The translations under genes were made by a program, and so were the position numbers. From positions 1-58,957 of the forward strand of contig SLJM01000321.1 of assembly GCA_007135085.1 (NCBI GenBank): a stretch of DNA of 58,957 bases, read 5' to 3'. Numbering within the stretch: the first letter of the stretch is position 1; the number at the start of each line of letters is the position of its first letter. The DNA comes from Myxococcales bacterium. GTDB taxonomy: Bacteria > Myxococcota_A > Bradymonadia > Bradymonadales > Bradymonadaceae. The notes below the pieces were generated by a model. That model did not search any database and was not told the origin of the DNA. It saw only the letters and a program-made list of their open reading frames with translations. This document shows, piece after piece, positions 1 to 58,957 of the stretch.

Positions 1-830
1 CGCCGGTCGCGGAAGAATTGCCAGGTCTTTCTGACCTCGTCGATCAAGTCCAGGTCCAGGTCGGCGACGACGATCTCGTCGTCATCGGTGCTTCCCTTGG
101 CCAGAAATTCGCCACGGGGATCGCAGAAATAGCTCTTTCCGTAGAAGCGACCGATATTCCAGGGTTCCTCGGTACCCACGCGGTTGATGGCGCCCACGTA
201 GTAGCCGTTGGCCACGGCATGGGCCGGCTGCTCGAGCTCCCACAGATATTCGCTCAGCCCGGCGACGGTGGCCGAGGGGTTAAAGACGATCTCGGCGCCG
301 TTGAGGCCCAGGGCTCGTGCTCCTTCCGGGAAGTGGCGGTCATAGCAGATATAGACGCCCACTTTTGCATAGCGGGTCTCGAAGACGGGATAGCCGCCGT
401 CGCCGGGCTTGAAGAAGAATTTCTCCCAGAACCCCGAGGTGTGGGGGATATGCTGCTTGCGGTATTTGCCCATATAGGAGCCGTCGGCGTCGATGACGGC
501 CGCCGAGTTATAATAGACGCCGCGCATGGCCTCTTCGTAGAGGGGGACGACCATGACCATCTGGTGCTTTCGGGCGTATTGCTGCATGATCTCCGTGGTC
601 GGACCCGGGATGGGTTCGGCGGCGTCGTACCAACGCTTGTCCTGGCTTGGGCAAAAATAGGGGCCGTTGAAGATCTCTTGAAGGCATAGGATCTGAACTC
701 CCTTATTGCCTGCCTCATCGATCATGGGCAGGTGTTTTTCCAGGGCTGCCTTCTGAATGTCGGAGACCGGCACGGCCTCGTCGTTGATGGGGTTGCTGGC
801 TTGAATAAGGCCGCAGCGTACGGTGGTCAT
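1..830 (-). CDS. Nitrilase-family amidase, probable beta-ureidopropionase / N-carbamoyl amidohydrolase (3' end cut by window)
   Basis: Starts at the ATG at 830 (MTTVRCGLIQASNP) and is still open at base 1. About 276 codons are present, and the last readable residues (TWQFFRDR) resemble the usual C-terminus, so perhaps 10-15 residues are missing. The carbon-nitrogen hydrolase signature is visible: Glu in CLQEIFNGPYF, Lys in GKYRKQHIP and the nucleophilic Cys in VGVYICYDRHFPEGAR. It lies 51 bp downstream of preA on the same strand, so beta-ureidopropionase, the last step of reductive pyrimidine breakdown (carbamoyl-beta-alanine to beta-alanine, CO2 and ammonia), is the best reading. N-carbamoylputrescine amidase is a close alternative that the sequence alone cannot exclude. 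Cytoplasmic; no signal peptide. Confidence 0.85.
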   Translation of the reverse strand, partial: MTTVRCGLIQASNPINDEAVPVSDIQKAALEKHLPMIDEAGNKGVQILCLQEIFNGPYFCPSQDKRWYDAAEPIPGPTTEIMQQYARKHQMVMVVPLYEEAMRGVYYNSAAVIDADGSYMGKYRKQHIPHTSGFWEKFFFKPGDGGYPVFETRYAKVGVYICYDRHFPEGARALGLNGAEIVFNPSATVAGLSEYLWELEQPAHAVANGYYVGAINRVGTEEPWNIGRFYGKSYFCDPRGEFLAKGSTDDDEIVVADLDLDLIDEVRKTWQFFRDR

Positions 831-881
831 GAGCTTCTCCGGGGTGTGGGACAGGGCAGTGGGTGATGGAGCAAGTGATGG

Positions 882-2162
882 TTATTGATGCTCTGGACGC
901 GGAGCCAGTTGGCCACCGCGTTCGGTATAGTCCTCCCAACTGCAGGGCTCGAAGTCGTTGGGGATTTCGACCATGTCGATACAGCCGTCGACGGGGCAGA
1001 CCAGACTGCACAGGTTGCAGCCGACGCAATCCTGGGGCCTGACCTCGACGTAGGTGCGGCCGTCGACGCGGGGTTCGGCTTGAATGGCCTGGTGAGCGCC
1101 GTCCTCACAGGCCGTATAGCAGAGGCCGCAGCCGATACATTTGTCCTGGTTGATGCGGGCGTTGACCGCGTAGTTGAGGTCCAGCTCCTTCCAATTATGA
1201 ATCTTGTGAAGGCTGTGGCCCTTTAACTCCTGGAGGGTCATGCCTTTTTGATCCAGATAATTGGAGAGGCCCTCTTTGAGGTCCTCAACAATTCGAAACC
1301 CGTAGTGCATCACGGCTGTGCAGACCTGAACCGTATCGGAGCCCAGGGCGATGAATTCCACGGCGTCTCTCCAGGTGGAGATGCCGCCGATCCCGCTGAT
1401 GGGAAGCCCCGCCGTCTGGGGGTCGGCGCCGATCTGGGAGACCATATTGAGGGCGATCGGTTTGACCGCCGGGCCACAATAGCCGCCGTGGGAGGACTTG
1501 CCGTTGACCGCCGGAGTGGGGGTCAAGGTGTCGATGTCGAGGCCGATGATGCTATTGATGGTATTGATCAGGCTCACCCCGTCGGCGCCGCCTTCTTTGG
1601 CGGCCCGGGCGGCGTAGCGAATATCGCTGATATTGGGCGTCAATTTGACCAATACGGGAACGGTGGCCACCTCTTTGACCCATTCCGTAATCTGACAGGT
1701 ATATTGGGGGACCTGACCGACGGCAGAGCCCATGCCGCGCTCACTCATGCCGTGGGGGCAGCCAAAATTTAGCTCCAGGCCGTCGGCGCCGGCGTCTTGC
1801 GCTTTTTTGACGATGTCGTGCCAGGCCTGGCGGTCGGACTCGACCATCAGGCTGACCACCAGGGCGTGGTCGGGATAGCGCTTTTTGACCTCCCGGATCT
1901 CGCGCAGGTTGACCTCCAGGGGGCGGTCGGTGATGAGCTCGATATTGTTGAGGCCCATCATCTTGGTGCCCTCGATGTCGACCGCCCCATAGCGGGACCA
2001 GACGTTGACGATGGGCTCGCCAAGGGTCTTCCAAACGGCGCCGCCCCACCCGGCGTCGAAGGCTCGCATGACCTGGTCGCCCGTATTGGTGGGCGGCGCC
2101 GAGGCCAGCCAGAAGGGGTTGGGGGACTCGATACCGGCCACGTTGCATCTTAGATCGGCCAT
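882..2162 (-). CDS. preA: NAD-dependent dihydropyrimidine dehydrogenase subunit PreA
   Basis: A 426-residue FMN-barrel protein fused to a two-cluster ferredoxin tail. The dihydroorotate-dehydrogenase-like barrel spans about residues 1-310, with LNFGCPHGMSERGMGSAVGQ at 131-150 as the active-site loop and NGKSSHGGYCGPAVKP further on. Two [4Fe-4S] motifs follow, CIGCGLCYTAC and CVGCNLCSLVC. With PreT the family reduces uracil and thymine to the 5,6-dihydro forms. Its ATG overlaps the preT stop by one base (TGATG), indicating translational coupling and balanced subunit synthesis. The amidase downstream supports a catabolic role. The dihydropyrimidinase needed between the two steps is not in the window. 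Confidence 0.95.
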   Translation of the reverse strand: MADLRCNVAGIESPNPFWLASAPPTNTGDQVMRAFDAGWGGAVWKTLGEPIVNVWSRYGAVDIEGTKMMGLNNIELITDRPLEVNLREIREVKKRYPDHALVVSLMVESDRQAWHDIVKKAQDAGADGLELNFGCPHGMSERGMGSAVGQVPQYTCQITEWVKEVATVPVLVKLTPNISDIRYAARAAKEGGADGVSLINTINSIIGLDIDTLTPTPAVNGKSSHGGYCGPAVKPIALNMVSQIGADPQTAGLPISGIGGISTWRDAVEFIALGSDTVQVCTAVMHYGFRIVEDLKEGLSNYLDQKGMTLQELKGHSLHKIHNWKELDLNYAVNARINQDKCIGCGLCYTACEDGAHQAIQAEPRVDGRTYVEVRPQDCVGCNLCSLVCPVDGCIDMVEIPNDFEPCSWEDYTERGGQLAPRPEHQ

Positions 2163-3490
2163 CAGCGCTCTCCTTGCAGGGTCTTATGAATGCTACGGGC
2201 AGCTCGTTTTCCCTCGGCCACGGCGTTGACCACTTCCTGGCCGCCGCTGACGCAGTCGCCGCCGGCCCAGACGTCTTTGAGCGAGGTGCGGCCGTCGATA
2301 TCGGCGATGACTGTGCCCCAATCTTCGATGGCCAATCCTGGAAATTCTTCAAATAGATCGGTCAATTTGGACTGGCCCGTGGCGCGCAGGACGTAGTCGA
2401 CGTGAAGCACGAATTCAGAGTCCTCCACGGTCTGGAGTTTTCCCTTTCGGTGTTCCGTTCGGATGCATTTGAGTCCGGCCACCTTATTTCCCCGTCCAAG
2501 GATCTCTACCGGCTGGGAGTGGTAGACGAAGACACCGCCGTCTTTTCGGGCCAGTTCTTGTTCGTGTTTGTAGGCGCCCATCTGTTGAGGGCCGCGGCGG
2601 TAGACGAGATAGACTCGCTCGGCGCCGAGTCGCGCCGACTGGGTCACGGCGTCAATGGCCGTGTTTCCTCCGCCGATGACGGCCACCTTCTTGCCCGATA
2701 GAGCGACCTCTTCTTTGGGATGGGTCTTTAACTCGGCGATAAATTCCAGGGAGTCGCGCACCCCTTCCAGATCTTCACCGTCGATGCCGATGGGGTCCAC
2801 GCCGCCGAGTCCGACGCCGATGAAGATGGCGTCGAACTCTTGGCGCAACTGCTCCACCGAGATATCTCGGCCCACCTGTTGGCCGCAGCGAATCTCGACC
2901 CCCAGTTGCCGAATCCACTCGATCTCCTTGAGGGCCGTATGGAAGGTCATTTTATAATCGGCGATGCCAAAGGTGTTTAACCCGCCAGGCTTGTCGGCCT
3001 TTTCGAAACAGACCGTCTCATAACCGAGCTGGGCCAACTCGGCAGCGCAGCCAAGGCTCGCCGGTCCAGCGCCGATAAGAGCGACCCGTCTGCCGTTTTC
3101 GGGAGCTGCTTCGAAGAGGGGAGGGGAGTCGTCGTCTTCGTAGACCACGGGATCAGTGGCGTAGCGCTGGAGCCGGCCGATATCGATGGGTCTTTCGTGG
3201 AGATCGTGGAGGACACAGGCTCCCTCACATAATTCCTCGGTGGGGCAGACCCTGGCGCAGGAGGCGCCCAGGATATTGGCCTCCAGGATGGTCCGTGCCG
3301 AGCCACGCATATTTCCGGTGGCGATCTTCTTGATAAACCCCGGCACGTCGATGCCCGTGGGGCAAGCACGGGTGCAGGGGGCGTCATAGCAATTGAGACA
3401 CCGATTGGCCTCGGCCACGGCCGCGTTGGAACCCAGACCGGGTTTATAGTCCGAAAAATTGCACCACAACTTCACGCCAGGATCGCTCAT
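2162..3490 (-). CDS. preT: Dihydropyrimidine dehydrogenase subunit PreT (NAD(P)H/FAD subunit)
   Basis: A 442-residue flavoprotein of the glutamate-synthase-small-subunit type. The N-terminus carries the iron-sulphur cysteines (CLNCYDAPCTRACPTGID and CARVCPTEELCEGAC). Two dinucleotide folds follow: ALIGAGPASLGCAAEL for FAD and VAVIGGGNTAIDA for NAD(P)H. It passes electrons from NAD(P)H to PreA. I chose the ATG at 3490 because GGAG lies 9 bases upstream; an in-frame start 11 codons earlier has no ribosome site and would add a poor N-terminus. First gene of the preT-preA-amidase operon, transcribed away from nrfHA. Confidence 0.93.
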   Translation of the reverse strand: MSDPGVKLWCNFSDYKPGLGSNAAVAEANRCLNCYDAPCTRACPTGIDVPGFIKKIATGNMRGSARTILEANILGASCARVCPTEELCEGACVLHDLHERPIDIGRLQRYATDPVVYEDDDSPPLFEAAPENGRRVALIGAGPASLGCAAELAQLGYETVCFEKADKPGGLNTFGIADYKMTFHTALKEIEWIRQLGVEIRCGQQVGRDISVEQLRQEFDAIFIGVGLGGVDPIGIDGEDLEGVRDSLEFIAELKTHPKEEVALSGKKVAVIGGGNTAIDAVTQSARLGAERVYLVYRRGPQQMGAYKHEQELARKDGGVFVYHSQPVEILGRGNKVAGLKCIRTEHRKGKLQTVEDSEFVLHVDYVLRATGQSKLTDLFEEFPGLAIEDWGTVIADIDGRTSLKDVWAGGDCVSGGQEVVNAVAEGKRAARSIHKTLQGER

Positions 3491-3548
3491 CGTCGACTCC
3501 AGGGGAGGAAAAGCTGGATACATCTTGGGGATTTCTTGTGGAGCGACG

Positions 3549-3578
3549 AGGATAGGCAGTAAGCAAGGAGTCTGTCAA
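3549..3578 (-). promoter_or_regulatory. Candidate sigma-70 promoter of preT-preA
   Basis: Read on the minus strand, TTGACA (3573-3578) is followed after 18 bases by TATCCT (3549-3554), 4 of 6 matches to TATAAT. Transcription would start near 3542, giving a leader of about 50 bases before the ATG at 3490. The -35 element is a perfect match, but the -10 call is prediction only. Confidence 0.45.
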
Positions 3579-3606
3579 CGGAGGGGAGAACAGTGTTTTT
3601 AATTGC

Positions 3607-3636
3607 TTGACAGTATCGGATGCGCGACCACACATT
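3607..3636 (+). promoter_or_regulatory. Candidate promoter of nrfHA
   Basis: TTGACA at 3607-3612 is followed 18 bases later by CACATT (3631-3636), a poor -10. It sits back-to-back with the preT promoter in the 197-bp divergent region. I found no clear FNR box (TTGAT-N4-ATCAA) and no other regulator site, so oxygen or nitrite control is not visible in the sequence. Confidence 0.3.
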
Positions 3637-3687
3637 AGGCCGTTGCAGAATTATTTCTCTACGATGGATTTTTGGAGGTCACCGCCG

Positions 3688-4140
3688 ATGGACATCACTT
3701 CCCCCGTTTTCGGGATTTTCTTGGCCCTCGGCATCGGTGTCCTGGTGGGAGTCGGCACGTTTACTTTCTACTACGGTGAGGGACATTCTTATTTCCGCGA
3801 TGACCCGGAGGTCTGCGCCAACTGTCATATCATGCAGCCTCAATACGACTCGTGGATCAATAGCAGCCACAGCCACGTGGCCACCTGCAATGATTGTCAC
3901 ACTCCCAAGGGGACGATTCCCAAATATATCTCGAAGGCCGATAACGGCTTTCGCCACGCCTGGGCGTTTACGATGGACAATTTCTACGAGCCCATCCAGA
4001 TTATCCCCCGCAACGAGCGGGTCCTCAAACAACGCTGTATAGACTGTCACGGCGATTTTCTGCATCAGACGGTACCCACCGTCGAAGATGCACAATGTGT
4101 CACCTGTCACGCCAATGTGGGCCATGCCCTCACGCGCTGA
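3688..4140 (+). CDS. nrfH: Cytochrome c nitrite reductase small subunit NrfH (tetrahaem quinol dehydrogenase)
   Basis: A 150-residue NapC/NirT-family membrane cytochrome. One N-terminal membrane anchor (about residues 7-28) precedes four CxxCH haem sites at 43, 67, 117 and 137. The first is followed by Met49 (CANCHIM), the haem ligand known from Desulfovibrio NrfH. It takes electrons from the quinol pool and hands them to NrfA. The start at 3688 is chosen because GGAGG (3674-3678) lies 9 bases upstream; upstream in-frame starts lack a ribosome site and would put a polar stretch before the anchor. nrfA follows after 35 bp. Confidence 0.94.
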   Translation: MDITSPVFGIFLALGIGVLVGVGTFTFYYGEGHSYFRDDPEVCANCHIMQPQYDSWINSSHSHVATCNDCHTPKGTIPKYISKADNGFRHAWAFTMDNFYEPIQIIPRNERVLKQRCIDCHGDFLHQTVPTVEDAQCVTCHANVGHALTR

Positions 4141-4175
4141 AATAACTGGTTGCTTCAACATCAAATGGATGAGCG

Positions 4176-5738
4176 ATGAGCACTGACGAGCCGACTGATT
4201 CACCTGAGCCAACTGAGTCCACCGAGCCCGGCGAGCCGGCCGAGTACGACGTACCGGAGGGAGGGGGCGAAGAGGGGCGAAGTGACAAAAATGATAAACG
4301 TCAGCGACGCCTTTTATGGAGCTATGTGCTCGCCGTGGTGGTCACCGCCGTGGCCACGGTGGTGGTGGTCGCGCTGTTGACGAATATCTTCGAGCGCCGG
4401 CACGAAGCGCTCGTCCCCACCCAGCGGGTGGTCGACGTCGATGAGGACACCATCGAGCCTGCCATCTGGGGCCAGAATTTTCCGCGCCAATACGAGACCT
4501 ATGCCCGAACAGTGGATTACGAGCGGACCCGATATGGTGGAAGTGACGCCATTCCCGAGCAGAAGCTCGATAAGGATCCCTGGTTGAGGGTGATGTGGTC
4601 GGGATATGCCTTCTCATTGGATTATCGCGAGGCCAGGGGACACGCCTATATGCTTCTCGATCAGGAGGAGACGGAGCGTATCCTCCAGGTCGAGCAGCCC
4701 GGGGCCTGTCTGCATTGTCATGCCTCGGTGATGCCCGCCTATCGCTACGTGGGCGACGGTGACGTGATGGCCGGGTTTCGAGAGATCAACTCCATGGGCT
4801 ATACGGAGGCGCGAAACCTCACCGATGAGCACGGCGAATTGCTCATCGATCATCCCATCTCCTGCGTGGACTGCCATAACCCGGACACCATGGCCCTGCG
4901 GATTACGCGGCCAGCCTTCATCGAGGGCATCGCCGCTTATAAGGAGCATGTGGAGGGGATAGAGGATTACGACGTCAATCGGGATTCGACGCGACAGGAA
5001 AAGCGCACCTATGTCTGCGCTCAATGCCACGTGGAGTATTATTTTACGCCCGAGGACAATCAGCTCGTCTACCCCTGGACCCACGGACTGGATGTGGACG
5101 CTCAGGAGGCCTATTACGACGAGATCGGCTTCTCCGACTGGACCCATGGATATACGGGGGCGCCCATGCTCAAAGCTCAGCACCCCGAATTTGAGCTCTA
5201 CAGCCAGGGGCCTCACGCCCAGGCGGGCGTGGCCTGCGCCGATTGCCATATGCCTTACCAACGAGATGGGGCGCTCAAATATAGCAATCACCACGTACGC
5301 TCTCCGCTGCTCGACATCGCCTCCTCGTGCATGACCTGTCACGGCGGTACGGAGAGCCAGATGATGGAGCGGGTCAATACCATTCAGGACCGCACCCAGA
5401 ATCTCACGGACCGAGCCGCTGACGCCCTGGTGGACCTGATGGACGAGATCGTGGCCGCTCGAGAGAGCGGCGCCACCGACGAAGAGCTGGAAGAGGCGCT
5501 CCAATACCACCGCAAAGCCCAGTGGCGTCTGGACTGGATCTATTCGGAGAACTCTCACGGCATGCATGCCCCCCAGGAGTCGGCCCGCATCCTGGGTGAT
5601 TCCATCGACTATTCTCGCCGCGGCTTTGCGATTGCCCGCCAGTTGGCGCTGATCTCGCCGGAAGACATCGAGACTGAACCGCCGCCCCCCCGTGGCGTCA
5701 CGCCTGCCGAGGAGGCCCCGCCCGGGGTCTATGAGTGA
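4176..5738 (+). CDS. nrfA: Ammonia-forming cytochrome c nitrite reductase NrfA
   Basis: A 520-residue pentahaem catalytic subunit reducing nitrite to ammonium in the periplasm. Haem motifs are at 178 (CLHCH), 230 (CVDCH), 281 (CAQCH), 354 (CADCH) and 385 (CMTCH). CAQCHVEYYF and MLKAQHPEFE hold the conserved active-site Tyr and His, and SDWTHG is also typical. The first haem, which binds substrate, has CxxCH instead of the enterobacterial CxxCK, so this is a His-type NrfA. Also odd is a 45-residue Asp/Glu/Pro-rich segment before a single membrane helix (about 46-69); the family usually has a plain signal peptide. The protein is therefore probably an anchored periplasmic enzyme with a cytoplasmic tail. 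Partner NrfH is immediately upstream. Confidence 0.95.
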   Translation: MSTDEPTDSPEPTESTEPGEPAEYDVPEGGGEEGRSDKNDKRQRRLLWSYVLAVVVTAVATVVVVALLTNIFERRHEALVPTQRVVDVDEDTIEPAIWGQNFPRQYETYARTVDYERTRYGGSDAIPEQKLDKDPWLRVMWSGYAFSLDYREARGHAYMLLDQEETERILQVEQPGACLHCHASVMPAYRYVGDGDVMAGFREINSMGYTEARNLTDEHGELLIDHPISCVDCHNPDTMALRITRPAFIEGIAAYKEHVEGIEDYDVNRDSTRQEKRTYVCAQCHVEYYFTPEDNQLVYPWTHGLDVDAQEAYYDEIGFSDWTHGYTGAPMLKAQHPEFELYSQGPHAQAGVACADCHMPYQRDGALKYSNHHVRSPLLDIASSCMTCHGGTESQMMERVNTIQDRTQNLTDRAADALVDLMDEIVAARESGATDEELEEALQYHRKAQWRLDWIYSENSHGMHAPQESARILGDSIDYSRRGFAIARQLALISPEDIETEPPPPRGVTPAEEAPPGVYE

Positions 5739-5742
5739 TCAT

Positions 5743-5808
5743 CTGGTCGATCTCGACCAGGAGGCCACAGATTGGAGCGGGGCTGCTCGGGCTTTATAGC
5801 CTCGCTCC
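5743..5808 (+). terminator. Hairpins downstream of nrfA (possible transcript end)
   Basis: Two hairpins follow the nrfA stop. One is CTGGTCG-ATCT-CGACCAG (5743-5760), a perfect 7-bp stem. The second is an 11-bp stem with one mismatch (GGAGCGGGGCT at 5774-5784 with AGCCTCGCTCC at 5798-5808). Neither is followed by a T-run, so they may be a factor-dependent end or a 3' stabilising structure rather than an intrinsic terminator. Confidence 0.35.
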
Positions 5809-5906
5809 ATGGTCGGGTTCTACGTCCCACTACCAGCACACGTAATGGACGCACTTTTTTCTTGGGGTCTCGGTCTTTACTGAGATGCAGCGGTGTCAAG
5901 TATGGT

Positions 5907-5918
5907 TGACGGCCGTCA
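5907..5918. promoter_or_regulatory. 12-bp perfect palindrome upstream of the mod operon, candidate operator
   Basis: TGACGGCCGTCA lies in the 267-bp gap between nrfA and the regulator at 6006, about 90 bp before its start codon. Autoregulation by the XRE regulator is plausible, but nothing in the sequence proves it, and a 12-bp palindrome can occur by chance in G+C-rich DNA. I see no gene in the rest of the gap. Confidence 0.25.
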
Positions 5919-6005
5919 GGTAGGCTTTGCTTTGCGCACGGTGGCGACGCTATTATTCTGCGCCGCATAGTCAATCGGCCTTCTGTTATTCCAAGGGATA
6001 TAGGC

Positions 6006-7154
6006 GTGAGCGACGAGCTGCAAAATGATCTTAGCCGGTGGCGGCACAAGGCGGAATTGACGCAACAGGAGCTCGCAGAACGCGTCGGCATCTCTCGCCA
6101 GGCCTTGAGCGCTATCGAGTCCGGGCGTTCTGCACCGTCGACGACATTGGCGTTGAAATTAGCTCGGGAATTGGAGTGTCCTGTGGACGAGCTATTCTGG
6201 CTCGATAACCCCCATCCCGATCCAGGTCTGATGGCGACCCTGGCGGCAAATGGGGCGGGGCAAGAGGCTGTGACGCAGACTGCGCCGGTTATCCTGGGGC
6301 GTGTGGCGGCGAAGTGGGTTGCACATCCGGTAAATCCATACGAACGATGCCTGAAAAATGTCTCCGGTGATGGCCAGCTTTGTGGGGAGAGCAACCAAAA
6401 TACGGCCCGCTTCGGAAGAGATGTGTCGGTCAACAATTGGCTGCCCCGTGAGGAGCTCGCGCAAAATATATTGGTCGCCGGTTGCGCGCCGCCGCTGGCG
6501 ATGTTGGAGCGTCAAATTGCGCAGCAAGGGGCAGGGGGGATGCGCTGGATTCCCCGATCGAGCATGGATGCCCTCGACTTGTTGGCTCGCCAGGAGGTTC
6601 ATATGGCGGGACTTCATGTCACGAATCGAGCTGGCGACGGCTATAACGACGAGATCGTAAGTGAGAGATTCGACGCCGGCGAGATGCGCCTGGTCACGTT
6701 GACCCGGTGGCAGTTGGGGCTGGTGGTGGCCCCGGGCAATCCCCTTGGAGTCCATGAGATCGATGATCTGCTCCGCAGCGACCTCCGGTTCGTGGGCCGA
6801 GAAGAGGAGTCAGGGGCTCACCTGGCGCTGGTTCAATACCTGGAGGAACACCGGCTGAATCCGGAAGAACTCTCGATTTTCGATCGCGTGAGAAGCCACC
6901 TGGAGGCAGGCCTGGCCGTGGCCTATGGGAAGGGGGACGTGGGGCTTTCCGTGGAAGGTATCGCCAGAGGGTTGGGGTTGGACTTCATTCCTCTCGTAGA
7001 GGAGCGCTTCGAACTTGTCTTTCCCAGCCAATGGGAAGGGTTTGGACCATTGAGACCGGTGCTGGACGTGTTGGTCTCCGGGCGTTTTCGCCGACAGTTG
7101 GCGGCGATGCCCGGTTATGACGCTGAATCGACCGGAGCATCCAGGACGTCATGA
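6006..7154 (+). CDS. XRE helix-turn-helix regulator with periplasmic-binding-like effector domain, putative molybdate/tungstate sensor
   Basis: 382 residues. Residues 9-63 form a Cro/CI-type helix-turn-helix (LTQQELAERVGISRQALSAIESG). Residues about 90-365 resemble the PBP-like domain found in ModE-type and other one-component regulators, including YLEEHRLNPEELSIFDRVRSHLEAG at 279-303 (shown here only as position and first and last residues Y and G) and a GDVGLSVEGIARGLGLDFIP stretch. Starts at GTG 6006 with AAGGGA upstream. Its last 4 bases overlap modA (ATGA), so it is cotranscribed with the transporter. I infer that it senses molybdate or tungstate, or a cofactor intermediate, and controls this operon. 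The ligand is not shown by the sequence. Confidence 0.8.
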   Translation: MSDELQNDLSRWRHKAELTQQELAERVGISRQALSAIESGRSAPSTTLALKLARELECPVDELFWLDNPHPDPGLMATLAANGAGQEAVTQTAPVILGRVAAKWVAHPVNPYERCLKNVSGDGQLCGESNQNTARFGRDVSVNNWLPREELAQNILVAGCAPPLAMLERQIAQQGAGGMRWIPRSSMDALDLLARQEVHMAGLHVTNRAGDGYNDEIVSERFDAGEMRLVTLTRWQLGLVVAPGNPLGVHEIDDLLRSDLRFVGREEESGAHLALVQYLEEHRLNPEELSIFDRVRSHLEAGLAVAYGKGDVGLSVEGIARGLGLDFIPLVEERFELVFPSQWEGFGPLRPVLDVLVSGRFRRQLAAMPGYDAESTGASRTS

Positions 7155-7984
7155 AGAAGTGGAGTCAACATTCTGGGTGGTCAATTGTCTCTGTGGTGGC
7201 CGTGATGCTCATGGGGCTCGTCCTGACGACGGCCTGTGAAGGAGAGGCCGGTCAAGGCGCGACCTCGGGAACAGTGCTCACCATCGCCGCTGCTTCGGAT
7301 CTGCGCTTCGCCATGGAAGAGCTGATCGATGATTTTCAGTCCCGGCGACCATCCGAGAAGGACCGAGCCGAGATTCGCGTCACCTATGGCTCATCGGGAA
7401 ATTTCTTTGCCCAGATAGCTCATCGGGCCCCCTTCGATCTCTATCTGTCGGCGGACGTGATGTATCCACAAAAGCTGATCGAGCAAGAAGCGGCCCTGCC
7501 AGAAAGCCTCTTTGAATACGCCATCGGGCGCATCGTGATCTGGGTCCCCGAAGGCTCGCCGATCGACGTGGAGCAGGAGCGCTGGGATGCGCTGAAATCA
7601 CCCCATACGAGACGAGTAGCCATCGCCAACCCGGACCACGCTCCTTACGGTCAGGCGGCAGTGGCGGCGATGAAAAATGCCAATATTTTCGACGAGGTTA
7701 AGGATAAATTCGTGGTCGGTGAAAATATCGCCCAGACGGCGCAATTTATTGACAGCAGGGGGGCCGAGATTGGCATCATTGCTCTGGCCCTGGCCGTAGC
7801 GCCTGCCATGGAAGGGCGGGGGCAGTATTGGGAGATTCCCGTCGACTATTTTCCAACCATGGTTCAAGGGGGAGTGATCACCAAGTCGGCTCGAGATGTC
7901 GAATTGGCCGAGGAATTTCGCGCATATCTGCTAAGCGATCCGGGGCAGTCGATCCTGGAGGACTACGGATTTTTTCTGCCCTGA
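7151..7984 (+). CDS. modA: Molybdate ABC transporter substrate-binding lipoprotein ModA
   Basis: A 277-residue ModA-family protein. The signal peptide ends in a lipobox (LTTAC, Cys29), so it is anchored to a membrane lipid rather than freely periplasmic. The typical N-terminal sequence LTIAAASDLRFAMEELIDDF and the YGSSGNF loop, both involved in oxyanion binding, are present, as is the conserved GEN(I/V)AQTAQFI region. It delivers molybdate (or tungstate) to ModB. Second gene of the regulator-modABC operon, overlapping the regulator by 4 bp and 12 bp before modB. Confidence 0.93.
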   Translation: MKKWSQHSGWSIVSVVAVMLMGLVLTTACEGEAGQGATSGTVLTIAAASDLRFAMEELIDDFQSRRPSEKDRAEIRVTYGSSGNFFAQIAHRAPFDLYLSADVMYPQKLIEQEAALPESLFEYAIGRIVIWVPEGSPIDVEQERWDALKSPHTRRVAIANPDHAPYGQAAVAAMKNANIFDEVKDKFVVGENIAQTAQFIDSRGAEIGIIALALAVAPAMEGRGQYWEIPVDYFPTMVQGGVITKSARDVELAEEFRAYLLSDPGQSILEDYGFFLP

Positions 7985-7996
7985 GGTTGGTCGAAG

Positions 7997-8677
7997 ATGG
8001 ATTGGAACGCGATCATTTTGACCGCTCACGTGGCAGCCTGGACGACGGGAATCCTGTTGATCATTGGATTTCCCCTGTCCTATTGGCTGGCCTATACAAA
8101 GTGGCGAGCAAAATTTATGGCCGAGGCCCTGGTGGCGCTGCCTCTGGTGCTGCCGCCGACGGTGCTCGGCTTCTATGTGCTCATCGCCATCGGACCCAAC
8201 AGCCCGATCGGCCAACTCTATGAGGGGATGAGCGGGAAGTTATTGCCCTTTTCTTTCCAGGGGCTGGTGATCGCCTCGGTGATTTACAGCCTTCCCTTTG
8301 CCATTCAGCCCATGACCAATGCCTTTGCCTCCGTTGATCGAAGTCTGATCGAGGCCAGCCAGTGCCTTGGGGCATCGAGATGGCGCACCTTCTGGAAGGT
8401 CATCTTGCCCCAATCAGTGGGAGGGGTGGTCATGGGAGTGGTGCTGAGCTTCGCTCATACCCTGGGAGAATTCGGTGTGGTGCTCATGGTGGGGGGCAAT
8501 ATCCCCAATGAGACTCGGACGGTGGCGATCTCAATCTATGACGAGGTGCAGGCCTTAAATTACGAAGCAGCAGCACAGACATCGCTCTTTTTGCTAGCCG
8601 TATCGTTTGTCGTCCTGGCGACGATGTATGGACTCCAACACAAGGTCTGGACGCCGTGGACGGTTCGCTCCACATAG
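7997..8677 (+). CDS. modB: Molybdate ABC transporter permease ModB
   Basis: A 226-residue inner-membrane permease with about five membrane spans. PLVLPPTVLGFYVL and the EAA loop (EASQCLGASRWRTFWKVILP), which docks on the ATPase, are clear, followed by LGEFGVVLMVGGNIP, a strong ModB/CysT-type signature. GAGG precedes the ATG. The downstream modC start lies inside its last 22 bases. Confidence 0.94.
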   Translation: MDWNAIILTAHVAAWTTGILLIIGFPLSYWLAYTKWRAKFMAEALVALPLVLPPTVLGFYVLIAIGPNSPIGQLYEGMSGKLLPFSFQGLVIASVIYSLPFAIQPMTNAFASVDRSLIEASQCLGASRWRTFWKVILPQSVGGVVMGVVLSFAHTLGEFGVVLMVGGNIPNETRTVAISIYDEVQALNYEAAAQTSLFLLAVSFVVLATMYGLQHKVWTPWTVRST

Positions 8678-9762
8678 ATTTCGAGATGATCTATCGTCAG
8701 GGGCCGGCGGTGAGGGCCGAACTGCGGATGTCATTTGAGGATCCCCAGATCTGGGTGCTCTTTGGCCGCTCCGGATCGGGAAAGACCACCATCTTGCGTG
8801 CCCTGGCCGGGTTGGAGCGCCCCCAGAAAGGGGAGATCCGCGCCGGCCCTCAGATCTGGCTCAATTCCAATGCCGGGGTCTTTGTTCCGCCGAAAGACCG
8901 CAACGTGGGGTTTTTACACCAGGATTACGCCCTATTTCCTCATATGACGGTTGACGACAATATTGCCTACGGCTTGCATGCCCGGGGCATGAAGAACTGC
9001 GCAGCCAGGGTGGGGCGCCTGAAGTCAATTCTTCAGATCGACGAGCTTGGACAGCGCTATCCCGGTCAGATTTCAGGGGGACAAAAACAGAGGGTGGCCC
9101 TGGCCCGGGCGCTGGCTCCTCAACCCTGTCTGCTTCTGTTGGACGAGCCCCTATCAGCGCTGGACGGCCCGGCCCGCGGCCAGGTGCGAAGTGAGCTGCG
9201 CAGCTGGCTAAAACAGCTCGGGATCCTCACCGTCGTCGTCACCCATGATCGGGCCGAGGCGATGACTCTGGGAGACAAGATAATCGTCCAGGAGGAGGGA
9301 GAGATCAGACAGGTCGGTTCCGTCGACGAGGTCTTTCGACGTCCCGCTGACCTGCCCACCGCGCGCTGCCTGGGAGTGGAAAACCTGGTTTCCGTACGGG
9401 TTGTCTCCTCATCGGCTGGACGCACCGTGGTGGCCGTCGGTGATACGCAGTTGGTGTCGACGTCGCCGCCACCGGCAGATGAGCGGCAGATATGGGCGGC
9501 CATTCGGGCCGAAGCGATTCGGCTTGCTTCCCATGAGACAGTAGAGGACCAGGCCAATCTCATCGATGCCCAGGTCACCGGGGTCTATCCGGAAGGGGCG
9601 GTGACTCGCGTCACCTTAGGCGGTGAGCCGTCGCTGGTCTGCTCTGTGCTGGCCAGGTCCTCCCTATCCAGAGGGCAGATGGTGCGCGCTGTCATTCCTG
9701 CCGAAGAGGTTCATCTGGTGGGACGGCCAGTGCCCGTAGAGCCAATAAAAAAGCCGGGCTAA
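8656..9762 (+). CDS. modC: Molybdate ABC transporter ATP-binding protein ModC
   Basis: A 368-residue ABC ATPase. Walker A is GRSGSGKTT (37-45), the ABC signature ISGGQKQRVALARAL, Walker B LLLLDEPLSALD, and the switch His is in VVVTHDRAEAM. A C-terminal TOBE-like domain (from about residue 290) is typical of ModC and may bind oxyanion as a regulatory site. Starts at GTG 8656 inside modB. Its TAA stop lies within the terminator hairpin of the convergent cold-shock gene, so the last codons of modC have a second function on the other strand. Confidence 0.93.
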   Translation: MDGSLHIDFEMIYRQGPAVRAELRMSFEDPQIWVLFGRSGSGKTTILRALAGLERPQKGEIRAGPQIWLNSNAGVFVPPKDRNVGFLHQDYALFPHMTVDDNIAYGLHARGMKNCAARVGRLKSILQIDELGQRYPGQISGGQKQRVALARALAPQPCLLLLDEPLSALDGPARGQVRSELRSWLKQLGILTVVVTHDRAEAMTLGDKIIVQEEGEIRQVGSVDEVFRRPADLPTARCLGVENLVSVRVVSSSAGRTVVAVGDTQLVSTSPPPADERQIWAAIRAEAIRLASHETVEDQANLIDAQVTGVYPEGAVTRVTLGGEPSLVCSVLARSSLSRGQMVRAVIPAEEVHLVGRPVPVEPIKKPG

Positions 9763-9773
9763 AGAGCCCGGCT
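9746..9773 (-). terminator. Intrinsic terminator of the cold-shock gene, embedded in the modC 3' end
   Basis: AGCCGGGCT (9752-9760) and AGCCCGGCT (9765-9773) form a perfect 9-bp stem with a 4-base loop. Read on the minus strand it is followed by six T's (complement of 9746-9751, with one interruption further on). It is a textbook rho-independent terminator for the gene at 9805-10017, and the modC stop codon (9760-9762) is part of the hairpin. Confidence 0.85.
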
Positions 9774-9804
9774 CGACCTGAAATCAGGCGGTGGCGAGAG
9801 GCGA

Positions 9805-10017
9805 TCAGTCGATGGGGATGACATTGACGGCCTGAAGGCCCTTGGGACCTTGCTCGACCTCGAACTCCACGCGCTGATCTTCGCGGAGAGTTTTATATCC
9901 GGGCATCTGGATGGCGCTGAAGTGGCAGAACACGTCTTCACCATCGGGTTGGCTGATGAAGCCATAGCCCTTTTGTTCACTGAACCATTTGACGGAACCA
10001 ACAAGGCGCTGAGACAT
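9805..10017 (-). CDS. csp: Cold-shock domain protein (CspA family)
   Basis: 70 residues, one cold-shock OB-fold. RNP1 is KGYGFI and RNP2 reads VFCHFSAI, with Cys in place of the usual Val or Ala. [11 protein letters not shown] near the start and [17 protein letters not shown] near the end match the family. These proteins bind single-stranded RNA and DNA and melt secondary structure. AGGAG lies 9 bases before the ATG. It is monocistronic with its own terminator and a leader of about 200 bases, as is common for cold-regulated csp genes. Confidence 0.96.
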
Positions 10018-10250
10018 AATGCATTTCTCCTAACCACGGCGGTGCATGGGCCGCCGGTATGCGCGCATCCTCTGGCCGCGCGTGCCCAGATTGCGGGCAA
10101 AGAGCGTTATCGAGCGAGCATGTTCCGGGGCCGTGGCACAATTCAGCAGACGGACCCCTCCAGAGGTGGGACGCCGCCGACAAAGGCGCATCGTGGGCGG
10201 GACCGGGAACATCATATAAAAAATTTAGGTGAACCCTCCAAAATTTGCAA
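10018..10250 (-). promoter_or_regulatory. Long 5' leader and candidate promoter of the cold-shock gene
   Basis: On the minus strand TTGCAA (10245-10250) and TAAATT (10222-10227) are separated by 17 bases, 4 of 6 matches each. A start near 10215 gives a leader of about 198 bases, similar in size to the thermosensing cspA leader of E. coli. I did not identify a cold box by sequence. No gene is visible in 10018-10391 on either strand; the remaining 140 bp precede the lipoprotein gene at 10392. Confidence 0.4.
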
Positions 10251-10391
10251 GGTAGGCCCGGTTGAGCCTGAAATGGCGGTGAATTTGCTGCGTTGCCAGC
10301 GACCTCCTATGATGCTCCGTAGGTGTGGCGAAATGCCTCGAAAAATGAGACAACAAGGCCGATCAGGTTTCTCTGACCCGAGAAAAACGTC

Positions 10392-11501
10392 GTGAAATTC
10401 AGAAGTTATAGCACCGCCCTCGTGGTCGTCGCCCTGTCGTTATCAGCCTGTGTAGAGACGCCATCGGCTCAGCCCAATAGCGACTTCGGCCACCTTTTTG
10501 TGGACGTAGAAGAGGCCTTCGCCGTGGACTGGGAGGCCAATATCCTGGTCCGTGGACCGGCCACGGGGGGCACGGTGTGCGACGATACGCAGTGCATGCC
10601 CGCTCACCGAGTGGTGGATGTGGAGGAAGTCGTCTCCACTGAGCCCGAGGTCGCCGAGGTGACGGGATTTGAAACGGTGAGTTTTGGGGAGGTGCAATTT
10701 CTGTCGGTGGCGCTCGACGTGGTAGGCGCCGGCGAGGCCACCATCGAGCTGGCGTTTACCGTCGAGGGCTATGAGCCGGAGGATGCCGAAAGAGACGATG
10801 AGGATAGGCTCATCGACTCGTTTAGCATCGAGGCCAGAGATGTGGCCTCCGTCGACCTCAGTCGCGTGGTCAGCAGTGACGGGAAGAGCCCCTATAGAAG
10901 CTGTCCGGCCACTGGAAGCGGCATCCATCTCCTCGATGATCTGAGCTCCCAGAAGACGCTTCTTCGACTGGAAAAGCGCGATGATGAGGGCGAATTGCTT
11001 CGAGGTTCCGGAAAGTTTCCCTTTGATATCGAGCCCGAAGAGGCGGCGGTGGTCGAGGACTACGACGAGGTTCGCGCTCTGATCACTCTCGAGCCCAGGC
11101 AGTGGGGTGACATCGTGCTTCAGCCTCAGGGTGAGGGCAGCGCCCTCCAGATGCGATATGCACGGTTTTCCGAAGTCTTGAGCACGGACACTCGCCTCTA
11201 CGCCATCGATGAGCTGGGAGGCCGCATGGGGGAAGTCAGCGAGCTTGTCGTGGATTATGTCTACGAAGTGGAGACCCGGCCCAATCTGCCGGCTGACCAG
11301 GCCTTATGCCAGGGGGCAGGAGCGGTCAGAGTGCAGACCCTGACCCCGGCCATATGCGACGTAGTGGGCTGGCTGGAGACGACGGGCAACCCGGCGGTGG
11401 TGGGGTTTTACGGCGGAGAGTGTCATTTGGAGGTGGAGCTATTCAGTCCCGGAGGTACGTCGACGGTCGTCGAAAACTGGGCCTATCTGGTCGTTTACTG
11501 A
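10392..11501 (+). CDS. Hypothetical lipoprotein with cysteine pairs
   Basis: 369 residues with a short signal peptide and lipobox LSAC (Cys20). No family recognised. The rest looks like extracytoplasmic beta-rich domains, with alternating hydrophobic strands such as VQFLSVALDVVGAGEATIEL. Cysteines at CDDTQC, RSCP, ALCQ, PAICD and GECH could pair as disulphides. The start is GTG 10392; no strong ribosome site is visible, so an internal start is possible but would lose the signal peptide. Probably surface or periplasmic; function unknown. Confidence 0.75.
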   Translation: MKFRSYSTALVVVALSLSACVETPSAQPNSDFGHLFVDVEEAFAVDWEANILVRGPATGGTVCDDTQCMPAHRVVDVEEVVSTEPEVAEVTGFETVSFGEVQFLSVALDVVGAGEATIELAFTVEGYEPEDAERDDEDRLIDSFSIEARDVASVDLSRVVSSDGKSPYRSCPATGSGIHLLDDLSSQKTLLRLEKRDDEGELLRGSGKFPFDIEPEEAAVVEDYDEVRALITLEPRQWGDIVLQPQGEGSALQMRYARFSEVLSTDTRLYAIDELGGRMGEVSELVVDYVYEVETRPNLPADQALCQGAGAVRVQTLTPAICDVVGWLETTGNPAVVGFYGGECHLEVELFSPGGTSTVVENWAYLVVY

Positions 11502-11526
11502 GTCTTGTTAAAGTGTTGCTTTTGGT

Positions 11527-12792
11527 TTATTTGAACGAGAACTCCAGGTTTTCATGGAGCGGTTCGTGGTCGGGTCCAAACCAACTGGCCGCCTCCTGGT
11601 CGCCGAAGAGGTGGAGCCGCAAAAATTCCAGTGAATAGGTATTATGGATGGGGTGAATTTCCTGTGGCGACATAAACTCTTCGCCACATCCCTCGTTTGC
11701 TATGTCGTCGATACTCGAAAAATAATCGCACATATTGGAAAACGTAAAGTGGGCGGCCTGGGCCACGTCGATGCGTACGTCATCGACGCCGTTCAGGCCC
11801 TCCCAGATGGGATCGCCGTCTTCTTCGTTGGAGGTCATCCCGTCATCGCGAGCAGTCCACAGGAGGATGGGGATTTCAATTTCGGCCACGCCCTCGGCGA
11901 GGATGGAACCACCGCCCGGGCTCTGCGGGATGGCCGCTGAGATGCGCGGATCGAGGAACCGCTCTCGAAATAGCTCGGCGTGCTCTTCGGAGATGAGATC
12001 GCAATATCGGTCGGAGAGCTCACCGCTCTCGCATTGGGCCAGGAGTTCATCGACGGGAAAGGATGACCCGGCAATGCTAAGAGAAGTGGTGCCGCCGAAG
12101 CTGTGGCCCGAGACGGCCACGTCGTCGGAAGCCCACCCGTGGAGTGGGTCGTCGGCGGGCAGGTCGATGAGATAATCAAGGGCTGCCGACAGATCTTGCG
12201 GGCGGTAGACGGCGCTGCCCAGGTTGATCGCCCCTTCGGTGTCGACGAAGGTATTGCCCGTATGATCGGGCGCCAATACGATCCAGCCGTGGCTGGCTAA
12301 AAATTCGGTCCAGAAATAGCTCTGAACGCTGAGCGCCGAGTTTCCATGGGAAAAGAGCATGATCGGCGCCGGCTCACGCAGCGCGGGGTCGGCGTCTTCC
12401 CAGACTCCGAACCGATTGATGAGACCGAAATAACGGGCCGAATCGCCATCATCCTCAAAGGTGGGATACCAGATCGACAGATCGAAGGAGCGTGGCTCCT
12501 CATTATCACCACGAGGCTGGTAGGTGACGTGATCGTAGCGGTAGGCCACCTCGAAGGGGCCGGTCTCGGTGGATGGCCAAGGTTTTTCGGGAAGGGTCTG
12601 CCAGGGGTCGTCCTCGCCATTGGCGTCTGGATTGCTGGTTTCATCAGCGTCGCCGGCGTCATCGATCACGTCCTGCCAGAGACCGCTGTCGGGCTGCTCG
12701 GTGTCCTGGTCTGCATCGGGGGTGCATGCAGCCAGAACCAGCAGGGAGGCGGCGACGAAAAAAGCCTTTATAGCGAGGTTTGACCTGGTCAT
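11527..12792 (-). CDS. Alpha/beta-hydrolase lipoprotein, PAF-acetylhydrolase-like
   Basis: 421 residues. Signal peptide with lipobox LAAC (Cys23), then an acidic linker of about 45 residues and an alpha/beta-hydrolase fold from about residue 80. The oxyanion element is LFSHGNS, the nucleophile elbow GHSFGG (Ser231), and the likely Asp and His lie in WTARDDG and AAHFTF. The order and the RSFDLSIWYP strand resemble the dienelactone/PAF-acetylhydrolase group, which hydrolyses short acyl chains from phospholipids. The actual substrate is unknown. Its start codon overlaps the stop of the acyl-CoA-binding protein gene by one base, so the two are translated together. Confidence 0.82.
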   Translation of the reverse strand: MTRSNLAIKAFFVAASLLVLAACTPDADQDTEQPDSGLWQDVIDDAGDADETSNPDANGEDDPWQTLPEKPWPSTETGPFEVAYRYDHVTYQPRGDNEEPRSFDLSIWYPTFEDDGDSARYFGLINRFGVWEDADPALREPAPIMLFSHGNSALSVQSYFWTEFLASHGWIVLAPDHTGNTFVDTEGAINLGSAVYRPQDLSAALDYLIDLPADDPLHGWASDDVAVSGHSFGGTTSLSIAGSSFPVDELLAQCESGELSDRYCDLISEEHAELFRERFLDPRISAAIPQSPGGGSILAEGVAEIEIPILLWTARDDGMTSNEEDGDPIWEGLNGVDDVRIDVAQAAHFTFSNMCDYFSSIDDIANEGCGEEFMSPQEIHPIHNTYSLEFLRLHLFGDQEAASWFGPDHEPLHENLEFSFK

Positions 12793-13055
12793 CAGCCGTC
12801 CTTTTCGATCAACTCGTCGACTAATTCGATATAGGAAGCGCGGGCCTCGGCCTGAGCGGTGCCTTCATATTCTTTCCAGGCGTCAAATTTTGCGCGAGCC
12901 TGGATTTTGAGTCGAGAAGGGCGTTTGCCGGAGACGTCGCCCTCGGTGCCCTGTTTGTAGAGGGCGTATAATTTGAGGAGGGTGTTGTTGTCGGGGCGGC
13001 TGGAGAGCTTCTTGACTCGTTCGGCGGCGGCTTCAAAATCCTCTTGGTTGCTCAT
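12792..13055 (-). CDS. Acyl-CoA-binding protein (ACBP)
   Basis: 87 residues, the normal length for the family. It has the ACBP core: KLYALYKQGTEGDVSGKRPS and KIQARAKFDAWKEYEGT, with the conserved Tyr and Lys residues that grip the CoA head and the acyl chain. These small cytosolic four-helix proteins carry long-chain acyl-CoA and are common in eukaryotes but patchy in bacteria. No signal peptide. First gene of a two-gene operon, with TGATG overlap to the lipoprotein hydrolase, linking an acyl-CoA carrier with a putative exported lipid hydrolase. Confidence 0.93.
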   Translation of the reverse strand: MSNQEDFEAAAERVKKLSSRPDNNTLLKLYALYKQGTEGDVSGKRPSRLKIQARAKFDAWKEYEGTAQAEARASYIELVDELIEKDG

Positions 13056-13170
13056 TTTTTATCTCCAAAGATCAATTCATTGATTAGATTGCGAAGTGAG
13101 CAACGACCAAGGTATCAAAGTGCTTCGCCACGGCAAGGGGCGTAGTGATTAGCCGGTGCAATGAGGGCCA

Positions 13171-14172
13171 ATGATGATCGATGGCGCGTCGAAAAAAGAC
13201 TCCCATACCAGTCTCCTTTGGACACGAGTGGCGGGCCATCTGTGGACTGCGGGACCATCACTTTTTTATGGGAAAATGCCCCCTGGTGGTTCACAGGGAC
13301 GGCGGTGGTCCACAGAGGTCACCAACGAGTTCGGTGAGCCAATTCTTCATACCGGTGCGTTTTGCGATGCCGACGACGGCGACGGAACGAATCTGGTGGT
13401 CGTCCTCCACGGCCTGGGAGGCACGGTCCATCGTGGCTATTGCCTGCTCGCCGCTGCTGCAGCCCGACAGAGCAAGCTCCCCTGTTTGCGCTTGGCCCTT
13501 CGCGGTGCCGACGGAGTGGGGCGCGATATTCATCATGCCGGGTTCGTCGACGATCTGCAGCGAATATTGAGACAGAAACCCTGGGATAGGTACGAGCGAA
13601 TTGCTCTGGTGGGGTATTCGCTGGGAGGCCATGTGGCGCTGACGGCGGCGACGCGTCAGATCGACGAGCGATTGGCGGCGGTGGCCGCCGTCTGTCCCCC
13701 CCTTAATCTGGCAGCCTGCCAGCAGCGAATAGACGCCCCGTGGAGCTGGGTCTATCGCCACCATCTACTCCAGGGGCTGAAGCGATCCTATCGGACAATC
13801 GCCCAGGGTAGGGCGGCCCCCACCCCTAATGACAGGGTACAGATGGTCAAGACCCTGCGTGAGTGGGACTCCCTGACAGTGGTACCGAGATTTGGGTTTG
13901 CCGACGTAGACGAATATTACGCCACTCAATCGGTGGGCCCCAGACTGGTCGATCTGCAGTCGCCCTCCCTGGTGGTAGCCAGTCCGGGCGACCCTATCGT
14001 GCCCGCAGAATCACTTCGGGGGCCGCTGGCCCGCGCCTCGTCGTCGCTAACGGTTCGATGGATTCCAGGGGGAGGCCATGTCTTCTTTCCCCCCGGCGTG
14101 GATATGGGATTTGGTGGCGCCGCAGGTCTGGAAGGCCAGATTATGGCCTGGCTGCGGCGCCAACTTTCCTGA
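13171..14172 (+). CDS. YheT-type alpha/beta hydrolase (COG0429-like)
   Basis: 333 residues. HGLGG (80-84) supplies the oxyanion hole, [19 protein letters not shown] (111-129) is the YheT/EMB8 motif, the nucleophile is GYSLGG (Ser150), and GGGHVFF near the end holds the catalytic His. No signal peptide or membrane helix. The family includes putative esterases and acylglycerol or phospholipid hydrolases; the E. coli role is uncertain. Either ATG at 13171 or 13174 could be used. It converges on the Rho-like gene with an 18-bp gap. Confidence 0.88.
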
Positions 14173-14190
14173 AGTTCTCGACGCTCAATC

Positions 14191-15141
14191 TCAGCGGTTG
14201 GGCACTGAGCGCAGGAAGTTGATATTGGTCTTGGAGTCTTTGAGGCGTTTGAGCATCCAACTCAGGCCCTCTTGCGGCGATTGGCTCATCAGGTATCGGC
14301 GAAGGTTGGGAACCAGCTTCTGTTCCTCTTCGTCGAACATGATCTCTTCGCGCCGGGTGCCGCTATTGGCGACGTCGATGGCAGGGAAGAGGCGCCGCTG
14401 GGCCAACTCGCGGTCCAGCACCAATTCCATATTGCCCGTGCCCTTGAACTCCTGGAAGATCACCTCGTCCATGCGGCTTCCCGTCTCGATGAGGGCCGTG
14501 CCGACAATGGTCAGGCTTCCCCCTTCCTCGAGGTTTCGGGCCGCTCCGAAGAGCTGACGCGGCATATACAGCGCTCCCGCCGTAAGGCCACCGGAGAGGG
14601 TCTTTCCACCATTGCTGCCGTGGGTGGTGTTATAAGCCCGGGCCAGTCTGGTGATGGAGTCCAACAGGAGAAGTACGTCCTGCCCATCGAGCATGCGCTT
14701 GATGGCTTTGCCAAAGACCTGCTCGGCAAGATTGGTATGGTTCGATGGCCGCCGATCGGCGGTGGAGGCGTAGACCTTAAAGGGCATGGACCGCTTGAAG
14801 TCAGTCGCCTCTTCGGGCCGCTCGTCGATGAGCAGCGCCATCTGATAGACCTTGGGGTTATTCTTATGGACCGCGTTTCCGATTGCCTTGAGGATCGTCG
14901 TCTTACCCGCCTTGGGGGGACTGGTGATCAGGCATCGCTGGCCCTTGGAGATAGGGGTGACCATATCGATGATTCGCCCGATATATTCGTGGCGATCAGT
15001 CTCCAACCGGAGCCGCTCTTCGGGCTGGATTGGAGTATAGTCGGAGAGACGGGAGGTCAGATCCTCGAGTTTGGGCTGACCTTTCCCGCGACGGCGCTTG
15101 TTATTATTTCGGCGCCTTCCACGGCTGCGTTTTCTACTCAT
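14191..15141 (-). CDS. Short Rho-like ATPase lacking the N-terminal RNA-binding domain
   Basis: 316 residues against about 420 for Rho. Residues 1-23 are extremely Arg/Lys/Asn-rich ([18 protein letters not shown]). From about residue 25 the sequence follows the Rho motor domain: [13 protein letters not shown], Walker [10 protein letters not shown] (74-82), [12 protein letters not shown] with catalytic Glu107, Walker [16 protein letters not shown] (Asp161), Q-loop Lys180 (GGKTLSGG), R-loop GSRMDEV (Arg where E. coli has Lys326) and the arginine-finger segment SGTRREE (Arg263). The cold-shock-like OB domain that binds rut RNA is absent. An in-frame TAA at 15148-15150, three codons before the ATG, rules out an N-terminal extension. 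No Shine-Dalgarno is obvious. It could be a second Rho-type translocase or a reduced termination factor. Confidence 0.93.
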
Positions 15142-15855
15142 GGCGTTTTATTTTTTTGGGTTGAAGACTGGGAAGGTTTATTTCCACCATCGGAGGACTC
15201 AGAACTGCATGAACCCCGGCCAATGCTGTCAACCTTCGCTGCACAGAGTATCCAAAAGTGCGGCGGAAAGAAAATTCTCAAATGGAGCGACCCACTCAGA
15301 AGGTCCGAAAAGTCTTTCAAGTCAGTTAACCAGAGACAAAACGCTTCACGTCTCGAATTGGTTAAGTTAGGCCCCGAAGAGACTGGGTTGGTCAAACAAC
15401 TTCACGGATTGATAGTTGGGTACGCTCCTGCGCACACTGGATGCTACGTCCGCTACAATACGAACGAAGCGGGTCTGTAGTCAATTCCCGTGAGGCTTTT
15501 TTTTGCACGACTTGGTCTCAGTCGGGGATGGGACGCCACTTTCGGCGGTTGTGAAGCACTCCGGGGGGAGGGGGTAAACCCTGTGATTACAATGGCTTGG
15601 GTGGGGCCCGGAGGGGGCCTGGGATATTGCCGTTCTCATTTGAATATTCTGCTCATGCGGAGGAAGCGTCTGGAGGAAATCGACGACTTCTCGAGAGAGA
15701 GTCCCGGTTTTCGGGAAGAAAACGCAGACATTGTGAGTAAGAGAGGCGACGGTACTTGCGCTGGGGAGGGGGATTGTCGAAAGTAGCCGACCGTCGAAGT
15801 CTGCGAGCCATCTTGGACTCGCAAAACATATTTACCCCTGTCGTTTCCGAGCCTT
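15142..15855. other. 714-bp intergenic region without a recognisable gene
   Basis: The region between the divergent Rho-like and channel genes is less G+C-rich than its surroundings in its first half. It contains an eight-T run at 15497-15504 preceded by a weak CGGG/CCCG stem, and a G-rich stretch near 15565-15625. Open frames here have no ribosome site and protein-like composition is lacking. I cannot name any RNA gene in it, although an uncharacterised small RNA ending at the T-run would fit. Confidence 0.5.
15204..15232 (-). promoter_or_regulatory. Candidate promoter of the Rho-like gene
   Basis: A perfect -35 TTGACA (complement of 15227-15232) faces the gene. The -10 after 17 bases (TGCAGT, 15204-15209) is weak at 3 of 6 matches. 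It would give a leader of about 55-60 bases. Confidence 0.3.
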
Positions 15856-16815
15856 ATGGACTCGAGCATGCATCCCATCGTCAGCCGTCTTCGCCGCCTC
15901 GTCGAGGCCCCGGCTTTTGATCGCTTCATCATCGCCGTCATCCTGTTTACAGGGGTGCTGGTCGGGTTGGAGACCTACCCCCAGATCATGGATAAATATG
16001 GGGAGATCATTTACAAGCTGGACGTCATCGTCCTGACGATCTTCGTGGTGGAGATCTTGTTGAAGATGGGCGCCCACGGCAAAAAGCCCTGGCGCTACTT
16101 CAAAGATCCCTGGAATGTCTTCGATTTTACGATCGTGGCCGTCGCCTTCATCCCCGCCGCCGGACAATACGCTCTGGTGGCGCGGCTGGCCCGCCTGTTC
16201 CGGGTCATCCGGCTGATACGCTTTATCCCCAGGCTTCGTATTCTGGTGACGGCTCTGCTCAAGAGCATCCCATCCATGCTCTATGTGAGCATGTTGTTGG
16301 GGTTGATGTTCTATATGTACGCCGTGGCGGGGACATTCTTATTTGCCAAAAATGATCCCGTCCATTTCGGCACCCTCCAGGAGTCGTTGCTCACCCTGTT
16401 CCGGGTGGTGACCCTGGAGGATTGGACGGACGTACTCTACACCCAGATCTATGGCTGCGACGTCTTCGGCTACCCTTTCAACCAGGAACTATGTACCTCG
16501 CCGGAGACCTTTCCGATCATCGGGCCTATCTATTTTATCTCCTTCGTATTGATGGGGACGATGATCGTACTCAACCTGTTTATCGGCGTTATCATCAGCG
16601 GGATGGATGAGGCCACGGAGGAGGCCAATCGGGAGGAGGTCAAGCGCCGTTTGGCGGGGCCGAAGAGTCTGCGGCGCGAGCTCGATGAGCTGGACGCCAC
16701 CCTCCAATCGGTCCATGATCATCTGGATAATCTTCGAGAGTGGGCGCGCCAGTTGGAGGAGGAAAAGGCAGCGCGTGATATCGCCACCGGCACCGATGGC
16801 GAGGTCGACGGGTAG
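15856..16815 (+). CDS. Homotetrameric voltage-gated cation channel (bacterial NaChBac/Nav family)
   Basis: 319 residues, the normal size for a one-domain (six-helix) channel. S1 is near 24-42, S2 55-72, S3 87-102. S4 carries Arg at every third position (110, 113, 116, 119, 122, then 126 and 128). S5 spans 139-164, the pore helix and filter TLEDWTD 186-192, and S6 225-250 (LNLFIGVIISGM). The filter differs from NaChBac TLESWAS and has Asp at the sites changed to make the Ca2+-selective mutant CavAb (TLDDWSD). The turret after the filter is long and has two cysteines (201, 213) that could form a disulphide. A C-terminal coiled coil (about 270-305) probably holds the tetramer. No strong ribosome site; Met1 or Met5 may start. 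Confidence 0.93.
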   Translation: MDSSMHPIVSRLRRLVEAPAFDRFIIAVILFTGVLVGLETYPQIMDKYGEIIYKLDVIVLTIFVVEILLKMGAHGKKPWRYFKDPWNVFDFTIVAVAFIPAAGQYALVARLARLFRVIRLIRFIPRLRILVTALLKSIPSMLYVSMLLGLMFYMYAVAGTFLFAKNDPVHFGTLQESLLTLFRVVTLEDWTDVLYTQIYGCDVFGYPFNQELCTSPETFPIIGPIYFISFVLMGTMIVLNLFIGVIISGMDEATEEANREEVKRRLAGPKSLRRELDELDATLQSVHDHLDNLREWARQLEEEKAARDIATGTDGEVDG

Positions 16816-16845
16816 AGGCCGCGAATTTGGCTATGCCCGTTGTCG

Positions 16846-16862
16846 AGGGCCCCGAGGGCCCT
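16846..16862 (+). terminator. GC hairpin after the channel gene
   Basis: AGGGCCC-CGA-GGGCCCT, a perfect 7-bp stem 31 bp after the channel stop. No T-run follows, so it is a weak candidate for an intrinsic terminator. Confidence 0.3.
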
Positions 16863-16909
16863 ACACTTAGAGAGAGCGCAATTTAAGTCGGAAAAAAGAC
16901 ATCGGGGGG

Positions 16910-17803
16910 ATGATGGGGCGTCGTGTAGGCAGCTCGTGGTGGGTAAGAACTGCGACTTGCGCGATGATCTGCGGGCTGTCCGTCATGGCGACCATGGCCA
17001 TTGGGATTGAGCTGGCTCAGGCCCAGGAGCCGACAGAGGTCGACGGTCAGATCGACAGCGACTCCCCCTCGGTGGAGCTGATTCTGGGGGTTGGCCTTGC
17101 CCAACTGGGAAGCCGCGATGCCAAGGGCTCGCCGCTGGCCTATCGAGGCAGCGGGGTGCCACCGGTGTTGAGAGGACGCTGGATGGGACAGCGCTGGTCG
17201 GCCGGAGTTGGGGCGTCGACGTTGGTCACCGGATTCAACGCATCCCCGCTTCGGGCCGATAGGGCCCAGGGGGCCGACGATATTCATCGCGCCGATCCGG
17301 TCTTTGTCGACCTCGCGATCTGGGCTCAGCGCATTCAGGTCAGCTCGGCACCATTTGAGATTGCCGTCGGCGCTCAGCTCAGCCATTGGACGTTTTTCAG
17401 AAGTTACGAATACAACCCCTCCCAGATCGGCGGGGTGGAGACCTGGGATGGGACGCTCACCGCCGATGGACGTGCCCAGATGAGCGTTGCCCATGGCCGG
17501 TGGGCGGGGCATGTAAGCGGCAGCTTTGCCCTGGCGGGAAGAATGATGCGGCCCAGCCATTCCATTCGCGGCGACGAGCGCCTGGCGCTGATCCGTGAGC
17601 GTCGGCGCATCTGGACGTCCGGACAGTGGGCCACCCTGGCGAGGTTGCAGAAGTTGCAGGTCGATGCCCAGGTGCGCTTTGACTTCACGACCCGTATGGG
17701 GGCCGTGGCGGGCTACCGCCTGGGATTGATGTCATTTCACGACGACCAGCCCACCCGGGCATTTTATCAACAGGGGATGGTGGGGCTGGCGCTGAGCTTT
17801 TAA
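16910..17803 (+). CDS. Putative outer-membrane beta-barrel protein
   Basis: 297 residues. An unusually long N-terminal signal (basic start, hydrophobic core about 14-34, cleavage after AQAQ) leads into alternating amphipathic strands typical of a small barrel. The last residue is Phe (GLALSF), the outer-membrane assembly signal. No named family recognised. A poly-G ribosome site precedes the ATG. The next gene starts 26 bp later with a strong ribosome site, so the two are likely cotranscribed. Confidence 0.7.
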   Translation: MMGRRVGSSWWVRTATCAMICGLSVMATMAIGIELAQAQEPTEVDGQIDSDSPSVELILGVGLAQLGSRDAKGSPLAYRGSGVPPVLRGRWMGQRWSAGVGASTLVTGFNASPLRADRAQGADDIHRADPVFVDLAIWAQRIQVSSAPFEIAVGAQLSHWTFFRSYEYNPSQIGGVETWDGTLTADGRAQMSVAHGRWAGHVSGSFALAGRMMRPSHSIRGDERLALIRERRRIWTSGQWATLARLQKLQVDAQVRFDFTTRMGAVAGYRLGLMSFHDDQPTRAFYQQGMVGLALSF

Positions 17804-17829
17804 TTGACCGTCGATATGGGAGGGGGAGA

Positions 17830-18879
17830 ATGTGGCAACGATGGGTCGTCATGGTTTGTGTGGCGTTGTGGTCGACCGGGTGCGGGTCCTTCTTTCTCGG
17901 CGAAGATCCCCCGGACGATCCGGAGTCTGTCTTCGAGGCGTTCTGGGAGTCCTATGACCGCCACTATGCCCATTTCGAGCTCAAAAATATCGACTGGGAT
18001 CATGCCTACGCCAAATACCGACCGTTGGTCACTTCCGAGACCAGCGACGACGAACTCTTCGATATTCTGGCGGAAATGCTGGGCCTCCTTGAGGACGGGC
18101 ATGTCTACCTTGTCGGCGGTGAGCGGCGGGCCTTTAGTCACGCCAAGATTCGATCGACGCGGGCCAATTTCAGCCTCAGCGTGGTCGAAGACGAGTATCT
18201 TGGGGATTCTCTGAGCAAAACGGGAGAGGGAAAGATCACCTACGGTCGAATCGACGGCGATCTGGGCTATATCCGACTGAGCACTTTGAGCGGCGGCGAC
18301 GGAATGGGCGACGATCTGCGGGGATGGATCGAGGATTTTGATATCGCCCTCGACGCCCTGCGCGATACCAGAGGGTTGGTGCTCGACCTGCGAAATAACG
18401 GAGGCGGACGAGCCTATAATACGAAATACGTGGCCTCTCGATTTGCCACCGAACGGCGTCCCTTTTTGGTCACACGGACTCGAAATGGACCGGCCCACGA
18501 CGATTTTTCAGCCCCCAACTGGTGGTATGTGGAGCCTCGCCAGAAAGCGGTATATGACCGCCCCGTGGTGGTGCTGACCAATCGGCGCACCTTCAGCGCT
18601 GCCGAGTGGCTCACGCTGGCGCTGCGTCAATTCGACCATGTCCGTCATCTGGGCACCCACAGCGGCGGTGGGCTGGCAATGTTTTTGCCGCGAGAGCTTC
18701 CCAACGGTTGGATGCATACCATCTCGGTTCAGGACAGCCGCTGTCCCCAGGGGCGATCCTATGAGCGAGTCGGCGTGGCCCCCCATCGCTATGTGGAGAA
18801 TTCGGAGGCCGACCAGGATACGATTCTCGACGAAGCGATCAGGGAGTTACTAGAAGCCACAGATGACCAATTCGAGTAA
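17830..18879 (+). CDS. S41-family serine peptidase lipoprotein
   Basis: 349 residues. Lipobox STGC (Cys18) after a short signal. An N-terminal helical region (SYDRHYAHFELKNIDW, about 41-56) is the usual start of tricorn-type S41 enzymes, then LVLDLRNNGGG (183-193) and the nucleophile region TFSAAEW with Ser256 and Glu259, matching the S41 tetrad. The late motif GVAPHRYVE (315-323) is also typical. I see no PDZ domain, which CtpA-type members have. The protein is probably periplasmic and membrane-attached, cleaving unfolded or C-terminal peptides. Its 3' end overlaps the convergent amidohydrolase gene by 30 bp. Confidence 0.88.
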   Translation: MWQRWVVMVCVALWSTGCGSFFLGEDPPDDPESVFEAFWESYDRHYAHFELKNIDWDHAYAKYRPLVTSETSDDELFDILAEMLGLLEDGHVYLVGGERRAFSHAKIRSTRANFSLSVVEDEYLGDSLSKTGEGKITYGRIDGDLGYIRLSTLSGGDGMGDDLRGWIEDFDIALDALRDTRGLVLDLRNNGGGRAYNTKYVASRFATERRPFLVTRTRNGPAHDDFSAPNWWYVEPRQKAVYDRPVVVLTNRRTFSAAEWLTLALRQFDHVRHLGTHSGGGLAMFLPRELPNGWMHTISVQDSRCPQGRSYERVGVAPHRYVENSEADQDTILDEAIRELLEATDDQFE

Positions 18880-20445
18880 TTCGTGGCCCCGTCCATATTG
18901 TTCGTCCGGCGGTGAGTCCTCGGTGCCTTCCAGGATATCAAAGAGTTGCTGGCGAATATCAACGAGGCGCTCGTCCCCACGGGCATCGGCGGTGGGGCTG
19001 TCTTTGACGCAGATGAATTTGGCCTGGCCGCAGGCGTCGAATTCCTCGCAATAATCATTGCGTCCGACGCCGTCGAGTTCGGCGCTTCCGAAATAAGCGT
19101 GGCCGTCAATGAGCACCAATTCCATATCTTCGGAGCGGCTGTCCAGGACCGCTTGATAGGGGTCGGCCGAGGTGCGACCGAAGACGGCGATATCGGCGTG
19201 GTAGCCGGGCGCCAGTTGACCAATAAAATCTTCCAGGCCCACCGCTTCGGCGCCGTCGACGGTGGCCATCTTCCAGATCTGATGGGCCGTCAGGGCGTCG
19301 ATCTCCAGATGTTGTCCATAATCGTAGGCCACCCGCATCTCTTCGAGCATGTCGAAGGCCCCGGACAAGGTCCAGTCGGGGCCGATGGCGGTGGTGATGC
19401 CTAGCTCCAAAATCTCCTCGATCGGAGCAGTATTGCCATAGCCATAGAGGTGGAAATTGCTCGACGGCGACCAGACGATTCGCGAGTTCGTCAGGGCGAC
19501 CATCTCGCGTTGAGCGCCATTGAGGGTGACCGAGTGGATTAACAATGCCGTGCCGTATTCCAGCAGGGCCAGGTCGGCGAAGGCCTGAAATTCCTCTTCG
19601 ATCCCCCGGCCTTCGACGCCCTCGGTCATATGAATGGCCAGACGTGTCGTCGGATTATTATCGGCCACGAAGCTATCGATATAATTCTGGGCCTGCGCCT
19701 CGGAGATATCGCGAGCGGAGGCGATGGTGGTGCGCATATGGTTGTGTTGAAGGCCGTGGTAGTGGTCGGCGTTTCGCACCGCCCAGTCTACGCAGCGCTG
19801 TTGGAAAGACTGGCCCTGGATGGTCGTGGTGGCGTGGACCAGGGAGCGAAGCTCACCCCATTTAGCGGCAGGGCAATAATGGGTGCCGTGATTTCGGTAT
19901 TTTGCGTAGGGCCGGATATGATCGCGGTAATCATCCTCATCGGCCCATTCGTAGCGGTTGCTGAAGATCTCACCGGTGGGTGGATTCCAGGGAGGCAGAA
20001 AGTTGTAGGGAAGATGATTGTGGGCGTCGATGAGCCCCGGCGAGATCACGCCGTTGGTTTCGATCAGCGTCAGATCGAGGCCGGCCGCATCAGCAGAGCA
20101 ATCAACGTCGACACAGGTGATGAGCGCGCCCTCGACGAGCACTTCCCCCTCGTCGAGCACCCCCTGGGCGGCCAGGACCGTGCCGCGGAGCAAGAATCCA
20201 TCATCGCCTACTTCCAGCAGTACTGGCGCCGGCGCCGGGTCCGAAGAGACGGGCTGATCACCGTTTTCGTTATCTTCTTCGGCGTCGTGCTCGGCGTCGT
20301 GCTCGGCGTCGTGTTCGGCGTCTTCACCAACGCCGACGTCGTCGTCGTCGAGGGGAGGATGGTACGGGGTGGTGGTACAGCCTGCGGCGAAGGCCAGCGC
20401 AAAGATCAGCGCCAGAGCAGCCGATAAAGAATGGGGTTTCCACAT
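18850..20445 (-). CDS. Amidohydrolase-superfamily lipoprotein
   Basis: 531 residues. Lipobox ending at Cys23, then an acidic linker with DAEH repeats (42-57), then a metal-dependent amidohydrolase. Metal ligands are visible: DAHNH (His142, His144), IHMTEG (His272), LIHS (His304) and GPDW (Asp357). The flanking composite beta sandwich and the late PGYHADIAVFG segment match imidazolonepropionase/cytosine-deaminase-type members. Substrate unknown; chlorohydrolase-like deaminases have similar spacing. Located on the outer or inner membrane surface. Transcribed after the large penicillin-binding protein with an 81-bp gap. Confidence 0.87.
   Translation of the reverse strand: MWKPHSLSAALALIFALAFAAGCTTTPYHPPLDDDDVGVGEDAEHDAEHDAEHDAEEDNENGDQPVSSDPAPAPVLLEVGDDGFLLRGTVLAAQGVLDEGEVLVEGALITCVDVDCSADAAGLDLTLIETNGVISPGLIDAHNHLPYNFLPPWNPPTGEIFSNRYEWADEDDYRDHIRPYAKYRNHGTHYCPAAKWGELRSLVHATTTIQGQSFQQRCVDWAVRNADHYHGLQHNHMRTTIASARDISEAQAQNYIDSFVADNNPTTRLAIHMTEGVEGRGIEEEFQAFADLALLEYGTALLIHSVTLNGAQREMVALTNSRIVWSPSSNFHLYGYGNTAPIEEILELGITTAIGPDWTLSGAFDMLEEMRVAYDYGQHLEIDALTAHQIWKMATVDGAEAVGLEDFIGQLAPGYHADIAVFGRTSADPYQAVLDSRSEDMELVLIDGHAYFGSAELDGVGRNDYCEEFDACGQAKFICVKDSPTADARGDERLVDIRQQLFDILEGTEDSPPDEQYGRGHELLELVICGF
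20275..20322 (-). repeat. 12-bp tandem repeat in the amidohydrolase linker
   Basis: Three copies of a 12-bp unit coding Asp-Ala-Glu-His plus a fourth degenerate copy (DAEE). Being a multiple of three, copy-number change would alter linker length without a frameshift. Confidence 0.85.
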
Positions 20446-20526
20446 TGATTGAGCTCTCAGTAAAGGAGAAGTGTTCCCTTCACCTTAGCGAGCCCAGAGC
20501 CTCCGGGAAAGCTAAATGAGCATCGA

Positions 20527-23500
20527 TCAGGCATCGCCGCTGTCGTCTCCGGGGTAGGGAGCGAGCAATCGGTGCCAATCCATACGCGGTTCAGTCCCGG
20601 GTTGTAGTTCTTCGTCATCATCATCGCGTCTCCGTCTAAGATCACGTGGCCTGTCCACATCGAGGACCGCGCGCCAGTCCAGGGGCAGGGGATCGGCGAT
20701 GGAGTCAGCCGACCCATAGCGGGCGCGGGCAGCGCGCATGACCGACGTTTGTGACGATCCGGCCACAGCTGCAGCAAGTGGGCCCCCCGGGGCGGCGGCG
20801 GGAGCCGGGTCGGCGCCGGGGCGCTCGAGAAGATGCGAAAAATGGGGGTAGAGTCCACGCATTAACATTGTGGGCAGGGCGCTCGTATAGCGAAACTCTC
20901 CGGCGGGCTCACCGGAGGCGAAGACCGTGATGGTGCCGAAAAACCGTTCTTCCAAAAAGAAGACGAACGTCGCCGTGCGGTGGACCGGTCTGGATTCGAC
21001 GAGCCGTCTGCCGTCGAAGATCTTGTGGTCGTGATCGCCGGTGCCCGTTTTGCCGCCGACGAGTACGGGCTCGCCATTGGCACGCAATAATGCGCCGTCG
21101 ATACGACGGGCCGTGCCGCCGTCGACGACGTCGATGAGCGCCGAACGAGCCGCTCGGGCGACCTCGGGGCGCAACACCTGCTCTCCCTGGGCCCGGCGCC
21201 GTTCCAGGCGCGCTTCGTAGGGCGTATGAGGGGCAAAGACCAGGGCGTCGATGCGGTATTGTGGCTCTCGCAGGCCGTCGTTGGCGATGATCCCCACCAA
21301 CTCTGCCAGAGCCGTGGGGCGGTCGGCGCTGGAGCCGATGCTGGTGGCCAGAGATGGGACCAATTCGTCGAAGGGATAACCCAGGCGACGCCAGGCATGG
21401 CCGATCTGGTGGAACGCCTCGGCCTCCAACTCCATCCGGAGTCTCGAGTCCTGCCGTCCCCGCCGACTGGTTCGAAAGAGCCACTGGTAAACCTCCTGGC
21501 GAACCTGGCGGGATGCCACCAGAGTTTCGGAGAGGGAGGCCCCCTCGTTTTCGTAGAGCCAGGCCGCGGTCCAGAGTTCCAGAGGGTGAATCCTCGTCAG
21601 ATAACCTCGATCCTGCCAGGAGAGTTCGTCGAGATCATAGGCCTCTCGCCAATCGGTCAGCGCCGCCTGGTCGGGCTCAAACTGACCGTGTTCGGCCAGA
21701 AAATCCCGCAATTGGTCGTCCGTCAAAGAGGGAAAAGCAGTGGCCACCATGGCCAGTGCGTCGGCGCTGAGGCGTCGATCTTCGACGAGAGCGCTCAAGA
21801 TCTGGTCACGGGGCAATCCCTCGAATTTGCCGTAAAAACGACGCTGAAAATCGGTGCCCTCCCGGTCGGCAAACCGAGTCAGCATATAGCGCCGTTCCTC
21901 CGTATCGTCGGGGCCCAAAATATTCTTCATTCGGTCCGGGTGGAGCCACTGATAATAGTCGACGATATCACGCATCATCCTGATGAAGACCAGGTTGACG
22001 GAGTGGCGAAATGCCTCCCGTACAGATTGGGTATGGTTTCTGCGATTTTCGAAGTTCGAGAAGCGGTGCAGGCCGCCGCCGGTAAAAAAAGATTCGCCAG
22101 GATCTGCCGAATAGGGTTTGTCCAGCGCTGCTTCGAGAGCCTCTTCGAGGCTCATCTGGGGGTGCTCGATAAGCTGCGCCGCCGTCCAGCGTCGAAGTCT
22201 ATCCGGGGCATGAGTCCTGAGGTCGGTTAACTGATCGGCCCGAAGCGCGTGCAATTCTTCATAGAGGTCGGCCACCACCTCCAGATAAGTCACCAGGGTG
22301 CGCAATTTGGCCGTCGAGCCCAGGTCGAGCTTGACGTGATCGTTGATATTGAGCGGCTGATCATGGTTGTCGGCCAATACGCGCAGGGCGTTGCCCCGGG
22401 AGGTGCGCTCATAGAGGGTGAAGCTCACGGTCAGTTCGTCGATCGGGTCGTTCGGCGAAAGAAGTCGATGGCCGAAGAGGTTCATCTCCTCCAAAAACTC
22501 GGGGTCGTGCATTCGCTGGAGGCGGGCATCGACGGCCCGTTGGGCCGCTTCGTCGATCGTGCTCTGGGCGTAGAGGTCCACTCTGTCCAGGGCGTAGAGA
22601 TCGTCCAGATTGAGGAGCCGAAGTAACCTCGCCCTCAATGCATCGATCGATTTCTCCTGAGCAAACTCACGGCGCGCCCGGGGCGGGGCGGTCTGTAGAA
22701 CCGGGGTGTCCACGGCGAGGATGGCGTCGCGCAGATCGGCGCTGATGATGCCCTGTTCGGCCATGACGCGAGCGTAAGAGTCGGTTAATTGATGAAGCCT
22801 GTCGGGCCGCTGGCGCAGATAATAGGAGGGGCGTCGGTGGGCCAGAAATAAACTCAATACCATGCGGTAGGCTCGGGCGTCGGCCAGAGATTGCTCGGTG
22901 AGAAATCCCGGGGTCTTTGCGTTCTGGTTGTGGGCGTGGTGAATCCGCTCCAGCCGTTCCATCACCTCTTGCGGTTCGGCGCCAAACCAGACTCTGAGCC
23001 CGTCGGCCAGGCCGAGCACTTCGCCGTACCCCGGCGACGCCGCCAGGGGGACTTCGTTGACATAGTCCAGGACGATCCCCTGACGGTGAGCGGTTGTCTC
23101 CGGTCCGGCTTGATAGGCGCGAAGGGTCGCCGTGGCCATCTGCCGTGCCTTTTCTCGCTCGTCGCCGGTGACCCCGCCGGGGGAGTGGCGAAATTTCTCG
23201 AGCTGAGTGGCCAGCGTGCTTCCCCCGAAATGCTCGGTGTTCAGGCCGAGCCGACCGCCCACTAAGAGGAGCGCCGCCTGAGCGAAGCGGCGCCATTCCA
23301 CGGCGGGGTTACGGTAGTCATAGCCCTCTTCGAGAAGCTCACGATTCTCGATAAATAACAGGGTGGTGACCAGGAGTTCCGGCAACTCCTCGAAATCGTG
23401 GAAATAGAATTGGGGTGTCCCATAATCATAGAGTTTTACCCCGTCGTCGCTCAGGATCGTCAGCCCTGCCTGAGGAGTTGGGCGATAGATCGGGTAGAGG

Positions 23501-23841
23501 CCAAAATGGTTGGCCAACCTGGCACGGCGCGAACTCTCGGCTCGCCAGGTGATCTCGAAATCTTCCTCCCCCAGGTCCTGGGTCCACTGCTCCAGGTGAG
23601 AATAGCCACGGCGTTGGTCGAAGGGCCCTCCTGGCGGCTCGACGGAGCGCGAATAAGCTCCGCGACGCAGCCAGAAATAATGTTGTTGCGCTTCTCCGGC
23701 GACCAAATAGGCCTGGCGCTGGGAAGTCTGCATTTCATCGTAGACGATGTCAGCTCCGACCAGAACGGAGAGACCGAGGATGCAGATAAATACACGGGAT
23801 CGAAAATTAGGAGCCGCTAAGACGAGCATTTCAATCACCAT
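20527..23841 (-). CDS. Very large class A penicillin-binding protein (GT51 transglycosylase and transpeptidase)
   Basis: 1104 residues against about 700-850 for most class A enzymes. One N-terminal membrane anchor (about 16-33). The GT51 domain has FIENRELLEE (163-172), GGSTLATQLEKF (206-217) and a YVNEVPLAASPGYGEVLGLADG region (259-280, given by position). The transpeptidase has Ser509-Thr-Ala-Lys512, Ser613-Val-Asn615 and Lys930-Thr-Gly932. About 315 residues separate the last two boxes, far more than usual, so an insertion of perhaps 150-180 residues sits in the transpeptidase domain (about 625-810). The C-terminus is Asp/Arg-rich and disordered. It builds and cross-links peptidoglycan in the periplasm. 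Confidence 0.9.
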   Translation of the reverse strand: MVIEMLVLAAPNFRSRVFICILGLSVLVGADIVYDEMQTSQRQAYLVAGEAQQHYFWLRRGAYSRSVEPPGGPFDQRRGYSHLEQWTQDLGEEDFEITWRAESSRRARLANHFGLYPIYRPTPQAGLTILSDDGVKLYDYGTPQFYFHDFEELPELLVTTLLFIENRELLEEGYDYRNPAVEWRRFAQAALLLVGGRLGLNTEHFGGSTLATQLEKFRHSPGGVTGDEREKARQMATATLRAYQAGPETTAHRQGIVLDYVNEVPLAASPGYGEVLGLADGLRVWFGAEPQEVMERLERIHHAHNQNAKTPGFLTEQSLADARAYRMVLSLFLAHRRPSYYLRQRPDRLHQLTDSYARVMAEQGIISADLRDAILAVDTPVLQTAPPRARREFAQEKSIDALRARLLRLLNLDDLYALDRVDLYAQSTIDEAAQRAVDARLQRMHDPEFLEEMNLFGHRLLSPNDPIDELTVSFTLYERTSRGNALRVLADNHDQPLNINDHVKLDLGSTAKLRTLVTYLEVVADLYEELHALRADQLTDLRTHAPDRLRRWTAAQLIEHPQMSLEEALEAALDKPYSADPGESFFTGGGLHRFSNFENRRNHTQSVREAFRHSVNLVFIRMMRDIVDYYQWLHPDRMKNILGPDDTEERRYMLTRFADREGTDFQRRFYGKFEGLPRDQILSALVEDRRLSADALAMVATAFPSLTDDQLRDFLAEHGQFEPDQAALTDWREAYDLDELSWQDRGYLTRIHPLELWTAAWLYENEGASLSETLVASRQVRQEVYQWLFRTSRRGRQDSRLRMELEAEAFHQIGHAWRRLGYPFDELVPSLATSIGSSADRPTALAELVGIIANDGLREPQYRIDALVFAPHTPYEARLERRRAQGEQVLRPEVARAARSALIDVVDGGTARRIDGALLRANGEPVLVGGKTGTGDHDHKIFDGRRLVESRPVHRTATFVFFLEERFFGTITVFASGEPAGEFRYTSALPTMLMRGLYPHFSHLLERPGADPAPAAAPGGPLAAAVAGSSQTSVMRAARARYGSADSIADPLPLDWRAVLDVDRPRDLRRRRDDDDEELQPGTEPRMDWHRLLAPYPGDDSGDA

Positions 23842-24220
23842 TGGTGAAGGCGAAGGCCATCAGATCTGATCAACCTCGTCGATAGAGGGGCGCATTTCCG
23901 AGTGGACGCCGGATTTTGTCGGTTGGGTTATAACCTGTTGAGAATATTGCCGTTTTTTGTGTGTTTTGGGAAGTGGTGGTGATGTAAAGAGTTGCGGCGT
24001 TTGGCCTGTCGAGGCGTCCGGTTATACTGAGAAAAGAGATGGTCCTTTAGTTCTGGTCCAGGGGCCCGGAGAAAACGCCTCTGTCGCATTGAGGTAGAAT
24101 CGGTCCCGTGGCATGGTAGGTCGAAGTCGGTGAGACGCCGTCACCTCTACTCTGGTGGACGGAGTGAATTCTCGACGGCTTTCGCTTTTAGGGAGCGCGG
24201 CCGTCGGTCGTGATTAGGTA
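23842..24220. other. Divergent intergenic region (379 bp)
   Basis: It separates the minus-strand penicillin-binding protein from the plus-strand kinase and must hold both promoters. Visible elements are a 10-bp palindrome GGTTATAACC (23926-23935) and a weak plus-strand promoter candidate TTGGCC-N16-TATACT (24001-24028), which would leave a leader of about 185 bases. No gene seen. Confidence 0.4.
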
Positions 24221-27200
24221 GTGATGAGCAGGAGTTCCAGAAACCGGACGAAGGAGGGGAAGCGGTCCAAAGTTTTTGCCGGTCGCTACGCCTATAAAAA
24301 ACCGCTCGGCCGCGGTGCCGGTGGCTCGGTTTATCTGGCGGAAGACCTCCACGAAGATCATCGGGAAGTGGCGCTCAAGGTATTGTCTGCCGAGGCCTGT
24401 GAGACAGTACAGGGAAAGATGTTGCGCCGGGAGTTCGAAATCCTCTCGAAGCTCGACCACCCCAACCTGGTTCGGGTCTACGATTACGGAAAACTCCCCG
24501 ACGGCGGGGTCTTTTTGGCCGAAGAATATATCGACGGTTTCAGCCTCCAGGATGCCCGTGCGCTGTTGGATCCGGTGGCCCTCATCGACCCGACCTGCCA
24601 GATCTTACAGGGCCTGGCTTATCTTCACGCCATGGGGATGATTCACCGCGATATCAAGCCGGCCAATGTGATGTTGCTGTGGCTCGACGACGCATCGGCG
24701 CGACCGATGGTCAAATTGGTGGACTTCGGGCTGTCGAGCATGGATCCCAAGCGCGACACACTGCGGGGAGGAACCCGTTCGTATATGGCCCCAGAGATCA
24801 TCCGCGGCAATAAAGGGGAGACCCGCTCCGACCTCTACAGTCTGGGGGTCACCCTTTATTACGCACTCTGCGGAGTGTTGCCCTTTGGTCCGCGGAGCAA
24901 AGAAGATCCACCGCCCACGGAAGAGGATTTCCGCCCACCCGAGCCCCATCGCCTCAACGATGAGGTGCCCCTGGAATTGAGCCGGTTTACGATGGCACTG
25001 CTGCGCCAACTTCCGGACGTCGATTACGCCGACGCCGGCGAGGCACTGCAGGCGCTGGCTTCCGACGCCGGAGCCCTCGAAGATCGGTCGGTGGGACAGA
25101 TGGCCAATTCCCTGGATGTGGCTGCGGCCCCGGTGATTCGAGGCTATTTTGAACGAGGGATCTTGTCGCGCCGAATTGAAGAGGATGACCTCCTCTTGGA
25201 ATGGTTGTCCATGGACGAGGCCAACGGCGGCCAGATGTACGTCGTGCGCGGTGACGATGGAAGCGGAAAGAGTCGATTGCTCCACGATGTTCAGGCCTCG
25301 GCCAAACTGAGCGGACATCTTGTGCTGAGCGTCGATTGCAAGGGCGATCAGGGCCCCTACGAGTTGTTGGTGACAATGGTGGAGCGGTTGACCGAGTTGG
25401 CGCGAAGCCTGGATGTGGTCTCCGTGGAAAAGCATCTTCCCGCCATCTGGGTGCGGCGGCGTCTGACCGACCTCGGGGTGGTCACCCCCGGTGAGAGCGT
25501 GCGCCCCTTCGTGGAGCAATCGTGGATGCGCGAAGCCATCGAGGGGGCGTTATCGATGCTCGCACCACAGTCGGTGGTCTATTTTATCGATGATATCGAC
25601 CGGGCCGACGAGGAATCTCTGGAAGTGCTCTACGAGTGGTTTAGTCCACCTCGTTCAGCAGATCGGCCCTCCCTGGTGGTAACTTCTTCGACGGGGCGGT
25701 TTTATTCACGGTTTTCGCGCCAGAAGGGAGTGCAAGTCCTGCCCATTGACGGAGTGGGCCGGGGCGACGTGAAGATATTTTTCCGCGACCAGCTGGGCAT
25801 CAACGATCTCAGTGATGAGTGGTTGGCCTCGGTGAGCATGGCCTCCGAGGGGCGGCCGGCGTATATCGAAGAGTTATGTCGCTTTCTCATCGACGGCGGG
25901 ATGCTCAGCCGCAAGTCGGCCAGCGTCTGGGAGGCCCGGGTCTCAGATATCGAGGCGTCGGGAGTGCCCGGCACCCTGCGAGAATCACTGCGACGTCGTG
26001 TCACCTCCGTGGGAGCAGCGGGGCGAGAAGCGCTGGAATTGCTCGCTCTGGTGGAGAGGCCGCTTGCCTGGGAGGGAGCGCGCCGTCTGTTGACCGGTGG
26101 CGGAGCTACTCGGGAGGAGGCGGAGCGAACGCTGCAGACCGTGGAGTGGCGTCACCTGGTAATCACCGAGCTGCGCGCCGGTGGGCGTTATGTGCGGGTT
26201 ATCCACGAGGAGTTGGCCGACGCCGTGGCCGATATGATCAGCCCCGAATGGCGGCGGGCCCTGCATCGGCGCATTGGCGAGCAGATGGCCCGAGATTGGA
26301 CCCGTGGCCTGGGCACGGCGCTGGAAGCGGCGACTCATCTAAAGCGGGGAGGGCGGCTGGAAGAAGCGGCACCTTATTTCGAAATCGCCGGTGATCTGGC
26401 GCGGAGTCAGGGGAACCTGGCCGAAGGGAGCGAGCATTTTGAGTCAGCCCTCGAGGGGGCCGCTGATGACCGCGCCGCAGCATGGCTGCACCTGAAGCTG
26501 GCCAACGTGTCGTTGGGCCGATGCCAGCCGAAAAAATGCCGTGATCATATCAGCGAGGCCCTGGCCCTGACCAAAAACTTCGAGTCCCCCTGGTTGACCT
26601 GCCAGGTCTACGTGGAGGCCGGCAGGGCTGAGATGAAGCTGGGCAATATCGACGGTGCTCGTCGATGGATGGAGCGGATCGCCAGGGAATTGCCGCAATT
26701 TATGAGTGCCACCAGCGTGGCCCTGTTGGAGGTGGGCGTTTTAACCGCCGGCGGAGAGCTCGACATGGCGTTGGAGCGCGTCGAATCGGCTGCGGCGACA
26801 CTACCCGACTTTGCTCTCGCCGAGGCCAGAGCGCAGTGGGCCTGCCACCGGGCACAGCTGATCGCGCTCACAGGTGATGATATCAGGGGAGCACGGGCCT
26901 TTTTGCGGGCTCGCCAACTGGCAGAACAGATCGAGGCTCCGGACATTGAAGGGATGATCTGGTTGGCTTATGGCACCTATCTTCGCCGTCAACCCAGCGC
27001 CGTGGACGCCAGGGAAGCTCTGCTCAATGCCCTGGACTTATTGGTGGACACCGAAGAGGTCACTCTCTTTGTGGAGGCACTCTTTCAATATGCCTGGGTC
27101 CTGACCGCATTGGGAAGCTCCGGAGTTGCCCGCAAGCGAGCCAACGAAGCCTATTGTTTTGCCAGGCTTTTGGGGCACCGAACCTATGAGCAGAAGATCG

Positions 27201-27460
27201 CCGTCATGCTGGGAAGTCTGGGGCTGAACAGCCGGTCGAGCGACGAAGCGAGATCAAGAGTTTGCCAGATCGTAAAGGTCATCGAGCATTTCGATCGAGG
27301 CGATGATTTCGCCATTGATCGAGCAGAGGTCTTGATGGCTCTCGGCGATTTGATGATCACTTTGCAGCAAAAAGAAGCGGGACCAAAGATCCTACAGCGA
27401 GGCCGTCAGTTGGCCTTTAAGTGCGGTGCTCGGGGGCTGCTTCCGCCGGTGGAGGGCTGA
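24221..27460 (+). CDS. Ser/Thr protein kinase fused to an AAA/STAND-type ATPase and a C-terminal helical-repeat region
   Basis: 1079 residues, soluble, no membrane helix. Kinase domain about 22-285: Gly loop LGRGAGGSVY, Lys53, catalytic HRDIKPANV (Asp144), DFG (168-170) and APE (190-192) are all intact. An ATPase module follows with Walker A GDDGSGKS (344-351) and Walker B VVYFIDDID (452-460), then a winged-helix-like linker and about 380 residues of TPR-like helices (700-1079). This order is known from myxobacterial signalling proteins, where the ATPase and repeats sense a partner and the kinase reports it. Start is GTG 24221 or ATG 24224. The FAD protein follows after 6 bp. Confidence 0.92.
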   Translation: MMSRSSRNRTKEGKRSKVFAGRYAYKKPLGRGAGGSVYLAEDLHEDHREVALKVLSAEACETVQGKMLRREFEILSKLDHPNLVRVYDYGKLPDGGVFLAEEYIDGFSLQDARALLDPVALIDPTCQILQGLAYLHAMGMIHRDIKPANVMLLWLDDASARPMVKLVDFGLSSMDPKRDTLRGGTRSYMAPEIIRGNKGETRSDLYSLGVTLYYALCGVLPFGPRSKEDPPPTEEDFRPPEPHRLNDEVPLELSRFTMALLRQLPDVDYADAGEALQALASDAGALEDRSVGQMANSLDVAAAPVIRGYFERGILSRRIEEDDLLLEWLSMDEANGGQMYVVRGDDGSGKSRLLHDVQASAKLSGHLVLSVDCKGDQGPYELLVTMVERLTELARSLDVVSVEKHLPAIWVRRRLTDLGVVTPGESVRPFVEQSWMREAIEGALSMLAPQSVVYFIDDIDRADEESLEVLYEWFSPPRSADRPSLVVTSSTGRFYSRFSRQKGVQVLPIDGVGRGDVKIFFRDQLGINDLSDEWLASVSMASEGRPAYIEELCRFLIDGGMLSRKSASVWEARVSDIEASGVPGTLRESLRRRVTSVGAAGREALELLALVERPLAWEGARRLLTGGGATREEAERTLQTVEWRHLVITELRAGGRYVRVIHEELADAVADMISPEWRRALHRRIGEQMARDWTRGLGTALEAATHLKRGGRLEEAAPYFEIAGDLARSQGNLAEGSEHFESALEGAADDRAAAWLHLKLANVSLGRCQPKKCRDHISEALALTKNFESPWLTCQVYVEAGRAEMKLGNIDGARRWMERIARELPQFMSATSVALLEVGVLTAGGELDMALERVESAAATLPDFALAEARAQWACHRAQLIALTGDDIRGARAFLRARQLAEQIEAPDIEGMIWLAYGTYLRRQPSAVDAREALLNALDLLVDTEEVTLFVEALFQYAWVLTALGSSGVARKRANEAYCFARLLGHRTYEQKIAVMLGSLGLNSRSSDEARSRVCQIVKVIEHFDRGDDFAIDRAEVLMALGDLMITLQQKEAGPKILQRGRQLAFKCGARGLLPPVEG

Positions 27461-27466
27461 GGGCAC

Positions 27467-29116
27467 GTGACTGACGAGACGAATAAAACCAAGCTTCGCG
27501 TCGACGGCGTGAGGCTAGCCTTCGGCAGTGATCCCGCAAAGTTATCGACCGCCGTCGCCGATCGAATCGGCGTCGACGAAGCGGCTCTGTTCGACGTGGA
27601 GATAATCCGTACCAGCCTCGATGCCCGAGGACGGCCCACGGAGGTCTTCAACGTGGACGCTGTCGTCGAGTCGACGGCCCTTCCCGAGGAGTTGCCCGGC
27701 GGGGTCAGGCAATTCCCGGGTTTTGATGAGCCTCCACGCCAATTTTCTCCCAAAAAAGACGAGCGTGTCGTCGTCATCGGAGCAGGTCCCAGCGGGCTGT
27801 TCTGTGCAGAGCGACTGGCCAGCAGTGGGGTGAAGACCATCCTCCTCGACCGCGGCCAGCCCGTGGAAATTCGCGGCCGAGACGTCTCAGGGCTGATGCA
27901 TCGCGGCGAATTGGATCGGGATAGCAATATCTGTTTTGGCGAGGGCGGGGCGGGGACCTGGTCGGATGGAAAATTATATACCCGGGTCAAAGACGTGCGA
28001 GGACGGCACGTGCTGGAGACCATCGTCGATCTGGGCGGGCCGGAAGAAATCTTGGTCAAAGGCAAGCCCCACCTGGGAACGGACCGGCTGGTGGCGTTGT
28101 GCAAGGCCTTTCGTGCCCGCCTGACCGACGCCGGATGTACGGTGCGCTTCGGGGCTTTCGTCAAAGGACTGCTCTTCGACGAAGTCGACGGAGTGCGGCG
28201 GGTGGTCGGGGTGGAGCTCCGTGACGGGGAGAAGATCGACGCTGATCGGGTGGTGTTGGCCGTGGGCCATTCGGCGCGCGAGATGTACCGGCACCTGGCG
28301 GCCGAAGGGGTGGCCATGGAGAAAAAGCCCTTCGCCGTGGGCTTTCGTGTCGAACACCGCCAGGCCCTGGTCGACGAGATCCAGTACGGACGTTACGCCG
28401 ATCTCGAGGGACTTCCCACCGCGGACTACCGATTGGCGACCAACTTCAAAGAGGGAGGCCGTAAACGGGGGGTCTACAGCTTCTGTATGTGTCCCGGCGG
28501 CCAGATCGTGCCGTCCCATACGCTGCCCGAGGGGATCTGCGTCAACGGAATGAGTCACGCCAGTCGGCGGGGGCATTTCGCCAATTCGGCGCTGGTAGTC
28601 ACCGTGGATCCCGACGATTTCGATTCCGTTACTGACCCGGAGGCTGCGGAAGCAGAAGGGGGCATCTTGTCGGGAATGGTCTTTCAACACCAGGCGGAGC
28701 GCCGGGCGTTCCAGCTCGGCGGTGGTGGGTTCATCGCGCCAGCGCAGCGGTTGACTGATTTTAAAGCCGGGCGGGCCAGTACGACCGTGCGGGAGACCAC
28801 CTATAAGCCCGGCATTGCTCCGGCCGACCTCAGCTCCTGTTATCCCGATTTCGTCATCGCCTCATTGCGGCGTGCCCTCGATGATTTCGAGCGCCGGATG
28901 CCGGGATTTGTCACCGATGATGCACTTCTCATCGGCGTGGAGACCCGCACCAGCGCCCCCGTGCAGGTGGTTCGAGATGACCAGACCTTGATGTCGTTGT
29001 CGGTGGCCTCACTCTATCCCTGCGGAGAGGGCGCAGGCTATGGAGGGGGAATCGTCAGTGCTGCCATCGATGGACTGCGCATTGCCGAGCAGATTCTGGT
29101 AGAGTTGAGTCAGTGA
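27467..29116 (+). CDS. FAD-dependent dehydrogenase of the COG2509 type
   Basis: 549 residues. A divergent N-terminal domain of about 95 residues precedes the FAD Rossmann fold VVVIGAGPSGLFCAE (GAGPSG at 105-110). Further conserved parts are FGEGGAGTWSDGKLYTR, GGLxxRxV-like GHSAREMY, and YPCGEGAGYGGGIVSAAIDG near the end. The family has no secure biochemical role; it is often annotated as NAD(FAD)-utilising dehydrogenase. Cytoplasmic. GTG start at 27467 with a GAGGG site upstream. It sits between a giant Ser/Thr kinase and two histidine-kinase-type genes, with small gaps, so one transcript is likely. Confidence 0.88.
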   Translation: MTDETNKTKLRVDGVRLAFGSDPAKLSTAVADRIGVDEAALFDVEIIRTSLDARGRPTEVFNVDAVVESTALPEELPGGVRQFPGFDEPPRQFSPKKDERVVVIGAGPSGLFCAERLASSGVKTILLDRGQPVEIRGRDVSGLMHRGELDRDSNICFGEGGAGTWSDGKLYTRVKDVRGRHVLETIVDLGGPEEILVKGKPHLGTDRLVALCKAFRARLTDAGCTVRFGAFVKGLLFDEVDGVRRVVGVELRDGEKIDADRVVLAVGHSAREMYRHLAAEGVAMEKKPFAVGFRVEHRQALVDEIQYGRYADLEGLPTADYRLATNFKEGGRKRGVYSFCMCPGGQIVPSHTLPEGICVNGMSHASRRGHFANSALVVTVDPDDFDSVTDPEAAEAEGGILSGMVFQHQAERRAFQLGGGGFIAPAQRLTDFKAGRASTTVRETTYKPGIAPADLSSCYPDFVIASLRRALDDFERRMPGFVTDDALLIGVETRTSAPVQVVRDDQTLMSLSVASLYPCGEGAGYGGGIVSAAIDGLRIAEQILVELSQ

Positions 29117-29146
29117 CCGCCAGAAGACCGACTTTTCGGAGGAGCC

Positions 29147-30340
29147 ATGAATCAGGGGGGCCACAGCAAGGGGCGAAAACGAAACGTCTGGGCCATCGAC
29201 GCTCGCGCGGACGTCCTCGAGGCGATCCGCCGCTGCTGTAGTGACGACTTCAACCTGACCTGTTTCTCCGATGCCCGGCGGGCAATTTTATATGCCCGCC
29301 GCGAATTGCCGGATCTGGTCATTCTCGGGTTGGCGAAAAATACGATCGAGCCTCTGGAGTTATTGGCATTGCGCGGGGAATTTGATCAGATCGCCGCGTT
29401 GCCGGCCATCGCGATCTATGGGCGGGACGATGAGGTCGATGTGGATCTGGTCATGGCCGAGGGGGTTGAAGACGCGGTGGCCATCTCCTGCCTGGAAGAG
29501 GAATTGCCCCGCCGGATCCGGTGGCGTCTAAAGGATCAGCACGATAGCGAGGTCCCTTCGCCGCTGGCCGGGATCGACGGACGTTCGGCGCTTCGGACCT
29601 TCGATTTTATGAAACGTGTCATCGAGGCCAGCCCAAACGCCATCGTTGCCGCCCGTCGATCTGGGGAGATTGTCTTATTCAACCCGGCGGCGGTGCATAT
29701 TCTGGGATGGTCCGAAGAGGAAGCCCTGGGAATGCACGTCAAAAATCTATATCCCGAAGGCGGTGCCAGGCGGATCATGGGGCTGATGCTCGCCGATCAA
29801 TATGGAGGAGCGGGGCGAATTGATTCGATGCGCGAGGTGGTAATCAACGTCGATGGCGAGCTTATCCCGGTCGAGATCTCGGCGGCTCTCATCTGCGAAG
29901 AGGGACGCCAGATCGCCACCGTAGGGGTCTTTACCGACCTTCGCCAGCAGATGACTCTCGAGGAGCGTCTCCAGGAGGCGATGGAGGCCCTGGAAAAGAC
30001 TCAGCGTCAGGCAGTGGTCGCCGAGGTCGCCGGAGCGGCGGCTCACGAACTCAACCAGCCCCTGACCAGTCTGCTCGGTTATGTGGAGTATCTTCGGCGA
30101 AAGATTGATGACGAGGAGCTCCAGCGGATCATCGCCACCGTCTGCGACGATGCTTCGCGGGTCGCCGAAGTGGTGCGAAAAATCGGCCGCATTACCCGAT
30201 ATCGCACCCGCGATTATGCCGGTGGTGAGCAGATCGTCGACCTCGAGGAAGCCAGCCGGGTCGAAGAAGACGTAGACCACCAAAAGATTGAGTCTACGGC
30301 TGAGATGGAAAGAGTTAGTTTGGATGATAACCACCAGTGA
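29147..30340 (+). CDS. Pseudo-receiver, PAS and HisKA protein lacking a kinase catalytic domain
   Basis: 397 residues. Residues 12-130 have receiver-like pattern (WAIDARADV, then PDLVILG), but the phospho-acceptor Asp is Gly61. A PAS domain (about 155-265; ASPNAIVAARRSGEIVLFNP) precedes a coiled segment and a HisKA dimerisation helix with the H-box AAHELNQPLTSLLGY (His300). The gene then stops 97 residues later with no N, G1, F or G2 box. The intact kinase starts 38 bp downstream with its own ribosome site, so this is not one gene split by a frameshift: that gene begins with another PAS domain. It may be phosphorylated by another kinase or act as a heterodimer partner. Confidence 0.88.
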   Translation: MNQGGHSKGRKRNVWAIDARADVLEAIRRCCSDDFNLTCFSDARRAILYARRELPDLVILGLAKNTIEPLELLALRGEFDQIAALPAIAIYGRDDEVDVDLVMAEGVEDAVAISCLEEELPRRIRWRLKDQHDSEVPSPLAGIDGRSALRTFDFMKRVIEASPNAIVAARRSGEIVLFNPAAVHILGWSEEEALGMHVKNLYPEGGARRIMGLMLADQYGGAGRIDSMREVVINVDGELIPVEISAALICEEGRQIATVGVFTDLRQQMTLEERLQEAMEALEKTQRQAVVAEVAGAAAHELNQPLTSLLGYVEYLRRKIDDEELQRIIATVCDDASRVAEVVRKIGRITRYRTRDYAGGEQIVDLEEASRVEEDVDHQKIESTAEMERVSLDDNHQ

Positions 30341-30378
30341 TCAGTTCTGTGTTGAGCAGGTCACCAAAGGAGGGCCGA

Positions 30379-31788
30379 ATGAGCAGCTTTGACGGCCAGA
30401 CCATTGATTTTGTCTCTGTATTGGAGGCCATGCCACAACCCATCGCCGTATGTAACGTCGAGGGGGAGGTTATGTTTCTAAACGGCACGGCCCGTCGATT
30501 TCTGGGGGTTGGCGACGGTCCGGATCTTCCGAGCTTTGCGCTGGCACGGAGGGAGACGTTCTCCCAGGTGCGCATCAGCAGCGAGGGGCCGATCAAAGAA
30601 TATTTTTTGGCCGACGTGAATGTGGAAGGAGCGAAGCGAAAAAAAGTCTCACTCAGCCTCTCACCGCTCGGCGATTGGGGGTATCGAGCGGTCCTGGAGG
30701 CCAGGCCCTCCTCGGTAGTGGGATCGATTCTCGACGAGCTGGATGCCCTGGTGGCCATCTGCGACGGCCGCCGGAGGATTCGTCTGGCAAACTCAGCGCT
30801 GAGCAAGCTCCTGGTCGAGCTAGACGGAGACCGACAGGGCCAGGATCTGCTCGAATTATTTCGCGAAGAAGATCGCCCCGATCTGCGGGTGGCCGCCTCC
30901 GAGGCCCTGGCCGGGGGCAGCCCCGACGAATTCGACGTCAACCTGTCCGTGCCCGGCCTTGCCAAGGGGAGTCGTCAGGTGAGGATTCGGATTCGCCCTC
31001 TTGAAAAGGAGTTTTCCCCCGGTAGTGAGAAGGGGCATCGGGGGTTGTTGATGGTCGCTCAGCCCGGAGAGGCCTCTTTCTCAGAATTGCAGCGCCGCTT
31101 TGAACGTGCCGAGGAGTTAATGAGCCTCGGTGAGTTGGCCACCGGAGTGGCCCATGAATTGAAAAACCCACTGACGAGCATTCTCAATTATGCGGAGTAT
31201 CTCCTCGATAAATACCGGGGCCAGTTCATCGAGGAGAGCGATGGCATGAGGTTGCGGCGCATTGTCGAGGGGGTGCAGCGCATCGATCGATTCGTCCACG
31301 ACCTGCTGCACCTGGCGGGTACGGACGAGCCGCAACGGGTGGCTGTCGATGTACACGGGGTCCTCAAGGCATCCGCCGCATTGAGCCGACGAATTCTGGA
31401 GGAAAATCAGGCTCAGCTCCAATGGGAGTTGGCTGATCAATCGCCCCGGGTCCACGGGCATTCGGGAGGGTTGAAGCAGGTCTTTGGAAATCTGATCCGA
31501 AACGCCGCGCGGGCGATGCCCGAGTCGGGAGGGACCATCACCCTGCGCACCGAGATCGACGGTGACTGGCTTCAAGTCCAGGTCGATGACACGGCACGTG
31601 GGATGAGCGAGGAGACCTGTAAACGGATCTTCGAGCCCTTCTTTTCCAGATCCAGCGACGGAAATGGATCGGGGCTGGGACTGGCTCTGGTCCAGCGGCT
31701 GGTCGACGAACACCACGGCCAGATCGAAGTGGAGAGTACCCCCGGGGAGGGGACCTGTTTCACCCTTCGCTTTCCGCTGAGCGAATAA
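30379..31788 (+). CDS. PAS-domain sensor histidine kinase (cytoplasmic)
   Basis: 469 residues from the ATG at 30379, chosen because AAGGAGG lies 5 bases upstream; an earlier in-frame GTG (30337) overlaps the previous gene and has none. Two PAS-like regions (about 10-110 and 115-225) lead to HisKA with GVAHELKNPLTSILNY and a complete ATPase: N box LKQVFGNLIRNAARAM, G1 DDTARGM (Ala replaces the usual first Gly), F box RIFEPFFS and G2 GSGLGLALVQRL. There is no membrane helix. It is an NtrB/AtoS-type soluble kinase. No cognate DNA-binding response regulator is adjacent. Confidence 0.92.
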   Translation: MSSFDGQTIDFVSVLEAMPQPIAVCNVEGEVMFLNGTARRFLGVGDGPDLPSFALARRETFSQVRISSEGPIKEYFLADVNVEGAKRKKVSLSLSPLGDWGYRAVLEARPSSVVGSILDELDALVAICDGRRRIRLANSALSKLLVELDGDRQGQDLLELFREEDRPDLRVAASEALAGGSPDEFDVNLSVPGLAKGSRQVRIRIRPLEKEFSPGSEKGHRGLLMVAQPGEASFSELQRRFERAEELMSLGELATGVAHELKNPLTSILNYAEYLLDKYRGQFIEESDGMRLRRIVEGVQRIDRFVHDLLHLAGTDEPQRVAVDVHGVLKASAALSRRILEENQAQLQWELADQSPRVHGHSGGLKQVFGNLIRNAARAMPESGGTITLRTEIDGDWLQVQVDDTARGMSEETCKRIFEPFFSRSSDGNGSGLGLALVQRLVDEHHGQIEVESTPGEGTCFTLRFPLSE

Positions 31789-31799
31789 CCGAGCCTCGA

Positions 31800-33545
31800 T
31801 CAGTCGATGAGCCGAAATTCGAGTTCGAACTCGCTGGTGGCGAGGCGTTCGCCGCTGCGCACGAAGTCGGAGGCGTTGCGGACCGTGGCCCGGATGGTGG
31901 TCCATCGCTGGGAGGTGAGGCGTCCCGGCGCGATGGTCACACTGGGGCCGCGCTCGTCGAGCAATTGGTGATCGATGAGCCAATCGACGGCGTAGCGTTC
32001 ATCATCGCGCAGGGGAAGGGAGATCAAAAGGGAGTCGTCATTATTGAGCCTGACCCGCACCGGGCCGTTCAGCGCCGGATCGACGAATGTATAAAAGCGC
32101 CGGACCATTTGCTCGCTGCAGACCGAGCAAAATTCATCGGTGGAGCGGTTCATCTTGCAGCGCAGCGAGGGGCGATAGAGGAAATCGCAATTATAGGCCC
32201 CCTCATAGGCGCCCACCGGGTATTGACCGGCATGGTGAGGCTCGGTGGGCAGCGGCGTATTGTCTTCGAGCCAGGGCTCCCATTTCATCGTATTCGCCCC
32301 CAGAAGTCCGATATTGACCGGAAGGGGGATGGTGGGCTCGTTGAAATAGCAGGCGTCGCCAGCCACCATATATTCGTCGCCTAACAATCCCAGGGTATGA
32401 CCCGCTTCGTGGACGGCGACGTCGGGAAAGGTGTTTCGGTCGTCGAAATTGGTGACCAGCGCCACGTAGAGGCCGGCAAATCCGGATCGCTTGGGTGAGT
32501 TTGATAGAAAGATAATCTCGTCGTAGTGGGCCAATGCGGCCACCTCGAAGATGCGCCCCAATTGAACTGGCATCGCCACCCGATCGCTGACCTCTCCCAG
32601 GGGAAGTCCATAGCGATCGGCCAGGGCGGGGATGACGAAGACCGTCTCGAAAATGGTGTCCCGAAACCCGTGGACGCAATCCGAAGGAGCACCGGGGCGG
32701 TTGCAATCATAGCCGGCGCCGGACTCGGCGCTCGGCGTCCAGACGGTGTGAATATTGAACAGGTCGGCGTGTTCGGCCATCGGCGAGGTCGCCAGGAAGC
32801 GCTCCGCTACGGCCTGGGCGTCGCCTTCGAAGATATGTCGCTCCGCCTCGGTATAACCGTCGCCGAGGATGGCGATGTTGAGCCTGTCGCCAGGAGCTCC
32901 GGAGTCGACCAGGGTGTCGATCTCGTATTCGAAATCCGGCGCCGGCGGCTCCGCCAATTCTCGAAGCTCGTCGATATCGTAGGTGGCCAGCTCAGTCCAC
33001 GAGCCGTCTTCTTCTCGTATGTCGAGCACATAGCGGTGGGCTCCGCGCAATCGGTGCGGTACCTTAACCGCAAATTGGATGAGATCCGGATATTCATCGG
33101 CGGCCAATTCATAGACCTGGGCCACGGAGATGCTGATCGGACTCGTCTCCTCGATGACGACGTTGAGAAATTCCAATAATTGGAACAGGCTGTTGACCCG
33201 CTGGGTCCACAGGGTCTGGCCGTCGGCGTCGAGGACGCGGCTGCGGGTGATCCAATGGGCATCGCCCTGGGGATCATCGGGCCCGGCATAAACCGGTGCG
33301 TCCAACACATGACTCAATTCGACGCTTCGCTCACCGGACATTGTGATATGGCCGTCGAGAAAGAGGAGCAGCGCCTCCCGTTCGTCGGGAACGGGAAGAT
33401 CGTGAACCTCATTATAATGGAGCCGCAAGGGGTCGCTGTCTGCGCCGTCGCGAAGTTCCACTGAGCCGGGCCCTTCTTTGCAGGCCAATCCGGCGAGCAA
33501 GACCAGGGCAAGGACTAAGGCAATTTGGTGGCAAATGCGGTACAT
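31800..33545 (-). CDS. M64-family (IgA-peptidase-like) zinc metallopeptidase lipoprotein
   Basis: 581 residues from the ATG at 33545, which begins a good signal peptide with a Cys at position 22 (AGLACKEG). The M64 core starts with DRLNIAILGDGYTEAE, a family hallmark. The zinc site is HEAGHTLGLLGDEY, and a cysteine cluster (CDFLYRPSLRCKM and FCSVCSEQM) follows. An N-terminal domain of about 200 residues precedes the peptidase and a C-terminal beta domain of about 100 residues follows. Secreted or surface-anchored. An upstream in-frame start 24 codons earlier would hide the signal. It ends 11 bp from the histidine kinase gene, with no terminator between. Confidence 0.88.
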   Translation of the reverse strand: MYRICHQIALVLALVLLAGLACKEGPGSVELRDGADSDPLRLHYNEVHDLPVPDEREALLLFLDGHITMSGERSVELSHVLDAPVYAGPDDPQGDAHWITRSRVLDADGQTLWTQRVNSLFQLLEFLNVVIEETSPISISVAQVYELAADEYPDLIQFAVKVPHRLRGAHRYVLDIREEDGSWTELATYDIDELRELAEPPAPDFEYEIDTLVDSGAPGDRLNIAILGDGYTEAERHIFEGDAQAVAERFLATSPMAEHADLFNIHTVWTPSAESGAGYDCNRPGAPSDCVHGFRDTIFETVFVIPALADRYGLPLGEVSDRVAMPVQLGRIFEVAALAHYDEIIFLSNSPKRSGFAGLYVALVTNFDDRNTFPDVAVHEAGHTLGLLGDEYMVAGDACYFNEPTIPLPVNIGLLGANTMKWEPWLEDNTPLPTEPHHAGQYPVGAYEGAYNCDFLYRPSLRCKMNRSTDEFCSVCSEQMVRRFYTFVDPALNGPVRVRLNNDDSLLISLPLRDDERYAVDWLIDHQLLDERGPSVTIAPGRLTSQRWTTIRATVRNASDFVRSGERLATSEFELEFRLID

Positions 33546-33674
33546 GATGTCTTGTCGCAGTAGAAAAGTACGTTGTTGGCACATACTGTAGCGAAGTAGA
33601 TCGTTGGGAACAATCACAACGAGCAGGTCGGCGCCGACTGGTGAGGCGGCGAGTAAAGAACGAGGATAGGCCAG

Positions 33675-34646
33675 ATGATAGGAGAAATCTCAGTATGGTG
33701 GAGTTGGGTGCTCCTCGTGGTGCTTGCGCTGCTATTTATGGGGTTGGTCGGCGCAGGGTGGTGGCTGTTGCGCAGGCGCAAACGCCACGAAATGCGCACC
33801 GAGGTGGCCCAGGAGCTACGCGATTCTGTGCGGGGCCTTGGGCTGGGCATGGTCTGGCAGGCCCCGTTATTTCAAGCCGATATCTTCGGGATCCGGGGCA
33901 AAGTCGACGAATTCGAGTTGCGCGCTGAGTTATGGGATAAATCAGGGCACGATTTTATCCGTGTCTCCGTCTATTTTCCCCGATCAATTCAGCAGGACCT
34001 GCGGATCAGACTGCGAAATAAAAAGGGGTTGAGCAATCTGTGGCGGATTCAGGAGGTGACCGTCGACGACGAGAGATTCGACGAGATGTTTCGGGTCTAT
34101 ACGCGGCCCAATCGCGTCGACAGCGTCACCGAGATACTAGCTTCGGCGCTGCGCCGCCGCCTGGTCTCGCTCGGTGAGCGGGTGGACGATCTCAAATTGG
34201 GAGACCGCTCCCTTTACGTGCTCATCGATGGCGGGGTCAGGCCATCGATGGTGGCTCCCCTTATCAGCGACTCCCTGGAGTTGGCCCGGATATATTACGA
34301 ACGCTCTCTGGATCAGATCCCCAGCGGCGGCGGGCGAAATACTCAATATGAGATGGCCGCCGAAGATGTGCTGGGACGAGAGAGCAGGGGTCCCTTGTCG
34401 ACCGTTGCGTTGCCGGCGGGCTCGCGGGGGCCTCTCGAAGAGGACGACAGAAGCGGGCACACCACGGAGAAGCTGGTGGAAACCGCCGAGACCTTGGCGA
34501 CTGACGAGCTCGATATTTATCGTCGCCTCGGATCGTCGGATACGTTCGGGCTCTCCGATTCGGAGGCCTCGGAAATTTCTGAGGCCTCAGAATCTGGCTC
34601 GTCATCTTCTACGGCGCCGTCCGACGAGGAATCGAAGCCGTCGTGA
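33675..34646 (+). CDS. Membrane protein of unknown function with Ser/Glu-rich tail
   Basis: 323 residues. One N-terminal membrane helix (about 9-32) followed by a basic stop-transfer (LLRRRKRHE), a soluble alpha/beta domain (about 50-225) with no motif I recognise, and a disordered acidic tail containing SEASEISEASES. Topology: short periplasmic start, cytoplasmic bulk. Its last 130 bp overlap the 3' end of the convergent GrpE-like gene. Both proteins have one N-terminal helix and a cytoplasmic domain, so a joint role at the inner membrane is possible. Confidence 0.8.
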   Translation: MIGEISVWWSWVLLVVLALLFMGLVGAGWWLLRRRKRHEMRTEVAQELRDSVRGLGLGMVWQAPLFQADIFGIRGKVDEFELRAELWDKSGHDFIRVSVYFPRSIQQDLRIRLRNKKGLSNLWRIQEVTVDDERFDEMFRVYTRPNRVDSVTEILASALRRRLVSLGERVDDLKLGDRSLYVLIDGGVRPSMVAPLISDSLELARIYYERSLDQIPSGGGRNTQYEMAAEDVLGRESRGPLSTVALPAGSRGPLEEDDRSGHTTEKLVETAETLATDELDIYRRLGSSDTFGLSDSEASEISEASESGSSSSTAPSDEESKPS

Positions 34647-35170
34647 TCGACAGCCACCTCGACCATCGCCGATCGTAGAACTCGATCGCCCTGGCGATAT
34701 CCGGATCGGAATTGGCGAGTGATCGTGCCCGGTTCGAAGTCGGTGTGCTCAGCCCGTGCGATGGCCTCGTGAATCTCAGGATCGAAGGGCTGGCCGGGCT
34801 GCGCGGAGATGGACTCCACGCCATGGCGCTTTAGGACCTCATCGACGGCGCTTCGGGCCAACTGGAGTCCCTGCCCCAATTCTTCAATACCGGGGTCATC
34901 CTCCTTTTCATCGAGAAATGAGAGGGCTTCGTCCAGACTGTCCAGGGCGGGCAGGAGATCGCGAACCAGTGGGTGATGGGCGGTGGCCAACTCCCGATCG
35001 TGCTCTCGGCGTAGACGATCGAGGCGGCGCCGATGTTCCGATCCTAATTCGCGAACCTTTTCGTCACTGGCCTGGCGCAAACGCAGGACGTCGCGTCGGT
35101 GTTTTCGCCACACCATTGCGAGCGCGGCGGCGGCGACCAACCCCATGAGCGCGGCGATTATCCAGCCCAT
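34517..35170 (-). CDS. Membrane-anchored GrpE-like protein
   Basis: 217 residues from the ATG at 35170, which has GGAG 8 bases upstream; a longer form starting at 35230 has no such site. Residues 1-21 are a membrane helix (MGWIIAALMGLVAAAALAMV), then a basic coiled coil (about 22-65) and a GrpE head: VRDLLPALDSLDEALSFL, then FDPEIHEAIARAE, GTITRQFRSGYRQGDRVLRS and AMVEVAV, which align with the GrpE signature. The C-terminal 30 residues are acidic and Ser-rich. The canonical GrpE is at 40219, so this is a second nucleotide-exchange-factor-type protein fixed to the inner membrane, facing the cytoplasm. It could recruit DnaK to the membrane. Confidence 0.88.
   Translation of the reverse strand: MGWIIAALMGLVAAAALAMVWRKHRRDVLRLRQASDEKVRELGSEHRRRLDRLRREHDRELATAHHPLVRDLLPALDSLDEALSFLDEKEDDPGIEELGQGLQLARSAVDEVLKRHGVESISAQPGQPFDPEIHEAIARAEHTDFEPGTITRQFRSGYRQGDRVLRSAMVEVAVDHDGFDSSSDGAVEDDEPDSEASEISEASESESPNVSDDPRRR
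34557..34594. repeat. 38-bp near-perfect palindrome shared by two overlapping convergent genes
   Basis: Arms 34557-34575 and 34576-34594 match at 17 of 19 positions around an AAATTT centre, with AGGCCT in each arm. It lies inside both coding regions, and the translation on each strand contains SEASEISEASE. As RNA it would make a long hairpin with almost no loop on either transcript; no T-run follows. Confidence 0.9.
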
Positions 35171-35308
35171 CTGCGATGCTCCGACATGAGTTTCGACCTT
35201 CGAGCCTGATCCAATGACTTGCCCGGCCATCTTGCCCGCCGAGGCTACTGACGGTCAATCTTCGTGGATCGTCATGGCAAAAGATTCGGCTAATCTGGCC
35301 ACACCGAG

Positions 35309-35337
35309 TTGACAGCCCTAAAGAGCCCATGCTAGTT
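35309..35337 (+). promoter_or_regulatory. Candidate promoter of tRNA-Cys
   Basis: TTGACA at 35309-35314 with a -10 candidate CTAGTT 17 bases later (35332-35337). The next four bases after TTGACA are GCCC, identical to the candidate tRNA-Asn promoter. Transcription would start a few bases before the tRNA. Confidence 0.4.
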
Positions 35338-35351
35338 CCCTTCTCCGTTCT

Positions 35352-35423
35352 GGCGGCGTAGCCAAGTGGTAAGGCAAGGGCCTGCAAAGCCTTGATTCAC
35401 CGGTTCGAATCCGGTCGCCGCCT
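35352..35423 (+). tRNA. tRNA-Cys (anticodon GCA)
   Basis: 72 bases. Acceptor stem GGCGGCG (35352-35358) pairs with CGCCGCC (35416-35422), discriminator T. The anticodon stem AGGGC/GCCTT closes the loop CTGCAAA with GCA at 35384-35386. The T arm is ACCGG-TTCGAAT-CCGGT. The CCA end is not encoded. Confidence 0.96.
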
Positions 35424-35430
35424 CTTACCC

Positions 35431-35477
35431 CCCGTCGGTTCCTCAGTTAATTGCTGAGGAGCGGCGGGAATTTTTTT
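35431..35477 (+). terminator. Intrinsic terminator after tRNA-Cys
   Basis: CCCGTCG (35431-35437) and CCTCAG (35441-35446) pair with CTGAGG (35454-35459) and CGGCGGG (35462-35468) in one interrupted hairpin, followed by seven T's (35471-35477). Confidence 0.9.
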
Positions 35478-35518
35478 GCGCTCTTCCATATGTTGTATGA
35501 AGGATAATGGGAGATAAA

Positions 35519-35548
35519 TTGACCGGGACCATAAGGTGAGCTTATCTT
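35519..35548 (+). promoter_or_regulatory. Candidate promoter of the response regulator operon
   Basis: TTGACC (35519-35524), 18 bases, TATCTT (35543-35548). The leader to the ATG at 35623 would be about 70 bases. It lies just after the tRNA-Cys terminator, so the operon has its own start. Confidence 0.4.
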
Positions 35549-35622
35549 GTGGGCGTCCGAGTCTTCGAGGGTGTATACCGTCGCAAGACACCTGGTTTGA
35601 AAGGTTGTAGGAGGATAAGGCC

Positions 35623-35997
35623 ATGGAGCCTGCCCGAAAGGTGCTCATACTTGATGACAATATCATCGACGTCATGGAGGTGGAGGAACACCTCAAAAAT
35701 GGCGGCTACGATGTGGTTCATCTCGCATCGCCCAACGGGGCGTTGTCCAAGATAGAATATGAACGTCCCGAGGTGCTCCTGCTCGACATCGAGATGGGAC
35801 GCCTCAATACAGACGATCTGCTCGGAACTCTTCGCTCCGCTGCGGAGTATGAGGAGATGGTCATCGTGGCCTTCAGTGATATGGAGGCCGATGATCTCCA
35901 GCAATTCTGTATAGACAACGAGCTCAACGGCTATTTTTGCAAGTCCATGGACGTCGGTCAGATCGCCGAATTTTTGGATAATTTCTACGACTATTAG
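35623..35997 (+). CDS. Single-domain response regulator (CheY-like receiver)
   Basis: 124 residues, receiver only. The acidic pocket is Asp11-Asp12, the phospho-acceptor Asp55 (VLLLDIEM), the switch Ser85 (VAFSD) and the conserved Lys107 (YFCKSMD, where a Pro usually follows Lys but here it is Ser). No output domain, so it works by protein contact or as a phosphorelay intermediate. GGAGG precedes the ATG. The glycosyltransferase gene follows after 48 bp. Possible phosphodonors in the window are the kinases at 29147-31788, about 4 kb upstream. Confidence 0.92.
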   Translation: MEPARKVLILDDNIIDVMEVEEHLKNGGYDVVHLASPNGALSKIEYERPEVLLLDIEMGRLNTDDLLGTLRSAAEYEEMVIVAFSDMEADDLQQFCIDNELNGYFCKSMDVGQIAEFLDNFYDY

Positions 35998-36045
35998 AGC
36001 GTCGCCTGTGCGCCGCACTGACACCGAAACTGGGGAGACTTGAGG

Positions 36046-37755
36046 ATGGACGAAGAGGGAACGAAAAACTCGGGAAGCCAACAAAGCGAACAGGGGCGGA
36101 AGGTGTGGATTCTGGTCGACCATTCGTCGCGGGAGGCGGCGTTGCTCCCGGTGGCCAACCAGTTGGAGTCTCGTGGTCTGACCGTGGAATTGGTGACCAT
36201 CACGGAGGTGATCGGAAGCGTGGCCCGCGAGGCCATCGCCGGCGGCGCCGAACGTCTGCTGCGGGGCCTGCGGGTGGCCGCGCGAGGAAAAGGTGGAGAC
36301 GAAGATCTGGTGGGCGCTATTCGACGACGCCAGCCGGATGTGCTGGTCGTGACCGAAGCGCGCTATGTGCGGGCCATCGGCGTGATGGAGAATCTGACCG
36401 GCGTGGAGAGTCTCCAGGTGGGGCTGGTCTCCGATTTTCAGGTCGATCCGGCCTGGTTCAACGGCCAGCTTCATGCATTTATCGTCCCCGACGATTTGGC
36501 CCGGGCCCAGATCGTGGACCGCGGCTTCGACCAGGATAGAGTTCAGATCGCCGGTCCCGCCCTGCGGCCCAACTTCCACGACGAGGTAGACGGGCAAAAA
36601 GCCCGTAAGGAATTGGGCCTCGACGGCGACGAGACGGTCATCCTGGTGCGCGGCGACGGCTTCGATGCAGCTTCCCTGGAAAAACTGGTCTTTCAATGCA
36701 CCCTCTGCGAAGAGAAGGTGCGTTTTATTTTTCATTATGACGGTGACGGGGCCACGGCTTCCACCCTTCGTCGAGCGGCCGACCAATATGGCCTGCCGGC
36801 GGCGATGTTTGGCCGTGTCAAAGATCTGGAACGTTATTTCGCCGCCGTCGACGGAGTTCTCGCCGACCAGCGCGACGCCTACCTGCCCGAGTTATTGCAC
36901 AGCGGGGTGCCGACCTTGTTATTGGGCAGCGGCGAAGCCGACGGTAATGGGGCGGCCCTCGAGGGGCAGGAGTTGGTCGATTATCTGGACGACCTGGGTC
37001 AGTTGGGCACACGCCTCGATCGCTTTGCCTCCCCAGATCGCCGAGAGGAGTTGGCGGAAAAACTGGGGGAATGGGACGGCCTAAAGCGACACGAGGACCT
37101 CGCCGAAGCCCTGGCAAAAGCAGCGAAAAACGCTGAAAAATGGAGGCGACCGTCGCGCCAAAAGACGGCACCTGAAGAAGATGGCCAGGCCGAAGAAAAA
37201 GGAGAGGCCTCGGCACCGGCAGGTCCATTCGAGTCTATCGGGGCGCCGCCGTCGAAGAGCAGGGGGCCCTCGGCAGCGACGGAGAAGGGCGACGGCAAAG
37301 GGCCGAGCCAAGCGCCCGGCGAGCCCCGCCGCGATTATTCGACCCTGTCTCGTGCCGAGGCAAAAGAGCAATTGGCGGAGCTTATCCTCAAGGAAAGAGA
37401 CCTGGAGCGCCGTCTCAAAGAATTGGAGCGTCAGCAAGAGCGCTGGCGAGGCCGGCTGCAGCTTGCGCGGGAGTGGAACGAGGAAGACCTGGCCGAAGAG
37501 GCGGAGACTATCCTGCGCGGCTACGTAGCAGACGCTGACCCGCTGGAAGACCAGCTCGGCGATATCCGGCGCCAAAAAGAAAAGCTCAAGCAGGCGGCCC
37601 GGCGCGGCCGGGGGTCGGCAGGCGTTAAGGGAACGACCGACGGCGGCGGTGAAGAAGACCGAGGCAGCGGGATGGAGGAGCGCTTTCGAAAAATGGAGAT
37701 CGACAGCGATCTGGAAGGGCTCAAAGACCGAATCCGTCGCGAATTGGGTGAATGA
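36046..37755 (+). CDS. MGDG-synthase-like glycosyltransferase with long charged C-terminal extension
   Basis: 569 residues. Residues about 15-350 look like the MGDG-synthase/diacylglycerol glucosyltransferase group of GT-B enzymes. The N-terminal half has VSDFQVDPAWFNGQLHAFIV (given within its length), followed by DRVQIAGPALRPNFHD, as in family members where the lipid-facing and hinge segments lie. The nucleotide-sugar half is degenerate (VLADQRDAYLPELLHSGVP). Residues about 370-569 are low-complexity and coiled coil, not part of the enzyme family. The start is ATG 36046 with GGGGAG 8 bases before. The next gene overlaps by 4 bp (ATGA). Function as a lipid glycosyltransferase is inference; a scaffold role is possible. 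Confidence 0.72.
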   Translation: MDEEGTKNSGSQQSEQGRKVWILVDHSSREAALLPVANQLESRGLTVELVTITEVIGSVAREAIAGGAERLLRGLRVAARGKGGDEDLVGAIRRRQPDVLVVTEARYVRAIGVMENLTGVESLQVGLVSDFQVDPAWFNGQLHAFIVPDDLARAQIVDRGFDQDRVQIAGPALRPNFHDEVDGQKARKELGLDGDETVILVRGDGFDAASLEKLVFQCTLCEEKVRFIFHYDGDGATASTLRRAADQYGLPAAMFGRVKDLERYFAAVDGVLADQRDAYLPELLHSGVPTLLLGSGEADGNGAALEGQELVDYLDDLGQLGTRLDRFASPDRREELAEKLGEWDGLKRHEDLAEALAKAAKNAEKWRRPSRQKTAPEEDGQAEEKGEASAPAGPFESIGAPPSKSRGPSAATEKGDGKGPSQAPGEPRRDYSTLSRAEAKEQLAELILKERDLERRLKELERQQERWRGRLQLAREWNEEDLAEEAETILRGYVADADPLEDQLGDIRRQKEKLKQAARRGRGSAGVKGTTDGGGEEDRGSGMEERFRKMEIDSDLEGLKDRIRRELGE

Positions 37756-38879
37756 ATCAGGCCAGGCCCAACACTCGAGAAAAAGGGGACCGACTGCAGT
37801 TGGGGCTGTCCCTTCTTCTGGCGTTGTTGATCGGCGCTGCCTTTTTGTATCTGGCCACCCGTGCCATTCCCCTGGAAGCGGTGAGAGATTATCTGGGCCA
37901 GGCCGACTGGGGCCAGATTGCCCTGGCGGCGCTGGTATTCCTGCCCGTCTATGCCGTATGCCACGGGGCCAGGATTTTGCGCTGGTATTTTCTGGTGCGG
38001 CCCCTCGGTGAGGTGCGCCCGAAATTGGTCCACCAGGTCTGCGCCGTGGGCTCTATGGCCATCTTGTTGGTCCCCCTTCGCCTGGGGGAATTGGTGCGGC
38101 CATTCTTGTTGGCGCGCACCTCGAAAATATCCGCCGCCGGAGTGCTGGCCACGGTGGTGGTGGAACGGGTGGTGGACGGGCTGATCATTACGGGGCTGCT
38201 CTTTTTGGGGTTGTGGACCTATCAGGGCGGGGCGTCCATCGAGATGGCCCGCGGCGCCGGGGCCATTGCGGCGCTGATCTTTGTGCCCGCCCTGGTGATG
38301 GCCATCGTGGCCTATCGCAACCGCGAGCTCTCGCGGCGAATTACGATGGCCACCATTGGTCGCTTCCTTCCGTCGATCGCCGAGAAGGTGGCCTCTCTAC
38401 TCGAACAATTCTCTCTTGGTTTTGAGGCTATGGCCCGTCGCGGCGACCTGGTGCCTTTTCTCGTTGGCACCGCCGTATATTGGGCGACGAACGTCATCTC
38501 CATGTGGGTGTTGTTGCGCCTGGGGTTTGGCATTGATATCGGCCTCTGGGAGATGATGACCGTCATGGCCGTCCTCGTCGTGGGCATCATGGTCCCCACG
38601 GGACCGGCGATGGCCGGCAACTTCGAGTATTTCGTGGCCCACGGCATGGGGCTATTCGTGCCTCTGGATCAGGGTAGCATCGCCGGGCAGGTCGGGGTCT
38701 TCGCAGCGCTGCTTCACCTGTTGCAGGTCCTGGTCATCGTCACCCCCGGGGTGTGGATCATGGTGCGAAACCGGCAGCTACGAGTAAACCGCAAGACTCT
38801 GGCCGAATCCCAGTCCATGGCTGACCGGGCCGTTTCAGACGTCGATGGTGGTCTGTCTGGGCCCGATGACGACCAATGA
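37752..38879 (+). CDS. LPG-synthase-type integral membrane protein (UPF0104 family, possible lipid flippase)
   Basis: 375 residues with about eight membrane helices. HGARILRWYFLVRPLG and LRLGELVRPFLLARTSKISA followed by ATVVVERVVDGL are the hallmarks of the lysylphosphatidylglycerol-synthase transmembrane family. It lacks the soluble aminoacyl-transfer domain of MprF, so lipid flipping or transport is more likely than synthesis. ATGA overlap with the upstream glycosyltransferase suggests that the two act on the same lipid. Confidence 0.87.
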   Translation: MNQARPNTREKGDRLQLGLSLLLALLIGAAFLYLATRAIPLEAVRDYLGQADWGQIALAALVFLPVYAVCHGARILRWYFLVRPLGEVRPKLVHQVCAVGSMAILLVPLRLGELVRPFLLARTSKISAAGVLATVVVERVVDGLIITGLLFLGLWTYQGGASIEMARGAGAIAALIFVPALVMAIVAYRNRELSRRITMATIGRFLPSIAEKVASLLEQFSLGFEAMARRGDLVPFLVGTAVYWATNVISMWVLLRLGFGIDIGLWEMMTVMAVLVVGIMVPTGPAMAGNFEYFVAHGMGLFVPLDQGSIAGQVGVFAALLHLLQVLVIVTPGVWIMVRNRQLRVNRKTLAESQSMADRAVSDVDGGLSGPDDDQ

Positions 38880-38912
38880 AGACCACCCCGGCCGAGTAGG
38901 GGGTTGGATGAA

Positions 38913-38942
38913 TTGACAGAATCCTAAAGGGGCAGCTACATT
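38913..38942 (+). promoter_or_regulatory. Candidate promoter of the hrcA-grpE-dnaK locus
   Basis: TTGACA (38913-38918), 18 bases, TACATT (38937-38942, 4 of 6). Leader about 125 bases. I looked for a CIRCE operator (TTAGCACTC-N9-GAGTGCTAA) here and before grpE and dnaK and found none, and no obvious sigma-32 promoter. Confidence 0.4.
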
Positions 38943-39074
38943 CGGAATACTGCGTTTCCGACGTTGTTATCGGCCCGGAAGATGATTTTTGCGGGACCGG
39001 CCTCCGTCGGGAATCTCGAGGCGGTCGGCCAGGAGCGGTCCCGTCGTAGTGGAGACCGGTACCGAGGAGGCGGC

Positions 39075-40109
39075 ATGCTTCCCATTTCTGAACGTGCGTT
39101 CGACATTTTGGTCTGTGTCATCGAGCTCTTCACCCGAACCGGGGAGCCCGTGGGCAGTTCTGCCGTGGCTTCTCAGGAGCGTATCGACGTCAGTTCGGCG
39201 ACGGTGCGCAACGTCATGGCAGGGCTGGAAGAGGAGGGGCTGTTATATCAACCCCATACCTCGGCGGGGCGAATGCCCACCTGGTCGGCGATGCGGCTTT
39301 ATGTGGATCAAATGGTGGTGTCCGGGCAATTTGTGGCCGCCGAGGAGATAAAATCTCAATTCGGCCTCTTCGGTTCCGGTGACGTGGACTCCATCGTTCG
39401 ATCGGCGGGGCTAGTGGTAAGCGAGCTGGCTCAATTGACGAGCATTGTCTCGGCACCGGAGGTCACGGAGTTCAGGCTCAAGGATCTCCATCTATCCTGG
39501 CTGTCGCCGGAGCGGGTGTTGGTCATTTTGGTCACCCAGGACGGGCGAGTCTTCAATCGCACGGTGCGTCTCGACGAGCCCATCGAGAAGAGGGCGCTGC
39601 AGAGGATGCAAAACTTTCTCTCCGATCTGGTGGTGGGGCTCAGCCTTCGCGAGGTCCGTCGCCGGGTGCGCCAGCAATTGGACGACGCTGAGATGAGCTA
39701 TCGCCACCACCTGCGGCGGGCGTTGGAGATCGGGCGAGAGGTGGTCGAGATGGCCACCCGCTCAGAGTTGTTCGTTGAAGGGACGGTGCATATTCTGGAG
39801 GTCTCGGAGTTGGTCCGTGATATCGAGCGCGCTCGTCAGGTCATGCGACGTCTCGAGGACCGCGAGCGGGTCCTGGAGGTGCTCGACCGGGTCTGCGAAA
39901 CCCCGCGTGCTCAGACCTTGATAGGCCCCGAATTGGGAGAACCCTGGGGCGAAGACCTGAGCCTGGTCGCTTGCGGCTACTTTCACGAGGGCCGACAGGT
40001 CGGCCTGGTGGGCATTTTAGGGCCGATGAGGATGAATTATGCCCGCATGATTCCACTGGTCGAGCAAGCGGCCGGTGTGCTATCGAAAGAGCTCGATGAA
40101 TTGGCCTGA
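39075..40109 (+). CDS. hrcA: Heat-inducible transcription repressor HrcA
   Basis: 344 residues, normal length. N-terminal winged helix (residues 1-75): GEPVGSSAVA, VSSATVRNVMAGLEEEGLL and QPHTSAGRMPT are the family signature. The central GAF-like dimerisation domain and the C-terminal LVGILGPMRMNYARMIPLV stretch are intact. It represses chaperone genes and is activated by GroEL. The ATG at 39075 is chosen for GAGGAGG just upstream; 37 extra codons of an upstream start would be unlike the family. First gene of the chaperone locus. Its usual CIRCE target is not visible in this window. Confidence 0.95.
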   Translation: MLPISERAFDILVCVIELFTRTGEPVGSSAVASQERIDVSSATVRNVMAGLEEEGLLYQPHTSAGRMPTWSAMRLYVDQMVVSGQFVAAEEIKSQFGLFGSGDVDSIVRSAGLVVSELAQLTSIVSAPEVTEFRLKDLHLSWLSPERVLVILVTQDGRVFNRTVRLDEPIEKRALQRMQNFLSDLVVGLSLREVRRRVRQQLDDAEMSYRHHLRRALEIGREVVEMATRSELFVEGTVHILEVSELVRDIERARQVMRRLEDRERVLEVLDRVCETPRAQTLIGPELGEPWGEDLSLVACGYFHEGRQVGLVGILGPMRMNYARMIPLVEQAAGVLSKELDELA

Positions 40110-40218
40110 CGGCAAGCGCCGGAAGGGTTTTGGGGAAACAAGACAGGATAGTATTTCGCACGTGATGAGCCTGGCCGCCGGTGCAATGGATTCGCCGGTG
40201 GCGATCGCCTTTTAGGAG

Positions 40219-41397
40219 ATGGCCTTGAGTGACAAAGAGAAGCGGGAAGTACCGGGCACCGAAAGAAATCATGACCCCCAGGTAGACGACCCCTCGGAAT
40301 CGTCAGCCGAAAAACCTGATCAACCTGCATCGGAAGAAGAAGAGCGCGAGCAAGAGGGCGGGGACAGCTCCCAGGAGGACGACGGGCCCTCCGAATCTGA
40401 GAGCGCACCAGAGCAATCGGAGCGATCTGAAGAAGGAGTGGAGGCCGATGAGGAGGCCTTTGAGGAGGCCGAGGAGGCCGAGGAGGCCGCTCCCACCGTT
40501 GAATCGGGGGTGCCGGTCTGGGAGCTCGACGAGGATATGGAGGCCCCCGAACTCGACGAGGATTCGGAAGAGGAGACCGAGAAGCCCTCCCAGGATAGCG
40601 GTCCGGTTTCCCGTGAGGAGAAGCTAAAGCGGCTGCAGCGCAAAAACCGAAAGAAAAACGAAGACAACGTGCCCCGTGCCGTGGTCGACGCCGTCAAAAA
40701 GCGCGTGGAGGAGTTAACCGAGACCGTGGCCGAGCGCGACGCCAGGCTCGCGGAAGCAGCCGAGCAACTCCAACAGGGACAGGCCGAAATCGAGGCGGTT
40801 GCAGAGGAGCGCGACGAGATTCAAAACCGCCTGCTCCGCACCGCTGCCGACCTGGAGAATTTCCGACGCCGTGCCGAGCGGGAGAAAGAAGAGCTCAAAC
40901 GCTACGGCATCGACAAGGTCGTACTCGAACTCATCCCGGCCGTCGACAATATGGAGCGGGCCCTGGAGCACGCGCAGGTCAAGGAAACGGAAGGTTCCAA
41001 TTCCTTTATCGACGGCGTGCGAATGGTCTATCGCCAGATCTTGACCGCTCTGGAAAAGCACGGCGTCACCGGCTTCGAATCGGTTGGCGAGCGCTTCGAT
41101 CCGGAGCGACACGAGGCGATTCAGCAGGTGGAGACCACCGAATACGATACGGGGGTCGTCGTCGAGCAATACCAGAAGGGGTATTTCCTTCACGATAGAT
41201 TACTTCGTCCGGCCATGGTCTCGGTTGCAAAACGAATTGAAGCGCCGCAAGATGAAGGGACGGAAGAGGAAGCCGACGAGCAGGAGCCGCAAGGTCAGTC
41301 CGTCGATCCAGAGGCCGACCACGCAGAGAGCCACGAGCTCGACGGCGAAAATAAAGAGGCCACCGGCGGTGATGATGAGGCGCCGCCGGCCAGTTGA
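40219..41397 (+). CDS. grpE: GrpE with a long acidic N-terminal extension
   Basis: 392 residues, about twice the usual length. Residues 1-140 are Glu/Asp/Ser-rich with an EEAEEAEEA run; residues about 150-345 are GrpE proper: a long coiled coil, LLRTAADLENFRRRAEREKE, LELIPAVDNMERALEHA, then FDPERHEAIQQVE and QKGYFLHDRLLRPAMVSVAK. A second acidic tail ends the protein. It is the nucleotide exchange factor of DnaK. The start is ambiguous: AGGAG (40214-40218) directly abuts the ATG at 40219, giving no spacing, while a TTG at 40225 is 6 bases away and may be the true start. dnaK follows after 48 bp. Confidence 0.94.
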   Translation: MALSDKEKREVPGTERNHDPQVDDPSESSAEKPDQPASEEEEREQEGGDSSQEDDGPSESESAPEQSERSEEGVEADEEAFEEAEEAEEAAPTVESGVPVWELDEDMEAPELDEDSEEETEKPSQDSGPVSREEKLKRLQRKNRKKNEDNVPRAVVDAVKKRVEELTETVAERDARLAEAAEQLQQGQAEIEAVAEERDEIQNRLLRTAADLENFRRRAEREKEELKRYGIDKVVLELIPAVDNMERALEHAQVKETEGSNSFIDGVRMVYRQILTALEKHGVTGFESVGERFDPERHEAIQQVETTEYDTGVVVEQYQKGYFLHDRLLRPAMVSVAKRIEAPQDEGTEEEADEQEPQGQSVDPEADHAESHELDGENKEATGGDDEAPPAS

Positions 41398-41445
41398 GTG
41401 ACTGCAAATTATCAATCGGGGCACCAGCAAGGGACAAGGGACTAA

Positions 41446-43311
41446 ATGGGACGCACGATCGGGATTGACCTGGGAACAACTAATAGCTGTGTATGCTGCG
41501 TTATCGACGACGAGCACGTCGTCATCCCCAACGCCGAGGGAAGTCGCACCACGCCGTCAGTGGTGGGATTTACCGAGGATGGGCAGCAATTGGTCGGACA
41601 GGTCGCCAAGCGACAGGCTCAGACGAACTCGGAGAATACGATCTATGCCGTCAAGCGGTTGATCGGCCGGCGTTTTGACGCCCCGGACGTCGCTCAGGCG
41701 AGGCGCTCCTCTCCTTTCGATATCGTCGAGGGGCCAAACGGCGACGCCTGGGTCAATGTGCGCGGCAAGCAGATGTCTCCTGCCGAGGTGTCGGCGCTGA
41801 TTCTCAAAGAGATGCGAAAAATCGCCGAGGATCATCTGGGCGAAGAGATCGAAGACGCCGTGGTCACCGTGCCGGCCTATTTCAATGACGCTCAACGTCA
41901 GGCCACCAAGGACGCGGGACGCATCGCCGGTCTCAACGTATCGCGGATCGTCAACGAGCCCACGGCGGCCGCACTGGCCTACGGGCTGGCCAATGTGAGT
42001 GCAGGCCCCATTAAGGTCGCCGTCTATGACCTTGGCGGCGGCACCTTCGATATTTCGATTTTGGAGTTGATGGACGGTGTTTTCAGCGTCCTCTCAACCT
42101 CGGGTGACACCTTTTTGGGCGGTGAGGATTTCGACCACGCCATCATCGACTGGATCGCCGATCGATTCGAAGAGGCCCACGGTGTGGACCTCACGGAGAT
42201 TCCCATGGCCCTGCAGCGCCTCAAAGAAGAGGCAGAGCAGGCCAAATGCGAACTGTCGAGCACCGATTCGGTGGAGATCAACCTGCCCTTTATTCATACC
42301 GGCGACGACGGCCCCCTCCACGTGGAGGAGACCTTGACCCGCGAGATACTCGAGGAGCTGGTGGATCATCTCATCGAGCGCTCCCTCGACCCCTGCCGCA
42401 CGGCTCTTCAAGACGCCGGATTGCGGCGCTCCGACGTCGACGAGATCCTTTTGGTCGGCGGTATGACGCGGATGCCCAAGGTTCGTGAACGAGTCGGTGA
42501 GTTCTTCGGCCAGGAGGTCGACACCTCGGTCAACCCCGACGAGGTGGTCGCCATGGGGGCCGCCATTCAGGGTGGAATCATCAAGGGAGAGCTGACGGAC
42601 GTGCTGCTATTGGACGTCACGCCGCTGACCCTTGGTGTGGAGACCGCCGGCGGGGTGTTCACTCCCCTGATTCATCGAAATACGACCGTGCCCTGTAGCT
42701 ATACGGAGATCTTCAGCACTGCTCGCGACAATCAGGAGATGGTGCGAGTCCATATCCTCCAGGGCGAGCGGGCGATGGCGGACGATAATAAGAGCCTGGC
42801 CCTCTTCGAATTGACGGGTATTCCCCCGGCGCCGCGGGGGGTTCCCAAGATCGCCGTGACCTTCAAAATTGACGAAAATGGCATGGTCAACGTCGTGGCC
42901 CGCGACGAAGCCACCGGCCAGGAGCAGTCGGTCAATATCGTGGCCGACGGCGGGCTCAGCGATCAGGATGTGGAGCGGCTCATCGCCGAAGCTGAGCAAA
43001 AGCGCGAAGAAGATGCACGAGTTCGGGAGCTGATGGACCTTCGAAATCAAGCCGAGGGCTTGCTGTACTCCACGGAACGCAGCCTGGAGATGTACGGTCA
43101 GGAGCTGGGCCCCGAGGAGGTTCAAGAACTGTCGGAGGACATCGATACGGTCAAAGATTTGATCGAAGATGCCAACTTCGAGGAATTGGAGACCATCATC
43201 GCCACCTTGGAGGCCGGTGCCCACCGATTGGCGGAGGCGATGTACGCATCCATGGATGATCAACTGATGATGGATGACGACGAAGCCACGGCCCAGTCGC
43301 TGGAGGAATGA
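41446..43311 (+). CDS. dnaK: Molecular chaperone DnaK (Hsp70)
   Basis: 621 residues. The ATPase domain has [12 protein letters not shown] (5-16), [33 protein letters not shown] and [13 protein letters not shown]. The interdomain linker region ([20 protein letters not shown]) and the substrate domain follow. The lid is normal, ending in an acidic tail ([13 protein letters not shown]). It folds and refolds proteins with DnaJ and GrpE. It comes after grpE and is separated from dnaJ by a strong intrinsic terminator, so dnaJ expression depends on read-through or on a promoter I cannot see. Confidence 0.97.
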
Positions 43312-43362
43312 ATTGATCTCGGTCGCCGTTTTGGTGGCGAAAGGTCAGCTCGAAAGCGTTAT

Positions 43363-43402
43363 GGCCCCGGAGTCGACAATTTCAACCTCCGGGGCCTTTT
43401 TT
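43363..43402 (+). terminator. Intrinsic terminator between dnaK and dnaJ
   Basis: GGCCCCGGAG (43363-43372) and CTCCGGGGCC (43387-43396) form a perfect 10-bp stem with a 14-base loop, followed by six T's (43397-43402). The dnaJ start codon is 28 bp further on. Confidence 0.9.
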
Positions 43403-43430
43403 CTTGGGCCATACAAGGCGATTTGCATCG

Positions 43431-44525
43431 ATGAGCGTCGATCTCTACGACATACTCGGGGTGGATAGGCGTGCCAGTCAGGCTGAGATAAAGTCGGCCT
43501 ATCGACGGCTGGCGCTGCGTTATCATCCCGACCAAAATCCCGGCGATACCCACGCCGAGGAGCGCTTCAAAGAGGTCTCAAAAGCCTATGACGTCCTCGG
43601 CGATCCCGCCAAGCGTCGGGCCTACGATCGCCTCGGAGGCCAGCGCGGCACGCCAGGGGGAGGGGGCAGCGGGTTTGAGAGCCTGGGCGAATTGTTCGAG
43701 GTGCTCAACTCCGTGCTGAGCGCCGGCCTTGGGGGATTGAAACCAAAGAGCTCCAGAACGAAGGGAGAGGATATTCGCGTCTCTCTGTCGATCAGCCTGG
43801 AGGATGCTTATAGGGGTGTGCGCCGCGACGTCACCGTTCCCCGGCGCCGAGCCTGCAGCCGATGTGGTGGAAGCGGTGCTGAACCGGGTACCTCACTGCG
43901 ACCATGCCCGGAGTGTGACGGCCAGGGAAGGGTGCGGATGCAGCAGGGCTTATTCTCGCTGATGCGGGACTGCAAAAACTGCCGCGGCCGCGGCCGGGTG
44001 CCCGAAACCGCTTGTCGTCGCTGCAAAGGCGAGGGCTCTATCGAGGCCACCGAGTTGCTTCCCGTCGACGTGCCCGCCGGCGTTCGCCACGGCCAGACCC
44101 TACGTTGGTCCGGCAAGGGCGCCCCCGGCCTACGCGGTGGTGAGTCGGGGGATCTGCTCGTGGAATTACAGGTCGAGCCCCATCCTCTCTTTCAGCGAGA
44201 CGGTCAGGATATTCACCTGGTGATGCCCATAAGTTTTACCCAAGCGTCTCTTGGAGCTAAGGTGGATGTGCCGACTCTGGATGGGCAGGTGCGCATGAAA
44301 GTGCCGCCGGGAACTCGGTCGGGCCGTGTCTTTCGCCTGCGTGGAAAGGGGCTTCCTCCCGTTAAAGGACGGCCCCGAGGCGACCAATATGTGCGTCTCA
44401 AGGTCCGGAGCAAGGGATCTGAGGACGAAGGTGGAGATCGATATCGCAGAGGTGATTCCAAGGCAGCGAGGGAAGGGGATGTCCCGGGCAGCATCTGGCG
44501 AAAGGTGCGCGACTTTTTCGAATAG
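43431..44525 (+). CDS. dnaJ: Chaperone DnaJ (Hsp40)
   Basis: 364 residues. J domain with HPD (RYHPDQNPG), a short Gly-rich linker, then four zinc repeats CSRCGGSG, CPECDGQG, CKNCRGRG, CRRCKGEG and the C-terminal substrate domain (PAGVRHGQTLRWSGKG and VPPGTRSGRVFRLRGKG). It stimulates DnaK ATPase and delivers clients. The start at 43431 gives the normal MSVDLYDILGV. A TTG nine codons earlier lies in the terminator region and is unlikely. The next gene starts 4 bp after its stop. Confidence 0.96.
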   Translation: MSVDLYDILGVDRRASQAEIKSAYRRLALRYHPDQNPGDTHAEERFKEVSKAYDVLGDPAKRRAYDRLGGQRGTPGGGGSGFESLGELFEVLNSVLSAGLGGLKPKSSRTKGEDIRVSLSISLEDAYRGVRRDVTVPRRRACSRCGGSGAEPGTSLRPCPECDGQGRVRMQQGLFSLMRDCKNCRGRGRVPETACRRCKGEGSIEATELLPVDVPAGVRHGQTLRWSGKGAPGLRGGESGDLLVELQVEPHPLFQRDGQDIHLVMPISFTQASLGAKVDVPTLDGQVRMKVPPGTRSGRVFRLRGKGLPPVKGRPRGDQYVRLKVRSKGSEDEGGDRYRRGDSKAAREGDVPGSIWRKVRDFFE

Positions 44526-44529
44526 TGGC

Positions 44530-45762
44530 ATGGCGCGCCTGTGGCTCGTGATCGTGGCGATTGGGCTGTCCTTTAGCGCCGGCCCCGCCGCTTTTGTTGC
44601 CGACGTCGATGCGAAAACCCTGGCCAGACCCACGGTAGTCGTCGTGGCCCCGTTGAGCGGCGACGCCGCCCCGGTTGGCGAGCAACTTCTCAACGCAGCC
44701 CGGCTCGCCGCCAGCGAATATGATCTGACCATCGAGTCCATTGATGAAGAAGAGGGGGTCGCCGACGTTGGGCGGCAGTTGGCGCGACTGGCAGAGCGCG
44801 CCGACGTGGTGGCCGTGGTGGGCCCCATGCGCCGGCGAAATGCCCGACCCCTGGCGCAGCGGACTCAGGCTCTGGGGCTTCCCTCGCTGATCTTCTCATC
44901 GACGACTGGCGTCGAGCATATTGGAGGGGCCATCTTTCGGGCTCGCCTCAGCGCAGAGGAGCAAGCAGCACAGCTTTTGGACTACGCCGACGATGAATTG
45001 GAACTCCAACGGCTGGCCCTGCTGGCTCCGGAGACCGACTACGGCGGCGAATTGGTGCGTCACCTGGTCGATGAAGCTCGACGACGGGAGGTGGTGGTGG
45101 CCGCTCTGGTCCAATATGACGAGGGAACCACCGATTTCGCGCCCGCTCTGGAGACCCTGATGGGTAAGCGTGCGGCCGTGGGACGCAATCGTCGGGTAGG
45201 GGACCGGCGCGCCGATCGGTGGGGAACAATCGCGCTAAATCGCGAAGGTTCAGTGGATTTCGACGGGCTGATTATCGCCGATCATCACTCGACGGTGGCG
45301 CGCATGCTGCCATTTTTGAGCCGCGTCGGAATCTCGACGGCTGCCGACGAAGGGACGTCGGTGCAGCTTTTGGGCCTTTCGGGATGGCGGGGTGACGGAT
45401 TGGCCCTGGCAGGACAACGGGCAAAGGGAGCAATTTTCTTCGACACCTTCGGCGGCGCCGACGACGGCAACAGGGCCCTCGAGGTGGTGTCTCATTTTCG
45501 TGCCGAACTCGACAGCGATCCCACCACCCCGGAGGTGGAGCTCTACGACCTGATCGGAATGGTCGCCACAGCTCTGGAAGGTGCCGACTCTTATGAAGAC
45601 TGGCGAGCGTCGGTAGCGGCTTATCTGTACTCTGATAATGCCTATGAAGGGGCCGCCGGCACCTGGCGATTCGACGCCGCCGGAGCCCCGAATCGGCGGC
45701 TCAGTCCCTTTCTGGTCATCGACAATGGTCAATGGGTGCGAGATGACGAGGGACGTCGATGA
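44530..45762 (+). CDS. Type I periplasmic-binding-fold protein (LppC/LivJ-like receptor)
   Basis: 410 residues with a signal peptide (about 1-24, RLWLVIVAIGLSFSAGPAA), no clear lipobox, then VVVVAPLSGDAAPVGEQLLNAARLAASEY, the classic opening of a leucine-binding/LpoA-like fold (start and end positions about 36-64). GPMRRRNARPLAQRTQALG is the usual hinge region. No ABC permease or ATPase follows, so it is probably not a transporter receptor; LpoA-type activators of penicillin-binding proteins share this fold. Starts 4 bp after dnaJ and overlaps the protease gene downstream by 4 bp. Confidence 0.78.
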   Translation: MARLWLVIVAIGLSFSAGPAAFVADVDAKTLARPTVVVVAPLSGDAAPVGEQLLNAARLAASEYDLTIESIDEEEGVADVGRQLARLAERADVVAVVGPMRRRNARPLAQRTQALGLPSLIFSSTTGVEHIGGAIFRARLSAEEQAAQLLDYADDELELQRLALLAPETDYGGELVRHLVDEARRREVVVAALVQYDEGTTDFAPALETLMGKRAAVGRNRRVGDRRADRWGTIALNREGSVDFDGLIIADHHSTVARMLPFLSRVGISTAADEGTSVQLLGLSGWRGDGLALAGQRAKGAIFFDTFGGADDGNRALEVVSHFRAELDSDPTTPEVELYDLIGMVATALEGADSYEDWRASVAAYLYSDNAYEGAAGTWRFDAAGAPNRRLSPFLVIDNGQWVRDDEGRR

Positions 45763-46655
45763 GCGATCTCTCTCGACTTCACGCAGCCCTCTTTTTCGCC
45801 ACGTTGATCACGATCTCCGCCGCCGGCCTCATCGCCGCCGGTCTGGAGCCTTTTGCGCCAGGGCAGTGGACGGCGGCAGGTCTTTTCGAGGCCGCTTCTT
45901 ATGCGTTGTGGATGCTCGCCATTATCGCAGCTCACGAGGCCGGCCATTATGTGATCGCCCGCCGTCGGGGCGTGCAGGTGAGTAAGCCCTATTTTTTGCC
46001 CGGCCTGGGGCCGATTCCCGGCGTGGGGGTCATTCCCTTCTTCGGTACCTTCGGGGCATTTATTCGCATGGAGCTCAAGAAACTGCGAGCCGTCGACCTG
46101 ATGGCCATCGCCGGCTGGGGCCCTGTGGCAGGCTTCGTCGTGACCGTGCCGGCTGTGTTGATAGGCGTGGCCCTGTCAGAGCCAATGCAAATTGCCGATG
46201 ATGCGCAGTTATTGCTGCTCGGCGATAGCTTGCTTATCCAGGGGGCGTCGGCCCTCTTTCACCCCGATCTGGCGGCCGGCGAGGAGTTGATGCTCCATCC
46301 CATCGCTCTGGCCGGGTGGGTGGGGTGTCTGCTCACGGCGCTGAATCTATTGCCCATGGGGCAACTCGACGGCGGCCATCTCGCCTATGGCGTCCTGGGA
46401 GAGAAGGCGAAGTTCTTGTCCATCGCCGCCATGGTGGTGATGGTCTTGCTTGGAATCTTGGTCTTTCCGGGATGGTTGTTCGTGGCATTGCTCGTGTGGT
46501 GGATGGGACTGGAACATCCGTCGATGCTCACCGACGGTCCGGCGTCGATTGGCGAGCAATGGATGGCCTGGACCTGCCTGGTCATCTTTATGCTCACCTT
46601 TACGCCGGCTCCGGTCATCGTCGACAGTATACCTGCGATGCTCGGCTGGGTTTGA
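45759..46655 (+). CDS. M50-family intramembrane metalloprotease (site-2 protease type)
   Basis: 298 residues, about six to eight membrane helices. The zinc motif HEAGH (59-63) sits in a membrane segment, and LLPMGQLDGGH (198-207) supplies the third metal ligand. PGLGPIPGVGVIPFFGTFGA is conserved in plant EGY and bacterial relatives. No PDZ domain, unlike RseP. It probably cuts membrane-bound regulators or leftover signal peptides. ATGA overlap with the periplasmic-binding protein and short distance to dnaJ place it in a proteostasis operon. Client unknown. Confidence 0.9.
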   Translation: MSDLSRLHAALFFATLITISAAGLIAAGLEPFAPGQWTAAGLFEAASYALWMLAIIAAHEAGHYVIARRRGVQVSKPYFLPGLGPIPGVGVIPFFGTFGAFIRMELKKLRAVDLMAIAGWGPVAGFVVTVPAVLIGVALSEPMQIADDAQLLLLGDSLLIQGASALFHPDLAAGEELMLHPIALAGWVGCLLTALNLLPMGQLDGGHLAYGVLGEKAKFLSIAAMVVMVLLGILVFPGWLFVALLVWWMGLEHPSMLTDGPASIGEQWMAWTCLVIFMLTFTPAPVIVDSIPAMLGWV

Positions 46656-46683
46656 GTAGTAATGCTCGGCTGGGTTTGAGTAG
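46638..46683 (+). repeat. 24-bp direct repeat across the M50 protease stop codon
   Basis: A 24-bp unit starting ATGCTCGGCTGGGTTTGAGT is repeated at 46662, the second copy complete for 22 bases. The duplicate carries the last codons and the stop again, outside the reading frame's end. It looks like replication slippage. Confidence 0.9.
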
Positions 46684-46717
46684 CATCGGGACTTCACGAT
46701 AGCTGTCAGGAGAGAAG

Positions 46718-47482
46718 ATGGAGATTCGATGTTCGAAATGCGGTCATCTCGGCGCGGCGGCCGAAGTGCGACCGGTGGACGTCGGAGTAGGACTGGTCTG
46801 TGCCGAGTGTGGACACGTCAACGTGGTGGCTCCCACGGCGACCGCCGATCGGGGCGATGGGAAAGAGGGCGGTCGTACTCAGGGGGAAGACTGTGACGGC
46901 CGCCTGGAAGCCGTCGACGAGGGCGAATTTTCTCCACAGCTCGAGGCGGCGCTGGAGCGGATAATTCCCGAACCCGGGCCGGGACGCCGATGTCGAAAAT
47001 GTTTCTATCTCTTCGGAGACCAGGACCTGGAGCATTGCCCACGTTGTGGCTTGAGCATCGCCGAGGCAGAGCGCTACGAGGAAGGTCAGGCCCCCTGGGA
47101 GTTGCCCCCTCCCGGAGAGGAAGATGCCTTTGAAAAGGCAGACCAGTTATGGAAATACGCCGAGACCGGAGACCCCGCCGAGATCGATCGATTCATCGAC
47201 TATGTCCTGGAAGAAGAGTTGCTCGACTTGGGCGTGCGAAGGCTCCAGGGGTACCTGGTGAGCCACGGAGACGATCAGATCGCTCGCACAGGACTCGCCA
47301 AATTGGCGCGGCGTTTGGAGATGGCCATGAGCGTCGCCCAGACCCGCGCCCAGGTGCAGGCTGACGACTTCAACGATGAGGTCAAACGGTATCGCAAAAA
47401 CCTTTTGGTGGCCGCCCTGGTGTTCTGGACGGCGATTTTTCTTTTGTTCTCGTGGTTGTTCTGGGATAACTACATAGGATAG
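46718..47482 (+). CDS. Zinc-ribbon protein with C-terminal membrane anchor
   Basis: 254 residues. Two cysteine pairs make a first ribbon (Cys5, Cys8, Cys28, Cys31) and two more a second (Cys92, Cys95, Cys107, Cys110). A helical region (about 130-225) and one membrane helix near the end (about 232-250) follow. Cytoplasmic with a tail anchor. No named family; similar zinc-ribbon/tail-anchor layouts occur in deltaproteobacterial membrane sensors. It is 62 bp after the protease, in the same direction. Confidence 0.75.
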   Translation: MEIRCSKCGHLGAAAEVRPVDVGVGLVCAECGHVNVVAPTATADRGDGKEGGRTQGEDCDGRLEAVDEGEFSPQLEAALERIIPEPGPGRRCRKCFYLFGDQDLEHCPRCGLSIAEAERYEEGQAPWELPPPGEEDAFEKADQLWKYAETGDPAEIDRFIDYVLEEELLDLGVRRLQGYLVSHGDDQIARTGLAKLARRLEMAMSVAQTRAQVQADDFNDEVKRYRKNLLVAALVFWTAIFLLFSWLFWDNYIG

Positions 47483-47511
47483 CTGCCTCCACTGAGGAGG
47501 AGATACACGGC

Positions 47512-47550
47512 GTGCAGGTAATATTTTACGTACCTAATTGGCACCACTAA
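47512..47550 (+). CDS. Candidate 12-codon leader ORF coupled to thiL
   Basis: GTG start at 47512 with GAGGAGGAG (47494-47502) 9 bases upstream, encoding VQVIFYVPNWHH (first residue Met in practice), stop TAA at 47548-47550. The stop overlaps the thiL ATG by one base (TAATG). thiL has no ribosome site of its own, so its translation probably relies on ribosomes that finish this ORF. No conserved peptide function is claimed. Confidence 0.5.
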   Translation: MQVIFYVPNWHH

Positions 47551-48551
47551 TGACCAGTGAATTCGAACTCGTCGACCGACTGGCGTCGCTCTTTTCCGCT
47601 CCCGAAGGGGTTACGGTGGGCATCGGAGACGACGCGGCCGTACTCGATCCCGGTCGTTTCGATCTGGTGACGATGGACACCCTCGTGGAGGGGGTTCACT
47701 TTCGCCGGGATTGGAGCGAGCCCGAGGATATCGGCTGGCGGGCGCTTGCGGCCAATTTAAGTGACGTGGCGGCCATGGGGGGGGGGCCGGGGGCGTTCTT
47801 TTTGTCCCTCGCCTTGCCCGAACCGCTGGACGACCAGTGGGTGGGGCGCCTCTGTGAGGGGATGAAGGAAGCGGCCTCCGAGTTGGTGCCAGATAGCTTC
47901 GAAGTCTCCGCCGGCGGCGGTGACCTTTCGTCGTCGCCGGGACCGGTGGTGATCTCGATCACCCTTCTTGGAGAGGCCTCTCCGGCAGGGCCCGTGCTTC
48001 GAAGTGGTGCCGTTCCAGGGGACCGAATCGTAGTCCTCGGTATGCCTGGCCTGGCCGAGGCTGGGATGACCGTGCTATCCTCCGATATATTGAAAAACGA
48101 GGATTTTCCCCTGTCGGTACAGGCCTATCAGCGTCCGCGGCCCCAGGTCCACGCCGGTGGGTTGGTGGGACTCTATGGGGTGCCGTCAGCGATGATCGAC
48201 ACCAGTGACGGTATTATCCAAGACCTGGGTCATATTCTGGAGGCCAGCGGTGTGGGAGCTCAGATCGAGGCATTCCAATTGACCATTCACCCCGAATTGG
48301 CAGCCCTTGAAGAAGCCGGCGCCGGTCGAGCGCTGGATTGGATGCTCACCGGGGGCGAGGATTTTTGTCTGCTCATGACCGTGCCCCCGGCGCGAATGCC
48401 AAAATTGTGGGATATGGCCCGCCATCGGGACTGGACGGTCCAAGACCTCGGCGAAATTCGTGCACCGAAAGAGGGACTTCAGGTCATGGGGCTTGATGGA
48501 CAACCGCTGGATCTGGACAAATCAGGATTTCGACACTTCGAGGACTCATGA
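47550..48551 (+). CDS. thiL: Thiamine-monophosphate kinase ThiL
   Basis: 333 residues. SEFELVDRLASLF at the start, GIGDDAAVLD, MDTLVEGVHFRRDW, LAANLSDVAAMGG and DTSDGIIQDLGHI are ThiL signatures; metal-binding aspartates are kept. It phosphorylates thiamine phosphate to thiamine diphosphate, the active coenzyme. Start at 47550 fits family N-termini; an upstream TTG at 47538 would add four residues. No THI-box riboswitch is visible upstream. The methyltransferase gene overlaps its end by 4 bp (ATGA). Confidence 0.95.
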   Translation: MTSEFELVDRLASLFSAPEGVTVGIGDDAAVLDPGRFDLVTMDTLVEGVHFRRDWSEPEDIGWRALAANLSDVAAMGGGPGAFFLSLALPEPLDDQWVGRLCEGMKEAASELVPDSFEVSAGGGDLSSSPGPVVISITLLGEASPAGPVLRSGAVPGDRIVVLGMPGLAEAGMTVLSSDILKNEDFPLSVQAYQRPRPQVHAGGLVGLYGVPSAMIDTSDGIIQDLGHILEASGVGAQIEAFQLTIHPELAALEEAGAGRALDWMLTGGEDFCLLMTVPPARMPKLWDMARHRDWTVQDLGEIRAPKEGLQVMGLDGQPLDLDKSGFRHFEDS

Positions 48552-49363
48552 GCGACGTATCGGAAAATCCAGTCGTCCGGGCCCATCGTGACGTCGTCGA
48601 ACGTCTGTGGACCGAGCCAGTGCTGCAATTTTGCGGGGCCGAACTGCCCAGACCGGCAGATTCTACGGTGCTGGCCGCCGAGTCTCGCTGCGGGGCGACC
48701 GTGCTCAAATGGTTGGAAAATCTACCAAAGAGTACTCGCCTGATGGCCCTCGATTCATCGGGACCGATGCTCGACGAAGCGCGGTCGCGCATCTCTGAGG
48801 AAGAACAACAGAGAATTTACTTCGTTCAACAACGAGTGGGCGCCTTGTCCTACGCCGACGGTGTCTTCAATGCCGCCACCTGCCTCCACGGCATGGTCAC
48901 CTATAGGCAGGCAAAGGAAGGGCTTGGCGAGCTGGCGCGGGTGATCACCGATGAGGGAACGGTGGTGGCCTGCTTTCCCCTCCTGTCGAGCTTTCCCGAA
49001 TTCTATGATCTGCTCGACGAGGCGCTGCGTTCGAGCGGGCTCGAAGAGGTGTTGGGACGTATCGACGAGTTGGGAGAGAATCTGTTGACTCCGGCCAGGG
49101 TGGCCACCCTGGCTGAACAGGTGGGATTGCGACAGGTGTCGATCAGCGAGGTCGATTGGGAAGTGGCCTTTGGAAGTGGACGAGAATATCTATATTCGCC
49201 TCTGATCCAGGAGACCTTTTTCCCCCATTGGATCGGGGCCATCCGATCGTCGGAACGAGAAGATGTGCTCAGCTATATCGACCGGGCCATCGACACTTAT
49301 TGGCGAGGGCGCACCATAAACTCTCGGGTGCGGGCGGCGTTATTGATCGCCGACAAGGCCTAG
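48548..49363 (+). CDS. Class I SAM-dependent methyltransferase-like protein
   Basis: 271 residues. A Rossmann methyltransferase pattern is visible: VLAAESRCGATVLKWL stands at motif I (a degenerate form of the usual Asp-x-Gly-x-Gly), LMALDSSGPMLDEAR supplies the acidic residue for the SAM ribose, and FNAATCLHGMVTY is motif IV. Because motif I is weak, SAM binding is likely but not certain. Substrate unknown. Coupled to thiL by ATGA. Its TAG stop overlaps the stop codon of the convergent small membrane protein gene. Confidence 0.75.
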   Translation: MSDVSENPVVRAHRDVVERLWTEPVLQFCGAELPRPADSTVLAAESRCGATVLKWLENLPKSTRLMALDSSGPMLDEARSRISEEEQQRIYFVQQRVGALSYADGVFNAATCLHGMVTYRQAKEGLGELARVITDEGTVVACFPLLSSFPEFYDLLDEALRSSGLEEVLGRIDELGENLLTPARVATLAEQVGLRQVSISEVDWEVAFGSGREYLYSPLIQETFFPHWIGAIRSSEREDVLSYIDRAIDTYWRGRTINSRVRAALLIADKA

Positions 49364-49506
49364 AGCTTGGGGCCGGCGCTGGAGCTTTCAGCGCCATTTT
49401 CTCCCTTCAACTCTCGCTTTTCTCGTGTGAGCACGGCGATAAATCCCATGGTCAGTAGGATGACGGGCACTGACACGAAGAGCACGATGAAGATCAGATC
49501 TTCCAT
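49360..49506 (-). CDS. 48-residue single-pass membrane protein
   Basis: MEDLIFIVLFVSVPVILLTM begins the protein: a membrane helix of about 20 residues, then a basic and polar tail (LTREKRELKG, ending SSSAGPKL). GGAGGAAGAAG lies immediately before the ATG at 49506, a good ribosome site. Stop CTA/TAG at 49360-49362 interlocks with the methyltransferase stop in one CTAG. Function unknown; small size and anchored topology resemble regulatory membrane peptides. Confidence 0.65.
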   Translation of the reverse strand: MEDLIFIVLFVSVPVILLTMGFIAVLTREKRELKGENGAESSSAGPKL

Positions 49507-49701
49507 CTTCTTCCTCCGATACGTCCAGAATACTCACGGCCACCTCGACAAGGACTGAACCTCGCCGGTCGGGGTAGGACACGAAGGTAAATGTAAACGC
49601 CAAACCAGTGATGAAAAGGCAGGGGGCGGTGCTGTAGGCTTGCGAATTGGGTCCGCAGGGTTCAGATTAGGCCATGCCCCGATTTTTTGCAGGAGGTTCG
49701 C

Positions 49702-51030
49702 ATGAGGTTGCGTGACGAATTAGTGGACAAGGCCAAACGCCTGGAGGAGATGCTCGACAGAGTGCCCGAGCCGGTGGCCCGTGAGTTGCGCACCAAGATC
49801 GCCGAATTACGGGAATTATTGCTCGAACAGCGCGCCCCCAGGTTCGTGTTGGTGGGGAGGCGGGGGGCGGGTAAATCCTCATTGGTCAACGCCATCTTCG
49901 GCGAAGCCGTCGCCCAGGTGGGTCATGAAAAAGCGACCACCGCCAGGGGCAGCTGGTTTTCATACCAGGGCGATCTGGGCACGCTAGAAATTCTGGACAC
50001 CCGGGGAATTCAGGAGGGCACGGTGCCCGAGGCGGCGGACGCGGCGTTGAGCCCTGTGGAGAGCACGGCCAGAGCGCTTCGTGAAAAGGCGCCGGACGCA
50101 GTGCTATTTCTCATCAAGGCAAAGGAGGTCGACGCCGCCGTCGAAGGCGATCTGGACGCTCTGGTGGAGGTCTCACAGAAGATTCGCGCCATCCATCATT
50201 TCCGGGTGCCCATCGTCGCCGTGGTGACTCATTGCGACGAGGTGGAGCCTCGAAATGTGCGGCTCCACAGGCCCGACGAGGAACGGGAAGACGACCTTCA
50301 GGAGAAATTGGATCGCATCGCCCGCATCGAGAGTCATCTGGAGGCCAAGATTCGACAGCGCGACGAGCTGCGCGATCAATTCGTCGCTGCCCACGGTGTA
50401 TCGGCCTATCAATCGTGGCGGCGCGACGGTACCCGCCGGGCCGACGATCGGTGGCGCATCGATGAGTTACTTGATTTTTTATTGGATGAGTTGCCCGAAC
50501 AGGCGCGGGTTGAGTTCGTGCGACTCTCACAGGTCAAGGCCATGCAGCACCGCATCGCGTCGCGGTTGACCAATATCATCGCCACCATCTGCGGAGGCAT
50601 CGCCGCCACGCCCGTGCCTGTGGCCGACATCGCGCCCATTACTTCCCTTCAGACCAGTCTGATCACGGGGATCGGCTACGTCTCCGGCAGGCGTCTGGAG
50701 ATCAAGACGGCCACCGAGTTTCTGGGGGCCATCGGGGTCAATGTGGGCGCTGCCGTGGCGCTTCGGGAGACGGCACGAGCGCTGGCCAAGGTGTTGGCTC
50801 CCGGTCTGGGCAGCGTGGTCTCCGCGGCGGTGGCCTTTGGAGGCACCAAGGCCATCGGCCGGGCCGCGGCGGCCTATTTTATCGATGGTGTCGACGTCGA
50901 TAGAGCGCGAGATATCTTCAAAAAGACGAAGCGAAAGGCAAAGCGACTCTACGAGTCGCGCCAGAAGGAAGAGGGCGACGACGCCTGGATCTTTCCCTTT
51001 GACGACGATGAATTCGCTCAAGGGGATTAA
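49702..51030 (+). CDS. GTPase with C-terminal DUF697-like membrane-active domain
   Basis: 442 residues from the ATG at 49702 (AGGAGG 5 bases upstream). An N-terminal helix, then an Era/HflX-like GTPase: G1 GRRGAGKS (52-59), G3 DTRG (99-102), G4 THCD (176-179, in place of NKxD). A coiled coil follows, then a hydrophobic Gly/Ala-rich region (about 285-400; IGGIAATPVPVADI-like and SLQTSLITGIGYVSG) as in YcjF-like/DUF697 proteins, and a charged end. Probably membrane-associated; members are poorly characterised and some relate to envelope stress. Confidence 0.85.
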   Translation: MRLRDELVDKAKRLEEMLDRVPEPVARELRTKIAELRELLLEQRAPRFVLVGRRGAGKSSLVNAIFGEAVAQVGHEKATTARGSWFSYQGDLGTLEILDTRGIQEGTVPEAADAALSPVESTARALREKAPDAVLFLIKAKEVDAAVEGDLDALVEVSQKIRAIHHFRVPIVAVVTHCDEVEPRNVRLHRPDEEREDDLQEKLDRIARIESHLEAKIRQRDELRDQFVAAHGVSAYQSWRRDGTRRADDRWRIDELLDFLLDELPEQARVEFVRLSQVKAMQHRIASRLTNIIATICGGIAATPVPVADIAPITSLQTSLITGIGYVSGRRLEIKTATEFLGAIGVNVGAAVALRETARALAKVLAPGLGSVVSAAVAFGGTKAIGRAAAAYFIDGVDVDRARDIFKKTKRKAKRLYESRQKEEGDDAWIFPFDDDEFAQGD

Positions 51031-51037
51031 GAGGGGG

Positions 51038-51754
51038 TCAGAAGGTGTAGCGAATCCCCGCCGAGGTCTGCAGGTTAGTGGTCGATGCCGCCAGGCTTTC
51101 GTCGATGCTCTCAATCGCTTCTCGACCCCATATCCCGTTGAAGGTCAGGCCGAAGCGAAGCTGAAATCCCTCGGTGAGGCGGTAATTGATGCCCGTGCCC
51201 ACGGTGAGAATGAAGCCCCGGGTGCGGGTATTCTCGGTGACCACTCGCTCCGGATCGTCGGGATCGGTGGGCACCGTGCGCTGGCTTCGGCCGATATAGG
51301 CCCCGGTGGCCAGTTGAGTATAGATGGCCAGTCGCCGGGAGATGGGAAAGAAGTATTGAGCCATGGGCTGAAAAACCATGGCCGTATCCGTGGTGGGATC
51401 GACGGTCTCCTGGGCCAGCCGGCGGGAGACCACCCCCGCGGCCAGTCCCACATGGAGCCGCTCGACGACACCGATGGTCACCCAGGGATCGATGCGCAAA
51501 AACATGGTGGAGTCCGTGGCCCGAGCGGCGCCGTCGTCCAACAACTCCACGCTGGAGGTGGTCATGCTGAAGTTGCCGTCGACGCCGATGCTCCAGCGCC
51601 CCGAATCGTAGACGCTGCGCCGAAGCAGGGCCGACGAGGTGGCGTCGCGATCGTTGGAGGCCCCCTGCGCGGCCGCCGTCCCGGTGGTGGTGAAGACTCC
51701 AAGGGAGATGAAAATGGCGAAAAGAAGAAGGGCGCGTCGTTGAATACGGACCAT
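51038..51754 (-). CDS. Outer-membrane beta-barrel protein
   Basis: 238 residues from the ATG at 51754, which has AAGGAAG upstream; the ATG at 51772 has none. Signal peptide about 1-29 (ending TGTAAAQG), then amphipathic strands such as WVTIGVVERLHVGLAAGVVS and a terminal Phe (AGIRYTF), the outer-membrane insertion signal. Probably an eight- to ten-strand barrel. No named family. It ends 7 bp from the GTPase gene, convergent. Confidence 0.82.
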   Translation of the reverse strand: MVRIQRRALLLFAIFISLGVFTTTGTAAAQGASNDRDATSSALLRRSVYDSGRWSIGVDGNFSMTTSSVELLDDGAARATDSTMFLRIDPWVTIGVVERLHVGLAAGVVSRRLAQETVDPTTDTAMVFQPMAQYFFPISRRLAIYTQLATGAYIGRSQRTVPTDPDDPERVVTENTRTRGFILTVGTGINYRLTEGFQLRFGLTFNGIWGREAIESIDESLAASTTNLQTSAGIRYTF

Positions 51755-51942
51755 GACAAATACTTCCTTCATTTGAATTGGCTAATTCACTTCACTCCCA
51801 TTATCGGGGGAAGGGCAGTGAGTTTCCAGTCTTTTCACGTCAAAAGCTGTTCACCACAACGCCAAACCGTGGGGCCCGTGATCATTTTGTCGACGGAGTC
51901 TCCAGGGAAGACTATCGAATTGCAGACCCGCAGCAAGTAGGG

Positions 51943-51956
51943 GTGACAATGGTCAC
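51943..51956. promoter_or_regulatory. Inverted repeat GTGAC-N4-GTCAC upstream of the nitronate-monooxygenase-like gene
   Basis: A small perfect inverted repeat about 105 bp before the ATG at 52060. The 305-bp gap 51755-52059 holds no gene. A regulator site is possible but unsupported otherwise. Confidence 0.25.
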
Positions 51957-52059
51957 GGTCGTTGGGTAGGGTTTGCAGCGACGGCAGAGTGGAGTTGAAA
52001 GAAATTGGATTTCTCGCCAACCGAGTGCCGGTTGGCCCGGAGCGCACAGAGGAGACTCG

Positions 52060-53052
52060 ATGACCAATCAATTTCTCGAAGATACGGGCGCGACGATTCC
52101 GCTTATCTGTGGGGCTATGTATCCCTGCTCCAATAACGAATTGATCGCCGCCGTGGTGGAGCAGGGCGCTGTGGCCGTGGTGCAGCCGCTATCGACTGTC
52201 TTTGCTCACGGTCAGGATCTTCGCCAGTCGCTCCAGCACTTCAAAGAGTGCAGCCAGGGCGGGGCGATTGGATTTAACGCCCTGGTCGAAAAATCGTCGA
52301 AGGTCTACGAAAACCGGATGCGGGCCTGGATCGACATCGCCCTCGAGGAAGGGGTGAGGTTTTTTATCACCGCTCTGGGGAACCCAAAATGGGTCGTTGA
52401 AAAGGCTCACGCCGTGGGGGGAGTGGTCTATCACGACGTGACGGAGCGCAAGTGGGCCGAAAAAGCGCTGGAGGCCGGGGTGGATGGCCTTATCTGCGTC
52501 AACGGCCGCGCCGGCGGCCATGCGGGAACAAAGCAGATGGCCGAGCTCTACGAGAGTTTGAGCGATCTCGGAGTGCCCCTGGTCGCTGCCGGTGGTGTGG
52601 GCTGCCCCACAGATTTTACGGACGCCCTCGCTCTGGGATATCAGGCAGTGCAATTGGGGACCCGTTTTATCGCCTCCAATGAATGCGATGTCCACGAGGA
52701 CTACAAACAGGCCATCGTCGACGCCGACGAGGACGATATTGTGCTCACCAGGCGCATCTCCGGAGTGCCCGTGTCGGTGATCGAGACCGAATTCGTCAAA
52801 AAAGTGGGCACCGAGGCCGGCCCCATCGCCAGTTGGATGCTTCAGCACCCGCGATTTAAGCACTGGATGCGCGGCTGGTATGCGGCGCGTTCGATCTTCA
52901 AGCTCAAAAAAGGCATGAGCCGCTCCGGCGGCTATAATGACTATTGGCAGGCCGGCCGAAGCGTGGCGGGCATCGACCGGGTCGAGCCTGTGGCCGAGAT
53001 CATCGAAGCCTATGCGGCAGCCCTGGAAGCGGGCCAGCGATCAGCCTCTTGA
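52060..53052 (+). CDS. Nitronate monooxygenase / 2-nitropropane-dioxygenase-like flavoprotein
   Basis: 330 residues, FMN TIM barrel. Start ATG 52060 with GAGGAG upstream. ICGAMYPCSNNELIAAVVE opens the barrel; GLICVNGRAGGHAGTKQ and PLVAAGGVGCPTDFTDALALGYQAVQLGTRFIAS are the conserved flavin-phosphate loops (by position about 147-165 and 180-210). In the family this fold serves nitronate oxidation or, in FabK relatives, enoyl-ACP reduction. The neighbouring tesB and desaturase fit a lipid role but do not prove it. Its 3' end overlaps tesB by 12 bp. Confidence 0.85.
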   Translation: MTNQFLEDTGATIPLICGAMYPCSNNELIAAVVEQGAVAVVQPLSTVFAHGQDLRQSLQHFKECSQGGAIGFNALVEKSSKVYENRMRAWIDIALEEGVRFFITALGNPKWVVEKAHAVGGVVYHDVTERKWAEKALEAGVDGLICVNGRAGGHAGTKQMAELYESLSDLGVPLVAAGGVGCPTDFTDALALGYQAVQLGTRFIASNECDVHEDYKQAIVDADEDDIVLTRRISGVPVSVIETEFVKKVGTEAGPIASWMLQHPRFKHWMRGWYAARSIFKLKKGMSRSGGYNDYWQAGRSVAGIDRVEPVAEIIEAYAAALEAGQRSAS

Positions 53053-53910
53053 ACGCCGGCGAATAAGTCCTTCCTGAGCGGTGGAGGCCACGAGATTTCC
53101 CTGCCTGTCGAAGATTCTGCCCCGCACCACGCCGCGAGCCCCGGAGGCCGATTGGCTGTGCACCACGTGCAATAACCAGTCGTCGACGCGAAAGGGGCGG
53201 TGAAACCACATGGCGTGGTCGATGCTGGCCACCTGCATTCCCGGCGTCAGCCAGGTCACCCCGTGGGGCCGCATGGAGGTGATCAAGAATTCAAAATCCG
53301 AGGCATAGGCCAGCAGGAATCGATGCAACGACGGATCGTCGTCGAGCTCTCCGTCGGCCTTGAGCCAGTGCATGGATTCCGGTTTTCCCGCAGTGGGCGC
53401 GATCGGGTCATCTAAGGGCTCGACGGCGCGAATTTTGAACGGCCGATCCGCCAACGCCTGGGCCTGCAAGAATTCGGGGAGGCGATTGGCAAATTTGGCA
53501 GCCCGATCGCTGGCGCTCATCAGGGACTCCGGCGCCGGGGCGTCGGGCATCTCGTCTTGATGATCGAATCCCTCTTCGTCGTGCTGGAAGGAGGCGGCCA
53601 TATTGAAGATCGGCCGGCCTTTCTGGATCGCCACCACTCGGCGGGTGGTAAAGGAGCCGCCGTCGCGAATGCGATCGACGTCGTAGATAATGGGGCGGCT
53701 TACGTCGCCGGGGCGCAGAAAATAGGCGTGCAGGGAATGAACGAACCGATCGTCGGGTACGGTCTGGACCGCCGCCGACAGGGCCTGGCCCAGCACCTGC
53801 CCGCCGTAGACGGTGCCCCAGCCCAGATCCTGGCTCTGGCCGCGAAAGAGATTCTCCTCGATCTTCTCGAGCGATAATTGGGTGACCAATTCTTGCAATA
53901 CTTCACTCAT
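53041..53910 (-). CDS. tesB: Acyl-CoA thioesterase II (TesB family)
   Basis: 289 residues, a double hot-dog thioesterase. LSLEKIEENLFRGQSQDLG and WGTVYGGQVLGQALSAA form the N-terminal half, SLHAYFLRPGD the first active-site strand, and SIDHAMWFHRPFRVDDWLL with the catalytic Asp-Gln/Ser type residues the second half. It hydrolyses medium- and long-chain acyl-CoA. Start ATG 53910 with AGGAG 6 bases before. No signal peptide. Confidence 0.93.
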   Translation of the reverse strand: MSEVLQELVTQLSLEKIEENLFRGQSQDLGWGTVYGGQVLGQALSAAVQTVPDDRFVHSLHAYFLRPGDVSRPIIYDVDRIRDGGSFTTRRVVAIQKGRPIFNMAASFQHDEEGFDHQDEMPDAPAPESLMSASDRAAKFANRLPEFLQAQALADRPFKIRAVEPLDDPIAPTAGKPESMHWLKADGELDDDPSLHRFLLAYASDFEFLITSMRPHGVTWLTPGMQVASIDHAMWFHRPFRVDDWLLHVVHSQSASGARGVVRGRIFDRQGNLVASTAQEGLIRRRSRG

Positions 53911-54068
53911 CAATAACTCCTGAATATCTGGAAAAACTCAGCGGTCCCGACCATATCGAAGTGTCTCTCGATCCGACAGTGGGGGCCGAATAATTCGAAT
54001 CTGTCCACTGAATCGTCGGCGGCAGAAAAAAATATCGTCTTCTTCGGGAAAAATCTCCATTCAGGGAA

Positions 54069-54098
54069 TTGACAGCCCCTCTCGCTTGTGGCAATTAT
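54069..54098 (+). promoter_or_regulatory. Candidate promoter of tRNA-Asn
   Basis: TTGACA (54069-54074), 18 bases, AATTAT (54093-54098, 4 of 6). The tRNA starts about 30 bp further on. Confidence 0.45.
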
Positions 54099-54129
54099 GC
54101 TGGCCCGGCGGGACAGAAAGCCCGCACAA

Positions 54130-54202
<73 letters not shown>

Positions 54203-54212
54203 CTACCAAGGA

Positions 54213-54249
54213 CGGACATCTTCTCTACTTCGAGAGGTGTCCGTTTTTT
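54213..54249 (+). terminator. Intrinsic terminator after tRNA-Asn
   Basis: CGGACA (54213-54218) pairs with TGTCCG (54238-54243), with further pairing inside, followed by six T's (54244-54249) and another T-run after one G. Confidence 0.88.
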
Positions 54250-54295
54250 GTTTTATATGGCGCTCACGGCGTGAGCCGACCAGCTTAACATCGTT

Positions 54296-54324
54296 TTGTC
54301 ATATTGCTGGGGAACATCTATCTT
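54296..54324 (+). promoter_or_regulatory. Candidate promoter of the M48 protease gene
   Basis: TTGTCA (54296-54301; 5 of 6), 17 bases, TATCTT (54319-54324; 4 of 6). Leader about 40 bases to the GTG at 54372. Confidence 0.5.
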
Positions 54325-54371
54325 GAGAGCGTCTCGAGATCCGGCGACGATCCCATGAACGTGGTATAAAT

Positions 54372-56360
54372 GTGACGAAGCGCTTTAGACCGACTGATTT
54401 TTTCGAGCGCCAGGAGCTGGCACGTCGCACGACGCTGCGTCTGACGCTCTTATTCGGCGGGGTATTTTCCTTCCTATGCGCGGGGAGCTATCTGGTTCTT
54501 TTGCTGTGGATGGATCTCTTCACGATGATGATCGGCGTCGATCCCGAATTCTTCGTGGTGCCCCTGCTCGACGAAGAGGTGGCGTTTTCCTTTCATCCCG
54601 ATCTGGCGGCGATGGCTCTTTTTGCGACAGCTGCCTTCATTGGGGGTGGTATCTTCCTCAAAATGGCGTCGGTCCGCGATGGTGGAGCGGCGGTGGCCGA
54701 GGGCGTGGGAGGAGTCGAGGTCAACGCCGGTGCCGAAGACCCGCAGATTCGCAGATACGTCAATATCGTCGAGGAGATGTCGCTGGCTTCGGGGGTGCCC
54801 GTGCCGCGAACCTTCGTGTTGGAAGACCAACTGGGGATCAACGGCTTTGCCGCCGGGTTTTCGATAAACGACGCTGCTATTGCTGTGACGGCCGGGGCCT
54901 TGGAGCACCTCAATCGCGATGAGCTACAAGCTCTGGTGGCCCATGAGTTCAGTCATATCCTCCACGGCGATATGAAGCTCAACGTACGGCTCATCGGCAT
55001 TCTTCACGGCGTGATGAGCATCTATACCGTGGGCCATACCATCGTGGAGGGAGCGTCGGCGACGGCGAATACGACCGGTCGAGGGGTCCGAACTCGCCAG
55101 CCCTTGAACGCGGGAGGCATCAACCCGCTTGGTCTGTTGATCGCTTTTCCCGGTGCGATCTTGATGGCCATCGGCTTTGGAGGACTTTTGGGAAGCCGGC
55201 TTATCAAGGCCGGGATCTCGCGGCAGAGAGAGTTTTTGGCCGACGCCTCGGCGATTCAATATACGAGAAATCCCGAGGCTCTGGCGGGGGCGCTAAAGAA
55301 GATCGGCGGCTGCACCTACGGTTCGGTGCTCCAGGGGGCGGGAGCCGAAGAGGTGAGCCATATGTGCTTTGGCGAAGCCTCGTCGAATTGGCTGACCCAT
55401 CCTCCCCTGGAAGAGCGAATTCAGGCCGTGGATCCAACGTTTAACCCCGACCTCGGGTATCGGGTGCTGGAGGTGGGCGAAGAAAAAGAGCCGCCTGCGA
55501 GCGCACCGGAAGAGCAGGAGAGCGTCGGCGGCGTGGCCGACGAGATTGTCTCCATGCTCGGGGAGGCCACACCGGAGAGTCTGATCTATTGTGGGCTGCT
55601 GTTGGAGAGCATCCCCGAACCACTGATGGAGGCACGGGGCAGCCTCGCCGGAGCAGTGGCCGCGTCCTATCTGTTGCTCCTCGACGATGATCGGCAGACC
55701 CGCAAGGCCCAGGCCGAGATCATTCAAACAGAGACATCGCCGTCCGTGGCGAGAGAGGCACAAAAATTATGGCCCTCGATACGCAAGCTCGACGACGAGT
55801 TGCGTCTGCCCCTGATGGACCTTCTCTTTCCCATGCTTCGCCAGATGACCGAAGAACAGGAACAGGAATTCATGGCAGTCGCTGAGCGCCTGATTCAGGT
55901 CGACGATTCGGTCAATTTTCGCGAATTCATCCTGGAGCGTGTGGTCCTCCACAGGCTGCGGGCTGCGGGGAGCGATAAAAAGGGAAGGGCGGCCCAATTC
56001 AATTCCTTCTCCGGGGTCAGCCGGGATCTGGAGAATATTCTCTCCGCCGTTGCCTATGTCAGCTCCGAAGATCCGGCCCATATTAAGCAAGCCTTCGTAG
56101 TTGGTCGGGAGTGCTTCCCGCCTGTGGTGGCGAAGAAGCTGGAATTTCGAGAGCGTTCGCGCTGGACCTTTGAGCAGATCGGCGCATCACTGGAGCGCCT
56201 GGCCGCCTCCTCACCGGCCATCAAACGAGCCACCATCGACGCCTGTGCCCACAGCGCGATGAGCGATGGCGAGGTCGTCGCCGCCGAAGCGCAGATTCTT
56301 CGAGCCATATGCGACCACCTGGACGCTCCTCTTCCGCCGCTCATGCCCGGCCAGTCCTGA
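54372..56360 (+). CDS. M48-family (HtpX-like) membrane metalloprotease with TerB-like C-terminal domain
   Basis: 662 residues; HtpX is about 290. Two N-terminal membrane helices (about 23-48 and 78-98), VNAGAEDPQIRRYVNIVEEM, then NGFAAG (157-162), the zinc site HEFSH (191-195), a further hydrophobic hairpin (about 255-275) and REFLADASA with the third ligand. The last 280 residues are outside the M48 family. They include a helical part and, at the end, SDGEVVAAEAQILRAICDHL, a pattern typical of TerB-type helical bundles. It probably degrades misfolded membrane proteins. GTG start; an overlapping ATG one base earlier is in the wrong frame and stops at once. Confidence 0.88.
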   Translation: MTKRFRPTDFFERQELARRTTLRLTLLFGGVFSFLCAGSYLVLLLWMDLFTMMIGVDPEFFVVPLLDEEVAFSFHPDLAAMALFATAAFIGGGIFLKMASVRDGGAAVAEGVGGVEVNAGAEDPQIRRYVNIVEEMSLASGVPVPRTFVLEDQLGINGFAAGFSINDAAIAVTAGALEHLNRDELQALVAHEFSHILHGDMKLNVRLIGILHGVMSIYTVGHTIVEGASATANTTGRGVRTRQPLNAGGINPLGLLIAFPGAILMAIGFGGLLGSRLIKAGISRQREFLADASAIQYTRNPEALAGALKKIGGCTYGSVLQGAGAEEVSHMCFGEASSNWLTHPPLEERIQAVDPTFNPDLGYRVLEVGEEKEPPASAPEEQESVGGVADEIVSMLGEATPESLIYCGLLLESIPEPLMEARGSLAGAVAASYLLLLDDDRQTRKAQAEIIQTETSPSVAREAQKLWPSIRKLDDELRLPLMDLLFPMLRQMTEEQEQEFMAVAERLIQVDDSVNFREFILERVVLHRLRAAGSDKKGRAAQFNSFSGVSRDLENILSAVAYVSSEDPAHIKQAFVVGRECFPPVVAKKLEFRERSRWTFEQIGASLERLAASSPAIKRATIDACAHSAMSDGEVVAAEAQILRAICDHLDAPLPPLMPGQS

Positions 56361-56488
56361 GTCGTCGTCCTCGTCGTTATCTGCCACCTAAATCATGCAG
56401 ATCGCCTGACAGGGCGCTCAGGTGCTGTTAGACTCCCGTCGCCGTATCTGCTGAAATCGTCAACACGTGAAGTCTGGAGCACCGAGTC

Positions 56489-57694
56489 TTGAAATCTACC
56501 TCGTCGTACCTGCCTGAGCATTTCGACCCTTCCACAATTGACCTCAAAGCCCTGGCCAGGGATTTAAAGGAAATCCGCGACGAGATCCGCGAAGATCTCG
56601 GAGAGGACGACCTCATCCACCTCAAAAAGATCGAGAAATGGGGGCGGACCTGCACTCTCTTCGGCTACGGGACAGCATGGATCGCCCCCAATCCGATTTC
56701 GAGCATGCTCATCTCCCAGGGACTGCTGACCCGGTGGCTTTTGATGCACCATATCAGTCACCGGGGCTATGATCGGGTGCCCGATATCCCCGAGAAATAT
56801 ACAAGTAAGATCTTCGCCCACGGTTTTCGGCGGGTATTTGATTGGATGGACTGGATTCTCCCTGAGGCCTGGCACGAAGAGCACGATTTCCTTCATCATT
56901 ATAACCTCGGGGAAGAAGAGGACCCGGACCTCCTGGAGCGAAATTCGGAGTGGATGCGCGAACAAAAGGTCCCCATGTGGCAGCGCAAGGCTCTGCTGGG
57001 GCTGCTGTCGGTGACCTGGAAGTGGTCCTATTATGCCCCGGGGACGATGAACGCCCTCCAGCGAGCTCGGGCGCGACGAAATAAGGAGACGCAGCCGGAG
57101 AACGAGTATATCCTCAACCCCTTAAACCCGCGGGGCAGGGAAGTGTGGCTGAAAGCCATCACCCCTCACGCCCTGTGGCGCTTCGTGGCCATCCCGGCCA
57201 TGTTTGCACCCCTTGGCCCGATCGCCGTGCTCAACGTGATGATGAACACCATCGGCGCTGAACTCATCAATAATTTCCACTCTTTCTTCGTCATCGGTCC
57301 CAACCATACCGGTGAGGATATGTACCGCTTTGAAGAGCCCATTTCCTGTCGTGAGGAGTATTATCTGAGACAGATTGTGGGCTCCGCCAATTATCATACG
57401 GGTACGGATCTGATCGATTGGATGCAGATGTGGCTCAACTACCAGATCGAACACCATATCTGGCCCGATATGACGATGCTGGAATATCAGAAGGTTCAAC
57501 CCAGGGTGCGAGCGCTGTGCGAGAAGTATGAGATTCCCTACGTGCAGGAATCGGTAGTTACGCGGTTTCGAAAGATGGCTGATGTGGTGATCGGTAAGGC
57601 GAAGATGATCTCCGTCAAAAACCTCACCGATGCGATTCCCCGGCCCTCATCGTTGAACGACGACTCGGAAGTGGTTCCGGCGGCAGCCGAGTGA
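56489..57694 (+). CDS. Membrane fatty acid desaturase
   Basis: 401 residues, TTG start with GGAG 10 bases upstream. Three histidine boxes: H87-x3-H91 (MHHISHRG), H129-x2-H132-x3-H136-H137 (HEEHDFLHHYN) and Q319-x-x-H-H (QIEHHIWP). The Gln-led last box is typical of front-end (delta-5/6-like) desaturases and sphingolipid desaturases. Hydrophobic segments lie near 58-85, 165-185 and 225-262. It inserts a double bond using di-iron and O2; electron donor unknown, no cytochrome b5 domain fused. Substrate position unknown. Confidence 0.92.
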   Translation: MKSTSSYLPEHFDPSTIDLKALARDLKEIRDEIREDLGEDDLIHLKKIEKWGRTCTLFGYGTAWIAPNPISSMLISQGLLTRWLLMHHISHRGYDRVPDIPEKYTSKIFAHGFRRVFDWMDWILPEAWHEEHDFLHHYNLGEEEDPDLLERNSEWMREQKVPMWQRKALLGLLSVTWKWSYYAPGTMNALQRARARRNKETQPENEYILNPLNPRGREVWLKAITPHALWRFVAIPAMFAPLGPIAVLNVMMNTIGAELINNFHSFFVIGPNHTGEDMYRFEEPISCREEYYLRQIVGSANYHTGTDLIDWMQMWLNYQIEHHIWPDMTMLEYQKVQPRVRALCEKYEIPYVQESVVTRFRKMADVVIGKAKMISVKNLTDAIPRPSSLNDDSEVVPAAAE

Positions 57695-57727
57695 GGACGG
57701 TTGAACATCACAGCTGGGAGTGCTGGG

Positions 57728-57758
57728 GCGCAGTTTTTGGATATCTGCGCGTTTCTTC
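57728..57758 (+). terminator. Intrinsic-type terminator after the desaturase gene
   Basis: GCGCAG (57728-57733) and CTGCGC (57745-57750) with an 11-base loop, followed by a T-rich stretch (TTTCTTCT). The U-tract is interrupted, so efficiency is uncertain. Confidence 0.5.
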
Positions 57759-58844
57759 TCAGTCTTCCACAAATCCCGGCCAGCGGCGCATATAGTCGAC
57801 GAATCGGTCGCTCAGCGCTCGATCGCCAAGTTGGCCGGGCGTGAGGGGAGGGCGCGTCGGCGCTCGTCCATCCTGGACTACCCGTTGAGGCCAGGCGGGG
57901 TTGGCGATGGCCGCCCGGCCCAGGGCCACGGCGTCGGCGCCGTGGTCCAGTTGTCGCAGTGCGTCGTCGACGCTCCAGATATAACCGGCGGTGATGAGGG
58001 GAACCTGTGAGGGCAGAGCGTCGCGAAAGAGGCGGGCCGGATGGGCGTCGGGGTATTTCTTGGAGTTCTCTCGGGCATCCCACAGCGAGATATGAATAAA
58101 ATCAGCGCCGTCTTCGCAGAGCCACTGGGCGACAGTGATGCTCTCGTCGATGTCGAGGCCCCTGGTGGAACTATAATTTTCCGGCGACAGGCGGACGCCG
58201 ACCACAAAATCGTCGGGGACGGCGGCCCGTGTGGCCTGCATGACCTGGCGGATCATGCGGGCGCGGTTCTCGAGGGAGCCGCCCCATTCGTCGGTGCGAC
58301 GGTTCATTGCGGTGCTCAAAAATTGGCAGACCAGGTAGGCGTGGGCCCCGTGGAGTTCGACTCCATCGCCGCCGGCCTCGGCCACACGCCGAGCAGCCTG
58401 AGCAAAGGCCTCGATGGTGCGCTCGAAATCCTCCGGCGTGCCCTGCCGAACGGCGTTCTCTCCCTCGCCGACGGCGCTACATGACCAGGGGGCCAGCCCG
58501 TCTTTTGTGGGGATGGAGCGCGCGCCACCGTGAAAGGTCTGGGTGATGAGCAGAGCTCCGTCGTCGTGGATCGCGTCGGCCAGTCGACGCCAGCCAGGGA
58601 TCAGATAATCGTCGAAGATTCCCAATTCGCCGGGCCACCCCTGCCCATCGAGGGCCACGTGGGTGGCACAGGTTTCGATGACCCCGAACCCGCCTTTGGA
58701 GCGGGCTTTTAGCCAGCGCAATTCGTCCTCCGAAAGAGCGCCGTCGTCGTGACTCTGTTGATTGGTCATCGGCGCAAGCCAGATACGATTGGGGGCTTCG
58801 ACGCCGTTGGCGAAGTACATGGGCTTTAATAAGGGATGGGTCAT
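57759..58844 (-). CDS. NADH:flavin oxidoreductase / Old Yellow Enzyme family protein
   Basis: 361 residues. FMN barrel with NRIWLAPMTN, ITQTFHGGARS, the substrate-binding pair in VELHGAHAYLVCQFLS followed by NRRTDEWGGSLENRARM, and GADAVALGRAAIANPAWP for the FMN phosphate. No C-terminal FAD/NAD domains, so it is the short, xenobiotic-reductase type. Reduces activated alkenes with NAD(P)H; natural substrate unknown. Convergent with the desaturase gene. The 113 bp upstream to the window edge show no other gene. Confidence 0.92.
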   Translation of the reverse strand: MTHPLLKPMYFANGVEAPNRIWLAPMTNQQSHDDGALSEDELRWLKARSKGGFGVIETCATHVALDGQGWPGELGIFDDYLIPGWRRLADAIHDDGALLITQTFHGGARSIPTKDGLAPWSCSAVGEGENAVRQGTPEDFERTIEAFAQAARRVAEAGGDGVELHGAHAYLVCQFLSTAMNRRTDEWGGSLENRARMIRQVMQATRAAVPDDFVVGVRLSPENYSSTRGLDIDESITVAQWLCEDGADFIHISLWDARENSKKYPDAHPARLFRDALPSQVPLITAGYIWSVDDALRQLDHGADAVALGRAAIANPAWPQRVVQDGRAPTRPPLTPGQLGDRALSDRFVDYMRRWPGFVED

Positions 58845-58957
58845 CGTGGTGTTCCAGAGGTGGTGGGCGCAGTAAAAATCAGGTCCATCTTAGGGCCTAT
58901 GATATCAGGGAGGCAGTCTTAGGCTACTACCATGATTCACCGGGCGAGATTCTCGTC

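Follow-up and report, generated by a model that had tools for sequence, protein, structure and literature searches.

GrpE resets the chaperone DnaK, and GrpE-like exchange factors are described as soluble proteins in reviews (PMC12987570, PMC8215388). What, then, is the role of a GrpE with a predicted membrane helix, encoded 5 kb from an ordinary grpE gene in a bacterium of the family Bradymonadaceae (Myxococcota)? The window analysed here is a 58,957-nucleotide stretch of DNA, positions 1 to 58,957 of contig SLJM01000321.1. An earlier note on it had pointed out a GrpE head behind an N-terminal transmembrane helix and a normal grpE beside dnaK, and had named no characterised bacterial counterpart. 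Both observations hold, and no anchored bacterial GrpE was found in the literature searched, which included few subscription papers. The analysis of sequence, predicted structure and relatives confirms the protein, hereafter TM-GrpE, as a real membrane-tethered GrpE paralogue with a predicted anchor (Table 1).

Table 1 Features of TM-GrpE and its gene neighbourhood, in positions of the window
Feature	Position	Strand	Basis and remarks
TM-GrpE (membrane-anchored GrpE), 217 aa	34517..35170	-	ATG at 35170, stop 34519-34517; PF01025 8e-31; start and helix kept in 21/21 family genomes
N-terminal transmembrane helix, residues 2-21	35108..35167	-	Kyte-Doolittle 2.29; basic flank RKHRR behind; predicted N-out/C-in
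Cytoplasmic helical stalk and first bundle helix, residues 22-88	34907..35107	-	AlphaFold2; alignment
Second helix of dimerisation bundle, residues 93-115	34826..34894	-	AlphaFold2; alignment; holds Gly101 (E. coli G122 position)
Beta-wing domain, residues 118-174	34649..34819	-	Pfam, AlphaFold2, alignment; FDPEIHEA; GYRQGDRVLRSAMVEV
Disordered Ser/Glu/Asp-rich tail, residues 175-217	34520..34648	-	pLDDT 52-58; dN/dS above that of the head; fast evolving
Canonical soluble GrpE of hrcA-grpE-dnaK-dnaJ cluster	40219..41397	+	PF01025 1.5e-52
DnaK, candidate partner	41446..43311	+	PF00012 1.2e-236; GrpE-signature hairpin kept
DUF3137-like protein, one N-terminal TM helix	33675..34646	+	Match below Pfam cut-off; convergent with TM-grpE; 130 bp overlap; neighbour in 15/21 family genomes
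Single-domain response regulator, conserved neighbour	35623..35997	+	PF00072 2.5e-11
MGDG-synthase-like protein with coiled coil, then LPG-synthase-TM family protein	36040..38879	+	Conserved neighbours leading to hrcA

The membership of TM-GrpE in the GrpE family is apparent from both sequence and predicted fold. Specifically, its Pfam match reaches 107.4 bits against a cut-off of 25.8, and it carries the bundle and beta-wing signature of the family (G122, FDPxxHEA, GY, R183, R186 and V192). TM-GrpE scores below the cut-offs of the NCBIfam GrpE equivalog models (best 92.6 bits versus 137, NF010738), which marks it as a divergent family member and not as a canonical GrpE equivalog. In the single-chain AlphaFold2 model (mean pLDDT 87.6), residues 2 to 88 form one continuous helix and residues 93-115 another, followed by a beta domain (118-174) and a disordered tail. 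All 11 significant Foldseek matches of this model in the PDB are GrpE or GrpEL1, confirming the GrpE fold with its long helix, bundle and C-terminal beta domain. A BAG domain was not matched in TM-GrpE by Pfam; the domain present is that of GrpE.

The hydrophobic segment (19 residues, 2-20, at 2.29 on the Kyte-Doolittle scale) has no positive charge ahead of it and is followed by the basic stretch RKHRR. Basic flanks mark the cytoplasmic side of a membrane helix according to the positive-inside rule, so that the head is placed in the cytoplasm and the orientation is predicted to be N-out/C-in; the C-terminal flank is likewise the more basic one in 24 of 27 TM-GrpE homologues. By predicted hydrophobicity, charge bias and conservation, TM-GrpE has the single anchor and cytosolic domain of a membrane-anchored exchange factor. 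It is highly improbable that the segment is cleaved off as an export signal, leaving the head to act outside the cytoplasm: an N-terminal hydrophobic stretch containing small residues would suit such a signal, but a positive n-region is missing, the charges behind the helix predict C-in, the periplasm is not expected to hold nucleotide or DnaK, and the AlphaFold model joins helix and stalk without a break. It was rejected on the charge distribution. A TTG codon at residue 31 could in principle serve as a start downstream of the helix and yield an ordinary soluble GrpE, an objection that the earlier note had raised against its own proposal. Such a start is very unlikely and hardly tenable on the comparative data, since it would leave unexplained a helix that is kept, with the start codon directly ahead of it, in 28/28 homologues. 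Conservation also rules out an upstream start: an extra in-frame ATG at 35230 would add just 20 residues ahead of the helix and is not conserved.

The search of related genomes that the earlier note had called for was productive. Each of the 21 genomes that were searched in the window's family encodes the anchored form, its start codon lying directly ahead of the helix (ATG in 17, GTG or TTG in 4), and a comparable N-terminal segment occurs in 0/18 canonical and 0/13 third-type GrpEs of the same genomes. Its occurrence is therefore not due to chance. The search covered Myxococcota and recovered the architecture in at least three further families, namely in three of five genomes from a second family of the same order, in one genome from another family within the class and in 3/3 genomes of a more distant Myxococcota family. 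The TM-GrpE set thus comprises 28 proteins, of which 21 come from the family, 4 from two related families and 3 from the fourth. The third-type GrpE is a soluble paralogue that in the source genome lies on another contig (L003 1130-1864, G000:C335), adjoining a histidine kinase and a response regulator; it was found in most of the family and has lost the R183 position (Thr in 11/13). In draft genome G006, a second TM-GrpE-like copy (L211, G006:C632, contig positions about 5242-5580) is truncated, is interrupted by in-frame stops and may be a duplicate in decay.

A maximum-likelihood tree of 104 GrpE cores unites the 21 family TM-GrpEs in a single clade (100/99), whose sister is the distant Myxococcota family (98/80). 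Two origins of the anchor, as suggested by the first tree, are not required: constraining all 28 anchored GrpEs to one clade gave a likelihood 4.9 higher and was not rejected (p-AU 0.615), so that a single origin is possible but not proven. The TM-GrpE clade has evolved about three times faster than canonical GrpE, compared over the same genome pairs. Between close relatives, dN/dS of the head is 0.09-0.16 where measurable, which indicates purifying selection on this part, and amounts to 0.34-0.64 in the helix and 0.27-0.67 in the tail. The helix is preserved in its hydrophobic character more than in its precise sequence.

The residues of TM-GrpE that would contact DnaK are changed in part. 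In M. tuberculosis GrpE, a stalk patch of R64, N71, R73, K74, R75 and R78 (Mut-1) is essential for DnaK binding, and the bundle and beta-wing patches matter less than this patch (PMC10803776). G122D abolishes the activity of E. coli GrpE (PMC10825016), and reports assign to the free N-terminal tail of GrpE a role in competing for substrate or releasing it (PMC8215388, PMC10803776). The residue numbers used here follow sequences of E. coli and M. tuberculosis GrpE that were checked against the published numbered residues and with an E. coli fragment. Across the 28 TM-GrpEs, the R75, G122, P151, G177, A188 and V190 positions are invariant, and R78 (26/28), R186 (26/28), H154 (25/28) and R183 (23/28, including 17 of the 21 in the family clade) are mostly kept, as are V192 and FDPxxHEA. 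In the protein of the window, Arg52 and Arg55 align with R75 and R78.

The other four of the six stalk-patch residues, R64, N71, R73 and K74, are replaced in TM-GrpEs according to the profile and L-INS-i alignments, although a phmmer alignment with a four-residue gap would pair the positions differently. The four-residue stalk deletion that phmmer places relative to E. coli GrpE is not needed, as no gap occurs in the profile and L-INS-i alignments, in which the invariant Arg52 falls on R75; it remains an uncertainty. All six patch residues are present, or conservatively substituted at most, in the canonical GrpEs that the same genomes encode. The disordered free N-terminal tail is absent from TM-GrpE, and the membrane helix stands in its place. 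Judged by these alignments, the DnaK contacts appear neither wholly lost nor fully retained, with an intact bundle and beta-wing side and a remodelled stalk contact. For the earlier idea of a tethered factor acting on DnaK, this means that the tethered paralogue stands and that activity on the adjacent DnaK cannot be assumed, given the replacement of four stalk-patch residues; the contact residues whose conservation the earlier note wished to see checked likewise divide into a kept and a replaced set.

In most genera, TM-grpE belongs to a conserved block with genes for the DUF3137-like, response regulator, MGDG-synthase-like and LPG-synthase-TM proteins and hrcA-grpE-dnaK-dnaJ. Heat-shock control by HrcA was considered and not supported, as no CIRCE element with up to three mismatches occurs in the window. 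TM-grpE and the convergent DUF3137-like gene overlap at 34517-34646, within their Ser/Glu-rich tails. A 38-bp inverted repeat at 34557-34594 lies within both reading frames, encodes EASEISEASES on both strands and may be a bidirectional terminator. The DUF3137-like protein is laid out like TM-GrpE, with an N-terminal membrane helix, a basic flank, a cytoplasmic domain and an acidic Ser-rich tail, and could be its partner.

The source genome offers at least four Hsp70s with a GrpE-signature hairpin: the DnaK of the window, a second canonical DnaK, a lidless Hsp70 of about 520 aa and one more. Lidless Hsp70s of about 515 aa with an intact hairpin are encoded at L134 5002-6546 and L139 6243-7796, next to a gene whose product shows a J-domain-like HPD motif, and among TPR-rich neighbours. 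DnaK is rarely lost in bacteria. In the genus g6 (genomes G006 and G007), canonical DnaK and soluble GrpE were not found in either draft, each 84-87% complete, and DnaJ and TM-GrpE are present in both. TM-grpE there lies directly downstream of a hybrid receiver-histidine kinase gene. The only GrpE-competent Hsp70 found in G007 is a lidless one whose GrpE-signature hairpin is intact and whose neighbour carries a J-domain HPD motif; a lidless Hsp70 was not found in the G006 draft. If the losses in g6 are real, the lidless Hsp70 would have to be the target of TM-GrpE in this genus, or else TM-GrpE would be without a GrpE-type partner. A specific co-occurrence of TM-GrpE with the lidless Hsp70 is unsupported, as lidless Hsp70s are present also in class members without TM-GrpE.

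The available data favour a model in which TM-GrpE is a membrane-localised nucleotide exchange factor for Hsp70, altered in its stalk contact and devoid of a free N-terminal tail, a predicted function to which we assign a probability of about 0.62. In this model, the uncleaved N-terminal helix would hold TM-GrpE on the cytoplasmic face of the inner membrane, where it would dimerize through the stalk and four-helix bundle and stand on a stalk of about 65 residues. Its beta wing would then open the nucleotide-binding domain of one or more GrpE-competent Hsp70s, the adjacent DnaK or the lidless Hsp70, through an altered stalk contact. ADP, and the client with it, would be released beside the membrane, canonical GrpE would serve the cytoplasm, and TM-GrpE would dispense with the release function of the free tail. 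The fold, the anchor with its predicted C-in orientation, the conservation, the purifying selection and the retained bundle, beta-wing, R75 and R78 contacts argue for an exchange factor; the replacement of R64, N71, R73 and K74, the roughly threefold faster evolution and the missing tail argue against it. Release at the translocon, or for the membrane enzymes encoded nearby, is a guess with which the conserved gene neighbourhood is compatible.

Two other readings draw on the same observations. A narrower version of the exchange-factor model assigns TM-GrpE to a specialised Hsp70 as its dedicated cochaperone, instead of to canonical DnaK; the foremost candidate is the lidless Hsp70 of about 520 aa beside a J-domain/TPR protein. 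This is a tentative proposal, possible without being probable. The g6 drafts, with TM-GrpE and no canonical DnaK or soluble GrpE found, would fit it, as would the intact hairpin and HPD-motif neighbour of the G007 lidless Hsp70; an altered stalk patch suits an altered partner, and the beta-wing face that contacts the lid would not be required. The incompleteness of these drafts, the lidless Hsp70 missing from G006, its unspecific co-occurrence across the class and the position of TM-grpE mostly beside the dnaK operon in other genera weigh against it. A former GrpE could also have become a membrane scaffold or sensor part, working with histidine kinases, the response regulator or the DUF3137-like protein, with weak or no Hsp70 binding and without exchange. 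The loss of R64 and N71/R73/K74, the rapid evolution, the g6 kinase gene directly upstream and the response regulator and kinases as conserved neighbours all point that way, but G122, R183, R186, V192 and the FDPxxHEA positions are under strong purifying selection, and a pure scaffold would have no need of them; we consider this role unlikely. More speculative, and rather doubtful, is the extension of the exchange-factor model to a separate membrane branch of the Hsp70 cycle in Myxococcota. At the inner membrane, an anchored GrpE belonging to this branch would discharge a specialised Hsp70, possibly one without a lid, and at least one genus would have retained the branch after losing the canonical DnaK-GrpE pair.

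Comparison with known systems clarifies what sets TM-GrpE apart. Like the GrpEs of E. coli (1DKG), Geobacillus (4ANI) and M. tuberculosis (8GB3) and mitochondrial GrpEL1 (9BLS), it has a stalk, a four-helix bundle and a beta wing, and it shares with them the G122, FDPxxHEA, R183/R186/V192 and R75 positions. These proteins are soluble and carry a disordered N-terminal tail; in TM-GrpE, a membrane helix takes the place of the tail, and the N-x-R-R/K part of the stalk patch is missing. Yeast Snl1, a BAG protein that a 2014 paper regarded as the sole membrane-associated exchange factor known, resembles TM-GrpE in principle, with an N-terminal membrane anchor and an exchange-factor domain in the cytosol (predicted for TM-GrpE), but has an unrelated BAG fold and is a eukaryotic protein anchored in the ER/nuclear membrane (PMC3962485). 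E. coli DjlB and DjlC, tail-anchored partners of HscC, are likewise membrane-fixed cochaperones and bring Hsp70 to the membrane, but they are J-domain proteins that stimulate ATP hydrolysis and not exchange factors (PMC8215388). M. xanthus, of the same phylum, has two GrpEs, the second of which, GrpS (MXAN_6672), pairs with DnaK2/SglK, an Hsp70 that prefers membrane proteins; unlike TM-GrpE, GrpS is encoded together with dnaK2 and has no membrane anchor described (PMC11019930). By analogy, this membrane preference may hint at the role of TM-GrpE, as a lead rather than evidence.

The new element is a conserved second GrpE that is membrane-anchored, in bacteria of soil and water, in contrast to the bacterial GrpE known so far only as a soluble protein. 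According to a review of bacterial Hsp70s, exchange factors might offer the benefit of localised nucleotide exchange, an idea that the review deemed refuted for GrpE, as E. coli GrpE is evenly spread in the cell (PMC8215388). This idea would become testable in bacteria with a GrpE that is anchored and conserved throughout a whole family. Additionally, TM-GrpE presents a natural experiment on which parts of GrpE are needed, with the beta wing kept, the free N-terminal tail absent and much of the stalk patch missing. Taken together, these findings bear on the handling of membrane proteins in bacteria with many Hsp70s, for instance in the myxobacteria, where DnaK2 prefers membrane clients.
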